Below, piece by piece: positions 1 through 57,271 of a stretch of 57,271 nucleotides of DNA. A program made the translations under genes and the position numbers. The notes below the pieces were generated by a model that was not told where the DNA came from, ran no database searches, and saw nothing but the letters and a program-made list of their open reading frames with translations. The stretch's first letter is position 1, and each line of letters begins with the position of its first letter. The stretch comes from an uncultured Clostridia bacterium (GTDB lineage Bacteria > Bacillota > Clostridia > TANB77 > CAG-508): NCBI GenBank assembly GCA_944386175.1, contig CALXAB010000007.1:1-57271 (forward strand), in the 5' to 3' direction.

Positions 1-83
1 AATATTATTATGTATTCTCTTAAATTGTTAATAATATGCTCTTTTATTGTTTCTTTTATTTTTAATCGCTTGTTTTTTCCCAT
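1..83 (-). CDS. Start of a spoIIM-like protein (partial, runs off window)
   Basis: Only the first 27 codons are visible, from an ATG at 83-81 running leftwards without a stop. The ribosome binding site (TAAGGAG) sits about 7 nt upstream. The visible protein begins MGKNKRLKIKETIKEHIINN and ends in an isoleucine-rich stretch that looks like the start of a membrane helix. A short basic N-terminus followed by a hydrophobic helix, next to an EndoQ-family gene in a spore-former, suggests stage II sporulation protein M (SpoIIM), part of the engulfment machinery. That identification is an inference from very few residues; the gene start itself is well supported. Confidence 0.5.
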   Translation of the reverse strand, partial: MGKNKRLKIKETIKEHIINNLREYIII

Positions 84-144
84 AAAAAATCTCCTTATCC
101 TTTATACATAATGTGTATGCGATAAGAAAATTTTTAGAACTATT

Positions 145-465
145 ATAGGGGACGTTCCTTCAATCCCTAAAATTCGGGAAAATGGGGACGGACCTGCCTT
201 TAGCTTTAAGGGGACATCATCATAAAATATATGATTTTTCGGTTCAATACATAATTTAAAAAATTCTAAATTAATTTTTTGGCACCCTTTCACTTAGTCC
301 GAGCTAAAGCTCGACGTGAACATTTTCCAAAAAATTAATAAAGAATTTCTAAAATTATTTCAATCACATTCAAAATCACATATTTTATGATGATGTCCCC
401 TTAAAGCTAAAGGCAGGTCCGTCCCCATTTTCCCGAATTTTAGGGATTGAAGGAACGTCCCCTAT
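145..465. repeat. Fold-back element A: 94-bp inverted arms around a 133-nt core
   Basis: Arms 145-238 and 372-465 are reverse complements with one mismatch near their inner ends. The outer ~50 bp of each arm carry the motif GGGGACGTTCCTTCAATCCC and GGGGACGGACCT; the inner part carries TTTAAGGGGACATCATC. The core (239-371) is itself an imperfect hairpin with GAGC-taaa-GCTC at its apex (about 310). The core recurs at 7734-7865 in the opposite orientation with different arms. The right arm supplies the TAG stop of the EndoQ gene (464-462). No coding capacity is seen. This also accounts for the stretch between the spoIIM-like start and the EndoQ gene. Confidence 0.85.
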
Positions 466-1649
466 GAAACTGTTCCATAATTTCCTCCACCACCTGAGTG
501 TACTTCCATCTTTCCTTCTCTTGCTCTTACTATATTTTTAGCTATTTTTTCTCCAACAACACCTTCTATATCATCTTGTGTTAATTTATGCAAAATATTC
601 ATTTCTGTTTGAAAATTATTTAGCAATTTTTCCACTGTTTTTCCACCTACTCCTGGTATAAATCCTAATGGTATCTGGTATATGTATGGAGGTCTATTTT
701 TAGGGCTTTTGGTTTCTTTTTTATCTTTTATCAGCTCTATTCTATCAAAAACTCCAAAAGTAACATTCTTTCCTCCACATATAGGACAAAATTCCACTGG
801 TTCTTTTGTTTCTATTGTTTTTTCACAATCGTCGCAATAAGTTCTATGATATTTTCCAAGTTTTGGATCTAGCCCATAATTAGCTAAAATTTTTCTTCCA
901 TCTTCATTTTTCAATGCTTTTACTACTTCTTTAAATGATATATCTTCTACTTGCATTTTATTATATTCTCTTGCTATTTTAGGTAAAGAATGTGCATCAG
1001 AATTAGTTACAAATGTTTTATTTTCTAGTTCTGATATTGTGTCTGCTAAAAATGTATCTGAACTCAAACCTAGTTCGACAGCAAATATTTTATTATATTT
1101 TTCTTTAAATATATTTTCTAACCTATCTGTACAATTCCCATAATAACTTTTATGTGGTGTAAATATATGTGCTGGAATCAAAATCCCATTATATTTTTCT
1201 ACAATATCAATTAATTCGTATCCTGATAAATTTGATCTTTGTGTACTTAGAGTTATATTTTTTATATGTTTGCTCATTTCCATAGAAAATCCTTTTATGT
1301 CTTCTAAATGTGGGAAAAAACAAACATTATGAGCACTACCACATTTACCATTTCTTCCTTTTTCTGATGTTTCTACTTCACTTCCTAATAAAATGCAAAC
1401 TTTATCTTTATAAATTATTCCTCCATCTTTTAATTCGTACGCTTCCCCTGTTTTTAAGAATTTTTCTATATCTTCTATTACATAAGGTGAAGCACAATCT
1501 ATTATTCCTACTACATTTATTCCTTTTCTTTCTTCACATTCTCTTGCTATATTAGCAAAATTTAGACTTCTTGCTGCTGTTATTTTTATTGGTTTTCCAT
1601 TTTCACTTCTTCCTATGTGTACATGTAAATCTGCAAATATTTCGTACAT
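462..1649 (-). CDS. Endonuclease Q family protein (PHP domain, zinc ribbon, HhH)
   Basis: The 395-aa protein has the PHP metal-site motifs DLHVH (7-11), HN (107-108), PAH and H166, and SDAH (217-220), then a zinc ribbon (C272, C275, C288, C291), then a helix-hairpin-helix segment (IPGVGGKTVEKLL, about 331-343) and a Gly-rich tail. This order matches the TIGR00375/EndoQ family, DNA endonucleases that in characterised members nick 5' of deaminated bases and other lesions. The start has a clear binding site (AAAAGGAGAAAA). The gene lies 15 nt after the 260-aa ORF, so the two are probably co-transcribed. Its TAG stop lies inside the arm of fold-back element A, so the last residues may have been altered by that insertion. 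Family assignment is firm; substrate is inferred. Confidence 0.85.
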   Translation of the reverse strand: MYEIFADLHVHIGRSENGKPIKITAARSLNFANIARECEERKGINVVGIIDCASPYVIEDIEKFLKTGEAYELKDGGIIYKDKVCILLGSEVETSEKGRNGKCGSAHNVCFFPHLEDIKGFSMEMSKHIKNITLSTQRSNLSGYELIDIVEKYNGILIPAHIFTPHKSYYGNCTDRLENIFKEKYNKIFAVELGLSSDTFLADTISELENKTFVTNSDAHSLPKIAREYNKMQVEDISFKEVVKALKNEDGRKILANYGLDPKLGKYHRTYCDDCEKTIETKEPVEFCPICGGKNVTFGVFDRIELIKDKKETKSPKNRPPYIYQIPLGFIPGVGGKTVEKLLNNFQTEMNILHKLTQDDIEGVVGEKIAKNIVRAREGKMEVHSGGGGNYGTVS

Positions 1650-1664
1650 TTTTTCTCCTTTTCC

Positions 1665-2447
1665 CTAATTTTGTAATTCTTCCATATTTTTTAATATTTT
1701 TTTTGTTGTTTCTGGACTGAATAGTGGTCTATTAGGATTATCTATATTTTCAAATATTCCTTCTGCTATATCATTCATATATTGTTTTAATAATTTATCT
1801 ACTTTTGGTTCATATTCATTAATAATATTTTCTATAAATTGAGTTACTGTTTCTGTTTCATTATGTATTTTTACAAGTCGCTTTATTGATGACATATTTA
1901 CTAAGTCATTCATTTGAATTTTTTCCATGAAGTTTATAAATTCTATGAAAGTTTCTAAATATCTATTATACTCATCTTTTAAGTTTCTATGTTCTAATAA
2001 TACTAATGCTTCATCTGGCTTAAAACCTATTCTTTCTGGTCTGTCTAAAAGCATTCCTCCAAACTGATCTATTAATTCTAATATATCACTTTCTCTTTCT
2101 CTTGGATTGCTTCCACTATATCTATTTATTTCTTCACAAATTTTACAAAATCTTTTTCCAAATCCTAATTCTCTTAAATATTCTGCACCTTCCTTTGCAT
2201 AGGAATGTACTTTTTCTATATCTTGTGCATTATTTATTTTTTTACAATTACATAATAATGACACTGTTAATAGTAAATTTTTATCTACTTCTATTTTTGC
2301 ATAATTTAAAAATAGCCTTAATAATTCGGTTTTAAATATAACTGATTTATCAAAATATATTTTTGTTTTTTTAGATAAATAATACACTATTTCCATTTTT
2401 GCCCCTAAATTTTTTTCATCTAAAATATATTCTGCAAAGGTTTCCAT
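1665..2447 (-). CDS. Hypothetical protein, possibly degenerate HD-superfamily
   Basis: 260 aa, start supported by AAAGGAGGAAGAT just upstream. It is soluble, largely helical and acidic, with no signal peptide or membrane segment. The middle (GAEYLRELGFGKRFCKICEE, then DQFGGMLLDRPERIGF at about 127-142) resembles the helical layout of HD-GYP domains, but the metal-binding HD pair and GYP motif are absent, so catalytic activity is not supported. It sits immediately upstream of the EndoQ-family gene, which hints at a shared transcript rather than at a function. I do not recognise a named family. Confidence 0.6.
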   Translation of the reverse strand: METFAEYILDEKNLGAKMEIVYYLSKKTKIYFDKSVIFKTELLRLFLNYAKIEVDKNLLLTVSLLCNCKKINNAQDIEKVHSYAKEGAEYLRELGFGKRFCKICEEINRYSGSNPRERESDILELIDQFGGMLLDRPERIGFKPDEALVLLEHRNLKDEYNRYLETFIEFINFMEKIQMNDLVNMSSIKRLVKIHNETETVTQFIENIINEYEPKVDKLLKQYMNDIAEGIFENIDNPNRPLFSPETTKKILKNMEELQN

Positions 2448-2676
2448 ATCTTCCTCCTTTGTTATGTTTGTAACTACGTTTTATGAAAATTAATATTTTT
2501 AATATTATTTTTACCTTTATAGTGATATGCATACAATTTTATTATAAATTAAAAAACTCTTTTTTTCAATGTTTTTTGTTTATGTCATATAAATGTAATA
2601 AATTTATTTTGTAAAATCATTTACATTCTAAATATTTTTTCATACTATAATTTTTTCTAGTTATCTTAATTATATT

Positions 2677-3111
2677 TTATAATTCTTTTATAGCTTGTCT
2701 TGCTAATTCATCACATCTATTATTAAATTCATTATCACTATGCCCTTTTACTTTTATAAAATTTACTTTATGTACTTTAGTTAATTTATATAATTCTTCC
2801 CATAACTCTTTGTTTTTTACTGGTTCTTTATTTGCTGTTTTCCAATTATTCTTTTGCCAGTTATATATCCAACCTTGATTAAAACAATTAACAACATATG
2901 CACTGTCGCTATATAAGTCGACTTCACATGGATATTTTATCATTTTTAGTCCTTCTATTACTGCTGTAATTTCCATTATATTATTAGTTGTATCCTTTTT
3001 TCCTCCTGATATTTCTTTTTTATTATCTTTGTACATAAGGATTGCTCCCCAACCTCCTGGACCTGGGTTTCCTGAACATGCTCCATCTGTGTATATTGTT
3101 ACTTTTTCCAT
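2677..3111 (-). CDS. rnhA: Ribonuclease HI
   Basis: The 144-aa protein is the normal length for bacterial RNase HI and starts with the hallmark [15 protein letters not shown]. The four catalytic carboxylates are visible: D9, E47, D69 and D134, and the conserved H124 is in VKGHSDN. It hydrolyses the RNA strand of RNA-DNA hybrids, removing primers and R-loops, in the cytoplasm. It is a single gene between a 229-nt AT-rich gap and the divergent tmcAL. The start is preceded by AAAGGATGTG, a moderate binding site. Confidence 0.95.
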
Positions 3112-3243
3112 TTTTTATCACATCCTTTCTTCGTGTACAAATTTATATAATTCTATATTGTAAAAATCATAAAAATATTCTATAATTGATTATATCATTT
3201 ATTTGTAAAAAAAGTAAATATTAAAATGTTAAAAATATATTTA

Positions 3244-3270
3244 CCAATTTTGGACACGTCCCCAAATTGG
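3244..3270 (+). repeat. 27-nt palindromic repeat, copy 1
   Basis: CCAATTTTGG-acacgtc-CCCAAATTGG forms a short hairpin just upstream of tmcAL. Near-identical copies lie at 28847-28873 (one base different) and, more diverged, at 23961-23987. All three are intergenic. Confidence 0.7.
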
Positions 3271-3316
3271 AAAATTGCCTTTTATGGGCAAATGTTTAAA
3301 AGGAGGGAATCTAATA

Positions 3317-4549
3317 ATGGGAAAAGTTTTAGGTATTGTTGCTGAATACAATCCTTTTCATAATGGTCATTTATACCATTTAGAAGAATCTAAAAAGGCT
3401 ACTGGAGCTAATTACACAGTTGCTATTATGTCTGGTAATTTTACCCAACGTGGTGATACTTCTATTATTGATAAATGGTCTAAAACTAAAATTGCTTTAA
3501 GCAATGGTATTGATATTGTCATTGAATTACCTTTATTGTATTCTATTTCTAGTGCTGAAAATTTTGCTGAGGGTGCTATTAAAATATTAGATTCTTTAAA
3601 AGTTGTTGATTATATTTCATTTGGTGCTGAAACTTCTAATATTAAAATTTTAGATAAAATTGCTGATGTTTTATATAATGAACCTAAAGAATATAAAGCC
3701 CTTTTGGCTCATGAGTTAAGTAAAGGTATATCTTACCCTAAAGCTCGTGATAATGCTTTAATGATGTATTTAAATAATATTAGACAACTTTCTAATGTAG
3801 TTTCTTCTCCTAATAATATTCTAGGCATTGAGTACTTAAAAGCTTTAAAGAAATTTAATAGCAATATTCTTCCTATTGCTATTCCTAGGTTTTCTTCAGA
3901 ATATAATGATACTTCTTTTTCTGGAAACATTGCTAGTGCTACTGCTATTAGAAATATTATAAAAAATAAGGGATTTGATATTTTACAAAAATTATTACCT
4001 AGTAGCAGTTATTCTATTTTGATGGATAATATAAAAGTTGGACATATTGTTCCTGATATTACAGTTTTTGAAAAAGAGATAATATACAATTTAAGAAAAA
4101 TGAATATCAGTGAAATTAGTGAATTAGCTGATGTATCTGAAGGTTTAGAATTTGCAATAAAAAATGCTGCAAATTCTTGTAATAGTATTGTTGAGTTTTT
4201 AAATATTATTAAGTCTAAAAGATATACTACTACTAGATTACAACGTATTTTATTATATTCTTTATTGGGTATTACAAAAAGAGATATTTCTCTTTCTAAA
4301 AAATGTTTGCCTTATATTAGAGTTTTAGGTTTTAATGAACGTGGTAAATACTTAATCTCAGAAGTCGCAAAGGCTAATCCTAAACTTAATATTGTTACTT
4401 CTGTTAAGAAGTTTTCTGATAATAATTCGAATAAAAATTTGAAACTTATGCTTGATAAAGATATTTGGGCTACTAATGTTTATTCTATTGGCTATGAGTA
4501 TGATTCTTGGAGTAATTTGGATTTTACTCAAAAGATGATTATACTTTGA
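3317..4549 (+). CDS. tmcAL: tRNA(Met) cytidine acetate ligase (TmcAL/YlbM family)
   Basis: The protein is 410 aa from the ATG at 3317; an in-frame ATG 42 nt earlier exists, but AAGGAGGG lies 9 nt before 3317, and homologues start with GIVAEYNPFHNGH. The nucleotidyl-transferase HxGH-type motif is H15-N-G-H18, and NFTQRGD and SATAIRNII are also family-typical. The family activates acetate with ATP to form N4-acetylcytidine at the wobble position of elongator tRNA-Met, which secures AUA/AUG decoding. It is monocistronic, divergent from rnhA, and ends at a strong terminator. Confidence 0.93.
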   Translation: MGKVLGIVAEYNPFHNGHLYHLEESKKATGANYTVAIMSGNFTQRGDTSIIDKWSKTKIALSNGIDIVIELPLLYSISSAENFAEGAIKILDSLKVVDYISFGAETSNIKILDKIADVLYNEPKEYKALLAHELSKGISYPKARDNALMMYLNNIRQLSNVVSSPNNILGIEYLKALKKFNSNILPIAIPRFSSEYNDTSFSGNIASATAIRNIIKNKGFDILQKLLPSSSYSILMDNIKVGHIVPDITVFEKEIIYNLRKMNISEISELADVSEGLEFAIKNAANSCNSIVEFLNIIKSKRYTTTRLQRILLYSLLGITKRDISLSKKCLPYIRVLGFNERGKYLISEVAKANPKLNIVTSVKKFSDNNSNKNLKLMLDKDIWATNVYSIGYEYDSWSNLDFTQKMIIL

Positions 4550-4584
4550 CAAAATCATGCAAGTTTGTTGTAACTAAAATTCTG

Positions 4585-4628
4585 AAAAAACACTACATTT
4601 TGCTTTTAGTGGCAATGTAGTGTTTTTT
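4585..4628 (+). terminator. Intrinsic terminator after tmcAL (bidirectional)
   Basis: The stem AAAAAACACTACATT / AATGTAGTGTTTTTT has an inner TTGC/GCAA extension and ends in a T-run on the + strand. The A-run on the 5' side would also serve transcripts from the other strand. Confidence 0.85.
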
Positions 4629-4639
4629 ACTTACTTTTA

Positions 4640-4768
4640 TGTGGTAACTTATACATTGTAGCACAGGACTTTGAGCTAGTCATAAGTCCTAACCCCCTAT
4701 ATGTTTTGACAGCCTATCAAAATATGGGGGCTCTGCGAGGCAATACACCATCTGTTAAAGGATTACAA
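4640..4768. ncRNA. Candidate structured RNA (6S-like?) between tmcAL and ssrA
   Basis: This stretch is markedly more GC-rich and palindromic than its surroundings. It has an AGGACTT/AAGTCCT stem (about 4667-4693), a long hairpin CCCCCTATATGTTTTGA / TCAAAATATGGGGG (about 4694-4731) and a following CTCTGCGAGGC. The long hairpin followed by a CUCUGCG-type element recalls 6S RNA, but no covariance support is available and I cannot fix the strand or ends. It is bounded by terminators on both sides, which suits an independent small RNA. No credible protein-coding frame is seen. Confidence 0.35.
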
Positions 4769-4797
4769 AAAAAAAACCAACTTTTAAAGATTGATTC
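4768..4797 (-). terminator. Probable tmRNA terminator
   Basis: On the - strand a weak stem CAATCTT / AAGTTG is followed by GG and ten T residues, about 45 nt beyond the tmRNA CCA end. Confidence 0.55.
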
Positions 4798-4838
4798 TCT
4801 TTATAATCTGTTTCTATTAGTTCGAACAGAAAAGTCAT

Positions 4839-5192
4839 TGGTGGAGATGAGGAGAGTCGAACTCCTGTCCATAAAACCTTCCATATAAACTTCTACAAGT
4901 TTAGTCTATCTTTTATATTCATTTTATTTTCACCGATAAACAGGTTAAAATAAAATATAGCTTTTAAAATACCCTCTACTTTCAAAGCTAAAGTAGATTT
5001 GTTTCCCACTAGTATGACACCTTATCTAAATAAGTGGGCTATTTAGTAAAGTGTAGCTACACTTAGGCAGCTAATGCTACTTCTTGTTTGTTAGCGTTTA
5101 TTTTTAAATTTTGCTTTTTTTAAGTGGCCAAAGCAACCATCCACTACTTGCTATTTATATTTTGGGTAGTATGTCGAAACCATTACATCCCC
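4839..5192 (-). ncRNA. ssrA: tmRNA (ssrA)
   Basis: The transcript starts GGGGATGTAATGGTTTCGAC (5192 downwards) and ends with a T-arm and acceptor GTTCGACTCTCCTCATCTCCACCA-type sequence with an encoded CCA at 4841-4839, about 354 nt in all. The resume codon GCT at 5095 opens a short frame encoding ANKQEVALAA followed by TAA (5065-5063). tmRNA with SmpB rescues ribosomes stalled on broken mRNAs and tags the product for proteolysis; the tag ends in the protease-recognised ALAA. Short + strand reading frames across this locus are not genes. Confidence 0.96.
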
Positions 5193-5298
5193 ATATACTA
5201 ATTAATTATACTATATCTTTGGCTTTTTATCAATAAAATTTTTATTATTTTATTACACATTTTTACTATTATTTCATATTATATACTGGTGATTTAAT

Positions 5299-5787
5299 AT
5301 GAGTATTGTTCCTACAGATGTTAATTATAGCTATAACATACTAAGAAGTAATTTAACTGAATTAAATTACAAATATCCCTTTTTAAATATTCAAATTGTT
5401 GGAAATAGTGTTATGGATAAAAATATTTATGTTGTGAAACTTGGAAAAGGCCCTAATAAAGTATTTTATTCTGCTTCTATACATGCCAATGAATGGATTA
5501 CAAGTGTTGTTTTAATGAAATTTATTGAAGATTATTCACAAGCATATGTGGATAATAGTTCTCTTTATGGATATAACATAAGGAATTTATTCAATAATTC
5601 TAGTATATACATTATGCCTATGGTAAATCCAGATGGAGTTAATCTAGTAACTGGTAGCTTACCAACTGGTTCTTATGCTTATGAAAATGCATTAAATATT
5701 TCTAAAAATTTTCCAGATATTCCTTTTCCTTCTGGTTGGAAAGCAAATATCAATGGTGTAGATTTAGAAAATTTACAACCAATTTAA
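5299..5787 (+). pseudogene. M14 zinc carboxypeptidase, N-terminal half (interrupted gene)
   Basis: The frame encodes 162 aa matching the first half of an M14 carboxypeptidase: the zinc-binding HANE motif (H62, E65), MVNPDGVNLVTG (108-119) and the conserved GVDL (153-156). Normal homology stops at GVDL; the next codons (ENLQPI, stop) come from inserted DNA. The missing half, starting again with GVDLNLQFPAGW, is found 10.6 kb away at 16379. Joined, the gene would encode about 305 aa. Members of the family cleave peptidoglycan peptides (gamma-D-glutamyl-diamino acid bonds) or other C-terminal residues. The third zinc ligand and catalytic Glu are in the other half, so this piece should be inactive. 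Confidence 0.85.
5755..5766 (+). other. Left junction (attL-like core GGTGTAGATTTA)
   Basis: The 12-bp sequence GGTGTAGATTTA, encoding GVDL of the peptidase, occurs here and again at 16379-16390, exactly where the two gene halves should join. It is either the shared core of attL/attR or a target duplication. Confidence 0.75.
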
Positions 5788-5842
5788 AAATCTTATGATT
5801 AATTAATTGCAAGACTTTACTTATTTTTTACTTTTTTCATTA

Positions 5843-5921
5843 AATAGCAAAAATGAAGATTTTGCTATTTAACAAGGTTAATTTATCTTAGAATGCAAAA
5901 AATACAAAGCATTTTTTGCAT
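5843..5921 (-). terminator. Two hairpins downstream of the 239-aa gene
   Basis: AAATAGCAAAA/TTTTGCTATTT (5843-5872) and ATGCAAAAAAT/ATTTTTTGCAT (5893-5921) both form strong stems; either could terminate the - strand transcript ending at 5946. Confidence 0.5.
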
Positions 5922-5945
5922 ATGTGCGCCAACAGCTTTCTTTCG

Positions 5946-6665
5946 TTAACTCGCAATTTCATTATATTTACCATTTTGATATATGAATAAATCCCCTTCT
6001 TTTGCATCTTGATATAAATCTTTTGGGAATTCTATTTCTTCAATTCCTTCTATACCACCATCTACAACATTGTCTATGTCATATAACCATATTCGTCCAT
6101 CATATTTTTCGCCTACTTCATACGTATGCCCTTCTATTCTTTTACTATTTAAAAATTCACGCTGTTCTTCTAGTTTTTCTTTAATCATTGTATTTATTTC
6201 TTTTCCAACATTTTCTGTCCCTTCATTATCTAATACAAATTCCATATCTTGCTTTCTTAACACACTTCCTAAAGTAACACCTTCTGGTAATTCTTGTTTT
6301 GATTTTGTAATTACTTCATGACTTTTCCCTGGTTCACAAATACATAGATTATAAGAATTAATATCATTAGAATTTACGTCATAAATATAATACATTTCTC
6401 CTTTTTCTTTGGTATTTTCACTATACCTTTGTAATATTTCTGATCTTTCATTTAACATTTTATCCTTGTATCTACCAATTACCTTTTCTCCATGAAGTGT
6501 TAAATCATCTAAATTTATATTATTAAAATTAGAATTCGTATCAGATATGTTGCTACTATTTGTTATAGTATTTTCTAAATAATTTGATAACTCTTTCATA
6601 AAATTTTGTACAAAATTATTCTCCTTTAAATTATTAAATAAGTCATTTACAATGCCTAAATTCAA
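5946..6665 (-). CDS. Hypothetical protein
   Basis: 239 aa starting at a TTG (6665) with AAGGAGTGA upstream. It is acidic and hydrophilic, with no signal peptide or membrane helix. The first ~60 residues are Asn/Ser-rich and probably flexible; the C-terminal ~60 residues (YEVGEKYDGRIWLYDIDN onwards) look like a compact beta-rich domain. It is the last gene of the element and follows the nuclease gene by about 150 nt. I do not recognise the family; the pairing might indicate an immunity or accessory protein for the nuclease, but nothing in the sequence proves it. Confidence 0.6.
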   Translation of the reverse strand: MNLGIVNDLFNNLKENNFVQNFMKELSNYLENTITNSSNISDTNSNFNNINLDDLTLHGEKVIGRYKDKMLNERSEILQRYSENTKEKGEMYYIYDVNSNDINSYNLCICEPGKSHEVITKSKQELPEGVTLGSVLRKQDMEFVLDNEGTENVGKEINTMIKEKLEEQREFLNSKRIEGHTYEVGEKYDGRIWLYDIDNVVDGGIEGIEEIEFPKDLYQDAKEGDLFIYQNGKYNEIAS

Positions 6666-6819
6666 TATGCAATCACTCCTTTTTTATTTTACTTTATTGT
6701 TGGAAATTCTACTATTGACATATAGTAGTAAGAATTAAACTAGAGCGATTATATATTATTTTACATAAATTTGCAATAGATTTTTGCATTTTTTTGAGAT
6801 TTGAGAGTTCCGAAGTTTA

Positions 6820-7581
6820 TTACTCTACATGGCTTTCTCCAGTTGTATAATCAATAACTATTCCTGGTTGCACATTGTAACAATAAACATTAAAATGAAT
6901 TCCTTTGCCTTTGTCTTCAATAGACCAAGCTTCCATTTGTACTCCACTTGCTAATTTATTATCTCCATCAAATATAGGCGTTACTCTGTATAAAACATGA
7001 TTACTTTCATTTTTATCAATGTAGTCTGCTACCCTGTTTTCAAATGGTAACATTCCTTCTGTATTTAAGTATCTTGTTCCTGTAATCAGATTCTTTTTAT
7101 TATCGTTTTCTCCTGCAAGTTGCCAACCTATTAAATGACAGCGATTATACAAATATTTATCTTTAATTACTTCATCATATCTTTTTTGTACCCATCCAGA
7201 AAGATCTTTAATATTTCCTATTTCTCCACGTTTTTCATTTTCTTTTGGCATTATTTCCTTACAAATATTTGCATAAGCTACACCGCTTCTTCCCAAACCA
7301 TCCCATTCACTATATTTCTCAAAACTTTCAGTTGTATAATCTTCTTCTGTAAAATATGGAATATTGTTGTTTATTTCTATATAAGGATTTGATGTGTACT
7401 CTGGAATTGTAGATAAATCAAATGTTGTTTCTGTATTTTGATTTATATTTTCTGTATTTCCTTTATCTAAATCCTGTGTATTTTGAGTTATATCTCCTAT
7501 AGCTATAATACAAATTAATAATATTATTGAACCTATAAATTTCCAAAGTTTTTGATTTTTATTTTTTCCTTTTTTACTCAT
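6820..7581 (-). CDS. Secreted/membrane-anchored DNA/RNA non-specific endonuclease
   Basis: 253 aa with a basic N-terminus and one hydrophobic segment (about 13-29), then a low-complexity Asn/Thr linker, then the catalytic domain. The core motif YNRCHLIGWQLAGENDNKKN (145-164) contains the general-base His149 and the metal-binding Asn region, followed by LITGTRYLN and MLPFENRVADYI. This is the layout of Endonuclease_NS-type secreted DNases of Gram-positive bacteria (EndA/streptodornase-like). The segment may be an uncleaved anchor or signal peptide. In the element it could serve nutrient scavenging, DNA uptake or competition; context does not decide. Start has AGAGGTAATTTT upstream. Confidence 0.85.
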   Translation of the reverse strand: MSKKGKNKNQKLWKFIGSIILLICIIAIGDITQNTQDLDKGNTENINQNTETTFDLSTIPEYTSNPYIEINNNIPYFTEEDYTTESFEKYSEWDGLGRSGVAYANICKEIMPKENEKRGEIGNIKDLSGWVQKRYDEVIKDKYLYNRCHLIGWQLAGENDNKKNLITGTRYLNTEGMLPFENRVADYIDKNESNHVLYRVTPIFDGDNKLASGVQMEAWSIEDKGKGIHFNVYCYNVQPGIVIDYTTGESHVE

Positions 7582-7682
7582 AAAATTACCTCTTTTGTTT
7601 TTATTATTTTTTTAAATACTATCATAAAAGAAAAAATACATCAACTTTTAAAAGAATTTTTATTCATTTAACTAGTTTTATA

Positions 7683-7916
7683 TTACGATTCACAGCCATA
7701 TGGGAGACAGTACACTCATAAATATAGTATTTTGAATGTGATTGGAGTAATTTTAGAAATTCTTTATTAATTTTTTGGGTAATGTTCACGTCGAGCGAAG
7801 CGAGGACTAAGTGAAAGGGCACCAAAAAATTAATTTAGAATTTTTTAAATTATGTATTGAACCGAAAAATACTATATTTATGAGTGTACTGTCTCCCATA
7901 TGGCTGTGAATCGTAA
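7683..7916. repeat. Fold-back element B: 51-bp inverted arms around the same core as A
   Basis: Arms 7683-7733 and 7866-7916 are exact reverse complements (containing GATTCACAGCCATATGGGAG and ACAGTACACTCATAAATATAG). The core 7734-7865 is about 90% identical to the core of element A, in reverse orientation. The arms have no similarity to those of A. The central loop differs in an apex stem (GCGAAGC instead of GAGCtaaaGCTC). It fills the 351-nt gap between the nuclease and the recombinase; nothing else is seen there. Confidence 0.85.
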
Positions 7917-7932
7917 CATTTTTGTATTGCAT

Positions 7933-9581
7933 TTATTCTAAATCTATTATTTCTTCTATTTTTATAAACTCATTTATATTCTGATTAATAGAATTTAGTT
8001 TTGAAAAATTAAAATAAATATAAACATTTTTATCTTTATCAATTTCAATTTTTTTAATTAATCTGTATAAATACATCTTATCTATTTTCTCTGTTTTCAA
8101 AAAATTTTCTATTAATTCATTTAATTCTTTTTCATTTTTTGTTTTATTTTTTGTGTCTGAATTCTGATTAGATAATTTAAGTTTTTGTTCTAATTCTCTT
8201 TTTTGTTTAGTTAAATTTGTTCTATCAAATGTGAGTTTATTTGAGATTCTTACATAGTCTTCTTCGGTGATTATATTTCGTAATTTATCTATATACATCT
8301 TGTCTAAATTATTATTTATATCAAAAATTTGCATATTTACTTGTTCAATTTTCTTCTTAAATCTTTCTTTAATATTAATAGTTTTATTTTGGCATTTTTC
8401 ATAAATACCATAAAGTATTTCTTTACGACTATAAATTTGACAAATCTTTTTTACAATATAAATAATGTGTTCTTCAAATTTATCATAATTAATATTTAAT
8501 GGATAACAATTTCTTTCTTTATAATTACTACAAGTAATATATGGATGTGCTTTTGCATTTCTTTTAGAATTCTTTTTTAATACAATTTGCAGTTTTCTTT
8601 TACAATGATAACAATATAATAATCCTCTTAACAAGTAATCATATTTAAGTTTTTTGTTAGTACCTCTTTTTTCTATAATGCATTGTACTTTTTCAAATGT
8701 ATCTTTATCAATAATGGCTTTGTGTGTATTATTAACTCTTATTTGATTTTTCTTTTCTACTGTCCTTGTTTTTTTTACTTTATATGAAATAACAGATTTT
8801 TTATTTTGTACAGTATTTCCAATATAAACTTCATTTTTTAACATATTACATATTGTTACTTCGTTCCAATTATACTTTGTTTCACTCTCATTTTGCACTA
8901 TACCAGTTTTTCTATAACCTGTTGGAGATACATAATTATTGCTATTTAAAAATCGAACTATTTCACTACTACCATGTTCATTTGCATACATATCAAATAT
9001 AATTCTTACCACGTCTGCTACATTCTGATCTATTACAAGTTTATTTTTTATTGTAGGATGTCTTTTATATCCGATATGCTGGTATGCTACACAGGTACTC
9101 TCCTTGTCTTTGTTTTTCCTTATAAACACTTCTAATCTTTTTAGAAATATCTTTAGCATACATATCGTTCATGATTGCTTTAAAAGGTGTTATATCGTTA
9201 TTTGTACTGTCGACATATGTGTCTATTCCATCTGTTACAGAAACATATCTTATATTGTTTTTCGGAAAATAATCTTCTATGTAAAATCCAGTTTTTATGT
9301 AATCTCTACCAAGTCTTGATAGGTCTTTTGTTATAACCATATCTATGGAATGTTTTTCTATATCTTGTAATAATTCATTAAATCCTGGCCTATCAAATGT
9401 TGTTCCACTTACTCCATCATCGACATATTCGCGTACAAGTGTTAGTCCTTCATCTACTATATACCTTTGTAAAATTTTTCTTTGATTACAGATACTTTCG
9501 CTTTCTTGTTTATCGCCATCTTCTCTTGATAAACGTATATACATTCCGTACTTTAAAGTTTTTGGCTTTTAAATCTAGCAA
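7933..9581 (-). pseudogene. Large serine recombinase, frameshifted
   Basis: The N-terminal resolvase domain is in one frame (from 9544: MYIRLSRED with the catalytic Ser, DDGVSGTTFDRPGF, TKDLSRLGRDYI) and the recombinase, zinc-ribbon (CYHC...C) and coiled-coil C-terminal domains in another (to 7933). The frames would join as PAY-GYKRHPT if one base were removed near 9072 (TATCGGATAT instead of TATGGATAT). A second extra C may exist near the start: a TTG at 9581 with an AGGAGG site opens KNFKV, which would continue as GMYIRL if one base were removed around 9549. The family (TndX/TnpX-like) integrates elements at short att cores. As read, the protein is broken. Confidence 0.85.
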
Positions 9582-9665
9582 ATCTACCTCCTATCCGTAA
9601 TAATCTACAAGTGCATTATGACATGCTCTTTTTTATTTTGTAAATATTAGTATATTTTATAAACA

Positions 9666-9812
9666 TTACTTTTTATTCCTTTTTAGTTTTTCTATGTAAT
9701 CTCTAAACATTGTTCCTATTGCTTCATCTATATTTTGCTTTTCTCCTGCAAAAATACAATATGTATTAAATTCTAATTTATTTTTTTTTATATTTGCTTT
9801 ATTTTCATTCAT
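9666..9812 (-). CDS. Small 48-aa protein upstream of the recombinase
   Basis: An ATG at 9812 opens a 48-codon frame ending TAA at 9666. The product begins MNENKANIKKNKLEF and contains NTYCIFAGEKQNIDEAIGTM followed by a basic helical tail. Small proteins of this kind often precede large serine recombinase genes in clostridial elements, and this one lies 85 nt before the recombinase start on the same strand. The binding site is weak (AAAGAGTTGATGTC). It may influence excision or be a regulator; no function can be assigned from sequence. Confidence 0.55.
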   Translation of the reverse strand: MNENKANIKKNKLEFNTYCIFAGEKQNIDEAIGTMFRDYIEKLKRNKK

Positions 9813-9883
9813 ATTGACATCAACTCTTTTTCAATAAATATTATTTTCATCTAATACAGAATATTGAAGAAAATAGTGTATTA

Positions 9884-9910
9884 TGACACTTTAATTAAAG
9901 TGTATTTGTC
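9884..9910 (-). promoter_or_regulatory. Perfect 18-bp dyad next to a -35-like box
   Basis: ACACTTTAATTAAAGTGT (9884-9901) is a perfect palindrome, directly beside TTGACA (9910-9905, - strand). It precedes the 48-aa gene and recombinase, so it is a good candidate operator. A -10 at the optimal spacing is not obvious (CATAAT follows 21 nt after the -35). Confidence 0.5.
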
Positions 9911-9929
9911 AAAGTACTTTTTAAATTGG

Positions 9930-9965
9930 ATAAAAAACACCTAATAATGTTTTTACAATATTAGG
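9930..9965 (-). terminator. Intrinsic terminator after the AbiEii gene
   Basis: The stem ACCTAATA / TATTAGGT with a 12-nt loop is followed on the - strand by GTTTTTTA. It lies about 120 nt beyond the AbiEii stop. Confidence 0.7.
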
Positions 9966-10083
9966 TATTATATATTTATGCAAAAATTTGCTAATAATTT
10001 TTAATCATCAAAAGTCTTATGTACTTTACACTTGCACTACATTGTAAAATATACTGTAATAATACTTTTCTACCATTTATTGT

Positions 10084-11138
10084 TTAATCTCGCATTGATT
10101 TAACAATATAATAATAAGCCTCTTTATTAATTCTTTGTATTACTTTTAGTCTTTTTCTATATTCTATAGGTATTCCTATTCCTTCTATATTACCAACTCT
10201 ATATCTCTCAATTTCACTTTTGTTGTTTTTTATCAAATATACTAGATATGCAACTTTACTTGCTGCAATTAATGCTTCTTTGTCTATTAAAAATTTTCTC
10301 TCAAGCATAAAGTTAGTAAATTTTCTCATGCCAACAGTAATTTTATTTAAGTTTTCCTTATTTTCTCTATAGATAATATCTTTTGTAAAATCTTCAATGT
10401 CATTTAAAACATCTTCATATGTAATTTCTTTTAATTTTCTATATTCAATTTCTCTATTTGCTATATTAATAAAACTTTCTCTAATTTCATAAACATCTTC
10501 CGCTTCATTAAATAATTTGTCTACATCATATAGTTGTTTCATTAATTCTAGCTCTTTTTCAGAGTTATAACTAATTCCTGTTGTTCTTGGTGCTAATACA
10601 GTTAATTTATCTCCTAATATACTCTCTATTGATGGAACTCTTACTAATAAGTTGCTTTTTACATTTAATTTTGTATTTTTAATTCTTTTTTCTATAACTC
10701 TAGCATATTTATTACTTTCAAATGCAATATCTAAAAGTATATATTTTTCTGAGTCATCTGTATCTGAATTGAAGAAAAACTTATAATGTGCTATTTCCAT
10801 CCTTTTACTTACTTCATTTTCTCTTATATTTTCTTCTACTCTTGTAAATAAGTCTTGATTATCTATTATTTCACGTATAATTTGTTTTACTTTTTCTTGG
10901 CTTTCTTCTGTTATTATATCTACATCAACCGAAAATCTTTTAATCTCATCTAGTAATAATATAAGTGATGTACCACCTTTAAATATAAAATCTAGTCCTG
11001 TATTTACTAAACTTTCTACCAAGAATAATGCTCCAATTGTTTTTTCTATTAATTGTATATCTGTTGAAGGATTTTTCTTTTTAATTTTTTAATTGATTCT
11101 TCTAAAAATTCTTTGTTTTTAATCTGTTCTGCTAGCAT
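10084..11138 (-). pseudogene. AbiEii/AbiGii-type nucleotidyltransferase toxin, frameshifted near its start
   Basis: The long frame (312 aa from a TTG at 11022) has the family motif FKGGTSLILL followed by FSVDVDI, the nucleotidyltransferase GG(T)S...DxD site, and LGDKLTVLAPRTTG. The true start is probably the ATG at 11138, which has AAGGAGAAT upstream and encodes MLAEQIKNKEFLEESIKKLK; joining it to KKNPSTDIQLIEKTIGALFLVESL requires one more A in the A-run near 11080-11090. AbiEii toxins modify tRNA 3' ends and cause abortive infection; the antitoxin AbiEi normally lies directly upstream but none is seen. Lack of antitoxin fits an inactivated or slipping toxin gene. Confidence 0.75.
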
Positions 11139-11261
11139 ATTATTCTCCTTCAATTTGTATTTATTTGGTATATCTAAGCTATTTACATATTTCTTGTAAT
11201 AAAAATTTTTAATTTTTGCCTATAAGATTTATAATAAATTTATTTATATTTTGTTCTAAAT

Positions 11262-11362
11262 TTTGAGAGCATTTTTTAATGCCCAAAATTCGCCAGCTTG
11301 GTGTTTTGACACCATTTTTGATGTTTAGGGATTTTCCCTAAAACACTTTTTGCCCGTTGGGA
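11262..11362. other. Cluster of three short hairpins between AbiEii and the unknown genes
   Basis: In a 285-nt gap with no gene, a less AT-rich block carries GCATTTTTTAATGC, GGTGTTTTGACACC and TTTAGGGATTTTCCCTAAA. The first is a loose stem, the other two are perfect. It could be a structured RNA, a terminator set for the upstream transcript, or the remnant of an antitoxin locus. Confidence 0.4.
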
Positions 11363-11423
11363 GATAATTTTTATAATTTTCTAAACCTCAAATCAGTATT
11401 TTTTGACTCATTTATTGTTTAAT

Positions 11424-12059
11424 TTATTGCTTTGTTATGTTATTATTAAAATTAATCTTTCCAACTAATAATTCTGATTTATTAATTATTCTATCTATTG
11501 ATGAATTTGCAGCATTCATTATAGATAAATATATTTTCATTTGTTCTTCTAACGAATTAACTGATTGTGTAAGTTTTCTTTCTACACCTTTTATAGAGCT
11601 AAATATTGCAATCATCTCCTCTAATTTCTTATTAGATATTATTATTTCTTTTTTCATATTATATAACCCTTTTACTGATTCAATTAATCCTAATTTATTA
11701 GGTTCATTTGCCATATAATTATTATCTATAAGGTTAAGAAAATTATTTTCCATTCTTTCCCATATGTTTGCTATCTCACTATTATGTACTTTCATTTTAT
11801 TTGAAAATTCTTGTATACCTTTCCCAACTTTTCTGGTAACATTCCTAATAAAACTTGTGTTTCCTAAAGCTAGTAATTTTGAGATCTTATTTATTTCAAT
11901 TGTGCCATATTCTATTTGCTGTGCCATTTCATTTAATCCATCCTGCATATGATTTATTTCCTTGGTTAATTTGTTTGTATCATCATTTATATCAGCTATA
12001 AAATCTAAAAAGCCTCTATCTTCTTCACTTGATGCTACATTTTCTATATCTAAATTCAC
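11424..12059 (-). CDS. Helical protein, probably the C-terminal part of the preceding ORF
   Basis: 211 aa if read from a GTG at 12059, but that GTG has no ribosome binding site. The frame is open upstream to 12122 (FGNPIKDYYPLDKKEELYK) and is the same frame as the TIR-like ORF, from which it is separated by a single TAA at 12125-12123. The product is almost entirely helical with heptad-like segments (about 25-60 and 125-185) and no membrane segment. The simplest reading is that one ~340-aa protein, a nucleotide-binding domain plus a helical effector or oligomerisation region, has acquired a nonsense codon. No named family is recognised for this part. Confidence 0.6.
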   Translation of the reverse strand: MNLDIENVASSEEDRGFLDFIADINDDTNKLTKEINHMQDGLNEMAQQIEYGTIEINKISKLLALGNTSFIRNVTRKVGKGIQEFSNKMKVHNSEIANIWERMENNFLNLIDNNYMANEPNKLGLIESVKGLYNMKKEIIISNKKLEEMIAIFSSIKGVERKLTQSVNSLEEQMKIYLSIMNAANSSIDRIINKSELLVGKINFNNNITKQ

Positions 12060-12122
12060 TTCAGTTTTATATAGTTCTTCTTTCTTATCAAGCGGGTAAT
12101 AATCTTTTATAGGATTTCCAAA

Positions 12123-12521
12123 TTACACACTTCCGTCTTTTGCACCATTTAAATTCTTTTCAATCTTACTTATAAATTCATCTATTTTCCAAAAATTAGT
12201 TGTATATTCATCTACTCTATAAGATCTAATATCAAATGGCAATTCTGATATATCTTGAGTAATAAGTATTACCTTTTTATTTAAAACATGACATAGTCCC
12301 AGTTCATAGAAAACATTTGGGTTTAACCCTGTTACATCTGCAATTATTACATCTGCATTTCCAATGCCTGAAACTATGTCTTGTAATATACTTTGCTGAT
12401 TATCTAAGTCACCTGCATTAGAAAATTCATATTTATCTCCTAATTTATCTTTAATCATACTATATAATCCTAAAAACTGTTCCTGAAATGGCATTATCAT
12501 AAAAACTTTTAATTTATCCAT
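12123..12521 (-). CDS. TIR/nucleoside-deoxyribosyltransferase-like protein
   Basis: 132 aa from the ATG at 12521, which has GAGGGTAAAA before it; a start four codons earlier is less likely. Motifs: FMIMPFQEQF (6-15), IIADVTGLNPNVFYELGLCH (about 84-103) and LPFDIRSYRVDEY. This pattern is typical of a Rossmann-like fold related to TIR and nucleoside 2-deoxyribosyltransferase domains that bind or cleave nucleotides, including NAD-type substrates; several defence systems use relatives. The acidic E in NVFYELG is the expected catalytic-type residue. It lies downstream of the DpnII system in the same orientation. Function as a defence sensor or effector is inference. Confidence 0.7.
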   Translation of the reverse strand: MDKLKVFMIMPFQEQFLGLYSMIKDKLGDKYEFSNAGDLDNQQSILQDIVSGIGNADVIIADVTGLNPNVFYELGLCHVLNKKVILITQDISELPFDIRSYRVDEYTTNFWKIDEFISKIEKNLNGAKDGSV

Positions 12522-12550
12522 TTTTACCCTCATTTTCTCATTCTTTTATT

Positions 12551-12958
12551 TCACTTTTTCCAAAACCAACATAGATAAAGTAACATACTTATCATGGAAA
12601 TAATAAATGTAATAATCAAATATACAAATACACATTCCTCATATGATTCAAAATAATCTTGAAACGCAACTATCAAAAATGGAATAAGTACACTAAAAAT
12701 AATTATTGATATAGAAATTATAATTCCAATCTTTATATCCAATGTAGAAACTATACCCTTTAATTTTCTTTGATAAATTTGTTTTTGCTGTTTTTTTAGT
12801 TTCATCTGATAAGATAAATTATCCATATCTCTTAATCTATTAATATTTTGGATATTATCTATTGCACTAACAACTCTTTGTGTTTTAAAATCAGTAATAT
12901 CAGGTAATATAGGAAGCGGTTGTATTAAATCAGTTAAATCTGGCATCTCAAAATTCAT
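12551..12958 (-). CDS. Small membrane protein with two C-terminal helices
   Basis: 135 aa, start ATG at 12958 with GGAGATGAT directly upstream overlapping the end of the previous gene region (5-nt gap), which implies translational coupling. Residues 1-75 are soluble with a basic, Gln-rich helical stretch (KLKKQQKQIYQRKLK). Residues about 76-100 and 108-132 are hydrophobic helices, ending in CWFWKK. It is followed 30 nt later by the TIR-like ORF. No recognised family. With the next protein it could form a membrane complex for the TIR-like component. Confidence 0.6.
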   Translation of the reverse strand: MNFEMPDLTDLIQPLPILPDITDFKTQRVVSAIDNIQNINRLRDMDNLSYQMKLKKQQKQIYQRKLKGIVSTLDIKIGIIISISIIIFSVLIPFLIVAFQDYFESYEECVFVYLIITFIISMISMLLYLCWFWKK

Positions 12959-12963
12959 TCATA

Positions 12964-13425
12964 TCATCTCCAATCATATACTTCTTCTATAATTGTTTCT
13001 TCAACAAAATTATTTTTTACATTCAATTCTTTTTTACACTCTTCTAAAGTTTTTCCATCTTTTAATTTTTCAACAACTTTCATCATATATTCTTTTACAT
13101 ATTCAAAAAAATCTTTTTGGTAATCAATGCTCACATAAGGAATATTCTCATTAAATTGGTATTCTTCCTGTTCTAATACAGAATGAACTATATCATACAC
13201 ATTATCTTCCTTATAAAAATTATAATTATCTTCTTTTAATTGTTCAAATTGTTCATTTATTGTTTCTATTTCATTATCAATATCACCTATTGCATCAATT
13301 ATCTCAGATTTTTCTTTTTTTAAATCCATAACTTTTGAAATAATTAATCCTATAATAATAGCAATAAAAATTCCTATAATTTGAATACTATTTAAAATTA
13401 ACTCTAATAAAGTATTCCATTCCAT
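12964..13425 (-). CDS. Small membrane-anchored coiled-coil protein
   Basis: 153 aa. An N-terminal hydrophobic helix (about 8-31, IIGIFIAIIIGLIIS) is followed by a coiled coil (about 33-66, KKEKSEIIDAIGDIDNEIET) and an acidic soluble region ending YDWR. It begins 50 nt after the restriction enzyme gene and is coupled to the next ORF, so it is probably part of the same transcript. It is not a known partner of DpnII systems. No family recognised. Confidence 0.6.
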   Translation of the reverse strand: MEWNTLLELILNSIQIIGIFIAIIIGLIISKVMDLKKEKSEIIDAIGDIDNEIETINEQFEQLKEDNYNFYKEDNVYDIVHSVLEQEEYQFNENIPYVSIDYQKDFFEYVKEYMMKVVEKLKDGKTLEECKKELNVKNNFVEETIIEEVYDWR

Positions 13426-13475
13426 AATTGAATCAAATTCCCTTTCTTAACAAAATTCTTTTTGCTTTAAGTGCT

Positions 13476-14339
13476 TTATTTAAACATTTCTTCAATAATT
13501 CCATTTTTCATATCAGCAATGTTGTATATATGTTCCATATTATCAAATGTTTCTTTCAAATTATTTCTGGCAGAAATCCATCCCATTCCATCTGTAAACC
13601 AAACAAATTCAAAACCTATTACTTTTTCTGCCTCTTCTGCAATCATTTTATAACTTCTAGCTGTTTCATTTAATTTTGAACCACCTGAAGCATAGAAATT
13701 TGTTTCAATTCCATAAATACATTTCTCTGTTTTTATAACAAAATCAAATCGTTTAGTAGCTTGATTTTTATTACTGATAAAAGACATGTCTAGTTTCCAT
13801 CTTCTTTCAATATCTTGTAAATACATTTCTTTAAAGTATGTTTTATCTTTTTCAAAACCTGCCTTTTGAATAAATTTTTCTACCAAATCCTCCATCAAAT
13901 GTCCACCACGATTTTTTCTAGCATTTGAATTTAAGCCACATTCAACGCCTAAAACATAATCATACAAATTATTTACTAGATGTTTTTCTAATAAATTAAA
14001 TAATCCAGTTTCTCGCATGAATACGGTATATTGTTTCACATCATAATTCATATTTTTAAAATTATATTCAAACTTATTTCCATCATCATCTAATACAATT
14101 ATTTCTGCTTGTCTTACAGCTAATAATGTTGGAATACACTTTAAAACTTCTGGATATTTATGTACTAAATTCTCAAAATCTTGTTCAATATTTTTACTTC
14201 CTATTAAAGAATTCATCATGTTTAATTCTATTTTATAAGTTTCTGCATTTCTATATATTGTTTCAAAATCTATATAATATTTATAATTAGCAATACTATC
14301 TGTAAATGTTAATAACCATTCAGAAAAATTTCTTTTCAT
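13476..14339 (-). CDS. Type II restriction endonuclease, DpnII family (GATC)
   Basis: 287 aa, usual length for DpnII/MboI. Family segments include GLNSNARKNRGGHLMEDLVE (around 135-154) and the catalytic region RFDFVIKTEKCIYGIETNFY followed by GGSKLNETARSYK. By family knowledge it cuts unmethylated GATC. It follows the two methylase genes by 5 nt, and AAGGAG lies 8 nt before its ATG, giving the classic dpnM-dpnA-dpnB order. All three genes appear intact, unlike several others in the element. Confidence 0.9.
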   Translation of the reverse strand: MKRNFSEWLLTFTDSIANYKYYIDFETIYRNAETYKIELNMMNSLIGSKNIEQDFENLVHKYPEVLKCIPTLLAVRQAEIIVLDDDGNKFEYNFKNMNYDVKQYTVFMRETGLFNLLEKHLVNNLYDYVLGVECGLNSNARKNRGGHLMEDLVEKFIQKAGFEKDKTYFKEMYLQDIERRWKLDMSFISNKNQATKRFDFVIKTEKCIYGIETNFYASGGSKLNETARSYKMIAEEAEKVIGFEFVWFTDGMGWISARNNLKETFDNMEHIYNIADMKNGIIEEMFK

Positions 14340-14344
14340 ATCAT

Positions 14345-15115
14345 CTACTCCTTCATTTCTTTATATCTTCTTATTGATAAATCCAAGTATTCTTTTGAGT
14401 TATCAATTCCTATGTATCTTCTATTTAATTTATTTGCTGCTATTCCTGTTGTACTACTACCACAAAATGGATCTAAAATTAAATCATTTTCTTCTGTAGA
14501 TGCTAATATAATTCTTTCTAAAATTTCCAAAGGTTTTTGTGTTGGATGTTTTCCTTGCTTCTTTTCAGAAGGTTTTGTAAGTGAAGTTGTCCAAACATCT
14601 TTCATCTGTTTATTATTGTTTAACTTTTTCATTAAATCATAATTAAATTTATATTTTATTTTTGGTAAATCTTTTCTAGCCCACAAAATTGTTTCTGTTG
14701 AATGTGTAAAAGTTTTACAAGCTAAATTTGGTGGTGGATTAGTCTTTTGCCAAGTAATATTATTTATTATTTTAAATCCTCCTTCTTCTAAAGCCATTCC
14801 AACTGAATATATATTGTGTAATGTTCCACTAACCCATATCGTTCCATTATCTTTTAAAATTCTATAACATTCATAAATCCATTTTTTATTAAATTCATGT
14901 TTATCTTTTATATTTAAATTTTTATCCCATTTACCTTTATTTACACTTACCATTTTTCCACCATTACAAGTTATGCCATCATTTGATAAAAAATATGGTG
15001 GATCAGCAAATATCATGTCAAAACTTTTTTCTGTAAATTCTTTTAATGTATCAAAAGTATCATTATATATTAGTTTGAAGCTACTTTCTTCAAAGTAAAA
15101 TTTTTCTGGATACAT
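14345..15115 (-). CDS. DpnA-type adenine-N6 DNA methyltransferase
   Basis: 256 aa. The catalytic DPPY is at 38-41 and the AdoMet-binding FCGSSTTG motif (DPFCGSSTTGIAANKL) is near the C-terminus, so motif IV precedes motif I, the beta-class order. PTQKPLE is also typical. In DpnII systems this second methylase modifies GATC, including single-stranded DNA, which helps protect incoming transforming DNA. The start (GGAG, 15115) overlaps the end of the upstream methylase gene by 46 nt, indicating coupled expression. Confidence 0.9.
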   Translation of the reverse strand: MYPEKFYFEESSFKLIYNDTFDTLKEFTEKSFDMIFADPPYFLSNDGITCNGGKMVSVNKGKWDKNLNIKDKHEFNKKWIYECYRILKDNGTIWVSGTLHNIYSVGMALEEGGFKIINNITWQKTNPPPNLACKTFTHSTETILWARKDLPKIKYKFNYDLMKKLNNNKQMKDVWTTSLTKPSEKKQGKHPTQKPLEILERIILASTEENDLILDPFCGSSTTGIAANKLNRRYIGIDNSKEYLDLSIRRYKEMKE

Positions 15116-16020
15116 TCATCCATCTCCTCATAATTTGTAATAAGTAATTCTGAAATTTCTCCTCTTGCTTTCACATTACTATTTATCATTCTTTTTGCAG
15201 AAATTTCATTAATATTAAAGCCTTTATATATTTTTTCAAAAAATGTATCATTTTTATTTGTATTTTTAGGATTAGAATTAGATAACATTAATTTTGCTTC
15301 TTTTTTATCTAATCTTCTAAAAAAGTTTGCCAATTCTTTCTGATTTTCATCATTAAAATCTTCTTTAGTATATGATGTAAATCCAGAAGTAACTGATAAT
15401 GGTCTATATGGTGGATCAAAATACACAAATGTATTATTATCTATATATTTTTCACTTTTAGTATAATCACCATATTGAAAATCTACATTTCTAATTAAAA
15501 ATGATAAATTTCTTAAATTGCTAGAATCACATATAGTAGGATTTTTATATTTACCACAAGGTACATTAAATTCTCCTTTTTTATTAACTCTATATAATCC
15601 ATTAAAACATGTTCTATTCAAAAATATAAATTCTGATGCCCTTTTTATGCTTAGTTCATTTTCAGCAATTTTATAAGAGTTATATTCTTTTCTAATATTA
15701 TAAAAATATGCTTGTCTGTCTTCAATTTCTAATTTTTTAAATTCTTTTTCTTTTATATCTAATTCATTTATAAGTTTTTCCACATTATTTTTTATAACAT
15801 TATAACAATTAATTAAATCTATATTTATATCAAAAGCATAGGCTTTCTTTATATTGTATTTTTGCAATATATTTATTAAAACTGCACCACCACCAACAAA
15901 TGGCTCTACATATTTATTAATTGTTTCATTTTCTAATTCAAATGGATAAAAATTCTTTAATTGTGGTATTAAATTCCCTTTACCACCTGCCCATTTTACA
16001 AAAGGTTTTACCAGTTCCAT
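15070..16020 (-). CDS. Dam-family adenine methyltransferase (DpnM type)
   Basis: 316 aa from the ATG at 16020, chosen because TTGGAGGAAGAT precedes it and homologues begin just before FVKWAGGKG; a longer frame to 16053 exists. FVKWAGGKGNLIPQL is motif I and YFDPPYRPL motif IV, the alpha-class order of Dam. It methylates adenine in GATC, protecting host DNA from the partner nuclease. It is the first gene of the restriction-modification transcript, which seems to continue through the four-ORF unknown set down to 11424. Confidence 0.92.
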   Translation of the reverse strand: MELVKPFVKWAGGKGNLIPQLKNFYPFELENETINKYVEPFVGGGAVLINILQKYNIKKAYAFDINIDLINCYNVIKNNVEKLINELDIKEKEFKKLEIEDRQAYFYNIRKEYNSYKIAENELSIKRASEFIFLNRTCFNGLYRVNKKGEFNVPCGKYKNPTICDSSNLRNLSFLIRNVDFQYGDYTKSEKYIDNNTFVYFDPPYRPLSVTSGFTSYTKEDFNDENQKELANFFRRLDKKEAKLMLSNSNPKNTNKNDTFFEKIYKGFNINEISAKRMINSNVKARGEISELLITNYEEMDECIQKNFTLKKVASN

Positions 16021-16220
16021 ATCTTCCTCCAATTTACTTTTACAATATATCATACTTTATGATTTTTTTCCACAAATCTATATTTATTTTTTTATTTATC
16101 ACTATATTTATATCAAACGTTTGTTTTTATGTCAATAGAAATTCTATTTTTTATATTTATTATTATATAATTAATAATCTATCTATCTTATTATACTTAT
16201 AATATTATATTGTCCCATTT

Positions 16221-16261
16221 AGGACATACCTCTGTCCTAAAAATCGCATAGGGTATGTCCT
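16221..16261. repeat. Inverted repeat near the right end of the element
   Basis: AGGACATACC / GGTATGTCCT with a 21-nt spacer, plus a nearby extra TAGGAC copy. It sits between dpnM and the right junction, in a 358-nt stretch with no gene; it could be a recombinase accessory site or an operator for dpnM. Confidence 0.5.
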
Positions 16262-16378
16262 ATTTATCGTATAGATATAAAAATAAAAAGTACAAGATGC
16301 TTAAAAACACCTTGCTTCTGTAAATATTTTATATTTAATTATTAAAATTATTAGGTATGGAAGTTAATAAACTCCACA

Positions 16379-16390
16379 GGTGTAGATTTA
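16379..16390 (+). other. Right junction (attR-like core GGTGTAGATTTA)
   Basis: Second copy of the 12-bp core shared with 5755-5766; the peptidase reading frame resumes exactly here. Confidence 0.75.
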
Positions 16391-16840
16391 AATTTACAGT
16401 TTCCTGCTGGCTGGGAACAAGCAAGAGAAATAAAGTATGCCCAAGGTTTTACTCAACCAGCCCCACGTGATTTTCTTGGATTTGGTCCATTAACTGAATC
16501 AGAAAGTTTAGCAATATATAATTTTACATTAATGCATGATTTTAGATTAGTTATAGCATTTCATACTCAAGGTCAAGAAATATATTGGCAATTTCAAAAT
16601 TATACCCCTCCACAAAGTTTAGAGATTGGTCAAAAATTTGCTCAATCAAGTGGATACAAATTAGCTGATACTCCATATAATTCAAGTTTTGCTGGTTATA
16701 AAGACTGGTTTATTCAAGAATATAATAGACCTGGGTATACTATTGAAGCTGGCATTGGCGAAAATCCTTTGCCTATTTCTCAATTTGATGAAATATATAA
16801 AGATAATATTGGAATTTTAATACTTGGTGCTATTTCTTAA
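16379..16840 (+). pseudogene. M14 zinc carboxypeptidase, C-terminal half
   Basis: The frame resumes with GVDLNLQFPAGW, carries the third zinc ligand in IAFHTQGQEIYW and the catalytic Glu in YTIEAGIGENP, and ends with TAA at 16838-16840. It has no start codon or ribosome binding site of its own at the junction. An internal ATG at 16532 would give a 102-aa fragment, but that would lack half of the active site. Together with 5299-5766 it reconstitutes a complete catalytic domain. Confidence 0.85.
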
Positions 16841-16853
16841 AAATTTTATGGCT

Positions 16854-16882
16854 AAGTCTTGTATTTTAAATTTACAAGACTT
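16854..16882 (+). terminator. Terminator of the peptidase gene
   Basis: AAGTCTTGTA / TACAAGACTT followed by TTTATTTTTTT on the + strand, between the convergent peptidase fragment and GNAT gene. Confidence 0.85.
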
Positions 16883-16883
16883 T

Positions 16884-17363
16884 TTATTTTTTTAAATCTT
16901 TCTCCATTATATACATATTTTCTTCATTTAACTCTTTTTTGCCGTTTTTATATTTGTATCCAAGTTTATAATAAAAGTCACTAGCTGTAATAGAGGCAGG
17001 AACTATTAATCTTTTTATTGATTGTTTTTTTGCATATTCTTCAATTTTATTTATTAATTTTGTTCCTACATTGTTCTTTTGTTTTTCTGGTTTTACAAAT
17101 ACAGTTAATATACAATATTCATTATCATTATATAAAGATTTATCTACTCCTGCTGTTCCTATAACTTCTTCTCCTTCTAATGCTACATACACTTTTTCCC
17201 TATTTTTTAACATTTTGTTCAATTTTTCTACTACAAAATTATTAGCCATTTCTTTTGCTTTCTTTATTCCGTAATCTTTACTATTTATCTCTAATAAATT
17301 TCTAATTATAATTCTTGAGATTTGTTCTGTATATTCTGTTTCAAATTCTTTTATTTTTAGCAT
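16884..17363 (-). CDS. GNAT-family N-acetyltransferase
   Basis: 159 aa with the GNAT core: a beta-hairpin KVYVALEGEEVIGTAGV, strand 4 CILTVFVKPEKQ followed by NNVGTKLINKIEEYA (a variant of the Q/RxxGxG/A acetyl-CoA loop), and FYKLGY near the end. Start has AAGGTGATAAATT. It is the last of three consecutive GNAT genes. Substrate cannot be inferred; small molecules or protein N-termini are both possible. Confidence 0.8.
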   Translation of the reverse strand: MLKIKEFETEYTEQISRIIIRNLLEINSKDYGIKKAKEMANNFVVEKLNKMLKNREKVYVALEGEEVIGTAGVDKSLYNDNEYCILTVFVKPEKQKNNVGTKLINKIEEYAKKQSIKRLIVPASITASDFYYKLGYKYKNGKKELNEENMYIMEKDLKK

Positions 17364-17472
17364 AATTTATCACCTTTTTATCTCGAATTTTTTTATTTGA
17401 TTTAAATTTTTTATTTACTAATTTCACCCTAATAAAAATTTCATCTATTTTATTAAATATTTTATTCTTAAT

Positions 17473-18036
17473 CTAATTAATCTCTTTATTCTTTATACAG
17501 TTTTCTTTAAACTCTTCTGATAATATATCCATTTCTATAACATCATAATATTTTCCATTAATAAATCTACATTTTCTTCTTCTTCCATATTCTTTAAATC
17601 CACATTTCTTATAGCAAGCTTGTGCTCTTTTGTTAAATTCCATAACATCTAATTTTATATTATTTAAATTTAAATAATTAAAACCAAAATCCAATATTAA
17701 TTTTATTGATTCTGTTCCATATCCTTTTTCTCTATATTCCTTATCTCCTATAAAAATTCCTAATTCAGCTGTTCTCATAATATGATTTACTTTATGCAAC
17801 CCTATTCCACCTATTAATTTATTTTCATTACTATCTATAATTCCAAATGTTACTTCTGATTCTATTTTTTCTTCTAAATATTTCTTTTCAGCCTCTAAAG
17901 TCATAGATTGATGACTTCTTCCTGTGTAATCAGTTATTCTAAAATCATTCATCCATTCTGTATATTTTTCTACATCTTCAAGACTCCTTGGTGATAAATA
18001 CACTCTTTCTCCTACTAATTTTTTAAAATATTTCAT
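17473..18036 (-). CDS. GNAT acetyltransferase, RimJ/RimL type
   Basis: 187 aa. Begins LVGERVYLSPRSLEDVEKYTEW, the usual N-terminal signature of RimJ/RimL-like enzymes, with the acetyl-CoA loop REKGYGTES and AQACYKKCGFKEYGRRR near the C-terminus. Start preceded by GGGGGAGATTACAG. It begins 15 nt after the end of the 154-aa GNAT gene, so they are co-transcribed. Family members acetylate protein N-termini, polyamines or antibiotics; this one is unassigned. Confidence 0.82.
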   Translation of the reverse strand: MKYFKKLVGERVYLSPRSLEDVEKYTEWMNDFRITDYTGRSHQSMTLEAEKKYLEEKIESEVTFGIIDSNENKLIGGIGLHKVNHIMRTAELGIFIGDKEYREKGYGTESIKLILDFGFNYLNLNNIKLDVMEFNKRAQACYKKCGFKEYGRRRKCRFINGKYYDVIEMDILSEEFKENCIKNKEIN

Positions 18037-18051
18037 CTGTAATCTCCCCCT

Positions 18052-18516
18052 TTATTTCTCCATTATTATTCTTTGCTCTTTCATTCCAAATTTTTTATAG
18101 AACTTTATCGCCTTTTCATTAAAATTCCAACAATTTAATTCTATCCTTTTGCAATCTTTTTTCTTAGCTATCATTAATGCTTCTTGCATTAATCTTTTTC
18201 CTATTCCTTTACCTCTATATCTTTCATCTACACCTAATTCATCTACCCATAAAATCTTTGTATCTTTTAAGTTTATATGATTTTTTACTTCTTTCACCTT
18301 ATATATTAATACTCCATATACTATAGAACTACTATCTGTAGCGATAAGCACTGTTCTATTCTTATCATTTAATATTTCTATTGTATCTTTTTCTATTTGA
18401 TTTTTATTTTTATCCTTAAAAATATCTGGTCTATTTTCATAGTGCATTCGTGATATCTGCTCTAATATATTAATTATTTGTTTTAAATTTTCTTTTTTAG
18501 CTAATTTTATATCCAT
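18052..18516 (-). CDS. GNAT-family N-acetyltransferase
   Basis: 154 aa. Motifs: LWVDELGVDERYRGKGIGKR with the RGKGIG acetyl-CoA loop, then CWNFNEKAIKFYKKFGMKEQ. First gene of the GNAT trio. The start is preceded by AAGGGAAGGATGATTC. Substrate unknown. Confidence 0.82.
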   Translation of the reverse strand: MDIKLAKKENLKQIINILEQISRMHYENRPDIFKDKNKNQIEKDTIEILNDKNRTVLIATDSSSIVYGVLIYKVKEVKNHINLKDTKILWVDELGVDERYRGKGIGKRLMQEALMIAKKKDCKRIELNCWNFNEKAIKFYKKFGMKEQRIIMEK

Positions 18517-18854
18517 GAATCATCCTTCCCTTCAAAAATAAACTATTTTTTCTTTAATAGAAATTTTTTTATTCTCTATTAGAGAACAGCAGTAGCATGA
18601 TAAAAATATTTTAATCTAAATCTATATTATGTGAATCGCAGTAAGTGCTATTTTCTATAATTTATAAAAGCCTTACTAAGAAATCATTTAAGACTCCTCA
18701 GTAAGACTTTCATATCTTACGTCTGTGTAGGTAATCATTTTATTACCCTATATCGCTCAAAATTTATTAATTTTTAGATATACTCCTAAATTATGTTACT
18801 TATTTTAACATGTTAAACATAGTTTGTCAATATCTAATAAAGTATTGTTTTGCA
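18517..18854 (-). terminator. 338-nt gap holding the glgP terminator (18666-18710)
   Basis: On the - strand AAAG-CTTACT / AGTAAG-CTTTT forms a stem 18710-18666 with a T-rich tail, suited to end the glgP transcript. Smaller hairpins GGTAAT/ATTACC (about 18728-18745) and TTAACATGTTAA lie between it and the glgP stop. No coding frame seen. Confidence 0.55.
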
Positions 18855-21422
18855 TTATTTTGTAACCCATTTAACCAAATTTAAATTGGCTGAATCTAGT
18901 AGCATATCATGTCTTGGCATTACTCTAAATGTATAACCATAGTTTCCACCTGTTGTTAATTCTATTTTTGTAGTAAAATAATATTTTTTATTTTCTTCAT
19001 CTTGTTCTGTTAAAGTCATAGGAATTATATTAACATCTTCAACAATTCCATTTTCTAAAATTTTTCCATAATATGCTTCTACAATAACATTTTCTACAGC
19101 TATATTAGGTAGTTCTACTTCACACCCAACTTCTATATTATTTCCTGCATCAATTGTAATATCATCTAAATTATCAACTTGTGTAATTTTTACATCTTTC
19201 CAATTGACATATAAGTCCTTTCTCCATGAATTGTATTCAGCAACATTATCAATATCTTCATAATATTTTTTCGTTAAATTACACAAAGGAATATATAATT
19301 TATTTGTATAATCTACAAGCATTCTGGCTGTGCTATATTTTCCACCTGTAGTTATTATTGAGTTTTTCATTATTTCAATCCATTTTTTTGATAATCCATT
19401 TTTATCTTTTTCATAATATGTTGGTATTATCTTTTCTTCTAATGTTCTATACATACTTTGGCTATCTGCCATATCTTGTGCTTCATATGAGTCATACTCT
19501 GCATTTGTTCCAATTGTCCATCCATTAGTTTGTGTATATCCTTCTGCCCACCAACCGTCTAATACACTAAAGTTTATAACACCATTTACTGAGGCTTTTT
19601 GTCCACTTGTTCCTGAAGCTTCCATTGGCCTTCTTGGATTGTTTAACCATACATCTACACCGCTTATTAAATATCTTGACATTGCTATATTATAATTTTC
19701 TAACAAGAATATTTTACCTTTAAATTGTGGCATCATTGATATTTCATGTATATATTTAATTAAATCTTGACCTTCTTTGTCTGCTGGATGTGCTTTACCA
19801 GCAAATATTATTTGAATAGGTCTATCTTCATTATTTAGTATTTGTGTTATTCTTTCTAAGTCTTTAAATATTAATGTTGCTCTTTTGTATGTTGCAAATC
19901 TTCTTGCAAATCCAATTGTTAGTTTATCTGGACTTAATTTTGATGTTATTTCATTTATTTCTTCGTAACTATAACCTGCTCTTCTTAATCTTTGACTAGT
20001 ACTATCTTTTACAAATTTTATTAATTTCATTTTTCTATCAATATGTACATTCCATAATTTTTCATCTGGAATATTTTTTATTTTTTCCCATACATAGTCT
20101 TGATACATATTATCTTGCCAATATGGCATTAGATATTTATTATATAATTCTTTTAACCTAGGTGCTAACCATGAACATGTATGTATTCCATTTGTTACAT
20201 GTGTTATTGGTGATTCATTAGCAGCAATATTAGGCCATACATCACTAAATAATTCTCTTGAAACCGCTCCATGTAATTTACTTACTCCATTTTTCTTACC
20301 TGCTATTTTTAATGCTAATATTCCCATGTTAAATCCATCATCTAAGTCAATTCCTGGTTTCATTCCCAATCTTAAAAATTCTTCTCTATCTATTCCTAGT
20401 CTTGGCCAAAATTCTTTAAAGTATTTTTCTACTAAAGATATTGGAAATATATCATTACCTGCTGGAACTGGTGTATGTGTTGTGAATACTGTTTTTGAGC
20501 TTGCTATATCTCTTGCTACATCAAATGATACTTGTTTTTCTTTAATAATATTTTTTATAATTTCAAGAATTAAAAATGCTGAGTGTCCTTCATTCATATG
20601 GTATACCGTAGGTTTTAATTTTAAATACCTTGTTAATAAACTAACTCCTGCCATACCAAGAACAATTTCTTGTCTAATTCTCATTTCTTGGTCTCCACCA
20701 TATAGCTTTAACGTTACATCTCTATCTTCTTCATTATTTTTTTCTATATCAGAATCTAATAAATATAAAGTTACTCTTCCTACATTTATTTGCCATACTT
20801 TTAAATATAATCTTCTTTTTGGGAATTTTACATATATTATTAATTCTTCACCATTTTCATCTTTTACCGGATTTATTGGTAAATCGTATAAATCTATACC
20901 ATTATATTCTGTTTCTTGTTGCCCATATCCATTTATTTTTTGTTTAAAATATCCATGTTTATATAATAGTCCTACTGCTACCAATGGAATTCCCAAATCA
21001 CTTGCTGATTTTAGGTGATCTCCTGATAATATTCCTAATCCACCAGAATAAATTGGTATAGTTTCATCTAAACCATATTCTGCTGAAAAATATGCTATTA
21101 AATCTTTTTTATTTTCTGGATATTTATTAGAAAACCATGTATTTTTACTGTTCATATAATTATCAAAATTTTCTATTACTTTGTCATATTCTTTTAGAAA
21201 TATTATATCTTTAGAAGCTTTTTCTAATCTTTCTTGAGATACATTTTTTAAAAATTTAACTGGATTTTTACTTGATTCTTCCCATAAATCTCTGTCTATT
21301 TTTTGAAATAATCTTAAAAATTCTGTATTCCATGACCACCACAAATTATTTGCTATTTCTGCTAATTTTTCTATTCTTTTTGGTAACTGTGGATTTACTG
21401 TAATTCTATTAAAAACGTACAT
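18855..21422 (-). CDS. glgP: Alpha-glucan (glycogen/maltodextrin) phosphorylase
   Basis: 855 aa. The N-terminal domain (LWWSWNTEFLRLFQ, about 27-40) is the DUF3417-type region of the short-form phosphorylases, followed by FSAEYGLDETIPIYSGGLGI, HMNEGHSAF and THTPVPAGNDIF. The C-terminal half has RRPMEASGTSGQKASVNGV with the pyridoxal-phosphate lysine region, and GWW. It releases glucose-1-phosphate from alpha-1,4-glucans. It stands alone with its own promoter (21476-21504) and a strong AAAGGAGG site. No other glycogen gene is in the window, so whether it is degradative for glycogen or imported dextrins is open. Confidence 0.93.
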   Translation of the reverse strand: MYVFNRITVNPQLPKRIEKLAEIANNLWWSWNTEFLRLFQKIDRDLWEESSKNPVKFLKNVSQERLEKASKDIIFLKEYDKVIENFDNYMNSKNTWFSNKYPENKKDLIAYFSAEYGLDETIPIYSGGLGILSGDHLKSASDLGIPLVAVGLLYKHGYFKQKINGYGQQETEYNGIDLYDLPINPVKDENGEELIIYVKFPKRRLYLKVWQINVGRVTLYLLDSDIEKNNEEDRDVTLKLYGGDQEMRIRQEIVLGMAGVSLLTRYLKLKPTVYHMNEGHSAFLILEIIKNIIKEKQVSFDVARDIASSKTVFTTHTPVPAGNDIFPISLVEKYFKEFWPRLGIDREEFLRLGMKPGIDLDDGFNMGILALKIAGKKNGVSKLHGAVSRELFSDVWPNIAANESPITHVTNGIHTCSWLAPRLKELYNKYLMPYWQDNMYQDYVWEKIKNIPDEKLWNVHIDRKMKLIKFVKDSTSQRLRRAGYSYEEINEITSKLSPDKLTIGFARRFATYKRATLIFKDLERITQILNNEDRPIQIIFAGKAHPADKEGQDLIKYIHEISMMPQFKGKIFLLENYNIAMSRYLISGVDVWLNNPRRPMEASGTSGQKASVNGVINFSVLDGWWAEGYTQTNGWTIGTNAEYDSYEAQDMADSQSMYRTLEEKIIPTYYEKDKNGLSKKWIEIMKNSIITTGGKYSTARMLVDYTNKLYIPLCNLTKKYYEDIDNVAEYNSWRKDLYVNWKDVKITQVDNLDDITIDAGNNIEVGCEVELPNIAVENVIVEAYYGKILENGIVEDVNIIPMTLTEQDEENKKYYFTTKIELTTGGNYGYTFRVMPRHDMLLDSANLNLVKWVTK

Positions 21423-21475
21423 TATTATTCCTCCTTTGTATCTTTGTGCTATTATCTATTGTAAATTATATTTAT

Positions 21476-21504
21476 ATTATCTATTAATTTTTACTATTTG
21501 TCAA
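21476..21504 (-). promoter_or_regulatory. Sigma-A-type promoter of glgP
   Basis: TTGACA (21504-21499) and GATAAT (21481-21476) are separated by exactly 17 nt, about 55 nt before the glgP start. Confidence 0.7.
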
Positions 21505-21521
21505 ATGTTTTTTTAAAAAAT

Positions 21522-21716
21522 CTTTAATTCATAATAATAAGATACGGGGAATTATATATTATATTTTAAGCGGGTTTCGTGGGGACCGACACGATACATA
21601 CTCTTATCAAATCAGCGACTGTCCCGTAGGAGCTGATTTTATTAGAGTATGTAAAGTGTTGGGATAGCGAAAAATATAATATATAATTCCCCGTATCTTA
21701 TTATTATGAATTAAAG
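21522..21716. repeat. Fold-back element C: 46-bp perfect arms around a structured 103-nt core
   Basis: Arms 21522-21567 and 21671-21716 are exact reverse complements and include GATACGGGGAATTATATATT. The core 21568-21670 has nested stems: CATACTCT/AGAGTATG, AAATCAGC/GCTGATTT and TCGTG/CACGA, with GTCCCGTAGGA at the apex. The core is unrelated to that of elements A and B and is more GC-rich than the surroundings. The right arm begins at the nucleotide after the rseP TGA stop. Confidence 0.85.
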
Positions 21717-22970
21717 TCAAAAAATTCTAAGTATATCATTATATGTTACAAATATAGCTAAAGCAATTAATATAGAAAATCCTATTAACTGTATATTTAT
21801 TTCTGTTTTCTCTTTTAATGGCTTTCTTCTTATTGCTTCTATTAATAAAATTAAAATTTTTCCACCATCTAATGCCGGAATTGGCAATAAATTAGTTACT
21901 CCTAATGATAATGATATAAGTGCTAATAAATAAACAAAATCTTCTATATCTTCAGTTTTTGCAACAGTTTCGGAAATACCCACAGGTCCCATCATTTGAT
22001 CTACTCCTACATTTCCAGTAAATAGTTGTTTTAAATTATCTACTATAGAAAACATAAAATCTGTTGTTTGTATTCCACTATTTATACATCTATTTATAAA
22101 ATTATCTTGAGCTTTTTTAAATGTTGCACCTAAATAATAGTTCGGAATATAATCAGGTGTTAATTCTATTTTTACCTCTTCATTCCCTCTTTTAACTGTT
22201 AATAACATTGTATTTAAGCCTTCTGTATTAAAGATTTTTACCACTTTTTGTGTATCTTCATTAATAGGTTCATTATTTATTGCAATTAATTTATCATTTG
22301 ATTTTATCCCTTGTTCTTCTGCTGGACTCCCTTTTTCTACTGTTACTATTTTACATTCATCATCTAGATATATTCCTGTATATTTACTTGATACTTCTGT
22401 TGGCTCTATATTATACTCTATAATTTCACCATTTCTGTCTATTTTTATATTTATCTCTTCTCCATTTTGATTTGCTAAAGTTTTATTTATATCACTTTGA
22501 CTTTTTATCTTATCTCCATCTAGTTCTATTACCTTATCTCCATTTTGTAAACCAATTTTTTGAGCGACAAAATCATTTAGCGTTGTGTCTACTTCATTTG
22601 TTACATATGGACCTAATGTAATGGCCATAAGTATAAAATATACAATCAATCCAAAAATTATATTAACAATTGCTCCTGCTGAACATATAGCAATTCTTTT
22701 TGGAATACTTGCTTTTGAAAAAGATCTGCTATCTTCTGATCTCTCTTCTTCACCTTCCATACTAACAAAGCCACCTAGTGGCAAAAGTCTAAGTGCATAT
22801 TTAGTTTCTTTTCCTTGTTTCTTCCATATTAAAGGACCAAATCCTATTGCAAATTCATTCACTTTTACCTTGCAAAGTTTTGCAACTAAAAAGTGTCCTA
22901 ATTCATGTATAAATATTAAAAAACCTAATAAAACTATTATTTTTATTACTGCCAATATAAAACCTAGCAA
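21717..22970 (-). CDS. rseP: Site-2 zinc metalloprotease RseP/RasP
   Basis: 417 aa, starting at a TTG (22970) with AAAGGAGG 6 nt upstream. The first membrane helix contains the zinc motif HELGH, a PDZ domain follows (about 175-260, EQGIKSNDKLIAINNEPI), and the last part has the LDGGK motif (PIPALDGGKI) and a final helix. It cleaves membrane-embedded regulators such as anti-sigma factors and signal-peptide remnants. It closes the pyrH-frr-ispA-uppS-cdsA run. dxr, commonly found between cdsA and rseP, is absent here; element D occupies the gap. Confidence 0.92.
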   Translation of the reverse strand: MLGFILAVIKIIVLLGFLIFIHELGHFLVAKLCKVKVNEFAIGFGPLIWKKQGKETKYALRLLPLGGFVSMEGEEERSEDSRSFSKASIPKRIAICSAGAIVNIIFGLIVYFILMAITLGPYVTNEVDTTLNDFVAQKIGLQNGDKVIELDGDKIKSQSDINKTLANQNGEEINIKIDRNGEIIEYNIEPTEVSSKYTGIYLDDECKIVTVEKGSPAEEQGIKSNDKLIAINNEPINEDTQKVVKIFNTEGLNTMLLTVKRGNEEVKIELTPDYIPNYYLGATFKKAQDNFINRCINSGIQTTDFMFSIVDNLKQLFTGNVGVDQMMGPVGISETVAKTEDIEDFVYLLALISLSLGVTNLLPIPALDGGKILILLIEAIRRKPLKEKTEINIQLIGFSILIALAIFVTYNDILRIF

Positions 22971-22986
22971 TTCTAACCTCCTTTAA

Positions 22987-23104
22987 GGGACGTTCCTTTA
23001 ATCCCTAAAATTGGGGACTAGGGGACGGACCTTAAAAGATATCCCCTAAATCCCTTCAAGGTCCGTCCCCTAGTCCCCAATTTTAGGGATTAAAGGAACG
23101 TCCC
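22987..23104. repeat. Fold-back element D: 47-bp perfect palindrome with a 24-nt loop
   Basis: Arms 22987-23033 and 23058-23104 are perfect complements, with GGGACGTTCCTTTAATCCC and GGGGACGGACCTT motifs. They match the outer arms of element A at most positions, but the loop is only 24 nt. The right arm encodes the last residues and stop of CdsA. Confidence 0.85.
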
Positions 23105-23899
23105 CTGGAAAAAAACATATGCAAACGGTGCTAAAAAGATTAAACTGTCAATTCTATCTAACATTCCTCCATGACCTGGAATTAAATTACTGAAATCTTT
23201 TATATCTACATATCTTTTTATGCTAGATGCTGCAAAATCACCAATTTGCCCTACTAAACTTAATATTAATGCTATTATTCCTATATATATATATGAATAT
23301 TCCATTCCTAAATAATTATTAATAAAAAATGTATAAATTAACATTAATAGTACTGCTCCAATTGTTCCTGCTACACAACCTTCTATAGATTTTTTAGGAC
23401 TTATTTTACTAAATTTGTGTTTTCCTATTAGTCTTCCTACAAAATATGCAAATATATCTGTTCCCCAAGCTGCAAAAATTGCATACCATATTAGTATTTT
23501 TCCATTTTCCATTCCATCTATTAATGCTACAAACATTATGAAAAATACTACATAAAATATTCCTATAAATGTATATGCTATATCTTTAAATGTTGTTTTC
23601 ATTTCTGTTGCTATAACTTGTGCAAATAAAACTATTAATATTGCTGGAATTGTTATGGTTACAACCATATTTAAATTTTCAGATGGTATTAAATGTACAA
23701 CACCTATACTTAAACAACTTAAATAGCCAACCCATCTTACTGGGTTTGAAACTTTTGATATTGCATTAAAATATTCATTCATTGCTAATAATGCTATTAT
23801 TGCTAGTGCTACATCTACTACATATTTATTCCCTATAAGTAAAATTATTAATACTAAAGGAAAACCTAATAATCCTGATGTTATTCTTTTTATATCCAT
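23090..23899 (-). CDS. cdsA: Phosphatidate cytidylyltransferase
   Basis: 269 aa from the ATG at 23899, chosen because AAAGGTAG precedes it and the upstream extension (to 24040) overlaps uppS and a palindrome. Multiple membrane helices, SPKKSIEGCVAG and the C-terminal signature GDFAASSIKRYVDIKDFSN followed by IPGHGGMLDRID. It makes CDP-diacylglycerol for phospholipid synthesis. The final residues QGTFL and the TAA stop lie inside fold-back element D, so the native C-terminus appears to have been replaced by the insertion. Confidence 0.92.
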   Translation of the reverse strand: MDIKRITSGLLGFPLVLIILLIGNKYVVDVALAIIALLAMNEYFNAISKVSNPVRWVGYLSCLSIGVVHLIPSENLNMVVTITIPAILIVLFAQVIATEMKTTFKDIAYTFIGIFYVVFFIMFVALIDGMENGKILIWYAIFAAWGTDIFAYFVGRLIGKHKFSKISPKKSIEGCVAGTIGAVLLMLIYTFFINNYLGMEYSYIYIGIIALILSLVGQIGDFAASSIKRYVDIKDFSNLIPGHGGMLDRIDSLIFLAPFAYVFFQGTFL

Positions 23900-23960
23900 A
23901 TTACTACCTTTCTTGCTAATATAAGTATGTGCCAAATTATCAATTTTTGACTCAAATTTA

Positions 23961-23987
23961 CCAATTTTAGACGCATCCCCAAAATGG
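23961..23987 (+). repeat. 27-nt palindromic repeat, diverged copy
   Basis: CCAATTTTAGacgcatcCCCAAAATGG between uppS and cdsA; same layout as copies at 3244 and 28847. Confidence 0.6.
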
Positions 23988-23999
23988 TAAAAATAGTTC

Positions 24000-24743
24000 T
24001 TAATTAGCTCCAAATTTTCTAGTTCTTTTTTGATATTCAATTATTGCTTTGTCTAAGTCTTCTTCTTCAAAGTCTGGCCAATTTTTGTCTATAAATAAAA
24101 ACTCTGAATATACTAATTGCCATGGCAGAAAGTTACTTAGTCTTAGTTCTCCACTTGTTCTAATTAACAAGTCTGGGTCTGGTTGTCCTTTTGTGTATAA
24201 ATTTTCTGAGACTAAATTTTCTGTAATGTCTTCTATATTTATTTTATTATTTTTTACCTCTGTTGCTATATTTTTTATAGCCTTTATTATTTCATCTCTT
24301 CCGCCATAATTTAATGCTATATTAAATGTTACACCTGTATTGTTTTTTGTTCTTTCCATACAATTTTGTATGCTTTTTTGCATTCCTGTAGATAATGCCG
24401 TTATATCTCCTAAAATCTTTACTTTTATATTTTCTGTATCAGCTCTTTTGGCATAATCCTCTAAATAATTTTGAAGTAACATCATAAGTGCTTTTACTTC
24501 ATCTTCTGCTCTTTTCCAATTTTCTGTTGAAAATGCATATACTGTTATGTATTCTAATCCTATTTTATTTGCATATCTTACTATCTTTTCTAAAGTTTTT
24601 GCTCCTTCTTTATGTCCAAAACTTGCTGATTTTCCTTGTGCTCTAGCCCATCTTCTGTTTCCATCCATAATAATTGCTATATGTTTTGGTAATTCTTCTT
24701 TTTTAAATTCCATAATTTTTTTGCATGATATTAATAAATCCAT
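24000..24743 (-). CDS. uppS: Isoprenyl (undecaprenyl) diphosphate synthase
   Basis: 247 aa. Signature motifs: AIIMDGNRRWA with the catalytic Asp, HKEGAKTLEKIV, RTSGELRLSNFLPWQ and the terminal FIDKNWPDF. It extends farnesyl diphosphate with cis-isoprene units to make the lipid carrier for peptidoglycan. The start at 24743 has AAGGAGGG very close by; an internal ATG ten codons later lacks a binding site. It lies 47 nt after ispA, its substrate supplier, and before cdsA. Confidence 0.93.
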   Translation of the reverse strand: MDLLISCKKIMEFKKEELPKHIAIIMDGNRRWARAQGKSASFGHKEGAKTLEKIVRYANKIGLEYITVYAFSTENWKRAEDEVKALMMLLQNYLEDYAKRADTENIKVKILGDITALSTGMQKSIQNCMERTKNNTGVTFNIALNYGGRDEIIKAIKNIATEVKNNKINIEDITENLVSENLYTKGQPDPDLLIRTSGELRLSNFLPWQLVYSEFLFIDKNWPDFEEEDLDKAIIEYQKRTRKFGAN

Positions 24744-24790
24744 GCCCTCCTTATAATATTTAGATTTTTGTATAGGATTTATCTATAAAC

Positions 24791-25678
24791 CTATTTATTT
24801 CTGTTTTGAATATATAAAGCTAAACCTTTTAAAAACTCTGCTTTTTCACCATAATTTTCAATTTGTTTTATTGCTTCTTGTATTATTTTTTCTAATTTGC
24901 TTTTTGCTTCTTTAAGTCCATATTTTGACACATATGTGCATTTTTGCCTTTCTTTATCATTTCCAACAGGTTTTCCCAGAATCTCTTCATTTCCTTCTTC
25001 TGATAATATATCATCTTTTATCTGAAATGCTAAACCTATTTTTTCTGCATAAATTGTCAATTTATCTAAGTCTTCTTTGCTACAATCTGCTAATATTGCT
25101 CCCATTCTTACACATAACCTTAATAAAGCTCCTGTTTTATTTTCATGTATATAATCTAAATATTCTGCTTGTATTTGTTTTCCTTCATATTCTGTGTCTA
25201 CATATTCTCCTGCAATCATTCTATCTACAGAAGTAGAAAATTCATTAAATACTTGTATTTTTCTGCTTAAATCTTCTTTTTTGGAGTTTTTTAAATCTTC
25301 ACTAATAACAATATATGCATTATTTAATAATCCATCTCCTGCTAGTATTGCTGTAGCTTCATTAAATTGTTTATGATTAGTTGGCTTACCATGTCTGAAG
25401 TCATCATTATCTATTCCTGGCAAATCATCATGAATTAGTGAAAAATTGTGTACCATTTCTATTGCTATAGCATATGGAAAACATTTTTCTATATCCTTTC
25501 TAAACAATTCATATGTTGCTATTACTAGAATAGGTCTTAATCTTTTTCCTCCTGCCATTAGGCTATATTCCATTGAATTATTTAATAATTTTTCAGGACA
25601 TTCTTGTTTTCTAAGATATTGTTCTAATTGACTATTTATATTTTGCTGATATTTTTTTAAATTATTTTTAAAATCCAT
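24791..25678 (-). CDS. ispA: Farnesyl/geranyl diphosphate synthase
   Basis: 295 aa, normal length. The first aspartate-rich motif is HDDLPGIDNDD with RHGKPTNH following, the second is FQIKDDIL. GGKRLRP near the N-terminus binds isopentenyl diphosphate. It makes the farnesyl diphosphate primer for UppS. In many Firmicutes ispA lies with xseAB and dxs; its location between frr and uppS is noteworthy. Start preceded by AAGGAGAATGTT. Confidence 0.9.
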   Translation of the reverse strand: MDFKNNLKKYQQNINSQLEQYLRKQECPEKLLNNSMEYSLMAGGKRLRPILVIATYELFRKDIEKCFPYAIAIEMVHNFSLIHDDLPGIDNDDFRHGKPTNHKQFNEATAILAGDGLLNNAYIVISEDLKNSKKEDLSRKIQVFNEFSTSVDRMIAGEYVDTEYEGKQIQAEYLDYIHENKTGALLRLCVRMGAILADCSKEDLDKLTIYAEKIGLAFQIKDDILSEEGNEEILGKPVGNDKERQKCTYVSKYGLKEAKSKLEKIIQEAIKQIENYGEKAEFLKGLALYIQNRNK

Positions 25679-25747
25679 AACATTCTCCTTAGGAAAATAT
25701 GTAATTTATGTTTTTCGTTAACTAAATATCTAATAATAGGCTAATTG

Positions 25748-26296
25748 CTATACAGACATTATTTCTTTTTCTTTTACTTCTAATATTTTATCTATTTCTT
25801 CTATATTTTTATCTGTGATTTTTTGGATTTCATTTTCTGCTTGTTTTAATTCATCTTCTGTTATATCTCCATCTTTTTGTTGCTTTTTAGCTTCATCTAT
25901 TCCTTCTCTTCTAATAGCTCTTACAGCTACCTTTGCTTCTTCTGCCATTTTCTTTATATCTTTTACTATATCTTTTCTTCTCTCTTCATTTAATTCTGGA
26001 AAAGCTAGTCTTATTACTTTTCCATCATTATTTGGATTTATTCCTATATCTGACGCTAAAATTGCTTTTTCTATTTCTTTTAATATACTTACATCCCATG
26101 GTTGTATCATTATTAATCTAGCTTCTGGAACTGATATACCTGCTACTTGATTTATTGGTGTTGGTGTTCCATAATAGTCTATTTTTACTTTATTTAATAT
26201 TGCTGGATTTGCTCTTCCAGCTCTAACCTCTGCTAACCTTTCACTATAAACATTTATTGATTTTTCCATTTTTTCTTTTAAATTTGTATAATCCAT
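25748..26296 (-). CDS. frr: Ribosome recycling factor
   Basis: 182 aa. Typical features: [32 protein letters not shown], and [20 protein letters not shown] in the second half. It splits post-termination ribosomes with EF-G. Start has AGGAGGAAGATAATT. It follows pyrH by about 110 nt, the conserved gene order. Confidence 0.95.
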
Positions 26297-26407
26297 AATT
26301 ATCTTCCTCCTAATTCTTTCTCTTCTTTATCTATTTTTATATTATCATCTAATATTTTTTTAATCTCTTCTAATGTCAATAGACCCCTATATAAACATTT
26401 TTCTCCC

Positions 26408-27115
26408 CTAACTTACAATTGTTCCTATTTTTTCTCCTTTAACTGCTTTTACTATATTTTCTGGGTCTGATATTCCAAATACTAGTAATGGTATGTTATT
26501 ATCTCTACACATTGCTGTTGCTGTTGAATCCATTACTTTTAAATCTTTATTTAATACATCTAAATATGATATTTCTTCATATCTAATTGCGTCTGGTTCT
26601 ATCTTTGGATCTGCTGAATATACTGCGTCTATTGCCTTTCCTAATAAAATTATATCTGCTTTTATTTCTGTTGCTCTTAATACAGCTGCTGTATCTGTTG
26701 TAAAATATGGATGACCAGTACCACATGCAAATATTACTACTCTTCCTCTATTTAGATGTTTTTCTGCTTTTCTCTGTATAAATGGTTCTGCTATTTCTCT
26801 CATTTCTATTGATGTTTGGACTCTTGAATATACTCCTCTTGCTTCTAATGCATCTTGTAATGCTAATCCATTCATTGCTGTTGCAAGCATTCCCATATAA
26901 TCTGCTGTTGTTCTTTCCATTTGATGTCCGTTTCTTCCTCTCCAGAAGTTTCCTCCTCCTACTACTATTGCTACTTGTACTCCCATGTCAACAATTTCTT
27001 TTATTTTATCACATATATTTCCTACTGTTTCTACATTTACTCCTGTCTTTTGTTCTCCTGATAATGCTTCGCCACTTAATTTTAATAATATTCTTTTATA
27101 TTTCGGCTCTGACAA
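26408..27115 (-). CDS. pyrH: UMP kinase
   Basis: 235 aa from the TTG at 27115, favoured over the GTG at 27124 because AAGGAG is 10 nt upstream of the TTG but almost abuts the GTG, and homologues start [40 protein letters not shown] and DAVYSADP are family motifs. It phosphorylates UMP to UDP for nucleotide and cell-wall precursor supply. Confidence 0.94.
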
Positions 27116-27375
27116 TTTTTTCACTCTCCTTAAATTTTATTTTGTCATGCTTATTTTATCATATAATGAAAAAAAATACAGTATTTTTTTAATTTTTTCT
27201 TAATTTTTGAAAATTTAATGTTACGATGATAGTTATATTATTCTAATATAGCTACCAATGGTAACAACTAATTTGCTAGTCATTAGATTTTTATTATTTT
27301 TATGAACAAATCGGAAAGCCTTAGCATTTGTACAATCTTTAACTTTTCTCTTTGGCTTTCCGTTAATTTGTTCTG

Positions 27376-27458
27376 TGCCAATTTTACGTATGTAAAATTG
27401 TGTGCATCCGTTGTGCGAAGCACTTTTTATACAATAGGAAAGGGTAACTTTCCTATTG
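27376..27458. repeat. Dispersed intergenic repeat (TTTTACG palindrome family) plus hairpin
   Basis: GTGCCAATTTTACGTATGTAAAATTGTGTGCAT... through GTTGTGCGAAGCA resembles segments at 35955-36020 and 53221-53290. It is followed by the stem CAATAGGAAAG/CTTTCCTATTG (27432-27458). The 388-nt gap 27125-27512 otherwise holds only a terminator and no convincing gene; a 120-codon frame across it is made of these repeats and is not believed. Confidence 0.6.
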
Positions 27459-27462
27459 TATG

Positions 27463-27509
27463 AAAAGGAAATGGCAAGAGGATTAATTATATTCCTCTCG
27501 CCATTTTCC
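27463..27509 (-). terminator. Terminator after the 62-aa gene
   Basis: GGAAATGGC-AGAGGA / TCCTCT-GCCATTTTCC (27467-27509) is followed on the - strand by TTTTCAT; it lies 4 nt beyond the 62-aa gene stop. Confidence 0.75.
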
Positions 27510-27512
27510 ATT

Positions 27513-27701
27513 TCAGATGGATATTCGTAACATATCAGGAAATGTTTGCTCATCCACAAATATTTTTGTTTTCTCACCTTTAGATGAGATTGCAAAAACT
27601 ATATGCCGATCTGCCTTTCTCCTGATTACTGTTGTCTTTTCTGTCTCCCGAACCTCATAATAATATGGGTTCAGTCTACTTAAAAGGTTAAATTTTTCCA
27701 T
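27513..27701 (-). CDS. Small hypothetical protein, 62 aa
   Basis: ATG at 27701 with AAAGGAG 9 nt upstream and a strong terminator right after the stop, so the gene is likely real. The product (MEKFNLLSRLNPYYYEVRET at its start, then TTVIRRKADRHIVFAISSKG and a short tail DEQTFPDMLRISI) looks like a small beta-rich soluble domain. No family recognised. It stands alone between nrdG and pyrH. Confidence 0.6.
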   Translation of the reverse strand: MEKFNLLSRLNPYYYEVRETEKTTVIRRKADRHIVFAISSKGEKTKIFVDEQTFPDMLRISI

Positions 27702-27880
27702 CTTTTTTGTCTCCTTTCAACGTTTTTATAACTATATTATACCACAATTTTACATAAATTTAAATAGTTATTATATTTTTCTATTATTTCAAAAAAATAC
27801 TATATACGTAGTTAATAGACACATAGAATATTAATAAAGATAGAAAATCAATAGAATTTATAAATCTTCAACAACATATT

Positions 27881-28546
27881 TTATCCTATTCTTAATGTTG
27901 TATTTATATATTTATTACATTTATTTTTTATATCTTCTAGTTTTTCAGGTGAAAATGGAATTACAGCAACTCCGTCCACTCTTTTATATTGTTGAAGTAC
28001 ATATTTTTTTGCATTTTTTTCTGACAAATATTTTGCAATAGAAATGCAATCATTTTCATCAACAAATTTCGGATAAACTGTAGTTCTAAATTCATATTCA
28101 GGTATATTATTTATAATAAAATCAACACTTTTCTTTATCTTGCTAATATCAATTTTTCTGCCAGCTAATAAATTATACTTATCAAAACTAGTTTTAAAGT
28201 CCATACCTATATAACTAATTTTTTCTTTATTTTTTTCTAAAAATTCCGTATTGTATCCGTTTGTATGTATTCCTATCTTAAAATCTTTTCCATACAAAAT
28301 ATCAATTATTTTTTGTATATCAGGACAAATTGTACATTCTCCTCCTGATAAAATAACATGCTTTACAAAATCTTTTCTTTCTATTAATTTAGGTAAAATT
28401 TCCTTCTCAAAATCTATTGATTTTGCCTTACTAATATCTTTATTTTGACAATATTCGCAAGCAAAATTACACCCTTCAAAAAATAAAGATGTACACACTT
28501 TTCCTGGATAGTCTAACATACTCGCCCATATTACTGATTTTAACAT
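27881..28546 (-). CDS. nrdG: Anaerobic ribonucleotide reductase activating protein (radical SAM)
   Basis: 221 aa from the ATG at 28546 (AAGGGGAATTATAG upstream); a longer frame to 28594 would overlap the glutaredoxin gene. The radical SAM cluster is CNFACEYC, followed by LSGGEC and GIHTNGY. It generates the glycyl radical on NrdD using S-adenosylmethionine. The sequence is close to the pyruvate-formate-lyase-activase-like branch of NrdG. It ends the nrdD-glutaredoxin-nrdG set. Confidence 0.88.
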   Translation of the reverse strand: MLKSVIWASMLDYPGKVCTSLFFEGCNFACEYCQNKDISKAKSIDFEKEILPKLIERKDFVKHVILSGGECTICPDIQKIIDILYGKDFKIGIHTNGYNTEFLEKNKEKISYIGMDFKTSFDKYNLLAGRKIDISKIKKSVDFIINNIPEYEFRTTVYPKFVDENDCISIAKYLSEKNAKKYVLQQYKRVDGVAVIPFSPEKLEDIKNKCNKYINTTLRIG

Positions 28547-28568
28547 ACTATAATTCCCCTTGCTTTTT

Positions 28569-28802
28569 CTAATTATTTGCTTTAATATTTCCAAAATTAT
28601 AAAGTTCTTCTACTTCTCCTGATTTTACTACTCCATTTACCTCTAAAGCTGGAACTTGATATATATCATTTTCTAATAATTTTGCTCTTGCAACAAAATC
28701 ATTTTCTATATTTACTTCTTCATATTGTATCTCATTTTCTTTAAACATTCCTTTTAATGCTTGACATCTTGGACATGTTGTTGTTGTATATAATTTTAAC
28801 AT
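28569..28802 (-). CDS. Glutaredoxin-like thioredoxin-fold protein
   Basis: 77 aa with the redox motif CPRC (11-14), cis-Pro in IYQVPALEV and the C-terminal VVKSGEVEELYNF. Glutaredoxin/NrdH-size. Its position between nrdD and nrdG suggests it reduces or protects the anaerobic reductase, or supplies electrons; class III enzymes normally use formate or a thioredoxin-type donor. Start at 28802, with GGGGGAATTAAA upstream. Confidence 0.85.
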   Translation of the reverse strand: MLKLYTTTTCPRCQALKGMFKENEIQYEEVNIENDFVARAKLLENDIYQVPALEVNGVVKSGEVEELYNFGNIKANN

Positions 28803-28846
28803 TTTAATTCCCCCTACTTTTGTCTTCTAATTAATTATTTATTCTT

Positions 28847-28873
28847 CCAATTTTGGACACGTTCCCAAATTGG
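28847..28873 (+). repeat. 27-nt palindromic repeat, copy 2
   Basis: CCAATTTTGGacacgttCCCAAATTGG, one base different from the copy at 3244-3270; located between nrdD and the glutaredoxin gene. Confidence 0.7.
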
Positions 28874-28876
28874 TAA

Positions 28877-31030
28877 TTATCCTATTTTTTCTCTTTTTCT
28901 GTCTGCTAATTCTGCTCGTTTTCCACTGTTGAATTTGTCTATAAATACATAGTATCCTGTTATTCTTGTTACTCCTCTTACATTTTCACTTCCGCATTTT
29001 GGACATTTGTCTATTAGTCCATTATGTCTGGTATGACATTCTTTACATAGTGTATATTCTGGTGATAATACCCATTGTACGCATTTTGTGTTATCCCATG
29101 TTGTTTGTATTAGCTCATATATTGCTTTTGGATCTGGACTGTTTTCTCCTCCCCAGATGTGTATCATACTTCCTGCTTCTACTAAGTTGTGGAATTTTGA
29201 TTGTTTCATTAGTCTTGTTATATAGTCTACATTACTGTCTGTTGCAAAGTGTACTGAGTTTGTATAATACATTCCAAATTCATTTTTCTTAACAAATGCT
29301 TTGTCTCCGTATTTTTTTACGTCTAGTTTTGCAAATCTTCCTGCTGTTGATTCTGCTGGTGTTTCTTCTAGTTTCATATTTATTCCGTATTTTGCTGATA
29401 ATTTTTTAGTTTCATGATACATGTATGATATTACTTGAAGTGATAGTGAATAAGCTTCGTCTGTTTCGTGCATTTCTTTTCCTATTAGATTATATATACA
29501 TTCATTTAGTCCTACTATTCCTATTAAGTATGAAATATTTTTTAGTCTTACATATGGCTTTCCATCCATTCCTTTTACATAGAAACTTAATGGTGAATTT
29601 TCTAAATTTGCTAATTTCCATACATAATCTTGACGTATTATATGCGCTCTTGCTGCTTTGTCCATTGCTTTTGATAATTCTTCATAAAATTTATCTATAT
29701 CATGTTCTGCTTTTAATGCCATTCTTGGTAAATTGATTGATACATTTTGACCACCAACAAATCTAAGTTCTTCTGGTGTATCTATTAATTTTTTATCTTC
29801 TTCTGTGAAGTCTATTTTTAGCCTACAGCATTGTGATACTGAAAATGCATTTCTATCAAATATAAAATATGGACATCCTGATTTACTTGATGCTTCACAG
29901 GCTAACATTAGTAATTGTTTTGCTACTGGATCTGTAAATGATTCTTGATTTATATGTAAATTGATTTTTGGAAATGCAAATGGCATTCCGTCTGCGTCTC
30001 CTTCTCCTACTACTTCTAATATTGCTTTTGTAAATAAAGCTGATTCTTTACTATAATCTTCATAAAGCATTAGGTGGTATTCATTTTCTTTAGCAAATTC
30101 TTTTGCTTCTTCTTGTGTGTCAAAATAATATATTTTTTCCAGATAATCTTTTACCATATATTTTCCTCTTGCTCCAGTTGCTAATACTTTTTTATAATGT
30201 TCTGGAATTGATAAATAAACATTAAAATCCGTAAATGCTACTTGTCCACCTCTTGCTCCTGCAAGTTGTGATAAATCAAATATAAGTGTTTGTGCTAATT
30301 GTTTTATTTCTTTATATGTCATATTTACTAGTAAAGGTGCAAAAAATACATTTAGAGCTTCCCAACCTATTGCTCCTGCAAATTGACTTTGTAAAAATTG
30401 AGTTATTGAACATATATGTCTTGCAAGCACATTTGCACTGTTTGCTGGTTTAGAATTAGATGGTATTGTCGGGATATTTTTTATTCCGTTTTTCTTTATA
30501 TATTCTGGTGAATGACCTGAGCAATAAAAACGGTCAATCATTCCCAAATCATGTATATGTATTTCTCCATTTAAATGGGCTTCTGCTATATCTGGTGGCA
30601 ATATTTCTCTTAATGCATATTCTTTTAATATTCTTTCTGCTAATGTTAAATTTATGGATTCTGGGTTGTGAGCTGTGTTTCCATTCTCCTTATTTGCATT
30701 TTCGATTATTTCTGTAATATTATAAAATGGTATGTTTACCTCTGAATTTGATTTTAAAACTTTATTTAATCCTCTTTCGAACAATTCATTATTTACTAAT
30801 GAACGAATTAATGATGTATCAACTGTTTCTATTTCTGTTTTTTGTAATTTTTCTGTTACAGATTTAGCCACCTCTCTTGCTAATTTTTCTTCACAATTTG
30901 CTTCTTTAACTAAAGCTTCTACAATTTTGCTTTCATCATATGCTTGACGTTCTAATTTATCTGCTGAATCAACCATTAAAGCAAAATCAAGACTATTTGT
31001 TTTTTTACTAAATTTTACTACATTTAACAT
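28877..31030 (-). CDS. nrdD: Anaerobic ribonucleoside-triphosphate reductase
   Basis: 717 aa. An N-terminal ATP-cone region (about 25-95), the central 10-stranded barrel, zinc site CKEC...CPKC (around 663-682) and the glycyl-radical motif RITGY with Gly about residue 692. It reduces ribonucleotides to deoxyribonucleotides without oxygen; radical installation needs NrdG, encoded two genes downstream. Start preceded by AGGGGGAATTGCT. The long 5' region carries a 16-bp palindrome (31121-31136). Insertion of the nrd genes between tsf and pyrH separates the usual rpsB-tsf-pyrH-frr order. Confidence 0.94.
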   Translation of the reverse strand: MLNVVKFSKKTNSLDFALMVDSADKLERQAYDESKIVEALVKEANCEEKLAREVAKSVTEKLQKTEIETVDTSLIRSLVNNELFERGLNKVLKSNSEVNIPFYNITEIIENANKENGNTAHNPESINLTLAERILKEYALREILPPDIAEAHLNGEIHIHDLGMIDRFYCSGHSPEYIKKNGIKNIPTIPSNSKPANSANVLARHICSITQFLQSQFAGAIGWEALNVFFAPLLVNMTYKEIKQLAQTLIFDLSQLAGARGGQVAFTDFNVYLSIPEHYKKVLATGARGKYMVKDYLEKIYYFDTQEEAKEFAKENEYHLMLYEDYSKESALFTKAILEVVGEGDADGMPFAFPKINLHINQESFTDPVAKQLLMLACEASSKSGCPYFIFDRNAFSVSQCCRLKIDFTEEDKKLIDTPEELRFVGGQNVSINLPRMALKAEHDIDKFYEELSKAMDKAARAHIIRQDYVWKLANLENSPLSFYVKGMDGKPYVRLKNISYLIGIVGLNECIYNLIGKEMHETDEAYSLSLQVISYMYHETKKLSAKYGINMKLEETPAESTAGRFAKLDVKKYGDKAFVKKNEFGMYYTNSVHFATDSNVDYITRLMKQSKFHNLVEAGSMIHIWGGENSPDPKAIYELIQTTWDNTKCVQWVLSPEYTLCKECHTRHNGLIDKCPKCGSENVRGVTRITGYYVFIDKFNSGKRAELADRKREKIG

Positions 31031-31120
31031 AGCAATTCCCCCTGTTCCTCAATTACATCTATTTACATTATATAATTGAATTTTAATTGTCTTGATTATA
31101 TACCAATAAATTATTTTTAC

Positions 31121-31136
31121 TGTTGCAATTGCAACA
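31121..31136. promoter_or_regulatory. Perfect palindrome upstream of nrdD
   Basis: TGTTGCAATTGCAACA, about 90 nt before nrdD, is a candidate operator. A TATAAT-like box (TATATAAT, about 31094-31101) lies 20 nt downstream of it on the - strand. A clear NrdR box is not seen. The rest of the 390-nt gap (31031-31419) holds AT-rich leader and the tsf terminator, no gene. Confidence 0.5.
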
Positions 31137-31357
31137 TATTATTTTGTTTGTTTTATACCCTATGTCTCTATAGACTTTTATCAATTATTACAATTTTATT
31201 ACAATTTTTTATAAGTATTTTTGTATTATTTGTGAACTCTAATTTTTAGTTGTTTAAACATATTATGTTGCATGGTAACTTTCTTTTGAAAATAAAAATT
31301 GTTTATTTTCACTTTGTGACTAAGTAACTTAAAGTTTCATATTGTTTCCTATTATAT

Positions 31358-31406
31358 AAAAAACAGTTCTTAACATGCATAACACATATTAAGAACTGTT
31401 TTTTTA
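31358..31406 (-). terminator. Terminator of rpsB-tsf
   Basis: AACAGTTCTTAA / TTAAGAACTGTT with a ~16-nt loop, A-run and T-run on the two sides, 14 nt after the tsf stop. Confidence 0.88.
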
Positions 31407-31419
31407 CTTTTTTATTATA

Positions 31420-32298
31420 TTAGTTTAATTGTTTCATAACTTCCTCAGCAAAGTTTTCTTCTTTTTTCTCTATTCCTTCACCTTTTTCAAATCTTGCAAA
31501 TTCAACTACTTCTGCATTTTTTTCTTTTAAAACTTGTGAGATTTTTACATCAGGATTTTTTACAAATGCTTGGTCTACTAGACATACTTCTGAGAAAAAT
31601 TTTCCTATTCTTCCTTGCACTATTTTTTCTGCAATTGCTTCTGGTTTTCCTTCATTCATTGTTTGTGCTTTTAATATTTCTTTTTCTTTTTCTAATCTTT
31701 CTGCTGGTACTGATTGTTCATTTAGATATTCTGGTCTTGCTGCTGCTATTTGCATACATACGTCTTTTGCTACTTCTTTGTCTCCTTTTGACATATTTAC
31801 TAATACTGCTATTTTTCCATCTCCATGAATATATTTTTCCACTAATCCTTGTGATTCAAATCTTGCAAATCTTCTTACTGACATATTTTCTCCAATTGTT
31901 GCTATTTTTTCTACTAAAACTTCATTTACTGTTTTACCTGGCACTTCTATTGAATCTTGTGTTAATAGTTCTTCAACATCTTTTGGATTTTTTTCTACTA
32001 CTTGTTTTGCTACATTCATTACAAATGTTTTAAATTCTTCATTTTTTGCAACAAAGTCTGTTTCTGAATTTACTTCTACTACTGCACCTACTTTTCCATC
32101 TTCTGAAATATATGCTTCTACTAATCCTTCTGCTGCAACTCTTCCAGATTTTTTTGCTGCTTTTGCAATTCCTCTTTCACGTAATAATTCAATTGCTTTT
32201 TCCATGTCTCCATCTGTTTCTGTTAAAACTTTTTTGCAGTCCATCATTCCTGCACCTGTTTTTTCTCTTAATTCTTTTACTAAACTTGCTGAAATCAT
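31420..32298 (-). CDS. tsf: Elongation factor Ts
   Basis: 292 aa, normal length for Firmicutes. N-terminal KELREKTGAGMMDCKKVL with TDGDMEKAIELLRERG, then the core with SETDFVAKNEEF. It exchanges GDP on EF-Tu. Start has GGGAGGAATTAAGA. It follows rpsB by 118 nt, which contains no obvious terminator. Confidence 0.96.
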   Translation of the reverse strand: MISASLVKELREKTGAGMMDCKKVLTETDGDMEKAIELLRERGIAKAAKKSGRVAAEGLVEAYISEDGKVGAVVEVNSETDFVAKNEEFKTFVMNVAKQVVEKNPKDVEELLTQDSIEVPGKTVNEVLVEKIATIGENMSVRRFARFESQGLVEKYIHGDGKIAVLVNMSKGDKEVAKDVCMQIAAARPEYLNEQSVPAERLEKEKEILKAQTMNEGKPEAIAEKIVQGRIGKFFSEVCLVDQAFVKNPDVKISQVLKEKNAEVVEFARFEKGEGIEKKEENFAEEVMKQLN

Positions 32299-32415
32299 TC
32301 TTAATTCCTCCCTTTTAATAGATAGAAAGACATATCATTTCTAAAAAACTAATATTTAGTTTGATACGTCTCCTTTCTTTTTTCTATTCTTTTATTTTTT
32401 GTTAAATTTTATTTA

Positions 32416-33228
32416 TTATTCTTCAACTTTTTCTACTTTTTCCTCTTGTTTTGTTTCTTCTGCATTTTCTACAACTTCTTCCATACTTGGATTTTCTGAT
32501 GTTTCAACTTCTTGCTCTTGTTCTTCTTGTTGATTATCAAAGCTTTCTCCTTGTTTTCCTTCAATTACTGCATTTGCCATAACATCTGCAATTAGTGCTA
32601 CTGCTCTTATAGCGTCATCATTTCCAGGTATTGGATAATCTAATTCTTCTGGATTACAGTTTGTATCTACTAATCCTACAACTGGTATATTTAATTTTTT
32701 AGCTTCTAATATAGCTATTCTTTCTTTTTTAGGATCTACTAAGAATATAACTCCTGGTAGTTCTTCCATTTCTTTTATTCCACCTAAGTTTCTTTCTAGT
32801 TTTTCCATTTCTTTTTTTAATAATATTACTTCTTTTTTAGGTAATACATCAAAAGTTCCATCTTCTGACATTTTTTCTAAATCTTTTAATCTTTGTACTC
32901 TTTTTTTGATTGTTCCAAAGTTAGTTAACATTCCTCCTAACCATCTTTGGTCAACATAGTACATTCCGCATTTTTCTGCTGCGTTTTTAACACATTCTTG
33001 TGCTTGTTTTTTTGTTCCTACAAATAGAATTGTTTTTCCTTCTTCTGCTTGTTCTTTGATGAATGCATATGCTTCATCTAATTTTTTTGATGTTTTTTGT
33101 AAATCAATTATATGGATTCCGTTTCTAGCTTGAAATATATATTCAGCCATTTTAGGATCCCATCTTCTTGTTTGATGTCCAAAGTGAACACCTGCTTCTA
33201 GTAATTGTTTCATTGCAACTACTGCCAT
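32416..33228 (-). CDS. rpsB: Ribosomal protein S2
   Basis: 270 aa: a standard S2 core ([52 protein letters not shown]) plus a 40-residue Glu-rich C-terminal tail that is longer than in model S2 proteins. Transcription starts from the promoter at 33338-33366; the ~110-nt leader contains a GGTTCT/AGAAC stem that could be an autoregulatory site. Confidence 0.96.
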
Positions 33229-33337
33229 TTTTTATTCCTCCCTTTTTGTTATATCTTCCACAAAGTTCTTCGTTTTTTAGAACCATAAAATGGCACATCC
33301 TCAAAACTCTCTTTGTGTGTTTTTTAATACGCATAAT

Positions 33338-33366
33338 ATTGTATCAGAAAAGTACTAAAAAATCAA
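33338..33366 (-). promoter_or_regulatory. Promoter of rpsB-tsf
   Basis: TTGATT (33366-33361), 17-nt spacer, TACAAT (33343-33338), about 110 nt before the rpsB start. Confidence 0.75.
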
Positions 33367-33448
33367 GCTTTTTTTTCAAACTTTTTTCACTCTTAGTTAC
33401 CATAATATTACAATTTGCATTGATACTGTTAATTGTAATAACTGTTAT

Positions 33449-34351
33449 CTAAATAACAGCTCCTATAATACCAGATTCATTTCCTAAAATAGCAGTTTCA
33501 ATAATTACAGATTCTCTTTTATTAAACAAAAGATTATCTTCTAAAATTTTAGTCCTTAATCTATTTAGCAAAACTTCTTCAAAATACACAAAGCTACCAC
33601 CAATGCCAATTGCTTCTGGTTCAAAAATATTTATCAAATTAGAAATTCCAATAGCTAAATTTTCAATAAATTCATTTACTATTTTTTCAATTTTTTCATA
33701 ATTTTTATTACTTGGATTATTGTTCCTTATAATATCAAATAATTCTTGACCTCTAGTTTTTTCATCTAATCCTAATTCATTTCTAAGGTTATCTTTTAGT
33801 ATTTTCATTGAAGCATATCTTTCAAAACATCCTTTTTTACCACATTTACACTGTTTACCGTTTTTTTCAATTACCATGTGTCCTACTTCACCCCCTGGCA
33901 AATCACCTGTGTCAAGTAATTTATCATTTATTATTACTGCTCCTCCTATTCCTGTTCCTAATGTTAAAAATAATGATCTATTATATTTTTTTAGACATCC
34001 ATATTTATTTTCTGCTATAGCTGCACATTTTGCATCATTTTTTATAGATATTGGTTTTTTTATTGATTTTTTTAGAGCATTTATAATATCATAATTTTCT
34101 ATATTTAGATTTACAGATTTTATTATTGTATTTTCATTTACAGTACCTGGAATTGCTATTCCTATTTTTGATATTTCATATTTTTTCATAAATTCTTTTA
34201 CATTTTTTATTATATATTCTTCTATAATGTTTTTTATATTTTCTTTTTCTTTTGCTAATATTCTTTTTTCTATCTTTTCTTGTATTAATCCTTTGTTATT
34301 AACAACTCCTATTGCTATATGGCTTCCACCTAAATCAATTCCAATATCCAT
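33449..34351 (-). CDS. ROK-family sugar kinase (glucokinase-like)
   Basis: 300 aa from the ATG at 34351 (AAGGAAGGG 7 nt upstream). DIGIDLGGSHIAIGV binds ATP, TLGTGIGGAVI is the sugar-site region, and the ROK zinc motif CKCGKKGCFE is present with HMV shortly before. No N-terminal DNA-binding helix-turn-helix, so it is a kinase rather than a repressor. Glucose or N-acetyl-sugar kinase activity is likely; the exact sugar cannot be read. It has no kinase-linked sugar operon nearby. Confidence 0.85.
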   Translation of the reverse strand: MDIGIDLGGSHIAIGVVNNKGLIQEKIEKRILAKEKENIKNIIEEYIIKNVKEFMKKYEISKIGIAIPGTVNENTIIKSVNLNIENYDIINALKKSIKKPISIKNDAKCAAIAENKYGCLKKYNRSLFLTLGTGIGGAVIINDKLLDTGDLPGGEVGHMVIEKNGKQCKCGKKGCFERYASMKILKDNLRNELGLDEKTRGQELFDIIRNNNPSNKNYEKIEKIVNEFIENLAIGISNLINIFEPEAIGIGGSFVYFEEVLLNRLRTKILEDNLLFNKRESVIIETAILGNESGIIGAVI

Positions 34352-34473
34352 TTTCAATCCCTTCCTTTCTAAGACACAAATCTCTGAAATTTAATATTTT
34401 CTTTATCACCTTTATACAATATATATATTTTTTATATAAGACTCATCCTACAACTCTTTATTATTTTTTTGTT

Positions 34474-35805
34474 TTATTCTAATTTATATATTTTATCGCC
34501 TATATTATCCTTCATTAGCCATCCTAAGAATATGAAAAAATATGGTGAAGTATAATACATTGAATTACCAAACATTGCAGATATCAAATATGCTACTACT
34601 GCAAATAATACTAGTTTCTGTACACTATCTTTTCTGCTAAAACATCGTATTCCTTTTATTATAATAATTCCTATTGCTGTACAATATGATAACATTCCTA
34701 TTATTCCCGATGTTGTTGCAAGTTGTATCAGCAAATTATGTGGTCTATCTTGATTAATGTCAAATCTTGCATACTCTTGTTCTAAATTTTCTGGTCCATA
34801 TCCTATAATCGGTTTTTCCAGAAAAAATTGTATTCCATATTTCCATAATACTGCTCTACCACTTCCTGCTTTTTCCCAATTTGAATTATCCTCATTTAAT
34901 TCTTCTTTATTATCTAGATTTATATTTAATATTTTACTTATATCATTAAATAAAACTATTACATTTTTGCTAACTAGACTTTGTCCATCTATTTGAACTA
35001 CAAATGACATTATAACAAATATAATTAATCCTATTACTGATGATGTGATATTCTTTTTTATGTATATTGAATAAATAAAATATATAATTGCAGTTACTGT
35101 AAATGCTATGTAACATCCAAATGTATTATTTTTTATAAAATAATATAATATAAAAATATATGAAATTAAATATAAACCTTTATTTACTTTTGTTTTTTCT
35201 GTAATAAATAGTAAAAAACTTGTTAATAAAACTAACAACAAATAATATCCATAATGATTAGAGTTACTAAAAACTCCTGTATCTATATTATTAAAATCAA
35301 ATATATTATATAAATGACCATTATTTGCCATTTCAATGAATATAATTGTCAAACATGCCACTAATATAAATATATTTAATAAATATTTTCTTAATCTTTT
35401 TGAATCCATTAAAAAAGCACATGCAAAAAATCCTGCATATATTAGATATGTTATAAATCCATCTTTTCTATATGATGTACCATAAAAAGCCAAATTTTTA
35501 TTTTTAGCAAATATAGCTGAAACTAATGTCCACATTAAATACATTAGTAAAATTGCTATTGGTAATAATTCTTTTAATAATTCCTTTTTATTTTTACAAG
35601 TTTTAAATTTTTTATAAAATTCATATACTATTAGATAAATTCCTATTATTGCTAATATTTGCATATAATTATATTCATTAAGATTTGTAAAAAATGATGT
35701 AAATCTCATTTCTTTTAATACTGGAATTAGAATCCATATTCCCAATAATACAAATATTATTACATTTTTTACTTTTATATAGTTAAATTTTTTAATTTTG
35801 TCCAT
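34474..35805 (-). CDS. O-antigen ligase/polymerase-type membrane protein
   Basis: 443 aa with roughly ten to twelve hydrophobic helices and the Wzy_C-type region GRAVLWKYGIQFFLEKPIIG followed by YGPENLE and RPHNLLIQLATTSGIIG. This matches the O-antigen ligase superfamily, which in Gram-positives attaches or polymerises surface glycans and can glycosylate pilins. It lies 276 nt downstream of the pilus operon on the same strand, so a role in pilin glycosylation is possible but only inferred. No glycosyltransferase genes accompany it. Confidence 0.75.
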   Translation of the reverse strand: MDKIKKFNYIKVKNVIIFVLLGIWILIPVLKEMRFTSFFTNLNEYNYMQILAIIGIYLIVYEFYKKFKTCKNKKELLKELLPIAILLMYLMWTLVSAIFAKNKNLAFYGTSYRKDGFITYLIYAGFFACAFLMDSKRLRKYLLNIFILVACLTIIFIEMANNGHLYNIFDFNNIDTGVFSNSNHYGYYLLLVLLTSFLLFITEKTKVNKGLYLISYIFILYYFIKNNTFGCYIAFTVTAIIYFIYSIYIKKNITSSVIGLIIFVIMSFVVQIDGQSLVSKNVIVLFNDISKILNINLDNKEELNEDNSNWEKAGSGRAVLWKYGIQFFLEKPIIGYGPENLEQEYARFDINQDRPHNLLIQLATTSGIIGMLSYCTAIGIIIIKGIRCFSRKDSVQKLVLFAVVAYLISAMFGNSMYYTSPYFFIFLGWLMKDNIGDKIYKLE

Positions 35806-35827
35806 TTCTATCCCTTTTATTTTTTTA

Positions 35828-36033
35828 TTTGCATTTGTTAGAGCAAAGCGATGTTCTTGAATAGTAAAAACTCAATTTTTCCTATTCAAGAACAATAGCG
35901 GGCTTTTTTAAACATTATCTCTGTTTATAACATTTCAAAGCCCGCGTCATTGTTCGTGCGCCAAATTTTACTTTAGTAAAATTGGTGTGCATACGTTGTG
36001 CGAAGCATTTTTAATACAATATATCCTATTGTA
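35828..36033. repeat. Composite palindromic intergenic repeat
   Basis: Consecutive stems: TTCTTGAATAG/CTATTCAAGAA (35854-35892); AACAAT-GCGGGCTTT / AAAGCCCGC-ATTGTT (35891-35954) whose loop is AACATTATCTCTGTTTATAA; TTTTACTTTAGTAAAA; and AATACAAT/ATTGTATT. The GCGGGC module recurs at 50806-50848 and 53153-53220, the TTTTAC module at 27376 and 53221. Confidence 0.75.
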
Positions 36034-36035
36034 TT

Positions 36036-36075
36036 AAAAATCTCATTTGGAATACTACTAACATTCCAAATGAGA
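36036..36075 (-). terminator. Terminator of the pilus operon
   Basis: TCTCATTTGGAAT / ATTCCAAATGAGA (36041-36075) followed by TTTTT on the - strand, directly after the pilC stop. Confidence 0.85.
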
Positions 36076-36081
36076 CTATTT

Positions 36082-37425
36082 TTATACTCCATATGCTGAG
36101 AATAAGAAGTTTCCCATATAAACTTGTACACATGGTACTAATACTACTATAACAAAGAATATTAATACTACACCAACTATAGCATATACAATTTGAGGTA
36201 ATGCTTTCATAATCTTATTCATGATATTATCAATATCTATTTGCATATATTCAACTAATTTTTCAATCATTTCTGTTAAATCTGTTTGCATACCTATTTT
36301 TAACATTTCTGTTATCATCGGTTTTGCTAAACCTGATCTTTCAAAAGGATCTACCCATGATTCACCAATTAATATATTATTTATTGATGTTTCTATAATT
36401 GATAACATTACATAGTTTTGCACTACATTTTTACTTACTTCTAATGCTTCTTGTATTCTCATTCCATTTCGTAAGTTTAATAACATTGCTTTCATTAGTC
36501 TATTAAAATCAAGTGCAAATATTAATTCTCCAAATATTGGTGCTTTATACTTAAAATAATGAAAATTATATTTTCCTTTTGGAGTATTAATATAAAATAA
36601 TATAACTCCTACAATTGCAAGTATTATCAAGACTGGTATATACCAATATTTTATTGCCATATTCATGAAATCTGCAAACCAAAGTGTTATCGCTGGTAAT
36701 TCTTCTTCTGTTCCTACTTGATCAAATACACTCTGAATTGCTGGTATAGCAAATAATGTACCTACAACTAACATAACTATTAATAATACAAATTGAATTA
36801 TATTAGGTATTAAAATTGCTCTTAATTTTCTATTTAATGATTCTGTATCATCTAAATATTTTACTGCTTGTTCTAGTGAGTTTGTAAGAGAGCCTGATAA
36901 TTCACCTACTTTTATCATATTTATATATATATATGGGAATACATCTTCGTAGTATTCCATTGTAGTGTACATATTTTCACCAGCTTCTACACCAGCTAAA
37001 ACGTCTTCTAATATTCCTTTAAATGTTACATTTTCTGTACTTTCTATTATGGTGCTTAATGCATGTATATTATTGAAGTTTGCTTTTTTTAGCAAATAAA
37101 AGTTTTGAGTAAATACCACTAAATCTCTTTGTGTTATTTTTTCTGTTTTTGCAAAATATAAATTTACTTTTTCTTTTGCTGATAGTTTCCTAGCTTTTGC
37201 ACCTAATTGAGTTGTATTAACATTTTTCATTATCTCTTGTATGTCTGTTACATTTCTTTTTTTCTTTTTTTGAGTTCTTCCTATATATGATACTTGTTCT
37301 ATAGAAATTGGTACTAAATTATTATTTTTTAGAGTTTTTATAAGATTTTGTCTACTTGAAGCTTCTACTCTATTTCTTACTATTACTCCTCTGTCTGTAA
37401 CAGCTTTATACGTGTACGTAGGCAT
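36082..37425 (-). CDS. pilC: Type IV pilus inner-membrane platform protein PilC/GspF
   Basis: 447 aa. Starts YTYKAVTDRGVIVRNRVEASS, the usual PilC/GspF opening, followed by a long basic linker and two T2SSF repeats, each with cytoplasmic helices and hydrophobic segments (about 205-230, 255-280 and 415-440). It anchors the assembly ATPase and the pseudopilus. It is the last gene of the pilus operon, 17 nt after pilT. Confidence 0.9.
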   Translation of the reverse strand: MPTYTYKAVTDRGVIVRNRVEASSRQNLIKTLKNNNLVPISIEQVSYIGRTQKKKKRNVTDIQEIMKNVNTTQLGAKARKLSAKEKVNLYFAKTEKITQRDLVVFTQNFYLLKKANFNNIHALSTIIESTENVTFKGILEDVLAGVEAGENMYTTMEYYEDVFPYIYINMIKVGELSGSLTNSLEQAVKYLDDTESLNRKLRAILIPNIIQFVLLIVMLVVGTLFAIPAIQSVFDQVGTEEELPAITLWFADFMNMAIKYWYIPVLIILAIVGVILFYINTPKGKYNFHYFKYKAPIFGELIFALDFNRLMKAMLLNLRNGMRIQEALEVSKNVVQNYVMLSIIETSINNILIGESWVDPFERSGLAKPMITEMLKIGMQTDLTEMIEKLVEYMQIDIDNIMNKIMKALPQIVYAIVGVVLIFFVIVVLVPCVQVYMGNFLFSAYGV

Positions 37426-37442
37426 ATTATCCTCCTTTTATT

Positions 37443-38534
37443 TTATTTTTTTATTTTTAATTGCATAATTGTTCTATTTAATATTTCTATATTTTTTTCT
37501 TCTATTTGTGATTTTGCTAAATCTAGACTTATTCTATCTTCTACAAATAATTTTGCTAAAGAATTTATTAATCCTATACTTCCTTTTTCTAGATTACTTT
37601 GTATTGCGTCTTCTATTTCTGATACACTTATTTTTTCTTTTCTTATAATTCCAGCTACAATATTGTCAACAACCATTACTTCTGGCACTAATACTAATTT
37701 ATCATCTATTCCTTTTAACAATCTTTGTGATACAACTAATTTTAATAATGCTGATAATAAGTATTTTATTGTCGCTTGATCTCTAACTTCATAGAAGTTT
37801 ATCATTCTGTCTATTGTTTCTGCACATGATTTTGTGTGAAGTGTTCCTATAACTAAATGTCCTGATTCTGCCATTTCTATTGCTGCTTCCATTGTTGCTC
37901 TATCTCTTATTTCTCCAATTACTAATATATCACAGTCTTCCCTTAAAGAGTTTTTAACACCATCACTAAATGTTAATACATCTTTTCCTCTTCCTACTTC
38001 TTTTTGTACAATTATTGATTTTTTTGAAGAATGCTTATATTCTACTGGGTTTTCTAATGTTAATATTTTTTTATTTTGATTTTCATTTATATAATTTACT
38101 AAAGCATTTAATGTTGTACTTTTTCCTGAATTTGTTTTTCCTGTAACTAATATTAATCCTTGTGTTTGGTATGTCATTCTTCTTACTATATCTGGAACTC
38201 CTAAAGATTCATATGTTGGTAGTTCATTTTTTATAAGTCTTAATGTACATAATGGAATATCATCAGAAGAAGATATATTTACTCTTAAACGAATTCCTTT
38301 ATATTCGTATGACATATCTAACTTTTTGGTTTCGTTATAAACTTCATCTTTATCTATATTACCTTTTACTAAGAAATCGTACATTTCGCTCATATCTTGT
38401 GGAGTTAATACTTTGCTGTCTTCTATTGGAACTAAATCTCTCATTATTCTTAGCATTGGTTTGTTATTACATATTAAATGTACATCTGAAGCGTCTCTTC
38501 TCATCGCTTCATCTAATATTTTTTCCATATTCAT
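37443..38534 (-). CDS. pilT: Twitching motility ATPase PilT
   Basis: 363 aa, PilT length. N-terminal MRRDASDVHLICNNKPMLRI, Walker A GKTNSGKST (about 131-139), Asp box and Walker B region ILVIGEIRDRATMEAA, then HLVIGTLHTKS. It powers pilus retraction, so this operon makes dynamic pili rather than a simple secretion pseudopilus. Start preceded by AGGAGGAATAACT. Confidence 0.9.
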   Translation of the reverse strand: MNMEKILDEAMRRDASDVHLICNNKPMLRIMRDLVPIEDSKVLTPQDMSEMYDFLVKGNIDKDEVYNETKKLDMSYEYKGIRLRVNISSSDDIPLCTLRLIKNELPTYESLGVPDIVRRMTYQTQGLILVTGKTNSGKSTTLNALVNYINENQNKKILTLENPVEYKHSSKKSIIVQKEVGRGKDVLTFSDGVKNSLREDCDILVIGEIRDRATMEAAIEMAESGHLVIGTLHTKSCAETIDRMINFYEVRDQATIKYLLSALLKLVVSQRLLKGIDDKLVLVPEVMVVDNIVAGIIRKEKISVSEIEDAIQSNLEKGSIGLINSLAKLFVEDRISLDLAKSQIEEKNIEILNRTIMQLKIKK

Positions 38535-38556
38535 AGTTATTCCTCCTTAGAATACT

Positions 38557-40191
38557 TTAATAAATTACTAATTTTCTGTTTAACTCGTCCACAGTTGTTA
38601 TTCCCTTAATTACTTTATTAATTCCATCTACTATTAATGGTCTATAATCTTGTTGTAAAGCTATTCTTCTAATTTGTATGCTTGATTCTCCATTCATTAT
38701 TGCCTCTTTAACTTCTTCTGTTAAATCTAATATTTCAAATACTCCTGTTCTATCATAATAACCTGTATTATTGCAATGTGGACATCCTATAGCGTCATAT
38801 GTTTTGCCACTTAAATCAAAATCTACACCATACTTTTTACCAATTGATGTTATTATTGCTTTTTCTTCTTCGTCAAAGTCTCTTTCTCTTTTACATTCTG
38901 GGCATAATTTTCTTACTAATCTTTGAGATATTGATGTTGCTAGAGTACTTGATATATCATAATCCGATAATCCTAGTTTTCTTAATCTTGTAATTACTTC
39001 TATACTATCAATTGTGTGTATTGTTGATAATACATAATGACCTGTTTGTCCAGCCTGTATTGCTATTTCTCCTGTTTCTGTATCTCTTATTTCTCCTACT
39101 AATATGATATCAGGGTCTTGTCTTAAAACTGTTCTTAATGATTCTGAAAATGATGCTCTATTATCTATTTCAATTTGATTTAATCCTTTTATTCGTATTT
39201 CTACTGGGTCTTCTATTGTTGTTATATTTATTTCTGGTCTATTTAAATAATCTATTATACTATATAAACTGGTTGTTTTTCCTTCTCCTGTAGGTGCTGC
39301 AACTATTGTTAGACTATTCTTTTTATTTATACTTCTTTTTAATTCTTCTTCATTTTTAGGAAAACCTAAATCAAATATATTTTTAATATTTTCATTTTTC
39401 TTTAATAATCTTAAAACGAATTTTTCTCCATTAACATTTGGCTGTGAAGATACACGGATATTGTAGTCGTCATATAGTAATATTCTACCGTCTTGCGATT
39501 CTTGTTTTTCTTGGTGCATATTTGATATAGCTTTTAGTCTTCCTATTATTTGTTGTTGCTTTGATTTGTCTATTTTTGCTGCTGTAAATAATTCTCCATC
39601 TATTCTATATCTTATTCTAACATATGTGTCCATTGGCTCAATATGAATATCACTTGCTCTTCTATCTATTCCTGTTTTTATAATACTGTCTACTAATGTA
39701 GTTGTTGAATCATTTCTACCTGTATTTGTTAAACTCTCATCTGATGTTCCTTCCATAGATTTTAGTATTCTTTCTATATCACTTTCAAAAGTAATATAAC
39801 TTTCCATTATAAGACCTTTATTTAAAAATAGTAATTTGATTGTATCCATATTTTTATCATTTACAGTATTTGCAAAACATACTTTTATTTTTCCTGATGA
39901 TACTTCAAATGGTATTACTTTATTTTTCTTAGCAATATCTACAGACATATAGTCATTTAGTCTTACTTTTATATTTCTGACATTTAATAATATTCCCTTA
40001 ACACCTACTATTTCTCCTATTGCTTCTATTAATTTTTTAGGATCACATACATTTAGTATATATAATATATCACCTATTTTTCTGTTTGGATGTTCTTTTT
40101 GATATTCTAATGCGTTTTTTATATCTATTTCAGAAACTATACCTCTTTTTACTAATTCTACCCCTATAGGTTGTCTTTTTCTAATATCCAT
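38557..40191 (-). CDS. pilB: Pilus assembly ATPase PilB
   Basis: 544 aa: an N-terminal MshEN-type domain (MDIRKRQPIGVELVKRG, DILYILNV), then RRASDIHIEP, Walker A APTGEGKTTS, Walker B region PDIILVGEIRDTETGE, HTIDS and a zinc site CPEC...CPHC near the C-terminus that PilT lacks. It drives pilus extension. Lies 29 nt downstream of a minor pilin gene. Confidence 0.92.
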   Translation of the reverse strand: MDIRKRQPIGVELVKRGIVSEIDIKNALEYQKEHPNRKIGDILYILNVCDPKKLIEAIGEIVGVKGILLNVRNIKVRLNDYMSVDIAKKNKVIPFEVSSGKIKVCFANTVNDKNMDTIKLLFLNKGLIMESYITFESDIERILKSMEGTSDESLTNTGRNDSTTTLVDSIIKTGIDRRASDIHIEPMDTYVRIRYRIDGELFTAAKIDKSKQQQIIGRLKAISNMHQEKQESQDGRILLYDDYNIRVSSQPNVNGEKFVLRLLKKNENIKNIFDLGFPKNEEELKRSINKKNSLTIVAAPTGEGKTTSLYSIIDYLNRPEINITTIEDPVEIRIKGLNQIEIDNRASFSESLRTVLRQDPDIILVGEIRDTETGEIAIQAGQTGHYVLSTIHTIDSIEVITRLRKLGLSDYDISSTLATSISQRLVRKLCPECKRERDFDEEEKAIITSIGKKYGVDFDLSGKTYDAIGCPHCNNTGYYDRTGVFEILDLTEEVKEAIMNGESSIQIRRIALQQDYRPLIVDGINKVIKGITTVDELNRKLVIY

Positions 40192-40219
40192 ATATAATAC
40201 CTTCTTTCTTAAAATATAA

Positions 40220-40669
40220 TTATTTTTTCAATGTATATTTTATTGGATTGTTTAAATTTTTAGATTTGAAAGTAACATTTACAATATCTTTTGAATTTTC
40301 TACTGTATATTCAAAAGTACATTCTTCTACTCCTCGAGCTATTTTAACTTTATTTCTATATATACCTTTATTTTCTGATATATATGTATATTGAACTCCA
40401 TTATCAAATACTATATAGCTTGTATCTATTTTTCCATCATCTTTTGTTGTTGTTTTACAATCTAAAACTTTTATTCCTTTATAATTTACTTCCTCTGAGA
40501 AAAAAGAATTAAATTTAGTGTATTCTACCATTGGTTCAACATCTACTGAAGCAGTAGCCACATTTTTATAAAAATATCCAGAAATTACTGCTATAATTCC
40601 TATGACTATAGTTAATGCTATTACATAAATTATTAAAGATATTAAGGTTATACCCTTTTCACTTCTCAT
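40220..40669 (-). CDS. Minor pilin/pseudopilin
   Basis: 149 aa with a class III leader MRSEKG^ITLISLIIYVIALT and one hydrophobic N-terminal helix, followed by a beta-rich head. Residue +5 after the predicted cleavage is Ser, not the usual Glu. One nucleotide separates it from the preceding pilin-like gene. Possibly a PilV/PilW-like tip or priming subunit. Confidence 0.8.
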   Translation of the reverse strand: MRSEKGITLISLIIYVIALTIVIGIIAVISGYFYKNVATASVDVEPMVEYTKFNSFFSEEVNYKGIKVLDCKTTTKDDGKIDTSYIVFDNGVQYTYISENKGIYRNKVKIARGVEECTFEYTVENSKDIVNVTFKSKNLNNPIKYTLKK

Positions 40670-40670
40670 A

Positions 40671-41105
40671 TTAACTTCCTTTCGTTTTTACTGTTGAAAG
40701 TTCTACAGTTTGAGTTTCATTATTAAATTTATAACTTATCTTAACAGTTATTGTCTTTACATAGTCTTGTTTTTTACCATCCCTTGTTAAAGCATAATCT
40801 TCAACAGTTATAGTTTTATAATATTCTGTATCTTCCATTACTCCTGATTCATTTTCTACTTGAACATTTCCTTCTTCTAAAATATCAACTTGTGCATTTC
40901 CCATTCCTAAGTATTCATCAAAATTTGAATTTTTTACTTTTTCTATTTCTGATATTGCATAATATGTTGCTTGTGATTTTCTTTCTAATTCTTTTGATGA
41001 ATTATTATATTGAAAAAATAGCACTGCTAATATTGATACAAATATGAATATTAATATTATGGCTATAGAGACATCTATAGCAGTAAATCCTTTTTCCGAT
41101 TTCAT
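40671..41105 (-). CDS. Minor pilin/pseudopilin
   Basis: 144 aa with leader MKSEKG^FTAIDVSIAIILI and a single hydrophobic helix. Residue +5 is Asp, a conservative replacement for Glu, which differs from the other pilins of the operon. The head domain has NESGVMEDTEYYKTITVEDY. It follows the prepilin peptidase gene by 16 nt. Confidence 0.8.
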   Translation of the reverse strand: MKSEKGFTAIDVSIAIILIFIFVSILAVLFFQYNNSSKELERKSQATYYAISEIEKVKNSNFDEYLGMGNAQVDILEEGNVQVENESGVMEDTEYYKTITVEDYALTRDGKKQDYVKTITVKISYKFNNETQTVELSTVKTKGS

Positions 41106-41121
41106 TTATATTATATCTCCT

Positions 41122-41937
41122 CTATATAATGAATTTTACATATGTTAATATTATTAATAGTAATAAAATATTTATAACTCCTAAGTAAAATCCTATACTT
41201 ATGTTTCTAGCTAATTGTTTATCTGACTTTTTGCTTTTTGACATTCTATTTTTTACTTTTTCTATTATTAAATATATAGCTATTGCTATTAAAGTAGTTA
41301 TTATGGTATTAAATACTATATATTCGCTTGTAAAAATTGTCATTGTTATAATGCATAATAATATTGAATTTAAATAAGTGCTTTTTGCATATCTTTTTAG
41401 TGTGATTGTATCAAATATTAATATTATTATGTATGCTATCAAATATATAACATATCTATATATATTAGCTTCTTCTACTATGCATAGATATATCATATAC
41501 ATAATAGATATAACAATACCATATATAGTTACTGATTTTTCTATTTTTCTATTTTCTCTATCTATCCCTACCATTAATATTATAAATGTTAAATATAATA
41601 TTATAAATGCATATTCGATTATTGATAATATTGATAGTGTTTCAGAATTAAAGTTGTTTAAATATGCTATTGCAACAAATAATATACCTGATAATATTTC
41701 TATTATTAGATATCTTGGTCTTATTTTTTCTTTACAATATCTGCATTTTCCTAATAGAAAAATATAACTAAATATTGGAATTAGGTCTAATAATCCTAAT
41801 TTGTGATTACAATTAGGACAATATGAATGTGTATGTGTTATATCTTGCTTTTTTGGAATTCTATATATTGCTAGTGTATAAAAACTTCCAAATAATGCTC
41901 CTATTATGAATATCAATATATAAAATAGTGTTTCCAT
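41122..41937 (-). CDS. pilD: Prepilin peptidase (PilD/TadV family), atypical
   Basis: 271 aa from the ATG at 41937 (AGGGAGAAACA upstream); a longer frame to 41973 begins inside a hairpin. It has the N-terminal methyltransferase-type domain with CPNC and CRYC zinc pairs (about 37-65) and multiple membrane helices. The first catalytic Asp is in MVGIDRENRK, but the second motif, normally GxGD, is not recognisable; FDTITLKRY occupies the place. It should cut prepilins after Gly and N-methylate them. Confidence 0.8.
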   Translation of the reverse strand: METLFYILIFIIGALFGSFYTLAIYRIPKKQDITHTHSYCPNCNHKLGLLDLIPIFSYIFLLGKCRYCKEKIRPRYLIIEILSGILFVAIAYLNNFNSETLSILSIIEYAFIILYLTFIILMVGIDRENRKIEKSVTIYGIVISIMYMIYLCIVEEANIYRYVIYLIAYIIILIFDTITLKRYAKSTYLNSILLCIITMTIFTSEYIVFNTIITTLIAIAIYLIIEKVKNRMSKSKKSDKQLARNISIGFYLGVINILLLLIILTYVKFII

Positions 41938-41961
41938 TGTTTCTCCCTTTTTTATAGTTTT

Positions 41962-41990
41962 AGCCATACACACATAGTGTGCGTATGGCT
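41962..41990. promoter_or_regulatory. Hairpin between pilin and prepilin peptidase genes
   Basis: AGCCATAC-CACA / TGTG-GTATGGCT. It is followed by a T-run only on the + strand, so on the coding strand it is likely an mRNA stability or processing hairpin that lets pilin mRNA exceed downstream genes. Confidence 0.5.
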
Positions 41991-42029
41991 TTTTATATTG
42001 TTTATACTAGTATATTTGTTATGCTAATT

Positions 42030-42539
42030 TTAGCTGTTTGCTTTTGCTTCTGTAACTTTATAAGGTGTTGCACTTAAGTCTATTGTTCCTGTTATAGGAT
42101 CTGGTGTTGCATCTGTAGTATCTACTCCAACTTCTGTTGTTGAGTTATAATATGATAATGTTAAAATAGCTGTATCTGAATCAAATGCATATACATATTT
42201 TCCATCATTAGCTTCTGCTTCTATATCAGTAACACTATCGTCTCCAAATCCATCTAATTTTAAAGATGCCTTTATCTCTGCTTGTAGTACATCGCTTTCA
42301 ACTGGTTCCCAGTTTTGTTCTGTAACCTGTTGATCAAAAATTTCTGCTTTTACTGCATTTAATGCTAAGTTTATTCTTTCAACCGCTTCTGCTTCGTTTG
42401 TAGCACTTCTTGAAGATGTTGCTTTATTTAAAATTCCATTTTCTCCTGTTAACATTGCTATTGATACCCCTGCTAATATCAATAATACTATAATTGTAAT
42501 AACAAGAGCTATTAAAGTAATACCTTTTTGATTTTTCAT
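42030..42539 (-). CDS. Type IV pilin, second copy
   Basis: 169 aa with leader MKNQKG^ITLIALVITIIVLLI. The first ~80 residues are almost identical to the neighbouring pilin while the rest diverges (about half identical), ending DLSATPYKVTEAKANS. Ala occupies +5 instead of Glu, as in a large clostridial pilin group. The helix region runs on into TGENGILNKATSSRSATNEA. Probably the major or alternative major subunit. Confidence 0.87.
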   Translation of the reverse strand: MKNQKGITLIALVITIIVLLILAGVSIAMLTGENGILNKATSSRSATNEAEAVERINLALNAVKAEIFDQQVTEQNWEPVESDVLQAEIKASLKLDGFGDDSVTDIEAEANDGKYVYAFDSDTAILTLSYYNSTTEVGVDTTDATPDPITGTIDLSATPYKVTEAKANS

Positions 42540-42583
42540 CTTTTTCCTCCTATAATTTTATTATAATAATCTTAAAATTTCTA

Positions 42584-43087
42584 TTATTTAGCTTCAGTTA
42601 CTGTATATGGTGATTTTGATAAATCAATTGTTCCTTTTATTGGTTCAACAAGTGGTGTAGTTCCTGTTGTATTCATTCCAACTTCTGTTGTTTTACTAAA
42701 ATATGATAAAGTTAGAGTAGTTCCACTTAAACTGTATACATATTTTCCATTATTAGTATCATCTGTAATAGTAGTAACTGGTTCTGTACCAAATCCATCT
42801 AACTTTAAAGAATCTTTTATTTCTTGTTTCAGATTGCTACCATCTAATGGTTTCCAATTTTGTTCCGTAACTTGTTGATCATAAATTTCTGCCTTTACTG
42901 CATTTAATGCTAAGTTTATTCTTTCTACTGCTTCTGCTTCATTTGTTGCACTTCTTGAAGATGTTGCTTTATTTAGTATTCCATTTTCTCCTGTTAACAT
43001 TGCTATAGATACACCTGCTAATATTAATAATACTATGATTGTTATAACTAAAGCAATTAAAGTAATACCTCTTTGGTTTTTCATCAT
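42584..43087 (-). CDS. pilA: Type IV pilin, first copy
   Basis: 167 aa, start with GGAGGGATATATG upstream. Same leader and helix as the next gene (KNQRG^ITLIALVITIIVLLI), head ending DLSKSPYTVTEAK. The pair arose by tandem duplication with a conserved 5' part and diversified surface-exposed 3' part. It precedes the second pilin by 45 nt. Confidence 0.87.
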   Translation of the reverse strand: MMKNQRGITLIALVITIIVLLILAGVSIAMLTGENGILNKATSSRSATNEAEAVERINLALNAVKAEIYDQQVTEQNWKPLDGSNLKQEIKDSLKLDGFGTEPVTTITDDTNNGKYVYSLSGTTLTLSYFSKTTEVGMNTTGTTPLVEPIKGTIDLSKSPYTVTEAK

Positions 43088-43170
43088 ATATCCCTCCTTT
43101 TCTTTTGCAAATTTAATATATTTTTGTGATATATTTATAAGATATAAATATAACGTTAATAACTAATTAA

Positions 43171-43623
43171 TTATTTTGTTCCCTTATCAGGATAATAGCC
43201 ATTACTATTAGTTGCATTTGAATTATCTGTTGAAGTATTTTCATTTCCTGAATTTGAAGAACTAGAATTATTCGAATTTGTTGTATTGCTTGTTCCTCCA
43301 CTAGAGCTATTTCCATTTTGTGTTTGTTCTCCAGCTTGTGCTGTTATATCTGAAAAAGGATTTGCTTTTCCTGCTTGGTATTCTTGAATTCTTTTATAAT
43401 TATTCAAATCTTCTGACTGTACCTCATAAGTATATATAACAGGTTCTACTGTATCCTCTTGTGAAATTTCTTTTTGAATTTCCTCTGGAGTAGTGTAAGA
43501 AACTTCTTCTGGAATAACCTTTGCTATTGGAACATAGTCATATAACAAAATTCCTAATATCAATATTATTGCTAAACATAATAGCAAAATTATTATCATT
43601 TCTCTTAAAACTGTTTTTGTCAT
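43171..43623 (-). CDS. PilP-like membrane-anchored protein
   Basis: 150 aa. One N-terminal membrane helix (about 9-29), a short extracellular region containing DLNNYKRIQEYQAGKANPFS, which resembles the YQAGK-NPF part of PilP/GspC-like proteins, and a ~50-residue Ser/Asn/Gly-rich tail. The position after pilO supports a role in the PilMNOP-type alignment complex. The family match is weak and the low-complexity tail is probably an exposed spacer in the wall. Confidence 0.6.
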   Translation of the reverse strand: MTKTVLREMIIILLLCLAIILILGILLYDYVPIAKVIPEEVSYTTPEEIQKEISQEDTVEPVIYTYEVQSEDLNNYKRIQEYQAGKANPFSDITAQAGEQTQNGNSSSGGTSNTTNSNNSSSSNSGNENTSTDNSNATNSNGYYPDKGTK

Positions 43624-43668
43624 AATAAACTCCTTTGCTTATTATTTATTTTAATTTACCATTTAATT

Positions 43669-44454
43669 TTATCGTGTGTTTGTATTATTAGATGTATTAG
43701 TATCATTTGTTGTATTTGTATTATTTGTGCTATTGCTTGAATTAGAATTATTTGTATTAGTACTATTATTTGTGTTATTTGTTGTATTTTTATTTTCTTC
43801 ATTTTCTGTATCTTCTGAATTTTCTGTTGAAGTTACTATTACTGGTATTTTTTCTATCATTGGTATATTTTTGCATGTGAATGTTGCTTGTAAATTTGTT
43901 GTTGAAGAACCTGGTTTTAATTTAAATTGTTCTATTCTAAATCCTAAGTCTTGGTCATTTTCAATATCTGATACAAAACTTGTTATTGCTACATAGCTAC
44001 CTGTTACAGTAAAGTTAAAATCATATAGATAAATTTTTTCATTTGTACCTAACTGTAATTGTATTCCATCTCCAATAACATCAATTTTTAAATTTGCACC
44101 TTCACTAGTTGCATGTCTTCCTAATTCTACTAATAATCTTTCATAATTATACCTTTGGAATTGACTTGCTATTTGCAAATCTGCTCCATCGGCTGATGTT
44201 GACAAACTTTGATATTCTTGTTTTTTGGCTTCTAATTCTCTTGCATCTTTTTCTAAAGTCTGCAAATTTTCTTTATATTCTGTAGTTGCTAATTTAGTTG
44301 CTTCTTGTATTTTTTCATCTAGCTCATCATTTCTGTCTCTCATTCCATAATAACCTAATATTTCTACTCTTCCTATGTTAATGCCATTAATTACAATAAA
44401 TATAGAAAGTGCAACAAGTAATGCAATTAATATTAACATTAATAATTTTTTCAT
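43669..44454 (-). CDS. pilO: PilO-like pilus assembly protein
   Basis: 261 aa: N-terminal membrane helix (about 4-25), a coiled coil (about 45-85, ELDEKIQEATKLATTEYKEN), a ferredoxin-like domain (QRYNYERLLVELGRHATSEG, YDFNFTVTGSYVAITSFVSD) and a ~45-residue Asn/Thr repeat tail. Its start overlaps the end of the pilM-N gene by 4 nt (ATGGCAATT...), implying coupling. Confidence 0.8.
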   Translation of the reverse strand: MKKLLMLILIALLVALSIFIVINGINIGRVEILGYYGMRDRNDELDEKIQEATKLATTEYKENLQTLEKDARELEAKKQEYQSLSTSADGADLQIASQFQRYNYERLLVELGRHATSEGANLKIDVIGDGIQLQLGTNEKIYLYDFNFTVTGSYVAITSFVSDIENDQDLGFRIEQFKLKPGSSTTNLQATFTCKNIPMIEKIPVIVTSTENSEDTENEENKNTTNNTNNSTNTNNSNSSNSTNNTNTTNDTNTSNNTNTR

Positions 44455-46070
44455 GGCAATTCTCCTTCTATTTTTATTGTTACTATATCTCCTTCTTTTT
44501 GTCCTGCTGTAGATATTACATCTTGTAATATTACTTCATTTTTAAGTGTTGCAATAAAGAAACCTAATTGTTCATATTTTGTAGATTTGGCTTCCATTAT
44601 TATATGTGTATCTGTTGTATTTTCAATTGATGTTATTTGTACATTAGTAGGAATAGAGGCCATAATTTGATTTAATAAATTTGGTATTGCATTTCTAGTT
44701 CTATTTCTCTCTGATGAATTATTGCTAAATGATTCTATATTCTCTATTATTGTTGCATATTCATTTGTTTTTGATTTTATACTTTGGTCATCTTTACCTA
44801 TTTTTGATATTTGAGCATTTGTATTATTAATTGACTGTTGTGCTTCTTCCTTTTTATGGTTCATAGCACTAGCTAAAGCCCCTGAAAATACGCTATAAAT
44901 TATTATTAGCAATAACATAAATACACATATTCTTACTAAACCAATCTCTGTTTTATCTAACTTTTGTCCTAAATCCCATGTAAAAAATCCACCTTGATTT
45001 TTACGTTCTTTTTTTGTTTTTTCTGGTGAAACTTCTATTTTTAGCCAATCTGGTACTTTATCTCCAAAAGTTTGATGTTTAAAGTTAATTCCTGCTATCC
45101 CTTCATTTAATCCCATTAAGGCTAGCGAAATAGCTGAATTTACTTCTATATAATCTTTTATATTAATTGCTTTTGTATTTTTTATAAAATATGGTCTTAA
45201 TATTTCACAATTGGTGTCTAACAAATATTCTTGAAAATATAAGTCTATATTATTAATTAAAGCTCCTGTTCCTGTAATATATACTTTTCCAATTTTTTCT
45301 GTAACTTCATTTATTTTTTTTCTTACTACTCCTAAAATATTATATAATGTAGGAATTATATCTTCTAAATAACTTTGTTCTGTTTCTTGTAGATTTTTCC
45401 CTTCTGAAGTATATATAGTAGTATCTTTGCAAATTTCATATGCTTTTGAATATGAATTTTCTTTTAAATTTATCTTTGCTAATATTTCTCTACTACCTTC
45501 TTCGAATTTTTCTATGTTATAAACCTTATTATTAATAATTGTTGTTATTGTAGTTTCATCTTCAATATTTACAATCATATAATTTTCGTCTTCTTGATTA
45601 GCAAGCAAATTTGGTATTGACATAGATATAGGAGAAATATTTGACAATTTGTATCCGCCTATTTGTTTTACTCTATTTTCTAGTTCTATTTTGTTTTCTG
45701 CTATATGAATGACTTTTATTTTATCCTTATCTAAACCATTATCACAAATCGCATATCTAGTTTCAAATGCATTTGGGTTATATCCTCTATCAACACAATA
45801 AGCCTCAAATTCTGTACTTATTGCTTTTTGCAAATCTTGTTTTGTTAGTAAAGCAAACATGTCATAGTAATTATATATTTCTTGTGATAAATTGATACTT
45901 ATAGGTGTTTTTTGGCTGTACGTTTCTTGTATTACTTGTTCTATAGCTTTTTCTAGATTATCATAGAATTTTATTCCAAAAGTTTCAACTTTTTTTTCGT
46001 CTTTGTCTTTTGAAACTTTGGCATATTTTATTAAATTGTCTTCTATATATAGTCCTAAACAATCTGACAT
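44451..46070 (-). CDS. PilM-PilN fusion protein
   Basis: 539 aa. Residues 1-~345 are a PilM actin-like ATPase-fold domain (GLYIEDNLIKYAKVS, ITGTGALINNIDLY, VNSAISLALMGLNEG). A linker follows, then a membrane helix (about 378-398), coiled coil and a PilN-like C-terminal domain (IPNLLNQIMASIPTNVQITS). PilM and PilN are usually separate, so this is a fusion that fixes their 1:1 contact. First gene of the pilus operon, with AAAAGGAGAAAAAA before the ATG. Confidence 0.85.
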   Translation of the reverse strand: MSDCLGLYIEDNLIKYAKVSKDKDEKKVETFGIKFYDNLEKAIEQVIQETYSQKTPISINLSQEIYNYYDMFALLTKQDLQKAISTEFEAYCVDRGYNPNAFETRYAICDNGLDKDKIKVIHIAENKIELENRVKQIGGYKLSNISPISMSIPNLLANQEDENYMIVNIEDETTITTIINNKVYNIEKFEEGSREILAKINLKENSYSKAYEICKDTTIYTSEGKNLQETEQSYLEDIIPTLYNILGVVRKKINEVTEKIGKVYITGTGALINNIDLYFQEYLLDTNCEILRPYFIKNTKAINIKDYIEVNSAISLALMGLNEGIAGINFKHQTFGDKVPDWLKIEVSPEKTKKERKNQGGFFTWDLGQKLDKTEIGLVRICVFMLLLIIIYSVFSGALASAMNHKKEEAQQSINNTNAQISKIGKDDQSIKSKTNEYATIIENIESFSNNSSERNRTRNAIPNLLNQIMASIPTNVQITSIENTTDTHIIMEAKSTKYEQLGFFIATLKNEVILQDVISTAGQKEGDIVTIKIEGELP

Positions 46071-46174
46071 TTTTTTCTCCTTTTATTTTTTATATTTCTA
46101 TTTTTTACACTTTTCAAAAAATAATACTTGCATAAATTTACAATATAATTTTAAAAATCACAATATCTACTTAT

Positions 46175-46202
46175 ATTTTATAATTATTTATAAAAAAGTC
46201 AA
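46175..46202 (-). promoter_or_regulatory. Likely promoter of the pilus operon
   Basis: TTGACT (46202-46197), 16-nt spacer, TAAAAT (46180-46175), about 105 nt before the pilM-N start. Confidence 0.55.
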
Positions 46203-46248
46203 TACATTTAATGTAATCGTAATACAACTGTAATATTCTTGTAATATT

Positions 46249-47589
46249 TTATTTTTTCCTCAATTTAGCGATAAAAAAGCCATCATTTTCAGTATTTTGA
46301 AACAATTTTATATATTTAGAATTTTGATAGATTTTTGGGTTATATTTATTAAAATTTTCGTTTAAATTTATAATTTCAAAATCCTGATTTTTTTCTACAA
46401 ATTTTTCTACAATTTCTTCATTTTCTGATTTTAAAATGCTACATGTTGAATATACTAATTCACCTCCGTGTTTTAAATATTTTGAACATATATCTAGAAT
46501 TTGAGCTTGTAATTTAGCAATTTCTTTAATATCTTCTTTTTTTCTTTTCCATTTTATATCTGGTTTTCTTTTTAATACTCCTAATCCTAAACATGGAACA
46601 TCTAATAAAATTTTATCATATTTATTTTTGTTTTCTTCATTATATATAGTAGCGTCTTGTTGTTTTGTCTTTATAGATGTTATACCTAATCTATTTGCAT
46701 TTTCCTGTACTAATTCAACTCTATGTTGATGTACATCCCATGCTTCTATTATTCCTTCATTATTAATTAATTCAGCAATATATGTTGTTTTTCCTCCAGG
46801 TGCACTGCAACAATCTAATATTTTTTCTCCTTTTTTTGGTTCTAATACTATAGATATTAAACCTGCCATTTCATCTTGAATCGTAAAATATCCTTGTTTG
46901 AATAAATCTAATTTTTCTATGTTTTTCATTTTTTCTACTATTATAAAGTCTTCTAACTTTCCATCTTTAAATTTTATATTTCTCTTTACTAATTCTTCTT
47001 TTAATTTTTCCTTATTAGTTTTTAAATTATTTACTCTAATATGAATTTTGGGTTTTAAATTTGAACATTTACATATTTGTTCAATATCTTCTATACTCAT
47101 TTCTTTTTTTAGTTCTTCTATAATCCATTTAGGAATAGAATATAATTTTGAGATTCGTTCCTCATCATCCTCAATATCATAAAAACTTTGATAATCATTT
47201 TTACTAATTTTTCTCAAGATTGCATTTACAAAATTAGCACTACTTTTATGCCCATATCTTTTGGCTAAATTAACACTTTCATTTACTGTAGCTGATTTAG
47301 GTATTTTATCTAAAAAAATTATTTGATAAATTCCCATTCTTAGAATATTTAAAATCCATAAAGATATTTTCTTTAACTTTATTTTTGAATATTTTTTTAT
47401 TGTCTCATCAATAGTTAATCTCCAAGTTGTTGTTCCATATACTATTTCTGATATTAGTCCAATATCTTTTTCACTTAAATTTTGCTTGTTATTTTCTAAT
47501 TCTTCATTTAGTACTATATTAGAATATCCTTTATCTTTATCAATTTTATATAAAATTTTTAGTGCTGTTTCTCTTGCTTTATCTATCAC
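46249..47589 (-). CDS. rsmB: 16S rRNA (cytosine-967-C5)-methyltransferase
   Basis: 446 aa from the GTG at 47589 (AAAGGAGAAAGTAAAA precedes); the frame is open to 47637 but that start lacks a binding site. An N-terminal NusB-like domain (KARETALKILYKI, ATVNESVNLAKRYGHKSSANF) is followed by the methyltransferase with DCCSAPGGKTTYI, DVPCLGLGVL and YSTCSI, whose Cys residues are catalytic. Methylates C967 of 16S rRNA. Often near def-fmt, which are not here. Confidence 0.92.
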   Translation of the reverse strand: MIDKARETALKILYKIDKDKGYSNIVLNEELENNKQNLSEKDIGLISEIVYGTTTWRLTIDETIKKYSKIKLKKISLWILNILRMGIYQIIFLDKIPKSATVNESVNLAKRYGHKSSANFVNAILRKISKNDYQSFYDIEDDEERISKLYSIPKWIIEELKKEMSIEDIEQICKCSNLKPKIHIRVNNLKTNKEKLKEELVKRNIKFKDGKLEDFIIVEKMKNIEKLDLFKQGYFTIQDEMAGLISIVLEPKKGEKILDCCSAPGGKTTYIAELINNEGIIEAWDVHQHRVELVQENANRLGITSIKTKQQDATIYNEENKNKYDKILLDVPCLGLGVLKRKPDIKWKRKKEDIKEIAKLQAQILDICSKYLKHGGELVYSTCSILKSENEEIVEKFVEKNQDFEIINLNENFNKYNPKIYQNSKYIKLFQNTENDGFFIAKLRKK

Positions 47590-47796
47590 TTTTACTTTCT
47601 CCTTTTCTATAAATATATCATTTATATATATCATCATAACTTATATATATCATTTATATATATTTTTTTGTACAAGTATTTTATTTTTTCTTATTATATA
47701 TTGTTTTTATATTTTTTTCTATTATTTTATAATATTTTTGTATATTTTTCTAAGTTTTGGAAAAGATATTTTTAAAAGATTTTGGAGGGTATTTAT

Positions 47797-48009
47797 ATGG
47801 AAATAAAAAAACATTTAATAATAACAGGCAATTCGAATATTTCATGGAAAGACGCAATAGTAAAAGCAATAGCTGAGGCTTCTAAAACAATAGATTATAT
47901 AACAGAAGTAAAAATTTTAGAGCAAAGAGCTAATATAGACGGAAGTAAAATTTCCGAATATTTTGTTGATTTAGACTTAAGTTTTGTAATTGACTTAAAT
48001 CGTAAATAA
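47797..48009 (+). CDS. Dodecin family flavin-binding protein
   Basis: 70 aa from ATG 47797 (TTGGAGGGTATTTAT upstream; an ATG five codons earlier overlaps the binding site). GNSNISWKDAIVKAIAEASK then TEVKILEQRANIDG and EYFVDLDLSFVID match dodecins, small beta-alpha-beta-beta proteins that form hollow dodecamers binding flavins. The usual flavin-stacking Trp is present (SW at 21-22 of the sequence). Function: flavin storage/protection. Confidence 0.85.
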   Translation: MEIKKHLIITGNSNISWKDAIVKAIAEASKTIDYITEVKILEQRANIDGSKISEYFVDLDLSFVIDLNRK

Positions 48010-48011
48010 TG

Positions 48012-48038
48012 TGCCAAAGGGGACGGGCTATTTTGGCA
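48012..48038 (+). repeat. Short palindrome between dodecin and spoVAC
   Basis: TGCCAAA / TTTGGCA around GGGGACGGGCTAT. The GGGGACGG part recalls the arms of fold-back elements A and D. Confidence 0.5.
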
Positions 48039-48111
48039 ATTCCGTCACAATAAAAAAGAGGTTTATTTTGAATTCATCTTATATACACCTCAGAAAGGAA
48101 TGATAGTTATT

Positions 48112-48576
48112 ATGAATCCAATAGAATCAAAAGAAACATACAAAACATATGTGGATAAAAAATCACCACCATCAACTATAGTAAAAAATTGTTTCAATGC
48201 TTTTTGGGTAGGTGGATTAATTTGTACAGTAGGTCAAGTTATTTTTAATATATGTAAAGAACGTGGTTTTGATGCACAAATGTCTAGTACAATTGTTTCC
48301 ATTTTATTAATTGGTATTTCTGCATTTTTAACTGGTCTAAATTTATTTAATAAAATTGGAAAATTTGCTGGTGCTGGCTCTTTAATACCTATTACAGGTT
48401 TTGCGAATTCTATTGTTTCACCAGCTATGGAATATAAATCAGAAGGTTATGTAATGGGTGTTGGTGGAAAAATGTTTACTGTTGCTGGACCTGTATTGGT
48501 ATTTGGTATATCTACTGCTATTATAGTAGGAATTATTTATTTGATTTTTAACACACAAAGTATAACATTAGTGTAA
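48112..48576 (+). CDS. spoVAC: Stage V sporulation protein AC
   Basis: 154 aa from the ATG at 48112; an ATG 12 nt earlier nearly abuts the GAAAGGA site. About four hydrophobic helices; conserved segments are FWVGGLICTVGQVI, GAGSLIPITGFANSIVSPA and FTVAGPVLVFGI. SpoVAC is a mechanosensitive-type channel component of the spore inner membrane for calcium-dipicolinate transport. First gene of spoVAC-AD-AEb. Confidence 0.93.
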   Translation: MNPIESKETYKTYVDKKSPPSTIVKNCFNAFWVGGLICTVGQVIFNICKERGFDAQMSSTIVSILLIGISAFLTGLNLFNKIGKFAGAGSLIPITGFANSIVSPAMEYKSEGYVMGVGGKMFTVAGPVLVFGISTAIIVGIIYLIFNTQSITLV

Positions 48577-48606
48577 AAATTATTAATTATATTAAAATGA
48601 AATATA

Positions 48607-48630
48607 GGGAAAAAAGGAGATCCCTTTTTC
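48607..48630 (+). promoter_or_regulatory. Hairpin between spoVAC and spoVAD
   Basis: AGGGA / TCCCT stem followed by TTTTTC; a weak attenuator or processing hairpin within the operon. Confidence 0.4.
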
Positions 48631-48651
48631 TCTAAAAAGGAGTTGAGTTTT

Positions 48652-49653
48652 TTGCAAAAGTTAGGAAAACAGACTATTAAGTTTGATAACCCACCTACAA
48701 TTACTGAGTGTGCTTCTATTGTTGGACCTAAGGAAGCTCAAGGGCCTTTGTCTAAGTATTTTGATAATACTTTGGATGATGAGTTTTGGGGTGAAAAAAC
48801 TTGGGAAAAGGCCGAAAGTAAAATTATAAAAGAAACTGTAAATTTGGTTATTAATAAATCTGGTATTTCTATTGATGATTTTGATTGCTTATTTGCTGGT
48901 GATTTATTAAATCAGTGTATTTCTTCTAGTTTTGGTTTACGAGGTTTGAATTTACCTTTTTTTGGAGTATTTGGTGCTTGTTCTACTTTTGTTGAGTCTA
49001 TGAGTTTAGCTGCTATTTGTGCCGAAAGTTTTGCTAATAATGTTGTATGTGCTACTTCTAGCCATTTTTGTAGTGCAGAGAAACAGTTTAGGTTTCCTCT
49101 AGAACTTGGAAATCAACGTCCTCCAACTAGTCAGTGGACTGTAACTGGTTCTGGTGCTGCTGTTATTTCTAAAAATGGAAATGGTCCTTATATCACTCAT
49201 ATAACACCTGGTAAAATAGTAGATATGGGTATAAAAGATGGTAATAACATGGGAGCTGCTATGGCACCTGCATTTGCCAACACTTTAACTACTCACTTTT
49301 TAGATACTGGTAGAAGTCCTAGTTATTATGACGCAATTATTAGTGGAGATTTAGGTCATATTGGTAAAGAAATTGTAATTGATATTATGAAATCTCAAGG
49401 TTATAATATTAAATCTAATTATAATGATTGTGGTGTTTTAATATTTGATAAAAATGAACAAGATACTCATTCTGGTGGTAGTGGATGTGCTTGTTGTGGT
49501 ACAGTTTTTTCTGGTTACTTTTTTAAACAATTACAGGATAAAAAAATAAAGAAAATGTTATTAATTGCAACTGGTGCTTTAATGAATTCTACAAGTTCTC
49601 AACAAGGTGAAACTATTCCTGGTATAGCACATGCTATAAGTATCGAATTATAA
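48652..49653 (+). CDS. spoVAD: Stage V sporulation protein AD
   Basis: 333 aa from the TTG at 48652 (AAAAAGGAG 9 nt upstream); another TTG at 48643 abuts the site. Thiolase-like fold with FGVFGACSTFVESM, NVVCATSSHFCSAEKQFRFP and CGVLIFD; ends PGIAHAISIEL. SpoVAD binds dipicolinic acid during spore uptake. Confidence 0.94.
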   Translation: MQKLGKQTIKFDNPPTITECASIVGPKEAQGPLSKYFDNTLDDEFWGEKTWEKAESKIIKETVNLVINKSGISIDDFDCLFAGDLLNQCISSSFGLRGLNLPFFGVFGACSTFVESMSLAAICAESFANNVVCATSSHFCSAEKQFRFPLELGNQRPPTSQWTVTGSGAAVISKNGNGPYITHITPGKIVDMGIKDGNNMGAAMAPAFANTLTTHFLDTGRSPSYYDAIISGDLGHIGKEIVIDIMKSQGYNIKSNYNDCGVLIFDKNEQDTHSGGSGCACCGTVFSGYFFKQLQDKKIKKMLLIATGALMNSTSSQQGETIPGIAHAISIEL

Positions 49654-49676
49654 TTTTTATAGATTGGAGATATATT

Positions 49677-50069
49677 ATGGATATAGATTGGTCAATGGTT
49701 TTTGATTGGGTTACTTTATTAAAATGTTTTTTAACAGGTGGTATTATATGTATTATAGGTCAGATTTTAATTGATAAAACTAAACTTACTCCTGCAAGAA
49801 TTTTAGTTATTTTTGTTACAACTGGTGCAATTTTAGGTGGACTTGGAATTTATAAATATTTAGTTGATTTTGCAGGTAGTGGGGCTACTGTACCTCTTAC
49901 TGGCTTTGGATATAATTTGGCTAAAGGTACAATTGAAGAAGTTCAGCAAAGTGGTTTAATTGGTGCTTTTACTGGTGGTGTTAAAAGTGCTGCTGGTGGA
50001 ATTGCTGCTGCTGTATTCTTTGGATATATTGCTTCTCTTATATCAAAACCTAAAATGAAAAAACAATAA
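49677..50069 (+). CDS. spoVAE: Stage V sporulation protein AE (AEb)
   Basis: 130 aa, homologous to SpoVAC in layout: helices with FLTGGIICIIGQILID, GSGATVPLTGFGYNL and AAVFFGYIASLI. TTGGAGATATATT precedes the ATG. The last codons (KMKKQ, stop) form the 5' half of the terminator stem. Completes the dipicolinate channel set. Confidence 0.92.
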   Translation: MDIDWSMVFDWVTLLKCFLTGGIICIIGQILIDKTKLTPARILVIFVTTGAILGGLGIYKYLVDFAGSGATVPLTGFGYNLAKGTIEEVQQSGLIGAFTGGVKSAAGGIAAAVFFGYIASLISKPKMKKQ

Positions 50070-50097
50070 TATTTTATTTATATTATTGTTTTTTCAT
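50053..50097. terminator. Bidirectional terminator between spoVAE and the convergent gene
   Basis: ATGAAAAAACAATAATAT / ATATTATTGTTTTTTCAT, overlapping the spoVAE stop and reaching the end of the - strand gene. Confidence 0.85.
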
Positions 50098-50675
50098 TTT
50101 ATATATTCAGTTAATTTGTAAATATATTTATTATCTTCTAATATATTTTCATTTAAGTTCTGCTTATATTCTATATATTTAAACATTATTGTAGATAAGA
50201 AGTTTCTAACATTTATTGGTAACTCTAAATTTTTATATATTCTATCATGTACTAATTCTTGTGCTATTCGCATATTTTCTGTTTTAATTTGTATTTCTAC
50301 TGGTATATCATCCATTTCGTTAGTTTTCAATGAATAATTAAGATGTACACTTTTGTATCCATTTTTTGGGTATCTAATATAATCTTCTATTTTACAATTA
50401 GAATTTTCTAATATAATTTTTTTAGCTATTTTATATGTTTCGTCTTCTGTATTTGTTGTTATCATTACTCCTATTAAATCTCTTAATTCTTCTGCTTTTT
50501 GGTATTTTCTAATTTTTAATTTTTTTATTGCCGATTCATCTGTTTTTGTTCTGACTATCATATCATTAAATTCTTCATCATAAATAATATTATATATTTT
50601 TTGTTTTATTTTTTTGTCTATTTCTAAATTTCTTATCTTGTCTAATTTTTCTATTACTATTTGTTGTTGGTTCAT
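50094..50675 (-). CDS. RelA/SpoT-domain protein, possibly degenerate
   Basis: 193 aa from the ATG at 50675 (AAAGGAGG just before it; a longer frame to 50690 includes that site). The order RTKTDES, ELRDLIGVMI, YPKNGYKSVHLNY, VEIQIKTENMRIAQELVH and RIYK follows the synthetase domain of small alarmone synthetases. In active enzymes the IGVMI position is normally IGxRI, so a key Arg seems replaced by Met. There is no hydrolase or ACT domain. It may be a divergent alarmone synthetase or an inactive relative. Confidence 0.75.
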   Translation of the reverse strand: MNQQQIVIEKLDKIRNLEIDKKIKQKIYNIIYDEEFNDMIVRTKTDESAIKKLKIRKYQKAEELRDLIGVMITTNTEDETYKIAKKIILENSNCKIEDYIRYPKNGYKSVHLNYSLKTNEMDDIPVEIQIKTENMRIAQELVHDRIYKNLELPINVRNFLSTIMFKYIEYKQNLNENILEDNKYIYKLTEYIK

Positions 50676-50805
50676 TTTGCCTCCTTTCATATAGTTAATT
50701 TTTTAAGTGCTATTTTATATATTATATGCTAAATTAATTTTTTAATGATTAAAATTTTATATTATACTATATTTATATTTTTTGTTATCTCAAAACAATA
50801 TTCCT

Positions 50806-50848
50806 AACAATAGCGGGCTTTTTTGAACATTATCTCTGTTTATAACAT
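50806..50848. repeat. Truncated copy of the GCGGGC intergenic repeat
   Basis: AACAATAGCGGGCTTTTTT followed by AACATTATCTCTGTTTATAA as at 35891, but the right arm (AAAGCCCGC) is missing. Confidence 0.7.
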
Positions 50849-50854
50849 TGTATG

Positions 50855-50893
50855 AAAAAAAAATAGTTCTCATCTAGAAAACTATTTTTCATT
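50855..50893 (-). terminator. Terminator of infC-rpmI-rplT
   Basis: AAAATAGTT-TC / GA-AACTATTTT followed by a T-run, right after rplT. Confidence 0.85.
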
Positions 50894-50899
50894 TAATAT

Positions 50900-51250
50900 T
50901 TAAGCTTCTTTAGCAACTTTTACAATTTCTGCAAATGCTTTTTCATCATTTACAGCTAATTCAGCTAACATTTTTCTATTTATTGTTACATTTGCTTTTT
51001 TTAATCCAGCAATTAATTTGCTATATGTCATTCCATTCATTCTAGCTCCTGCATTAATTCTTGCTATCCATAATTTTCTAAAATTACTTTTTTTATCTTT
51101 TCTTCCTACATATGCATATGATAAAGATTTCATTACTGCTTGATTAGCATTTCTAAATCTATAATGTTTTGCACCATAGTATCCTTTTGCTTGTTTCAAT
51201 ATTTTTTTATGTCTTGCTCTTGTTGTTCTTGCTGTTTTTACTCTTGCCAT
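50900..51250 (-). CDS. rplT: Ribosomal protein L20
   Basis: 116 aa, normal length; [54 protein letters not shown]20 is an early 50S assembly protein and in Firmicutes represses its own operon by binding the infC leader. Start with AAGGAGGAG. Confidence 0.97.
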
Positions 51251-51275
51251 TTTATTTTCTCCTCCTTTTTATTGA

Positions 51276-51479
51276 TTAATTTCCATAAGGCAATAATTTC
51301 TTAATTGTATTTTCACATGACTTATGTGCATAAGCATTTTGAACTTTCCCTGATTTTTTTTGTCTTCTTGTTTTGTTTGCAAATAAATGCTTTCTGTTTG
51401 ATTTTGTTCTTTTTACTTTTCCTGTAGCTGTTAATGAATATCTCTTTTTAGCAGCTTTGTTTGTTTTTAGTTTTGGCAT
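51276..51479 (-). CDS. rpmI: Ribosomal protein L35
   Basis: 67 aa, very basic; MPKLKTNKAAKKRYSLTATG is the family start. Between infC and rplT as usual, AAAGGAGAAATTC upstream. Confidence 0.97.
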   Translation of the reverse strand: MPKLKTNKAAKKRYSLTATGKVKRTKSNRKHLFANKTRRQKKSGKVQNAYAHKSCENTIKKLLPYGN

Positions 51480-51519
51480 TTTGAATTTCTCCTTTCGTTT
51501 TTTGTATATTAATAACAGA

Positions 51520-52035
51520 CTATTTTTCTGTTTTTTTAGCTAATATAGTAAACATATTTCTGCCTTCTAATTTAGTTTTTTTCTCAACTACTGAAATATC
51601 ACTTAAAACATCAATAAATTTTTCTAGTACTATTTCACCAGCTTTAGAATTATTTACTTCTCTTCCCCTAAATCTTACAGTTATTTTTACTTTATTTCCA
51701 TCTTCTAAGAACTTTCTTGCATTTTTAGATTTAAACCCAAAGTCATGTTCTTCGATGTTTGGTGTTACTCTTAATTCTTTAATTTCTAAAACTTTTTGTT
51801 TCTTTTTTGCTTCTTTTTCTTTTTTAGCTTGTTCAAATTTGTATTTTCCATAGTTCATCATTTTACAAACTGGTGGATTTGCATTTGGGGCAACTAAAAC
51901 TAAGTCTAAGTTTTTTTCCTCTGCCTTTTCTAAAGCTTCTCTTAAAGGTATAACACCAACTTTTTCTCCTTGGTCTCCTATTAATTGAACTTCTTTTGCT
52001 CTTATTTGACCATTTATTGGTAATTCTTGTTTTAT
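51520..52035 (-). CDS. infC: Translation initiation factor IF-3
   Basis: 171 aa if translation starts at the ATA codon at 52035-52033, which lies 8 nt after GGAGGTG. A longer frame to 52095 exists, but its internal ATG overlaps the ribosome binding site. IF-3 genes characteristically use AUU/AUA-type starts, which IF-3 itself discriminates against for autoregulation. Motifs: PINGQIRAKEVQLIGDQGEK, MNYGKYKFEQAKK, RVTPNIEEHDF, KVKITVRFRGRE. First gene of the infC-rpmI-rplT operon. Confidence 0.93.
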   Translation of the reverse strand: MKQELPINGQIRAKEVQLIGDQGEKVGVIPLREALEKAEEKNLDLVLVAPNANPPVCKMMNYGKYKFEQAKKEKEAKKKQKVLEIKELRVTPNIEEHDFGFKSKNARKFLEDGNKVKITVRFRGREVNNSKAGEIVLEKFIDVLSDISVVEKKTKLEGRNMFTILAKKTEK

Positions 52036-52216
52036 ATAAAACACCTCCATAATAAAAAAATTGACTTTTGTTACAAGCCAATTATAAAATAACATTATTT
52101 ATTATTTTTTATAATTTTTTATTTTCTAACCTTTTTCCTCTATTGGATAAGGTGAGAAGTTTTGGCTTCTTCTTGTAACAGATAGTATTATATCATAGCC
52201 GTAGACCTAATGTCAA
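52036..52216 (-). promoter_or_regulatory. infC promoter and structured leader
   Basis: Promoter TTGACA (52216-52211), 18-nt spacer, TATAAT (52192-52187). The leader has GTTACAAG (about 52180-52173) able to pair with CTTGTAAC (about 52076-52069) just before the infC ribosome binding site, and a local GAAG/CTTC stem. The layout fits the L20-binding autoregulatory leader of Firmicutes. Confidence 0.65.
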
Positions 52217-52226
52217 GTATTTTTTT

Positions 52227-53096
52227 CTAAATATCTACATCCATGTAATTAGTAACTGGTTTTGCTCCTTGTTTTATCAAATCATTTGTACCAACTGAAT
52301 TTAAGGAATTAATATTTCCAGGGACAACAAAAACATCTCTTCCTTGTTCTATTGCAAAATCAACTGTTAATAAAGTCCCACTTTTTTGTTTTGCTTCTAC
52401 AACAAGTACTCCTTTACTTAATCCACTTATAATCCTGTTTCTAGCAGGAAAATTCATTTTTTCTGGTTTTGTTCCTAACGGATATTCTGAGACTATAGCA
52501 CCATTATTTTTCAATATTTCATTTGCTAAATATACATTTTCTTTTGGATATATAGTATCCAATCCATTCCCTATTACCGCTATTGTGTTAGCTTTTGCAC
52601 ATAATGTTCCAATATGTGCATAACTATCTACTCCTTTTGCTAACCCACTGACAATTGTTAATTTCTTTTTAGCTAAATTATATGCAAAATATTTTGTAGC
52701 TTTTTTCCCATAATCTGATAATTGTCTACATCCTATTATAGCTAAACATTTATTATTTAATATTTTTTGATTTCCTCTAATATATAGGCTAATTGGTGGA
52801 TCATATATATTTTTTAAAATCTGGGGATATTTTTTATCATTTATTGAAATAATGTCTATATTATTTTTTTTCATATACTCAATATGTTTATCTAGACTTT
52901 CCCTTATCTTTTTATCTAACAATTTTTTTATTGTATCTTCTCCTATTCCTTTTATATTAAAAAAATCCTTTTCTTTTAAATTATAAATTAGCATTGGATC
53001 TTTAAATTTATCAATTAACATTGCTTTTCTTTTAGCTCCCAATCCTTTTATTAATGATAACCATATCCAATATTTCTTATCTTCTAAATTTTCCAT
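52227..53096 (-). CDS. dprA: DNA-processing protein DprA
   Basis: 289 aa. An N-terminal helix-hairpin-helix/SAM-like region (LIKGLGAKRKAMLIDKF, IKGIGEDTIKK), then the Rossmann fold with IGCRQLSDYG, IVSGLAKGVDSYAHIGTL, AVIGNGLDTIYP and SGTLLTVDFAIEQGRDVFVV. It ends soon after the fold (KPVTNYMDVDI) and lacks the C-terminal winged helix of longer DprA. It loads RecA on incoming single-stranded DNA. With type IV pili and the secreted nuclease it hints at transformability. Confidence 0.9.
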   Translation of the reverse strand: MENLEDKKYWIWLSLIKGLGAKRKAMLIDKFKDPMLIYNLKEKDFFNIKGIGEDTIKKLLDKKIRESLDKHIEYMKKNNIDIISINDKKYPQILKNIYDPPISLYIRGNQKILNNKCLAIIGCRQLSDYGKKATKYFAYNLAKKKLTIVSGLAKGVDSYAHIGTLCAKANTIAVIGNGLDTIYPKENVYLANEILKNNGAIVSEYPLGTKPEKMNFPARNRIISGLSKGVLVVEAKQKSGTLLTVDFAIEQGRDVFVVPGNINSLNSVGTNDLIKQGAKPVTNYMDVDI

Positions 53097-53152
53097 TTTC
53101 TCTTATTGTATAATAAATTATACAAAACTCCTTTCTTTTTTATTTTCTATTA

Positions 53153-53290
53153 GAACAATGATGCGGGCTTTTTTAAACATTTTCTCTGTTTATGACATTT
53201 CAAAGCCCGCATCATTGTTCATGTGCCAAATTTTACTTTAGTAAAATTTGTATGCATTTGTTAGAGCAAAGCATTTTTTATACAATTTGT
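53153..53290. repeat. Composite palindromic intergenic repeat, third copy
   Basis: A 19-bp perfect stem GAACAATGATGCGGGCTTT / AAAGCCCGCATCATTGTTC (53153-53171, 53202-53220), loop AAACATTTTCTCTGTTTATG, then the TTTTACTTTAGTAAAA module and GCATTTGTTAGAGCAAAGCA as at 35828. It lies between folD and dprA. Confidence 0.8.
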
Positions 53291-53342
53291 ATAAAAAAAG
53301 ACACTACTAAATAGTGCCCCTAAAATCCTTTTATTATATTTA

Positions 53343-54206
53343 TTAAAACATATTTGAATTACTATACTGTATATTTGTTGCTTTTATAACATTATTCATT
53401 AGCATTGCTATAGTCATTGGTCCAACTCCCCCCGGAACTGGTGTAATATAGCTAGCTATTTCTTTTACTTCGTCAAAATCAACATCTCCTGTTAGTTTAC
53501 CATCTTCACCTCTGTTAATTCCAACATCAATTACTACTACTCCTTTTTTTAGCATTTCTTTTTTTACAAATTTAGATTTTCCTATTGCTGCTATTAATAT
53601 ATCAGCCCTTTTGGTGTATTCTTCTAAGTCTTTGGTTTTTGAATGACAAACTGTTACTGTTGCATTTTTGTTCAAACAACATTGTAATAGCGGTTTTCCA
53701 ACGATATTACTTCTTCCTAATATTACCACATTTTTACCTGTTAAGTCAATATTATATTCTTCAAACATTTTAATTACTCCATATGGTGTACAAGATATAA
53801 ATGTATCTTCTCCTATCATTAATTTTCCAACACTAGACGGTGTAAAACCATCTACATCTTTAACATAAGTTATTGCTTTTATTGCTTGATTTATATTTAA
53901 ATGTTCTGGTAATGGACTTTGTAAAAGTATTCCATTGATTGTTTTGTCTTTATTCAAATTTTGTATCAAATCTATTAACTCTTCTTGAGTAGTATTTTCT
54001 TTTAATAAATATTCTTCGTAATTAATTCCTATTTCCTCACATGCTTTACTTTTATTTTTTACATATACTTTTGAGGCTGGATTATCTCCTACCATTATTA
54101 CTGCTAATTTTGGAATTATACCTTTTTGTTTTAGTTCTTCACATTCTTTTTTTAAATTTTCTCTTATTTTTTTTGCTAAAGTTTTTCCTTCAATTATTAC
54201 TGCCAT
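53343..54206 (-). CDS. folD: Methylenetetrahydrofolate dehydrogenase/cyclohydrolase
   Basis: 287 aa. Catalytic YVKNK (Y48, K52), ILLQSPLPEHL, DVDGFTP, VVILGRSNIVGKPL (NADP loop) and PVPGGVGPMTIAML. Bifunctional interconversion of one-carbon folates. Start with AAAGGAATGATATAAAAA. A 174-nt upstream region has some structured segments. Confidence 0.96.
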   Translation of the reverse strand: MAVIIEGKTLAKKIRENLKKECEELKQKGIIPKLAVIMVGDNPASKVYVKNKSKACEEIGINYEEYLLKENTTQEELIDLIQNLNKDKTINGILLQSPLPEHLNINQAIKAITYVKDVDGFTPSSVGKLMIGEDTFISCTPYGVIKMFEEYNIDLTGKNVVILGRSNIVGKPLLQCCLNKNATVTVCHSKTKDLEEYTKRADILIAAIGKSKFVKKEMLKKGVVVIDVGINRGEDGKLTGDVDFDEVKEIASYITPVPGGVGPMTIAMLMNNVIKATNIQYSNSNMF

Positions 54207-54380
54207 TTTTTATATCATTCCTTTCAAAAGTACAAATTTGATTGAAAAAGGATTAAATTTTGAGCTGCCAAAACAAATTTAAATTTATGATACCTACTCT
54301 TTGTACGTTGATTAAATTCTAAATAAAGTCTGACGACACCCAAATTGTAATTATTTTTTATCCTTTTCACAAAAAATATT

Positions 54381-54617
54381 TTACCCTTCTACTTTATATT
54401 CAATATCTTCCATATATGGAAAAATTTCTTTAACTCTTTTCAATGTAAGCATTAACATTTTAGGCTGTGGATTTTTTTTGTCTTTAGACAATAATTTTTG
54501 AGTATAACAGTTTTCTGCTGTTTTAAATAATAAATATCTATTTCCCACATACGTATAATAAATTTGATAGCCATTTCGTAAATCTTCCCACATATTTTCA
54601 AATGTATATTTTTCCAT
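54381..54617 (-). CDS. Small hypothetical protein, 78 aa
   Basis: Starts MEKYTFENMWEDLRNGYQIY, soluble and aromatic-rich, with basic KLLSKDKKNPQPKMLMLTLK and an acidic end. No strong binding site, but codon use matches neighbours and no other frame competes. It lies between ligA and folD. No family recognised. Confidence 0.6.
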   Translation of the reverse strand: MEKYTFENMWEDLRNGYQIYYTYVGNRYLLFKTAENCYTQKLLSKDKKNPQPKMLMLTLKRVKEIFPYMEDIEYKVEG

Positions 54618-54746
54618 AAAATCTTGTACGATACATTTAATAAAATTAAATAATCATACTCTCCTTTCTCTAAATTTTTATTTGGATTACATCTAAAAAA
54701 TTTAAATCTCTTTTTATTTATAAATTATTTTTCAAGATATTTTACA

Positions 54747-56777
<2,031 letters not shown>

Positions 56778-56806
56778 TTACTTTTTTATTATATACAATT
56801 TTTTGA

Positions 56807-56842
56807 AAAAAGAAAAGGAATTTTTTATAAAAACTCCTTTTT
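56807..56842 (-). terminator. Hairpin between ligA and the CRISPR array
   Basis: AAAAGGA / TCCTTTT stem followed by CTTTTTT on the - strand; suited to ending transcription coming from the CRISPR array. Confidence 0.6.
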
Positions 56843-56929
56843 ACTTGTATTTTTATAATCTACACATGTAAGTAAGAATATTGCTCTTATCCTAAGCAAT
56901 AAACATAACATATTATGTTTGTTTAAGTA

Positions 56930-57271
56930 TTTTTATTACTATTCTAAATAACACAATTCTAAAACCCTCCAGCGACTTACTATATTATAGCACAAGTTTT
57001 ATTACTTATCTAAAATAACACAATTCTAAAACGCTTTCATTGGATATCTTTTGTTACTAGGAGTTTTATTACTATCTAAAATAACACAATTCTAAAACTC
57101 TACTAAAATTCTTAGCTTTGTTTCTTCGGTTTTATTACTATCTAAAATAACACAATTCTAAAACCTATGGTGGATATTTTACGAAAGTGTCATTGTTTTA
57201 TTACTATCTAAAATAACACAATTCTAAAACCTATGGTGGATATTTTACGAAAGTGTCATTGTTTTATTACT
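56930..57271 (-). CRISPR. Distal end of a type II-like CRISPR array
   Basis: Five full repeats (56930-56965, 56996-57032, 57063-57098, 57129-57164, 57195-57230) and a cut-off sixth from 57261, with 30-nt spacers. The repeat reads GTTTTATTACTATC... to ...ATTCTAAAAC on + and GTTTTAGAATTGTG... to ...AATAAAAC on -; the latter matches the GTTTTAGA start of Cas9-associated repeats. The leftmost repeat has several changes and the second has one extra T, which marks this as the old (leader-distal) end, so the leader and cas genes should lie to the right, outside the window. Spacers 57165-57194 and 57231-57260 are identical. No tracrRNA anti-repeat is seen here. Confidence 0.93.

Follow-up and report, generated by a model that had tools for sequence, protein, structure and literature searches.

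Fold-back elements in the window

The window, that is, the whole stretch of 57,271 nucleotides analyzed here (contig CALXAB010000007.1 of assembly GCA_944386175.1, from an uncultured Clostridia bacterium), holds two fold-back elements, A and B, together with two further long perfect palindromes (Table 1). In single-stranded DNA folding, element A lies 28 s.d. and element B 18 s.d. below shuffled sequences; both elements are real and far beyond chance. An earlier, sequence-only reading described A and B as sharing a core in opposite orientation between arms that are complementary within each element, and the comparison bears this out. Its further claim, that the arms of A and B have nothing in common, holds for the outer arms but not for the innermost ~14 nt (225-238 versus 7866-7879, repeat I2), which are similar. 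A third fold-back, P3, has the same design as A and B around a different core, for which no similarity to the core of A and B (core 1) was found.

Table 1. Coordinates of fold-back features in the window
Feature	Position	Strand	Description
Element A, left arm	145..238	+	94-bp arm, 1 mismatch; outer ~47 nt (148-194) form a REP-like repeat, the kind found around a RAYT-like gene
Element A, core 1	239..371	+	imperfect hairpin with conserved unpaired motifs; 43 pattern matches in the own genome
Element A, right arm	372..465	+	reverse complement of the left arm of element A
Element B, left arm	7683..7733	+	51-bp perfect arm; tip similar to GTTACRATTCACAGC, the B-type terminal repeat
Element B, core 1	7734..7865	-	92% identity to the core of element A; orientation opposite to A
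Element B, right arm	7866..7916	+	51 bp, 0 mismatches to the left arm
P3, left arm	21522..21567	+	46-bp perfect arms
P3, core	21568..21670	+	23 places in 4 of the 8 genomes searched
P3, right arm	21671..21716	+	perfect complement of the left arm of P3
Core-less A-type REP palindrome	22987..23104	.	47-bp perfect arms, 24-nt loop

Two types of recurring tips

The picture of a conserved middle between locus-variable, self-complementary arms stood, whereas the notion that arms are unrelated in general did not: copies sharing arms as well as core exist, and among 41 elements of the genome from which the window comes (the own genome), A-type tips were read in 14 and the B-type inner arm in 27, with decayed tips in several of the latter. 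Given these distinct recurring tips, A and B differ mainly as subfamilies.

With one mismatch allowed, the A-tip pattern had 128 matches in the own genome, 113 in genome G001, and 81 in G008, against none for the backward control. Many A-type tips in the own genome form inverted pairs, and some A-type palindromes have short spacers. In G001, 60-nt inverted repeats matching A surround a Y1_Tnp gene (L069), and in the own genome an A-matching repeat lies beside a gene interrupted by the contig end (L073). The RAYT-like proteins score above the cut-off for Pfam Y1_Tnp, and their best NCBIfam match, REP_Tyr_transpos, stays below its cut-off (66-75 versus 80 bits). The head of the A-type REP reads GGGGACG, and the GTAG or GTGG foot tetranucleotide of REPINs is absent. 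We infer that the A-type tips belong to a REPIN that a RAYT-type HUH transposase mobilises in trans.

The B-type tips are of another kind: short inverted repeats at the termini of a MITE-like element, whose insertion duplicates 4 bp. The B-tip pattern, with two mismatches allowed, exceeded its controls in all three genomes (own genome, 40 versus 2; G001, 18 versus 1; G008, 10 versus 3), and a variant of the tip occurs in at least 30 of 58 same-genus genomes. Of 45 B-tip elements, 20 are flanked by 4-bp target site duplications, compared with a mean of 1.6 after shuffling; a few of the 20 are A or T runs or belong to orthologous copies. Among the 8 elements with the best tips, 6 have the duplication. 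One empty site, that of L075 in G055, was read directly and is clean, without a palindrome. The B-type resembles MITEs in being non-coding and in having terminal inverted repeats and a 4-bp target duplication. It differs from them in that conservation of the arms between copies is confined to the ~15-nt tip and the innermost segment, in that conservation is highest in the core, and in that no parent transposase was found among the Y1_Tnp loci or the B-tip pairs in the matches listed. An autonomous B-type element would have the ends GTTACAATTCACAG; the B-tip matches listed include no gene-sized pair, and of 14 loci with Y1_Tnp genes, some interrupted by contig ends, only L073 has a B tip, as part of a whole hairpin adjoining the gene.

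The proposal that insertion created the arms by inverted copying of flanking DNA, which the sequence-only reading had offered as one of two origins, is almost certainly wrong. Some arms (L117, L122) do resemble neither A nor B tips, but the A and B tips are each found again at numerous loci, and one P3 tip is common to four species at a single site. Because the A-type repeat also surrounds a RAYT-like gene and the B-type tip comes with target duplications and a palindrome-free empty site, the arms do not appear to have been copied from the flanks.

The other proposed origin, entry of the core into pre-existing palindromes, may apply at REP-tipped sites, where the same outer palindrome encloses different interiors across species: the interior differs at 9 of 11 comparable A-type sites, a set that excludes L003, L085, L089, and L100 (other palindrome type, remnant, or none in the second genome) and L027 (B-type in the own genome). 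The idea that core-less palindromes are always ancestral targets was dropped. Three sites in G055 (L021, L020, and L026) resemble deletion remnants of core-bearing elements, which makes decay the probable origin of some palindromes without a core.

Mirrored substitutions in the arms

Within elements of the own genome, the arms mismatch at ~0.8% (A group) and ~1.8% (B group), compared with median divergences of 15% and 18% between copies, the groups for these figures having been set by text match (12 A and 29 B, where reading the tips gives 14 and 27); in 21 of the 41 elements, the arms are identical. The site of element B is also occupied in the related genome G055 (flank identity 94-97%), with three substitutions mirrored in both arms and one unmirrored. 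Across orthologous core-1 sites (496 columns, 9 sites), 17 substitutions are mirrored and 18 affect a single arm, with ~0.1 mirrored expected by chance; at sites of the P3 core, for which the arm analysis took in 22 of the 23 places, the numbers are 42 and 17 (459 columns, 10 comparisons, 7 sites). Mirrored substitutions were found at 11 of the 16 orthologous sites compared, and 14 of the 17 core-1 changes are concentrated at 3 of the 9 sites. L023/L303 and L111/L137 show single-arm changes only and L083/L310 none, and in the G001/G008 pairs single-arm changes outnumber mirrored ones by 12 to 3. These counts leave aside L075/L298 (neighbouring, different elements), L112/L142 (arms unalignable), the partial G055 cores L313 and L314, and the five sites at which both flanks match between the own genome and G001 (L013, L017, L028, L029, and L082); L074/L300 (flanks 75-77%) is outside both the arm and the flip totals.

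Mirrored differences could arrive ready-made, if whole hairpins were replaced through gene conversion among copies or fresh transposition. Such concerted evolution can explain L010 and L028, where at least one of the two states is present in another known copy for 10 of 11 mirrored changes, and the differing interiors at A-type sites also favor it. For the three mirrored changes of element B and three in the G001/G008 pairs, neither state occurs in any other known element (10-11 nt context), which makes copying in place likelier than copying from another locus; element B, L115, L116, and L124 have no donor among the known copies, although the genomes are incomplete and may hide donors. Moreover, P3 has only 2 copies in the own genome (E<=1e-6), and yet at its window site the arm differences among four species are largely mirrored. 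Concerted evolution also leaves the first origin of perfect new arm variants unexplained, and we regard it as unlikely.

Inversion of the core

The orientation of the core differs at 4 of 11 core-1 sites and 4 of 7 P3 sites, and at the P3 site of the window the core is inverted in two of the four species. Three inversions are clean, with the same arms on both sides (L124/L138, L377/L378, and L383/L384); in L383/L384 and L124/L138, the outer arms stay with their flanks, which again speaks against replacement of whole hairpins. In three of the four core-1 cases (L013, L017, and L028 versus G001), the arms differ too, so replacement is possible there instead of inversion in place. Both marks of a template-switched inverted repeat, mirrored in-place changes of the arms and inversion of the spacer between unchanged flanks, were thus found, and in sequence comparisons arm-to-arm recombination would look like a polymerase template switch.

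Collapsed arms or cores joined in the wrong orientation could imitate these patterns, given that the named genomes were assembled from metagenomes, that long perfect arms are hazardous for assembly, and that contig ends are frequent at these repeats. An artefact of this kind is nevertheless very improbable: the arms of B (51 bp) and of the flipped cases (36-49 bp) are presumably shorter than a typical read, imperfect arms were assembled as well, and similar patterns recur in separately named assemblies.

Probably, then, these are REPIN-like and MITE-like mobile palindromes in which copying from arm to arm, which can also flip the core, rewrites both arms together. Each copy would have three layers: a mobiliser-specific tip, a long stem, and, at the apex, the conserved core, itself an imperfect hairpin. 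After insertion, the arms would template each other, most likely through polymerase template switching or inter-arm recombination, which would transfer changes across the arms and sometimes invert the core, letting the arms drift to locus- and species-specific sequence with complementarity kept. The core, usually slower to change than the flanks, presumably carries a needed function. The species differences observed at REP-tipped sites suggest that one palindrome's entire interior may be exchanged for that of another.

Distribution and covariation of core 1

Core 1 is present in ~42 copies in the own genome (one of the 43 pattern matches was judged to be chance) and, among the matches listed in one scan, occurs only in uncultured Clostridia. 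Among the 109 genome-contig stretches listed as matching a 16-nt pattern, 42 loci contain the core; in viral contigs, 33 stretches match the pattern, and BLAST found the core in none of them. The core is less diverged than the flanks in 7 of 9 core-1 comparisons and 9 of 10 P3 comparisons. In an alignment of 20 diverse cores (of 24; the broken cores L119, L132, L141, and L314 were left out), 28 of the 39 stem pairs have changed on both sides, and the covariation score is 0.324 compared with 0.097 for shuffled alignments and at most 0.086 when slid.

This covariation, together with the conserved unpaired motifs of the core, would fit functional RNAs, with the mirrored changes as compensatory mutations under selection in the RNA. 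Among arm mismatches, G.T is slightly favored over A.C (65 versus 40, p=0.02), with 16 versus 13 in the own genome, an excess that weak selection on RNA could account for. However, only 10 of the 751 core-pair cells are G.U, against 102 unpaired (37 of these in the variable apex helix), the orientation of the core differs across species, and the outer arms vary widely from locus to locus. A search of the whole window against Rfam at the gathering threshold gave no match for A or B, and under relaxed settings all matches of A and P3, mostly to microRNA models, fell short of the gathering score. An RNA-level explanation is therefore distinctly improbable; strong stem covariation with few G.U intermediates, as seen here, need not imply RNA function.

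Relation to known elements

Both arm homogenisation and spacer inversion have been described before. In yeast, template switching was reported to produce both (PMC8604942), and the same source cites homogenisation of long and short repeats for many organisms, Proteobacteria included. The inverted repeats described there and in PMC8794818 resemble the present ones in these two respects, but in the yeast cases of PMC8604942 the arms measure 7-16 bp and the spacers are short, compared with multi-copy mobile elements with arms of up to ~110 bp and spacers of ~100-130 nt here. Nematomorph mitochondrial palindromes (PMC6649704) are likewise long perfect repeats with arms that diverge between species and are identical within them, and template switching has been proposed for them; they lie in coding genes and, in the account given there, are not described as mobile or as built around a conserved core.

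The A-type elements resemble REPINs and the REP-RAYT system, as portrayed in PMC3116915 and PMC6006769, in their inverted REP pairs forming a hairpin, many copies, and a RAYT gene flanked by the same repeat. In place of a short, weakly conserved spacer (the GI unit has 71 bp between its outer 16-mers; PMC3116915), they carry a conserved ~130-nt core and long inner arms between the REPs; they also have no GTAG or GTGG tag, their interiors vary at fixed sites, and the accompanying B-type tips are not REP-like. PMC3733652 describes RAYT genes flanked by terminal inverted repeats unrelated to GTAG repeats, some of them multi-copy families, as well as CGTC-tagged REPs. The A-type end reads CGTCCCC and hence contains CGTC, but the CGTC REPs of that report have stems of 8-9 bp and lack an associated transposase.

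The literature searched showed no such modular set, in which conserved cores sit in interchangeable stems that vary and yet match themselves: four short repeat pieces retrieved only work unrelated by title, and no title listed for bacterial foldback elements or for nested palindromic REPs of Clostridia describes elements like these. Long palindromes are usually regarded as unstable. Mirrored substitutions and spacer inversion provide a natural, countable record of their persistence in bacterial chromosomes.

A more speculative reading, which we hold only tentatively and consider rather doubtful, is that the cores are apex parasites, mobile modules whose insertion is specific to the single-stranded tip of hairpins already present, the arms being a self-repairing handle of irrelevant sequence. 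Insertion at the apex would spread two unrelated core types through several unrelated palindrome families and yield onion-like nested hairpins; if true, this would be a new mode of insertion-site choice. The reading draws on the presence of core 1 in both A and B tips, on the P3 core found within A-type REP arms (L389), another GGGGAC-type repeat (L395), and others, symmetric and with ~15 nearly constant inner nucleotides, and on some A-type REP pairs lying exactly at the center of another palindrome. Four of the 39 A-tip pairs in the own genome are centered in this way, with a perfect outward extension of 36-40 nt, and two of them are in one locus.

The family and its two classes of tips

Elements A and B of the window (table below) have in common a core, core 1, that is 92% identical and lies in opposite orientation, as the sequence-only reading had claimed; its further statement that their inverted-repeat arms have nothing in common holds only for the outer arms, the innermost ~14 nt being similar too. 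Both elements fold far more stably than shuffled sequences (z -28 for A and -18 for B). Searches of the source genome (own genome) and of related Clostridia bore out the core as multi-copy: with up to 2 mismatches allowed, a 16-nt core-1 pattern gave 43 matches in the own genome (one judged to be chance), 25 in related genome G001 and 12 in G008, and backward-pattern controls gave 3, 1 and 2, respectively. DNA matches (E <= 0.001) were obtained in 33 of 55 genomes, own included, many of those outside the close relatives being short and weak; among the named records listed, BLAST-confirmed matches came from uncultured Clostridia, Clostridium sp., Clostridiales or Eubacteriales. The named genome records are metagenome assemblies, in which contigs often terminate at these hairpin repeats; the 36-55 bp arms behind much of the key evidence should fall below usual read lengths, and long reads are needed for confirmation. 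In G055 (record ERR4968580_bin.12), the closest relative used, with shared flanks mostly 94-99% identical, one core element (L311, G055:C2) joins the left flank of own-genome locus L018 to the right flank of L017, either because copies have recombined into a new arrangement or because the assembly joined them.

Fold-back elements and neighboring features in the window, and two further palindromes of the own genome (G000)
Feature	Position	Strand	Description
Element A	145-465		94-bp inverted repeat, one mismatch, flanking a 133-nt core
tmRNA gene	4839-5192	minus	Tag ANKQEVALAA
Element B	7683-7916		51-bp perfect inverted repeat flanking core 1, orientation opposite to A
Serine-recombinase-like gene	7933-9544		Directly adjoins B; split into overlapping ORFs 7933-9159 and 9065-9544 (judged by translation)
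P3	21522-21716		46-bp perfect arms, 103-nt core; just downstream of a minus-strand rseP-like gene (name judged by translation)
Core-less A-type REP palindrome	22987-23104		Perfect arms of 47 bp; located upstream of the rseP-like gene and overlapping a cdsA-like ORF in its last bases (both names judged by translation)
L085	G000:C1:42455-42953		A-tip palindrome, ~500 nt; complex interior holding further inverted repeats
L088	G000:C6:37869-38690		A-tip palindrome, ~820 nt; complex interior holding further inverted repeats

The copies form a family with two classes of tips, the outer ends of the arms. Among 41 own-genome elements analyzed, 14 have A-type tips and 27 share an inner arm of B type (...ATAAATATAGTATTTT or a near variant), several of the latter with decayed tips; this recurrence contradicts the view that the arms are in general unrelated between copies. 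The A tip GGGGACGTTCCTNNAATCCC, with 1 mismatch allowed, has 128 matches in the own genome, 113 in G001, 81 in G008 and none in controls, and forms inverted pairs around many interiors, short core-less loops among them. Inverted copies of the 50-60 nt A-type repeat flank a Y1_Tnp gene in G001 (L069), the product of which matches Pfam Y1_Tnp above the cut-off and has the REP-associated tyrosine transposase as its top NCBIfam match, below the cut-off; at own-genome L073, the repeat adjoins a Y1_Tnp gene. On these grounds, the A-type outer arms look like the REPs of a REP-associated transposase (RAYT) system, and RAYT would presumably mobilize the A-type elements. The B tip GTTACRATTCACAGC, with 2 mismatches allowed, has 40 own-genome matches versus 2 in controls, and a variant is present in 30 of 58 same-genus genomes; B-type elements were probably moved by some transposase.

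Insertion of B-type elements

B-type elements insert with a target site duplication (TSD). An identical 4-bp flank is found on both sides in 20 of 45 B-tip elements, deduplicated by flank and including a few orthologous ones (shuffled mean 1.6), and in 6 of the 8 with the best tips. At L075, where the duplication is CTAG, the orthologous G055 site reads ATTACTAGTTTAAA and lacks the element, so that this insertion was ordinary: the site previously carried no palindrome, and the flanks were not copied. The empty site and the 4-bp TSDs argue against the earlier suggestion that insertion makes an inverted copy of flanking DNA; the other suggestion, entry of the core into a pre-existing palindrome, fails at this B-type site.

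Mirrored changes in the arms

Within own-genome elements, arm-versus-arm mismatch is about 0.8-1.8%; between elements of the same group it is 15-18%. Across nine orthologous core-1 sites (five own genome/G055, four G001/G008; 496 columns), 17 substitutions are mirrored, that is, present in both arms of one element, 18 are single-arm and 1 is other, with ~0.1 mirrored expected by chance. The mirrored substitutions are unevenly spread, with 14 of the 17 at three sites; at the G001/G008 sites, single-arm changes number 12 versus 3 mirrored. Three of the four arm substitutions between B and its G055 counterpart are mirrored, and for these, as for the three mirrored G001/G008 changes, neither state occurs in context in any other known element, which supports in-place arm copying at B and three other sites. 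Conversion from copy to copy possibly accounts for the changes at L010 and L028, where another copy carries at least one state for 10 of 11. Compared with the own-genome L022/L023 element, L234/L303 (G055:C81) has three transitions within five nt, in one arm only.

A third window fold-back, P3, behaves as A and B do; its core gave no convincing alignment with core 1. Of 8 genomes searched, 4 gave matches to P3, at 23 places in all. In the 22 copies analyzed, core identity is 77-100%, the arms have almost the same innermost ~15 nt and the outer arms mostly differ by locus; within each copy, the arms span 25-100 bp and pair with 0-5 mismatches and no more than one gap. At the window site, the tip and core are common to four species; the arms of the own genome and G055 are identical except for one change, and G001 and G008 have the middle of both arms rewritten in parallel. 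Ten comparisons at seven sites, of which four comparisons concern a single site and overlap, yielded 42 mirrored and 17 single-arm changes, 4 shared mismatches and 1 other.

The arms would be copied one onto the other through template switching or arm recombination. Previous papers report homogenization of inverted-repeat arms and inversion of spacers by template switching in yeast (PMC8604942), creation and maintenance of stems by template switching (PMC8794818), concerted arm evolution in nematomorph mitochondria (PMC6649704) and compensatory changes in REPINs (PMC3116915); given these precedents, the law of concerted arm change is already known, not new. A modular family combining conserved cores, interchangeable palindromes and self-matching arms was not found described in the literature searched.

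Core inversion

Species disagree in the orientation of the core at 4 of 11 core-1 sites and 4 of 7 P3 sites, counted as distinct sites with both flanks matched, with L075/L298 and L074/L300 left out; for one of the four P3 sites, L391/L392, the flank evidence is modest. The cleanest inversions, in which the arms match on either side, are L124/L138 (flanks 97% identical), L377/L378 and L383/L384. At L383/L384, the core is inverted and the mismatched outer arms have kept to their own flanks, which is what exchange inside the matching inner arm should produce. Replacement could explain the orientation of L013, L017 and L028 relative to G001, because there the arms differ as well.

Interiors and decay at REP-tipped sites

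Interiors differ at shared REP sites. Eleven sites carry A-type REP sequence both in the own genome and in one or more others; the interior is the same at two (L010 and L091, both with G055, which carries an additional outer layer at L010) and different at nine. At the window A site, the own genome holds core 1, and G001 and G008 hold a different core, core 2, along with different inner arms; L007 and L014 likewise have core 1 versus core 2 in G001 or G008, and at L008 the G001 counterpart of core 1 is a short interior. Cores 1 and 2 can be aligned through conserved motifs that they share. L011 has three interiors in three genomes, with only the outermost tip common to G055; L016 and L093 have only one of two REPs in common with G055; at L094, a second, nested REP type sets the own genome apart from G001; and at L099, the own genome and G055 (centre inverted in the latter) have a minimal palindrome of 50 nt, where G001 has a complete core element. 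Interiors may be exchanged by recombination through shared REPs or by re-insertion. Five of 39 own-genome tip pairs pass a test for being centred in another palindrome (0.67 expected), four of them matching perfectly outward over 36-40 nt; a single nested locus accounts for two of these four. Core-less palindromes can be deletion products, as G055 remnants indicate: both arms are kept and the core is gone at L021, one arm is kept at L020, and the left arm and core start are kept at L026.

Nature of the core

The core appears to be under constraint. It diverged less than the flanks in 7 of 9 core-1 and 9 of 10 P3 comparisons, and conservation is high in the unpaired segments at its ends (about TCGGYTCAATAC and CCAATCACATTC). 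When the structure of element A is applied to 20 diverse cores, both sides have changed in 28 of 39 stem pairs, and 86% of stem cells pair versus 71% when shuffled; the 751 cells include 10 G.U and 102 unpaired, 37 of the latter in the variable apex helix. This pattern fits a DNA hairpin that is corrected as DNA and recognized by a protein better than it fits an RNA under selection by way of G.U intermediates. An RNA role is nevertheless conceivable in view of the mild G.T excess among arm mismatches (65 versus 40 A.C; 16 versus 13 in the own genome).
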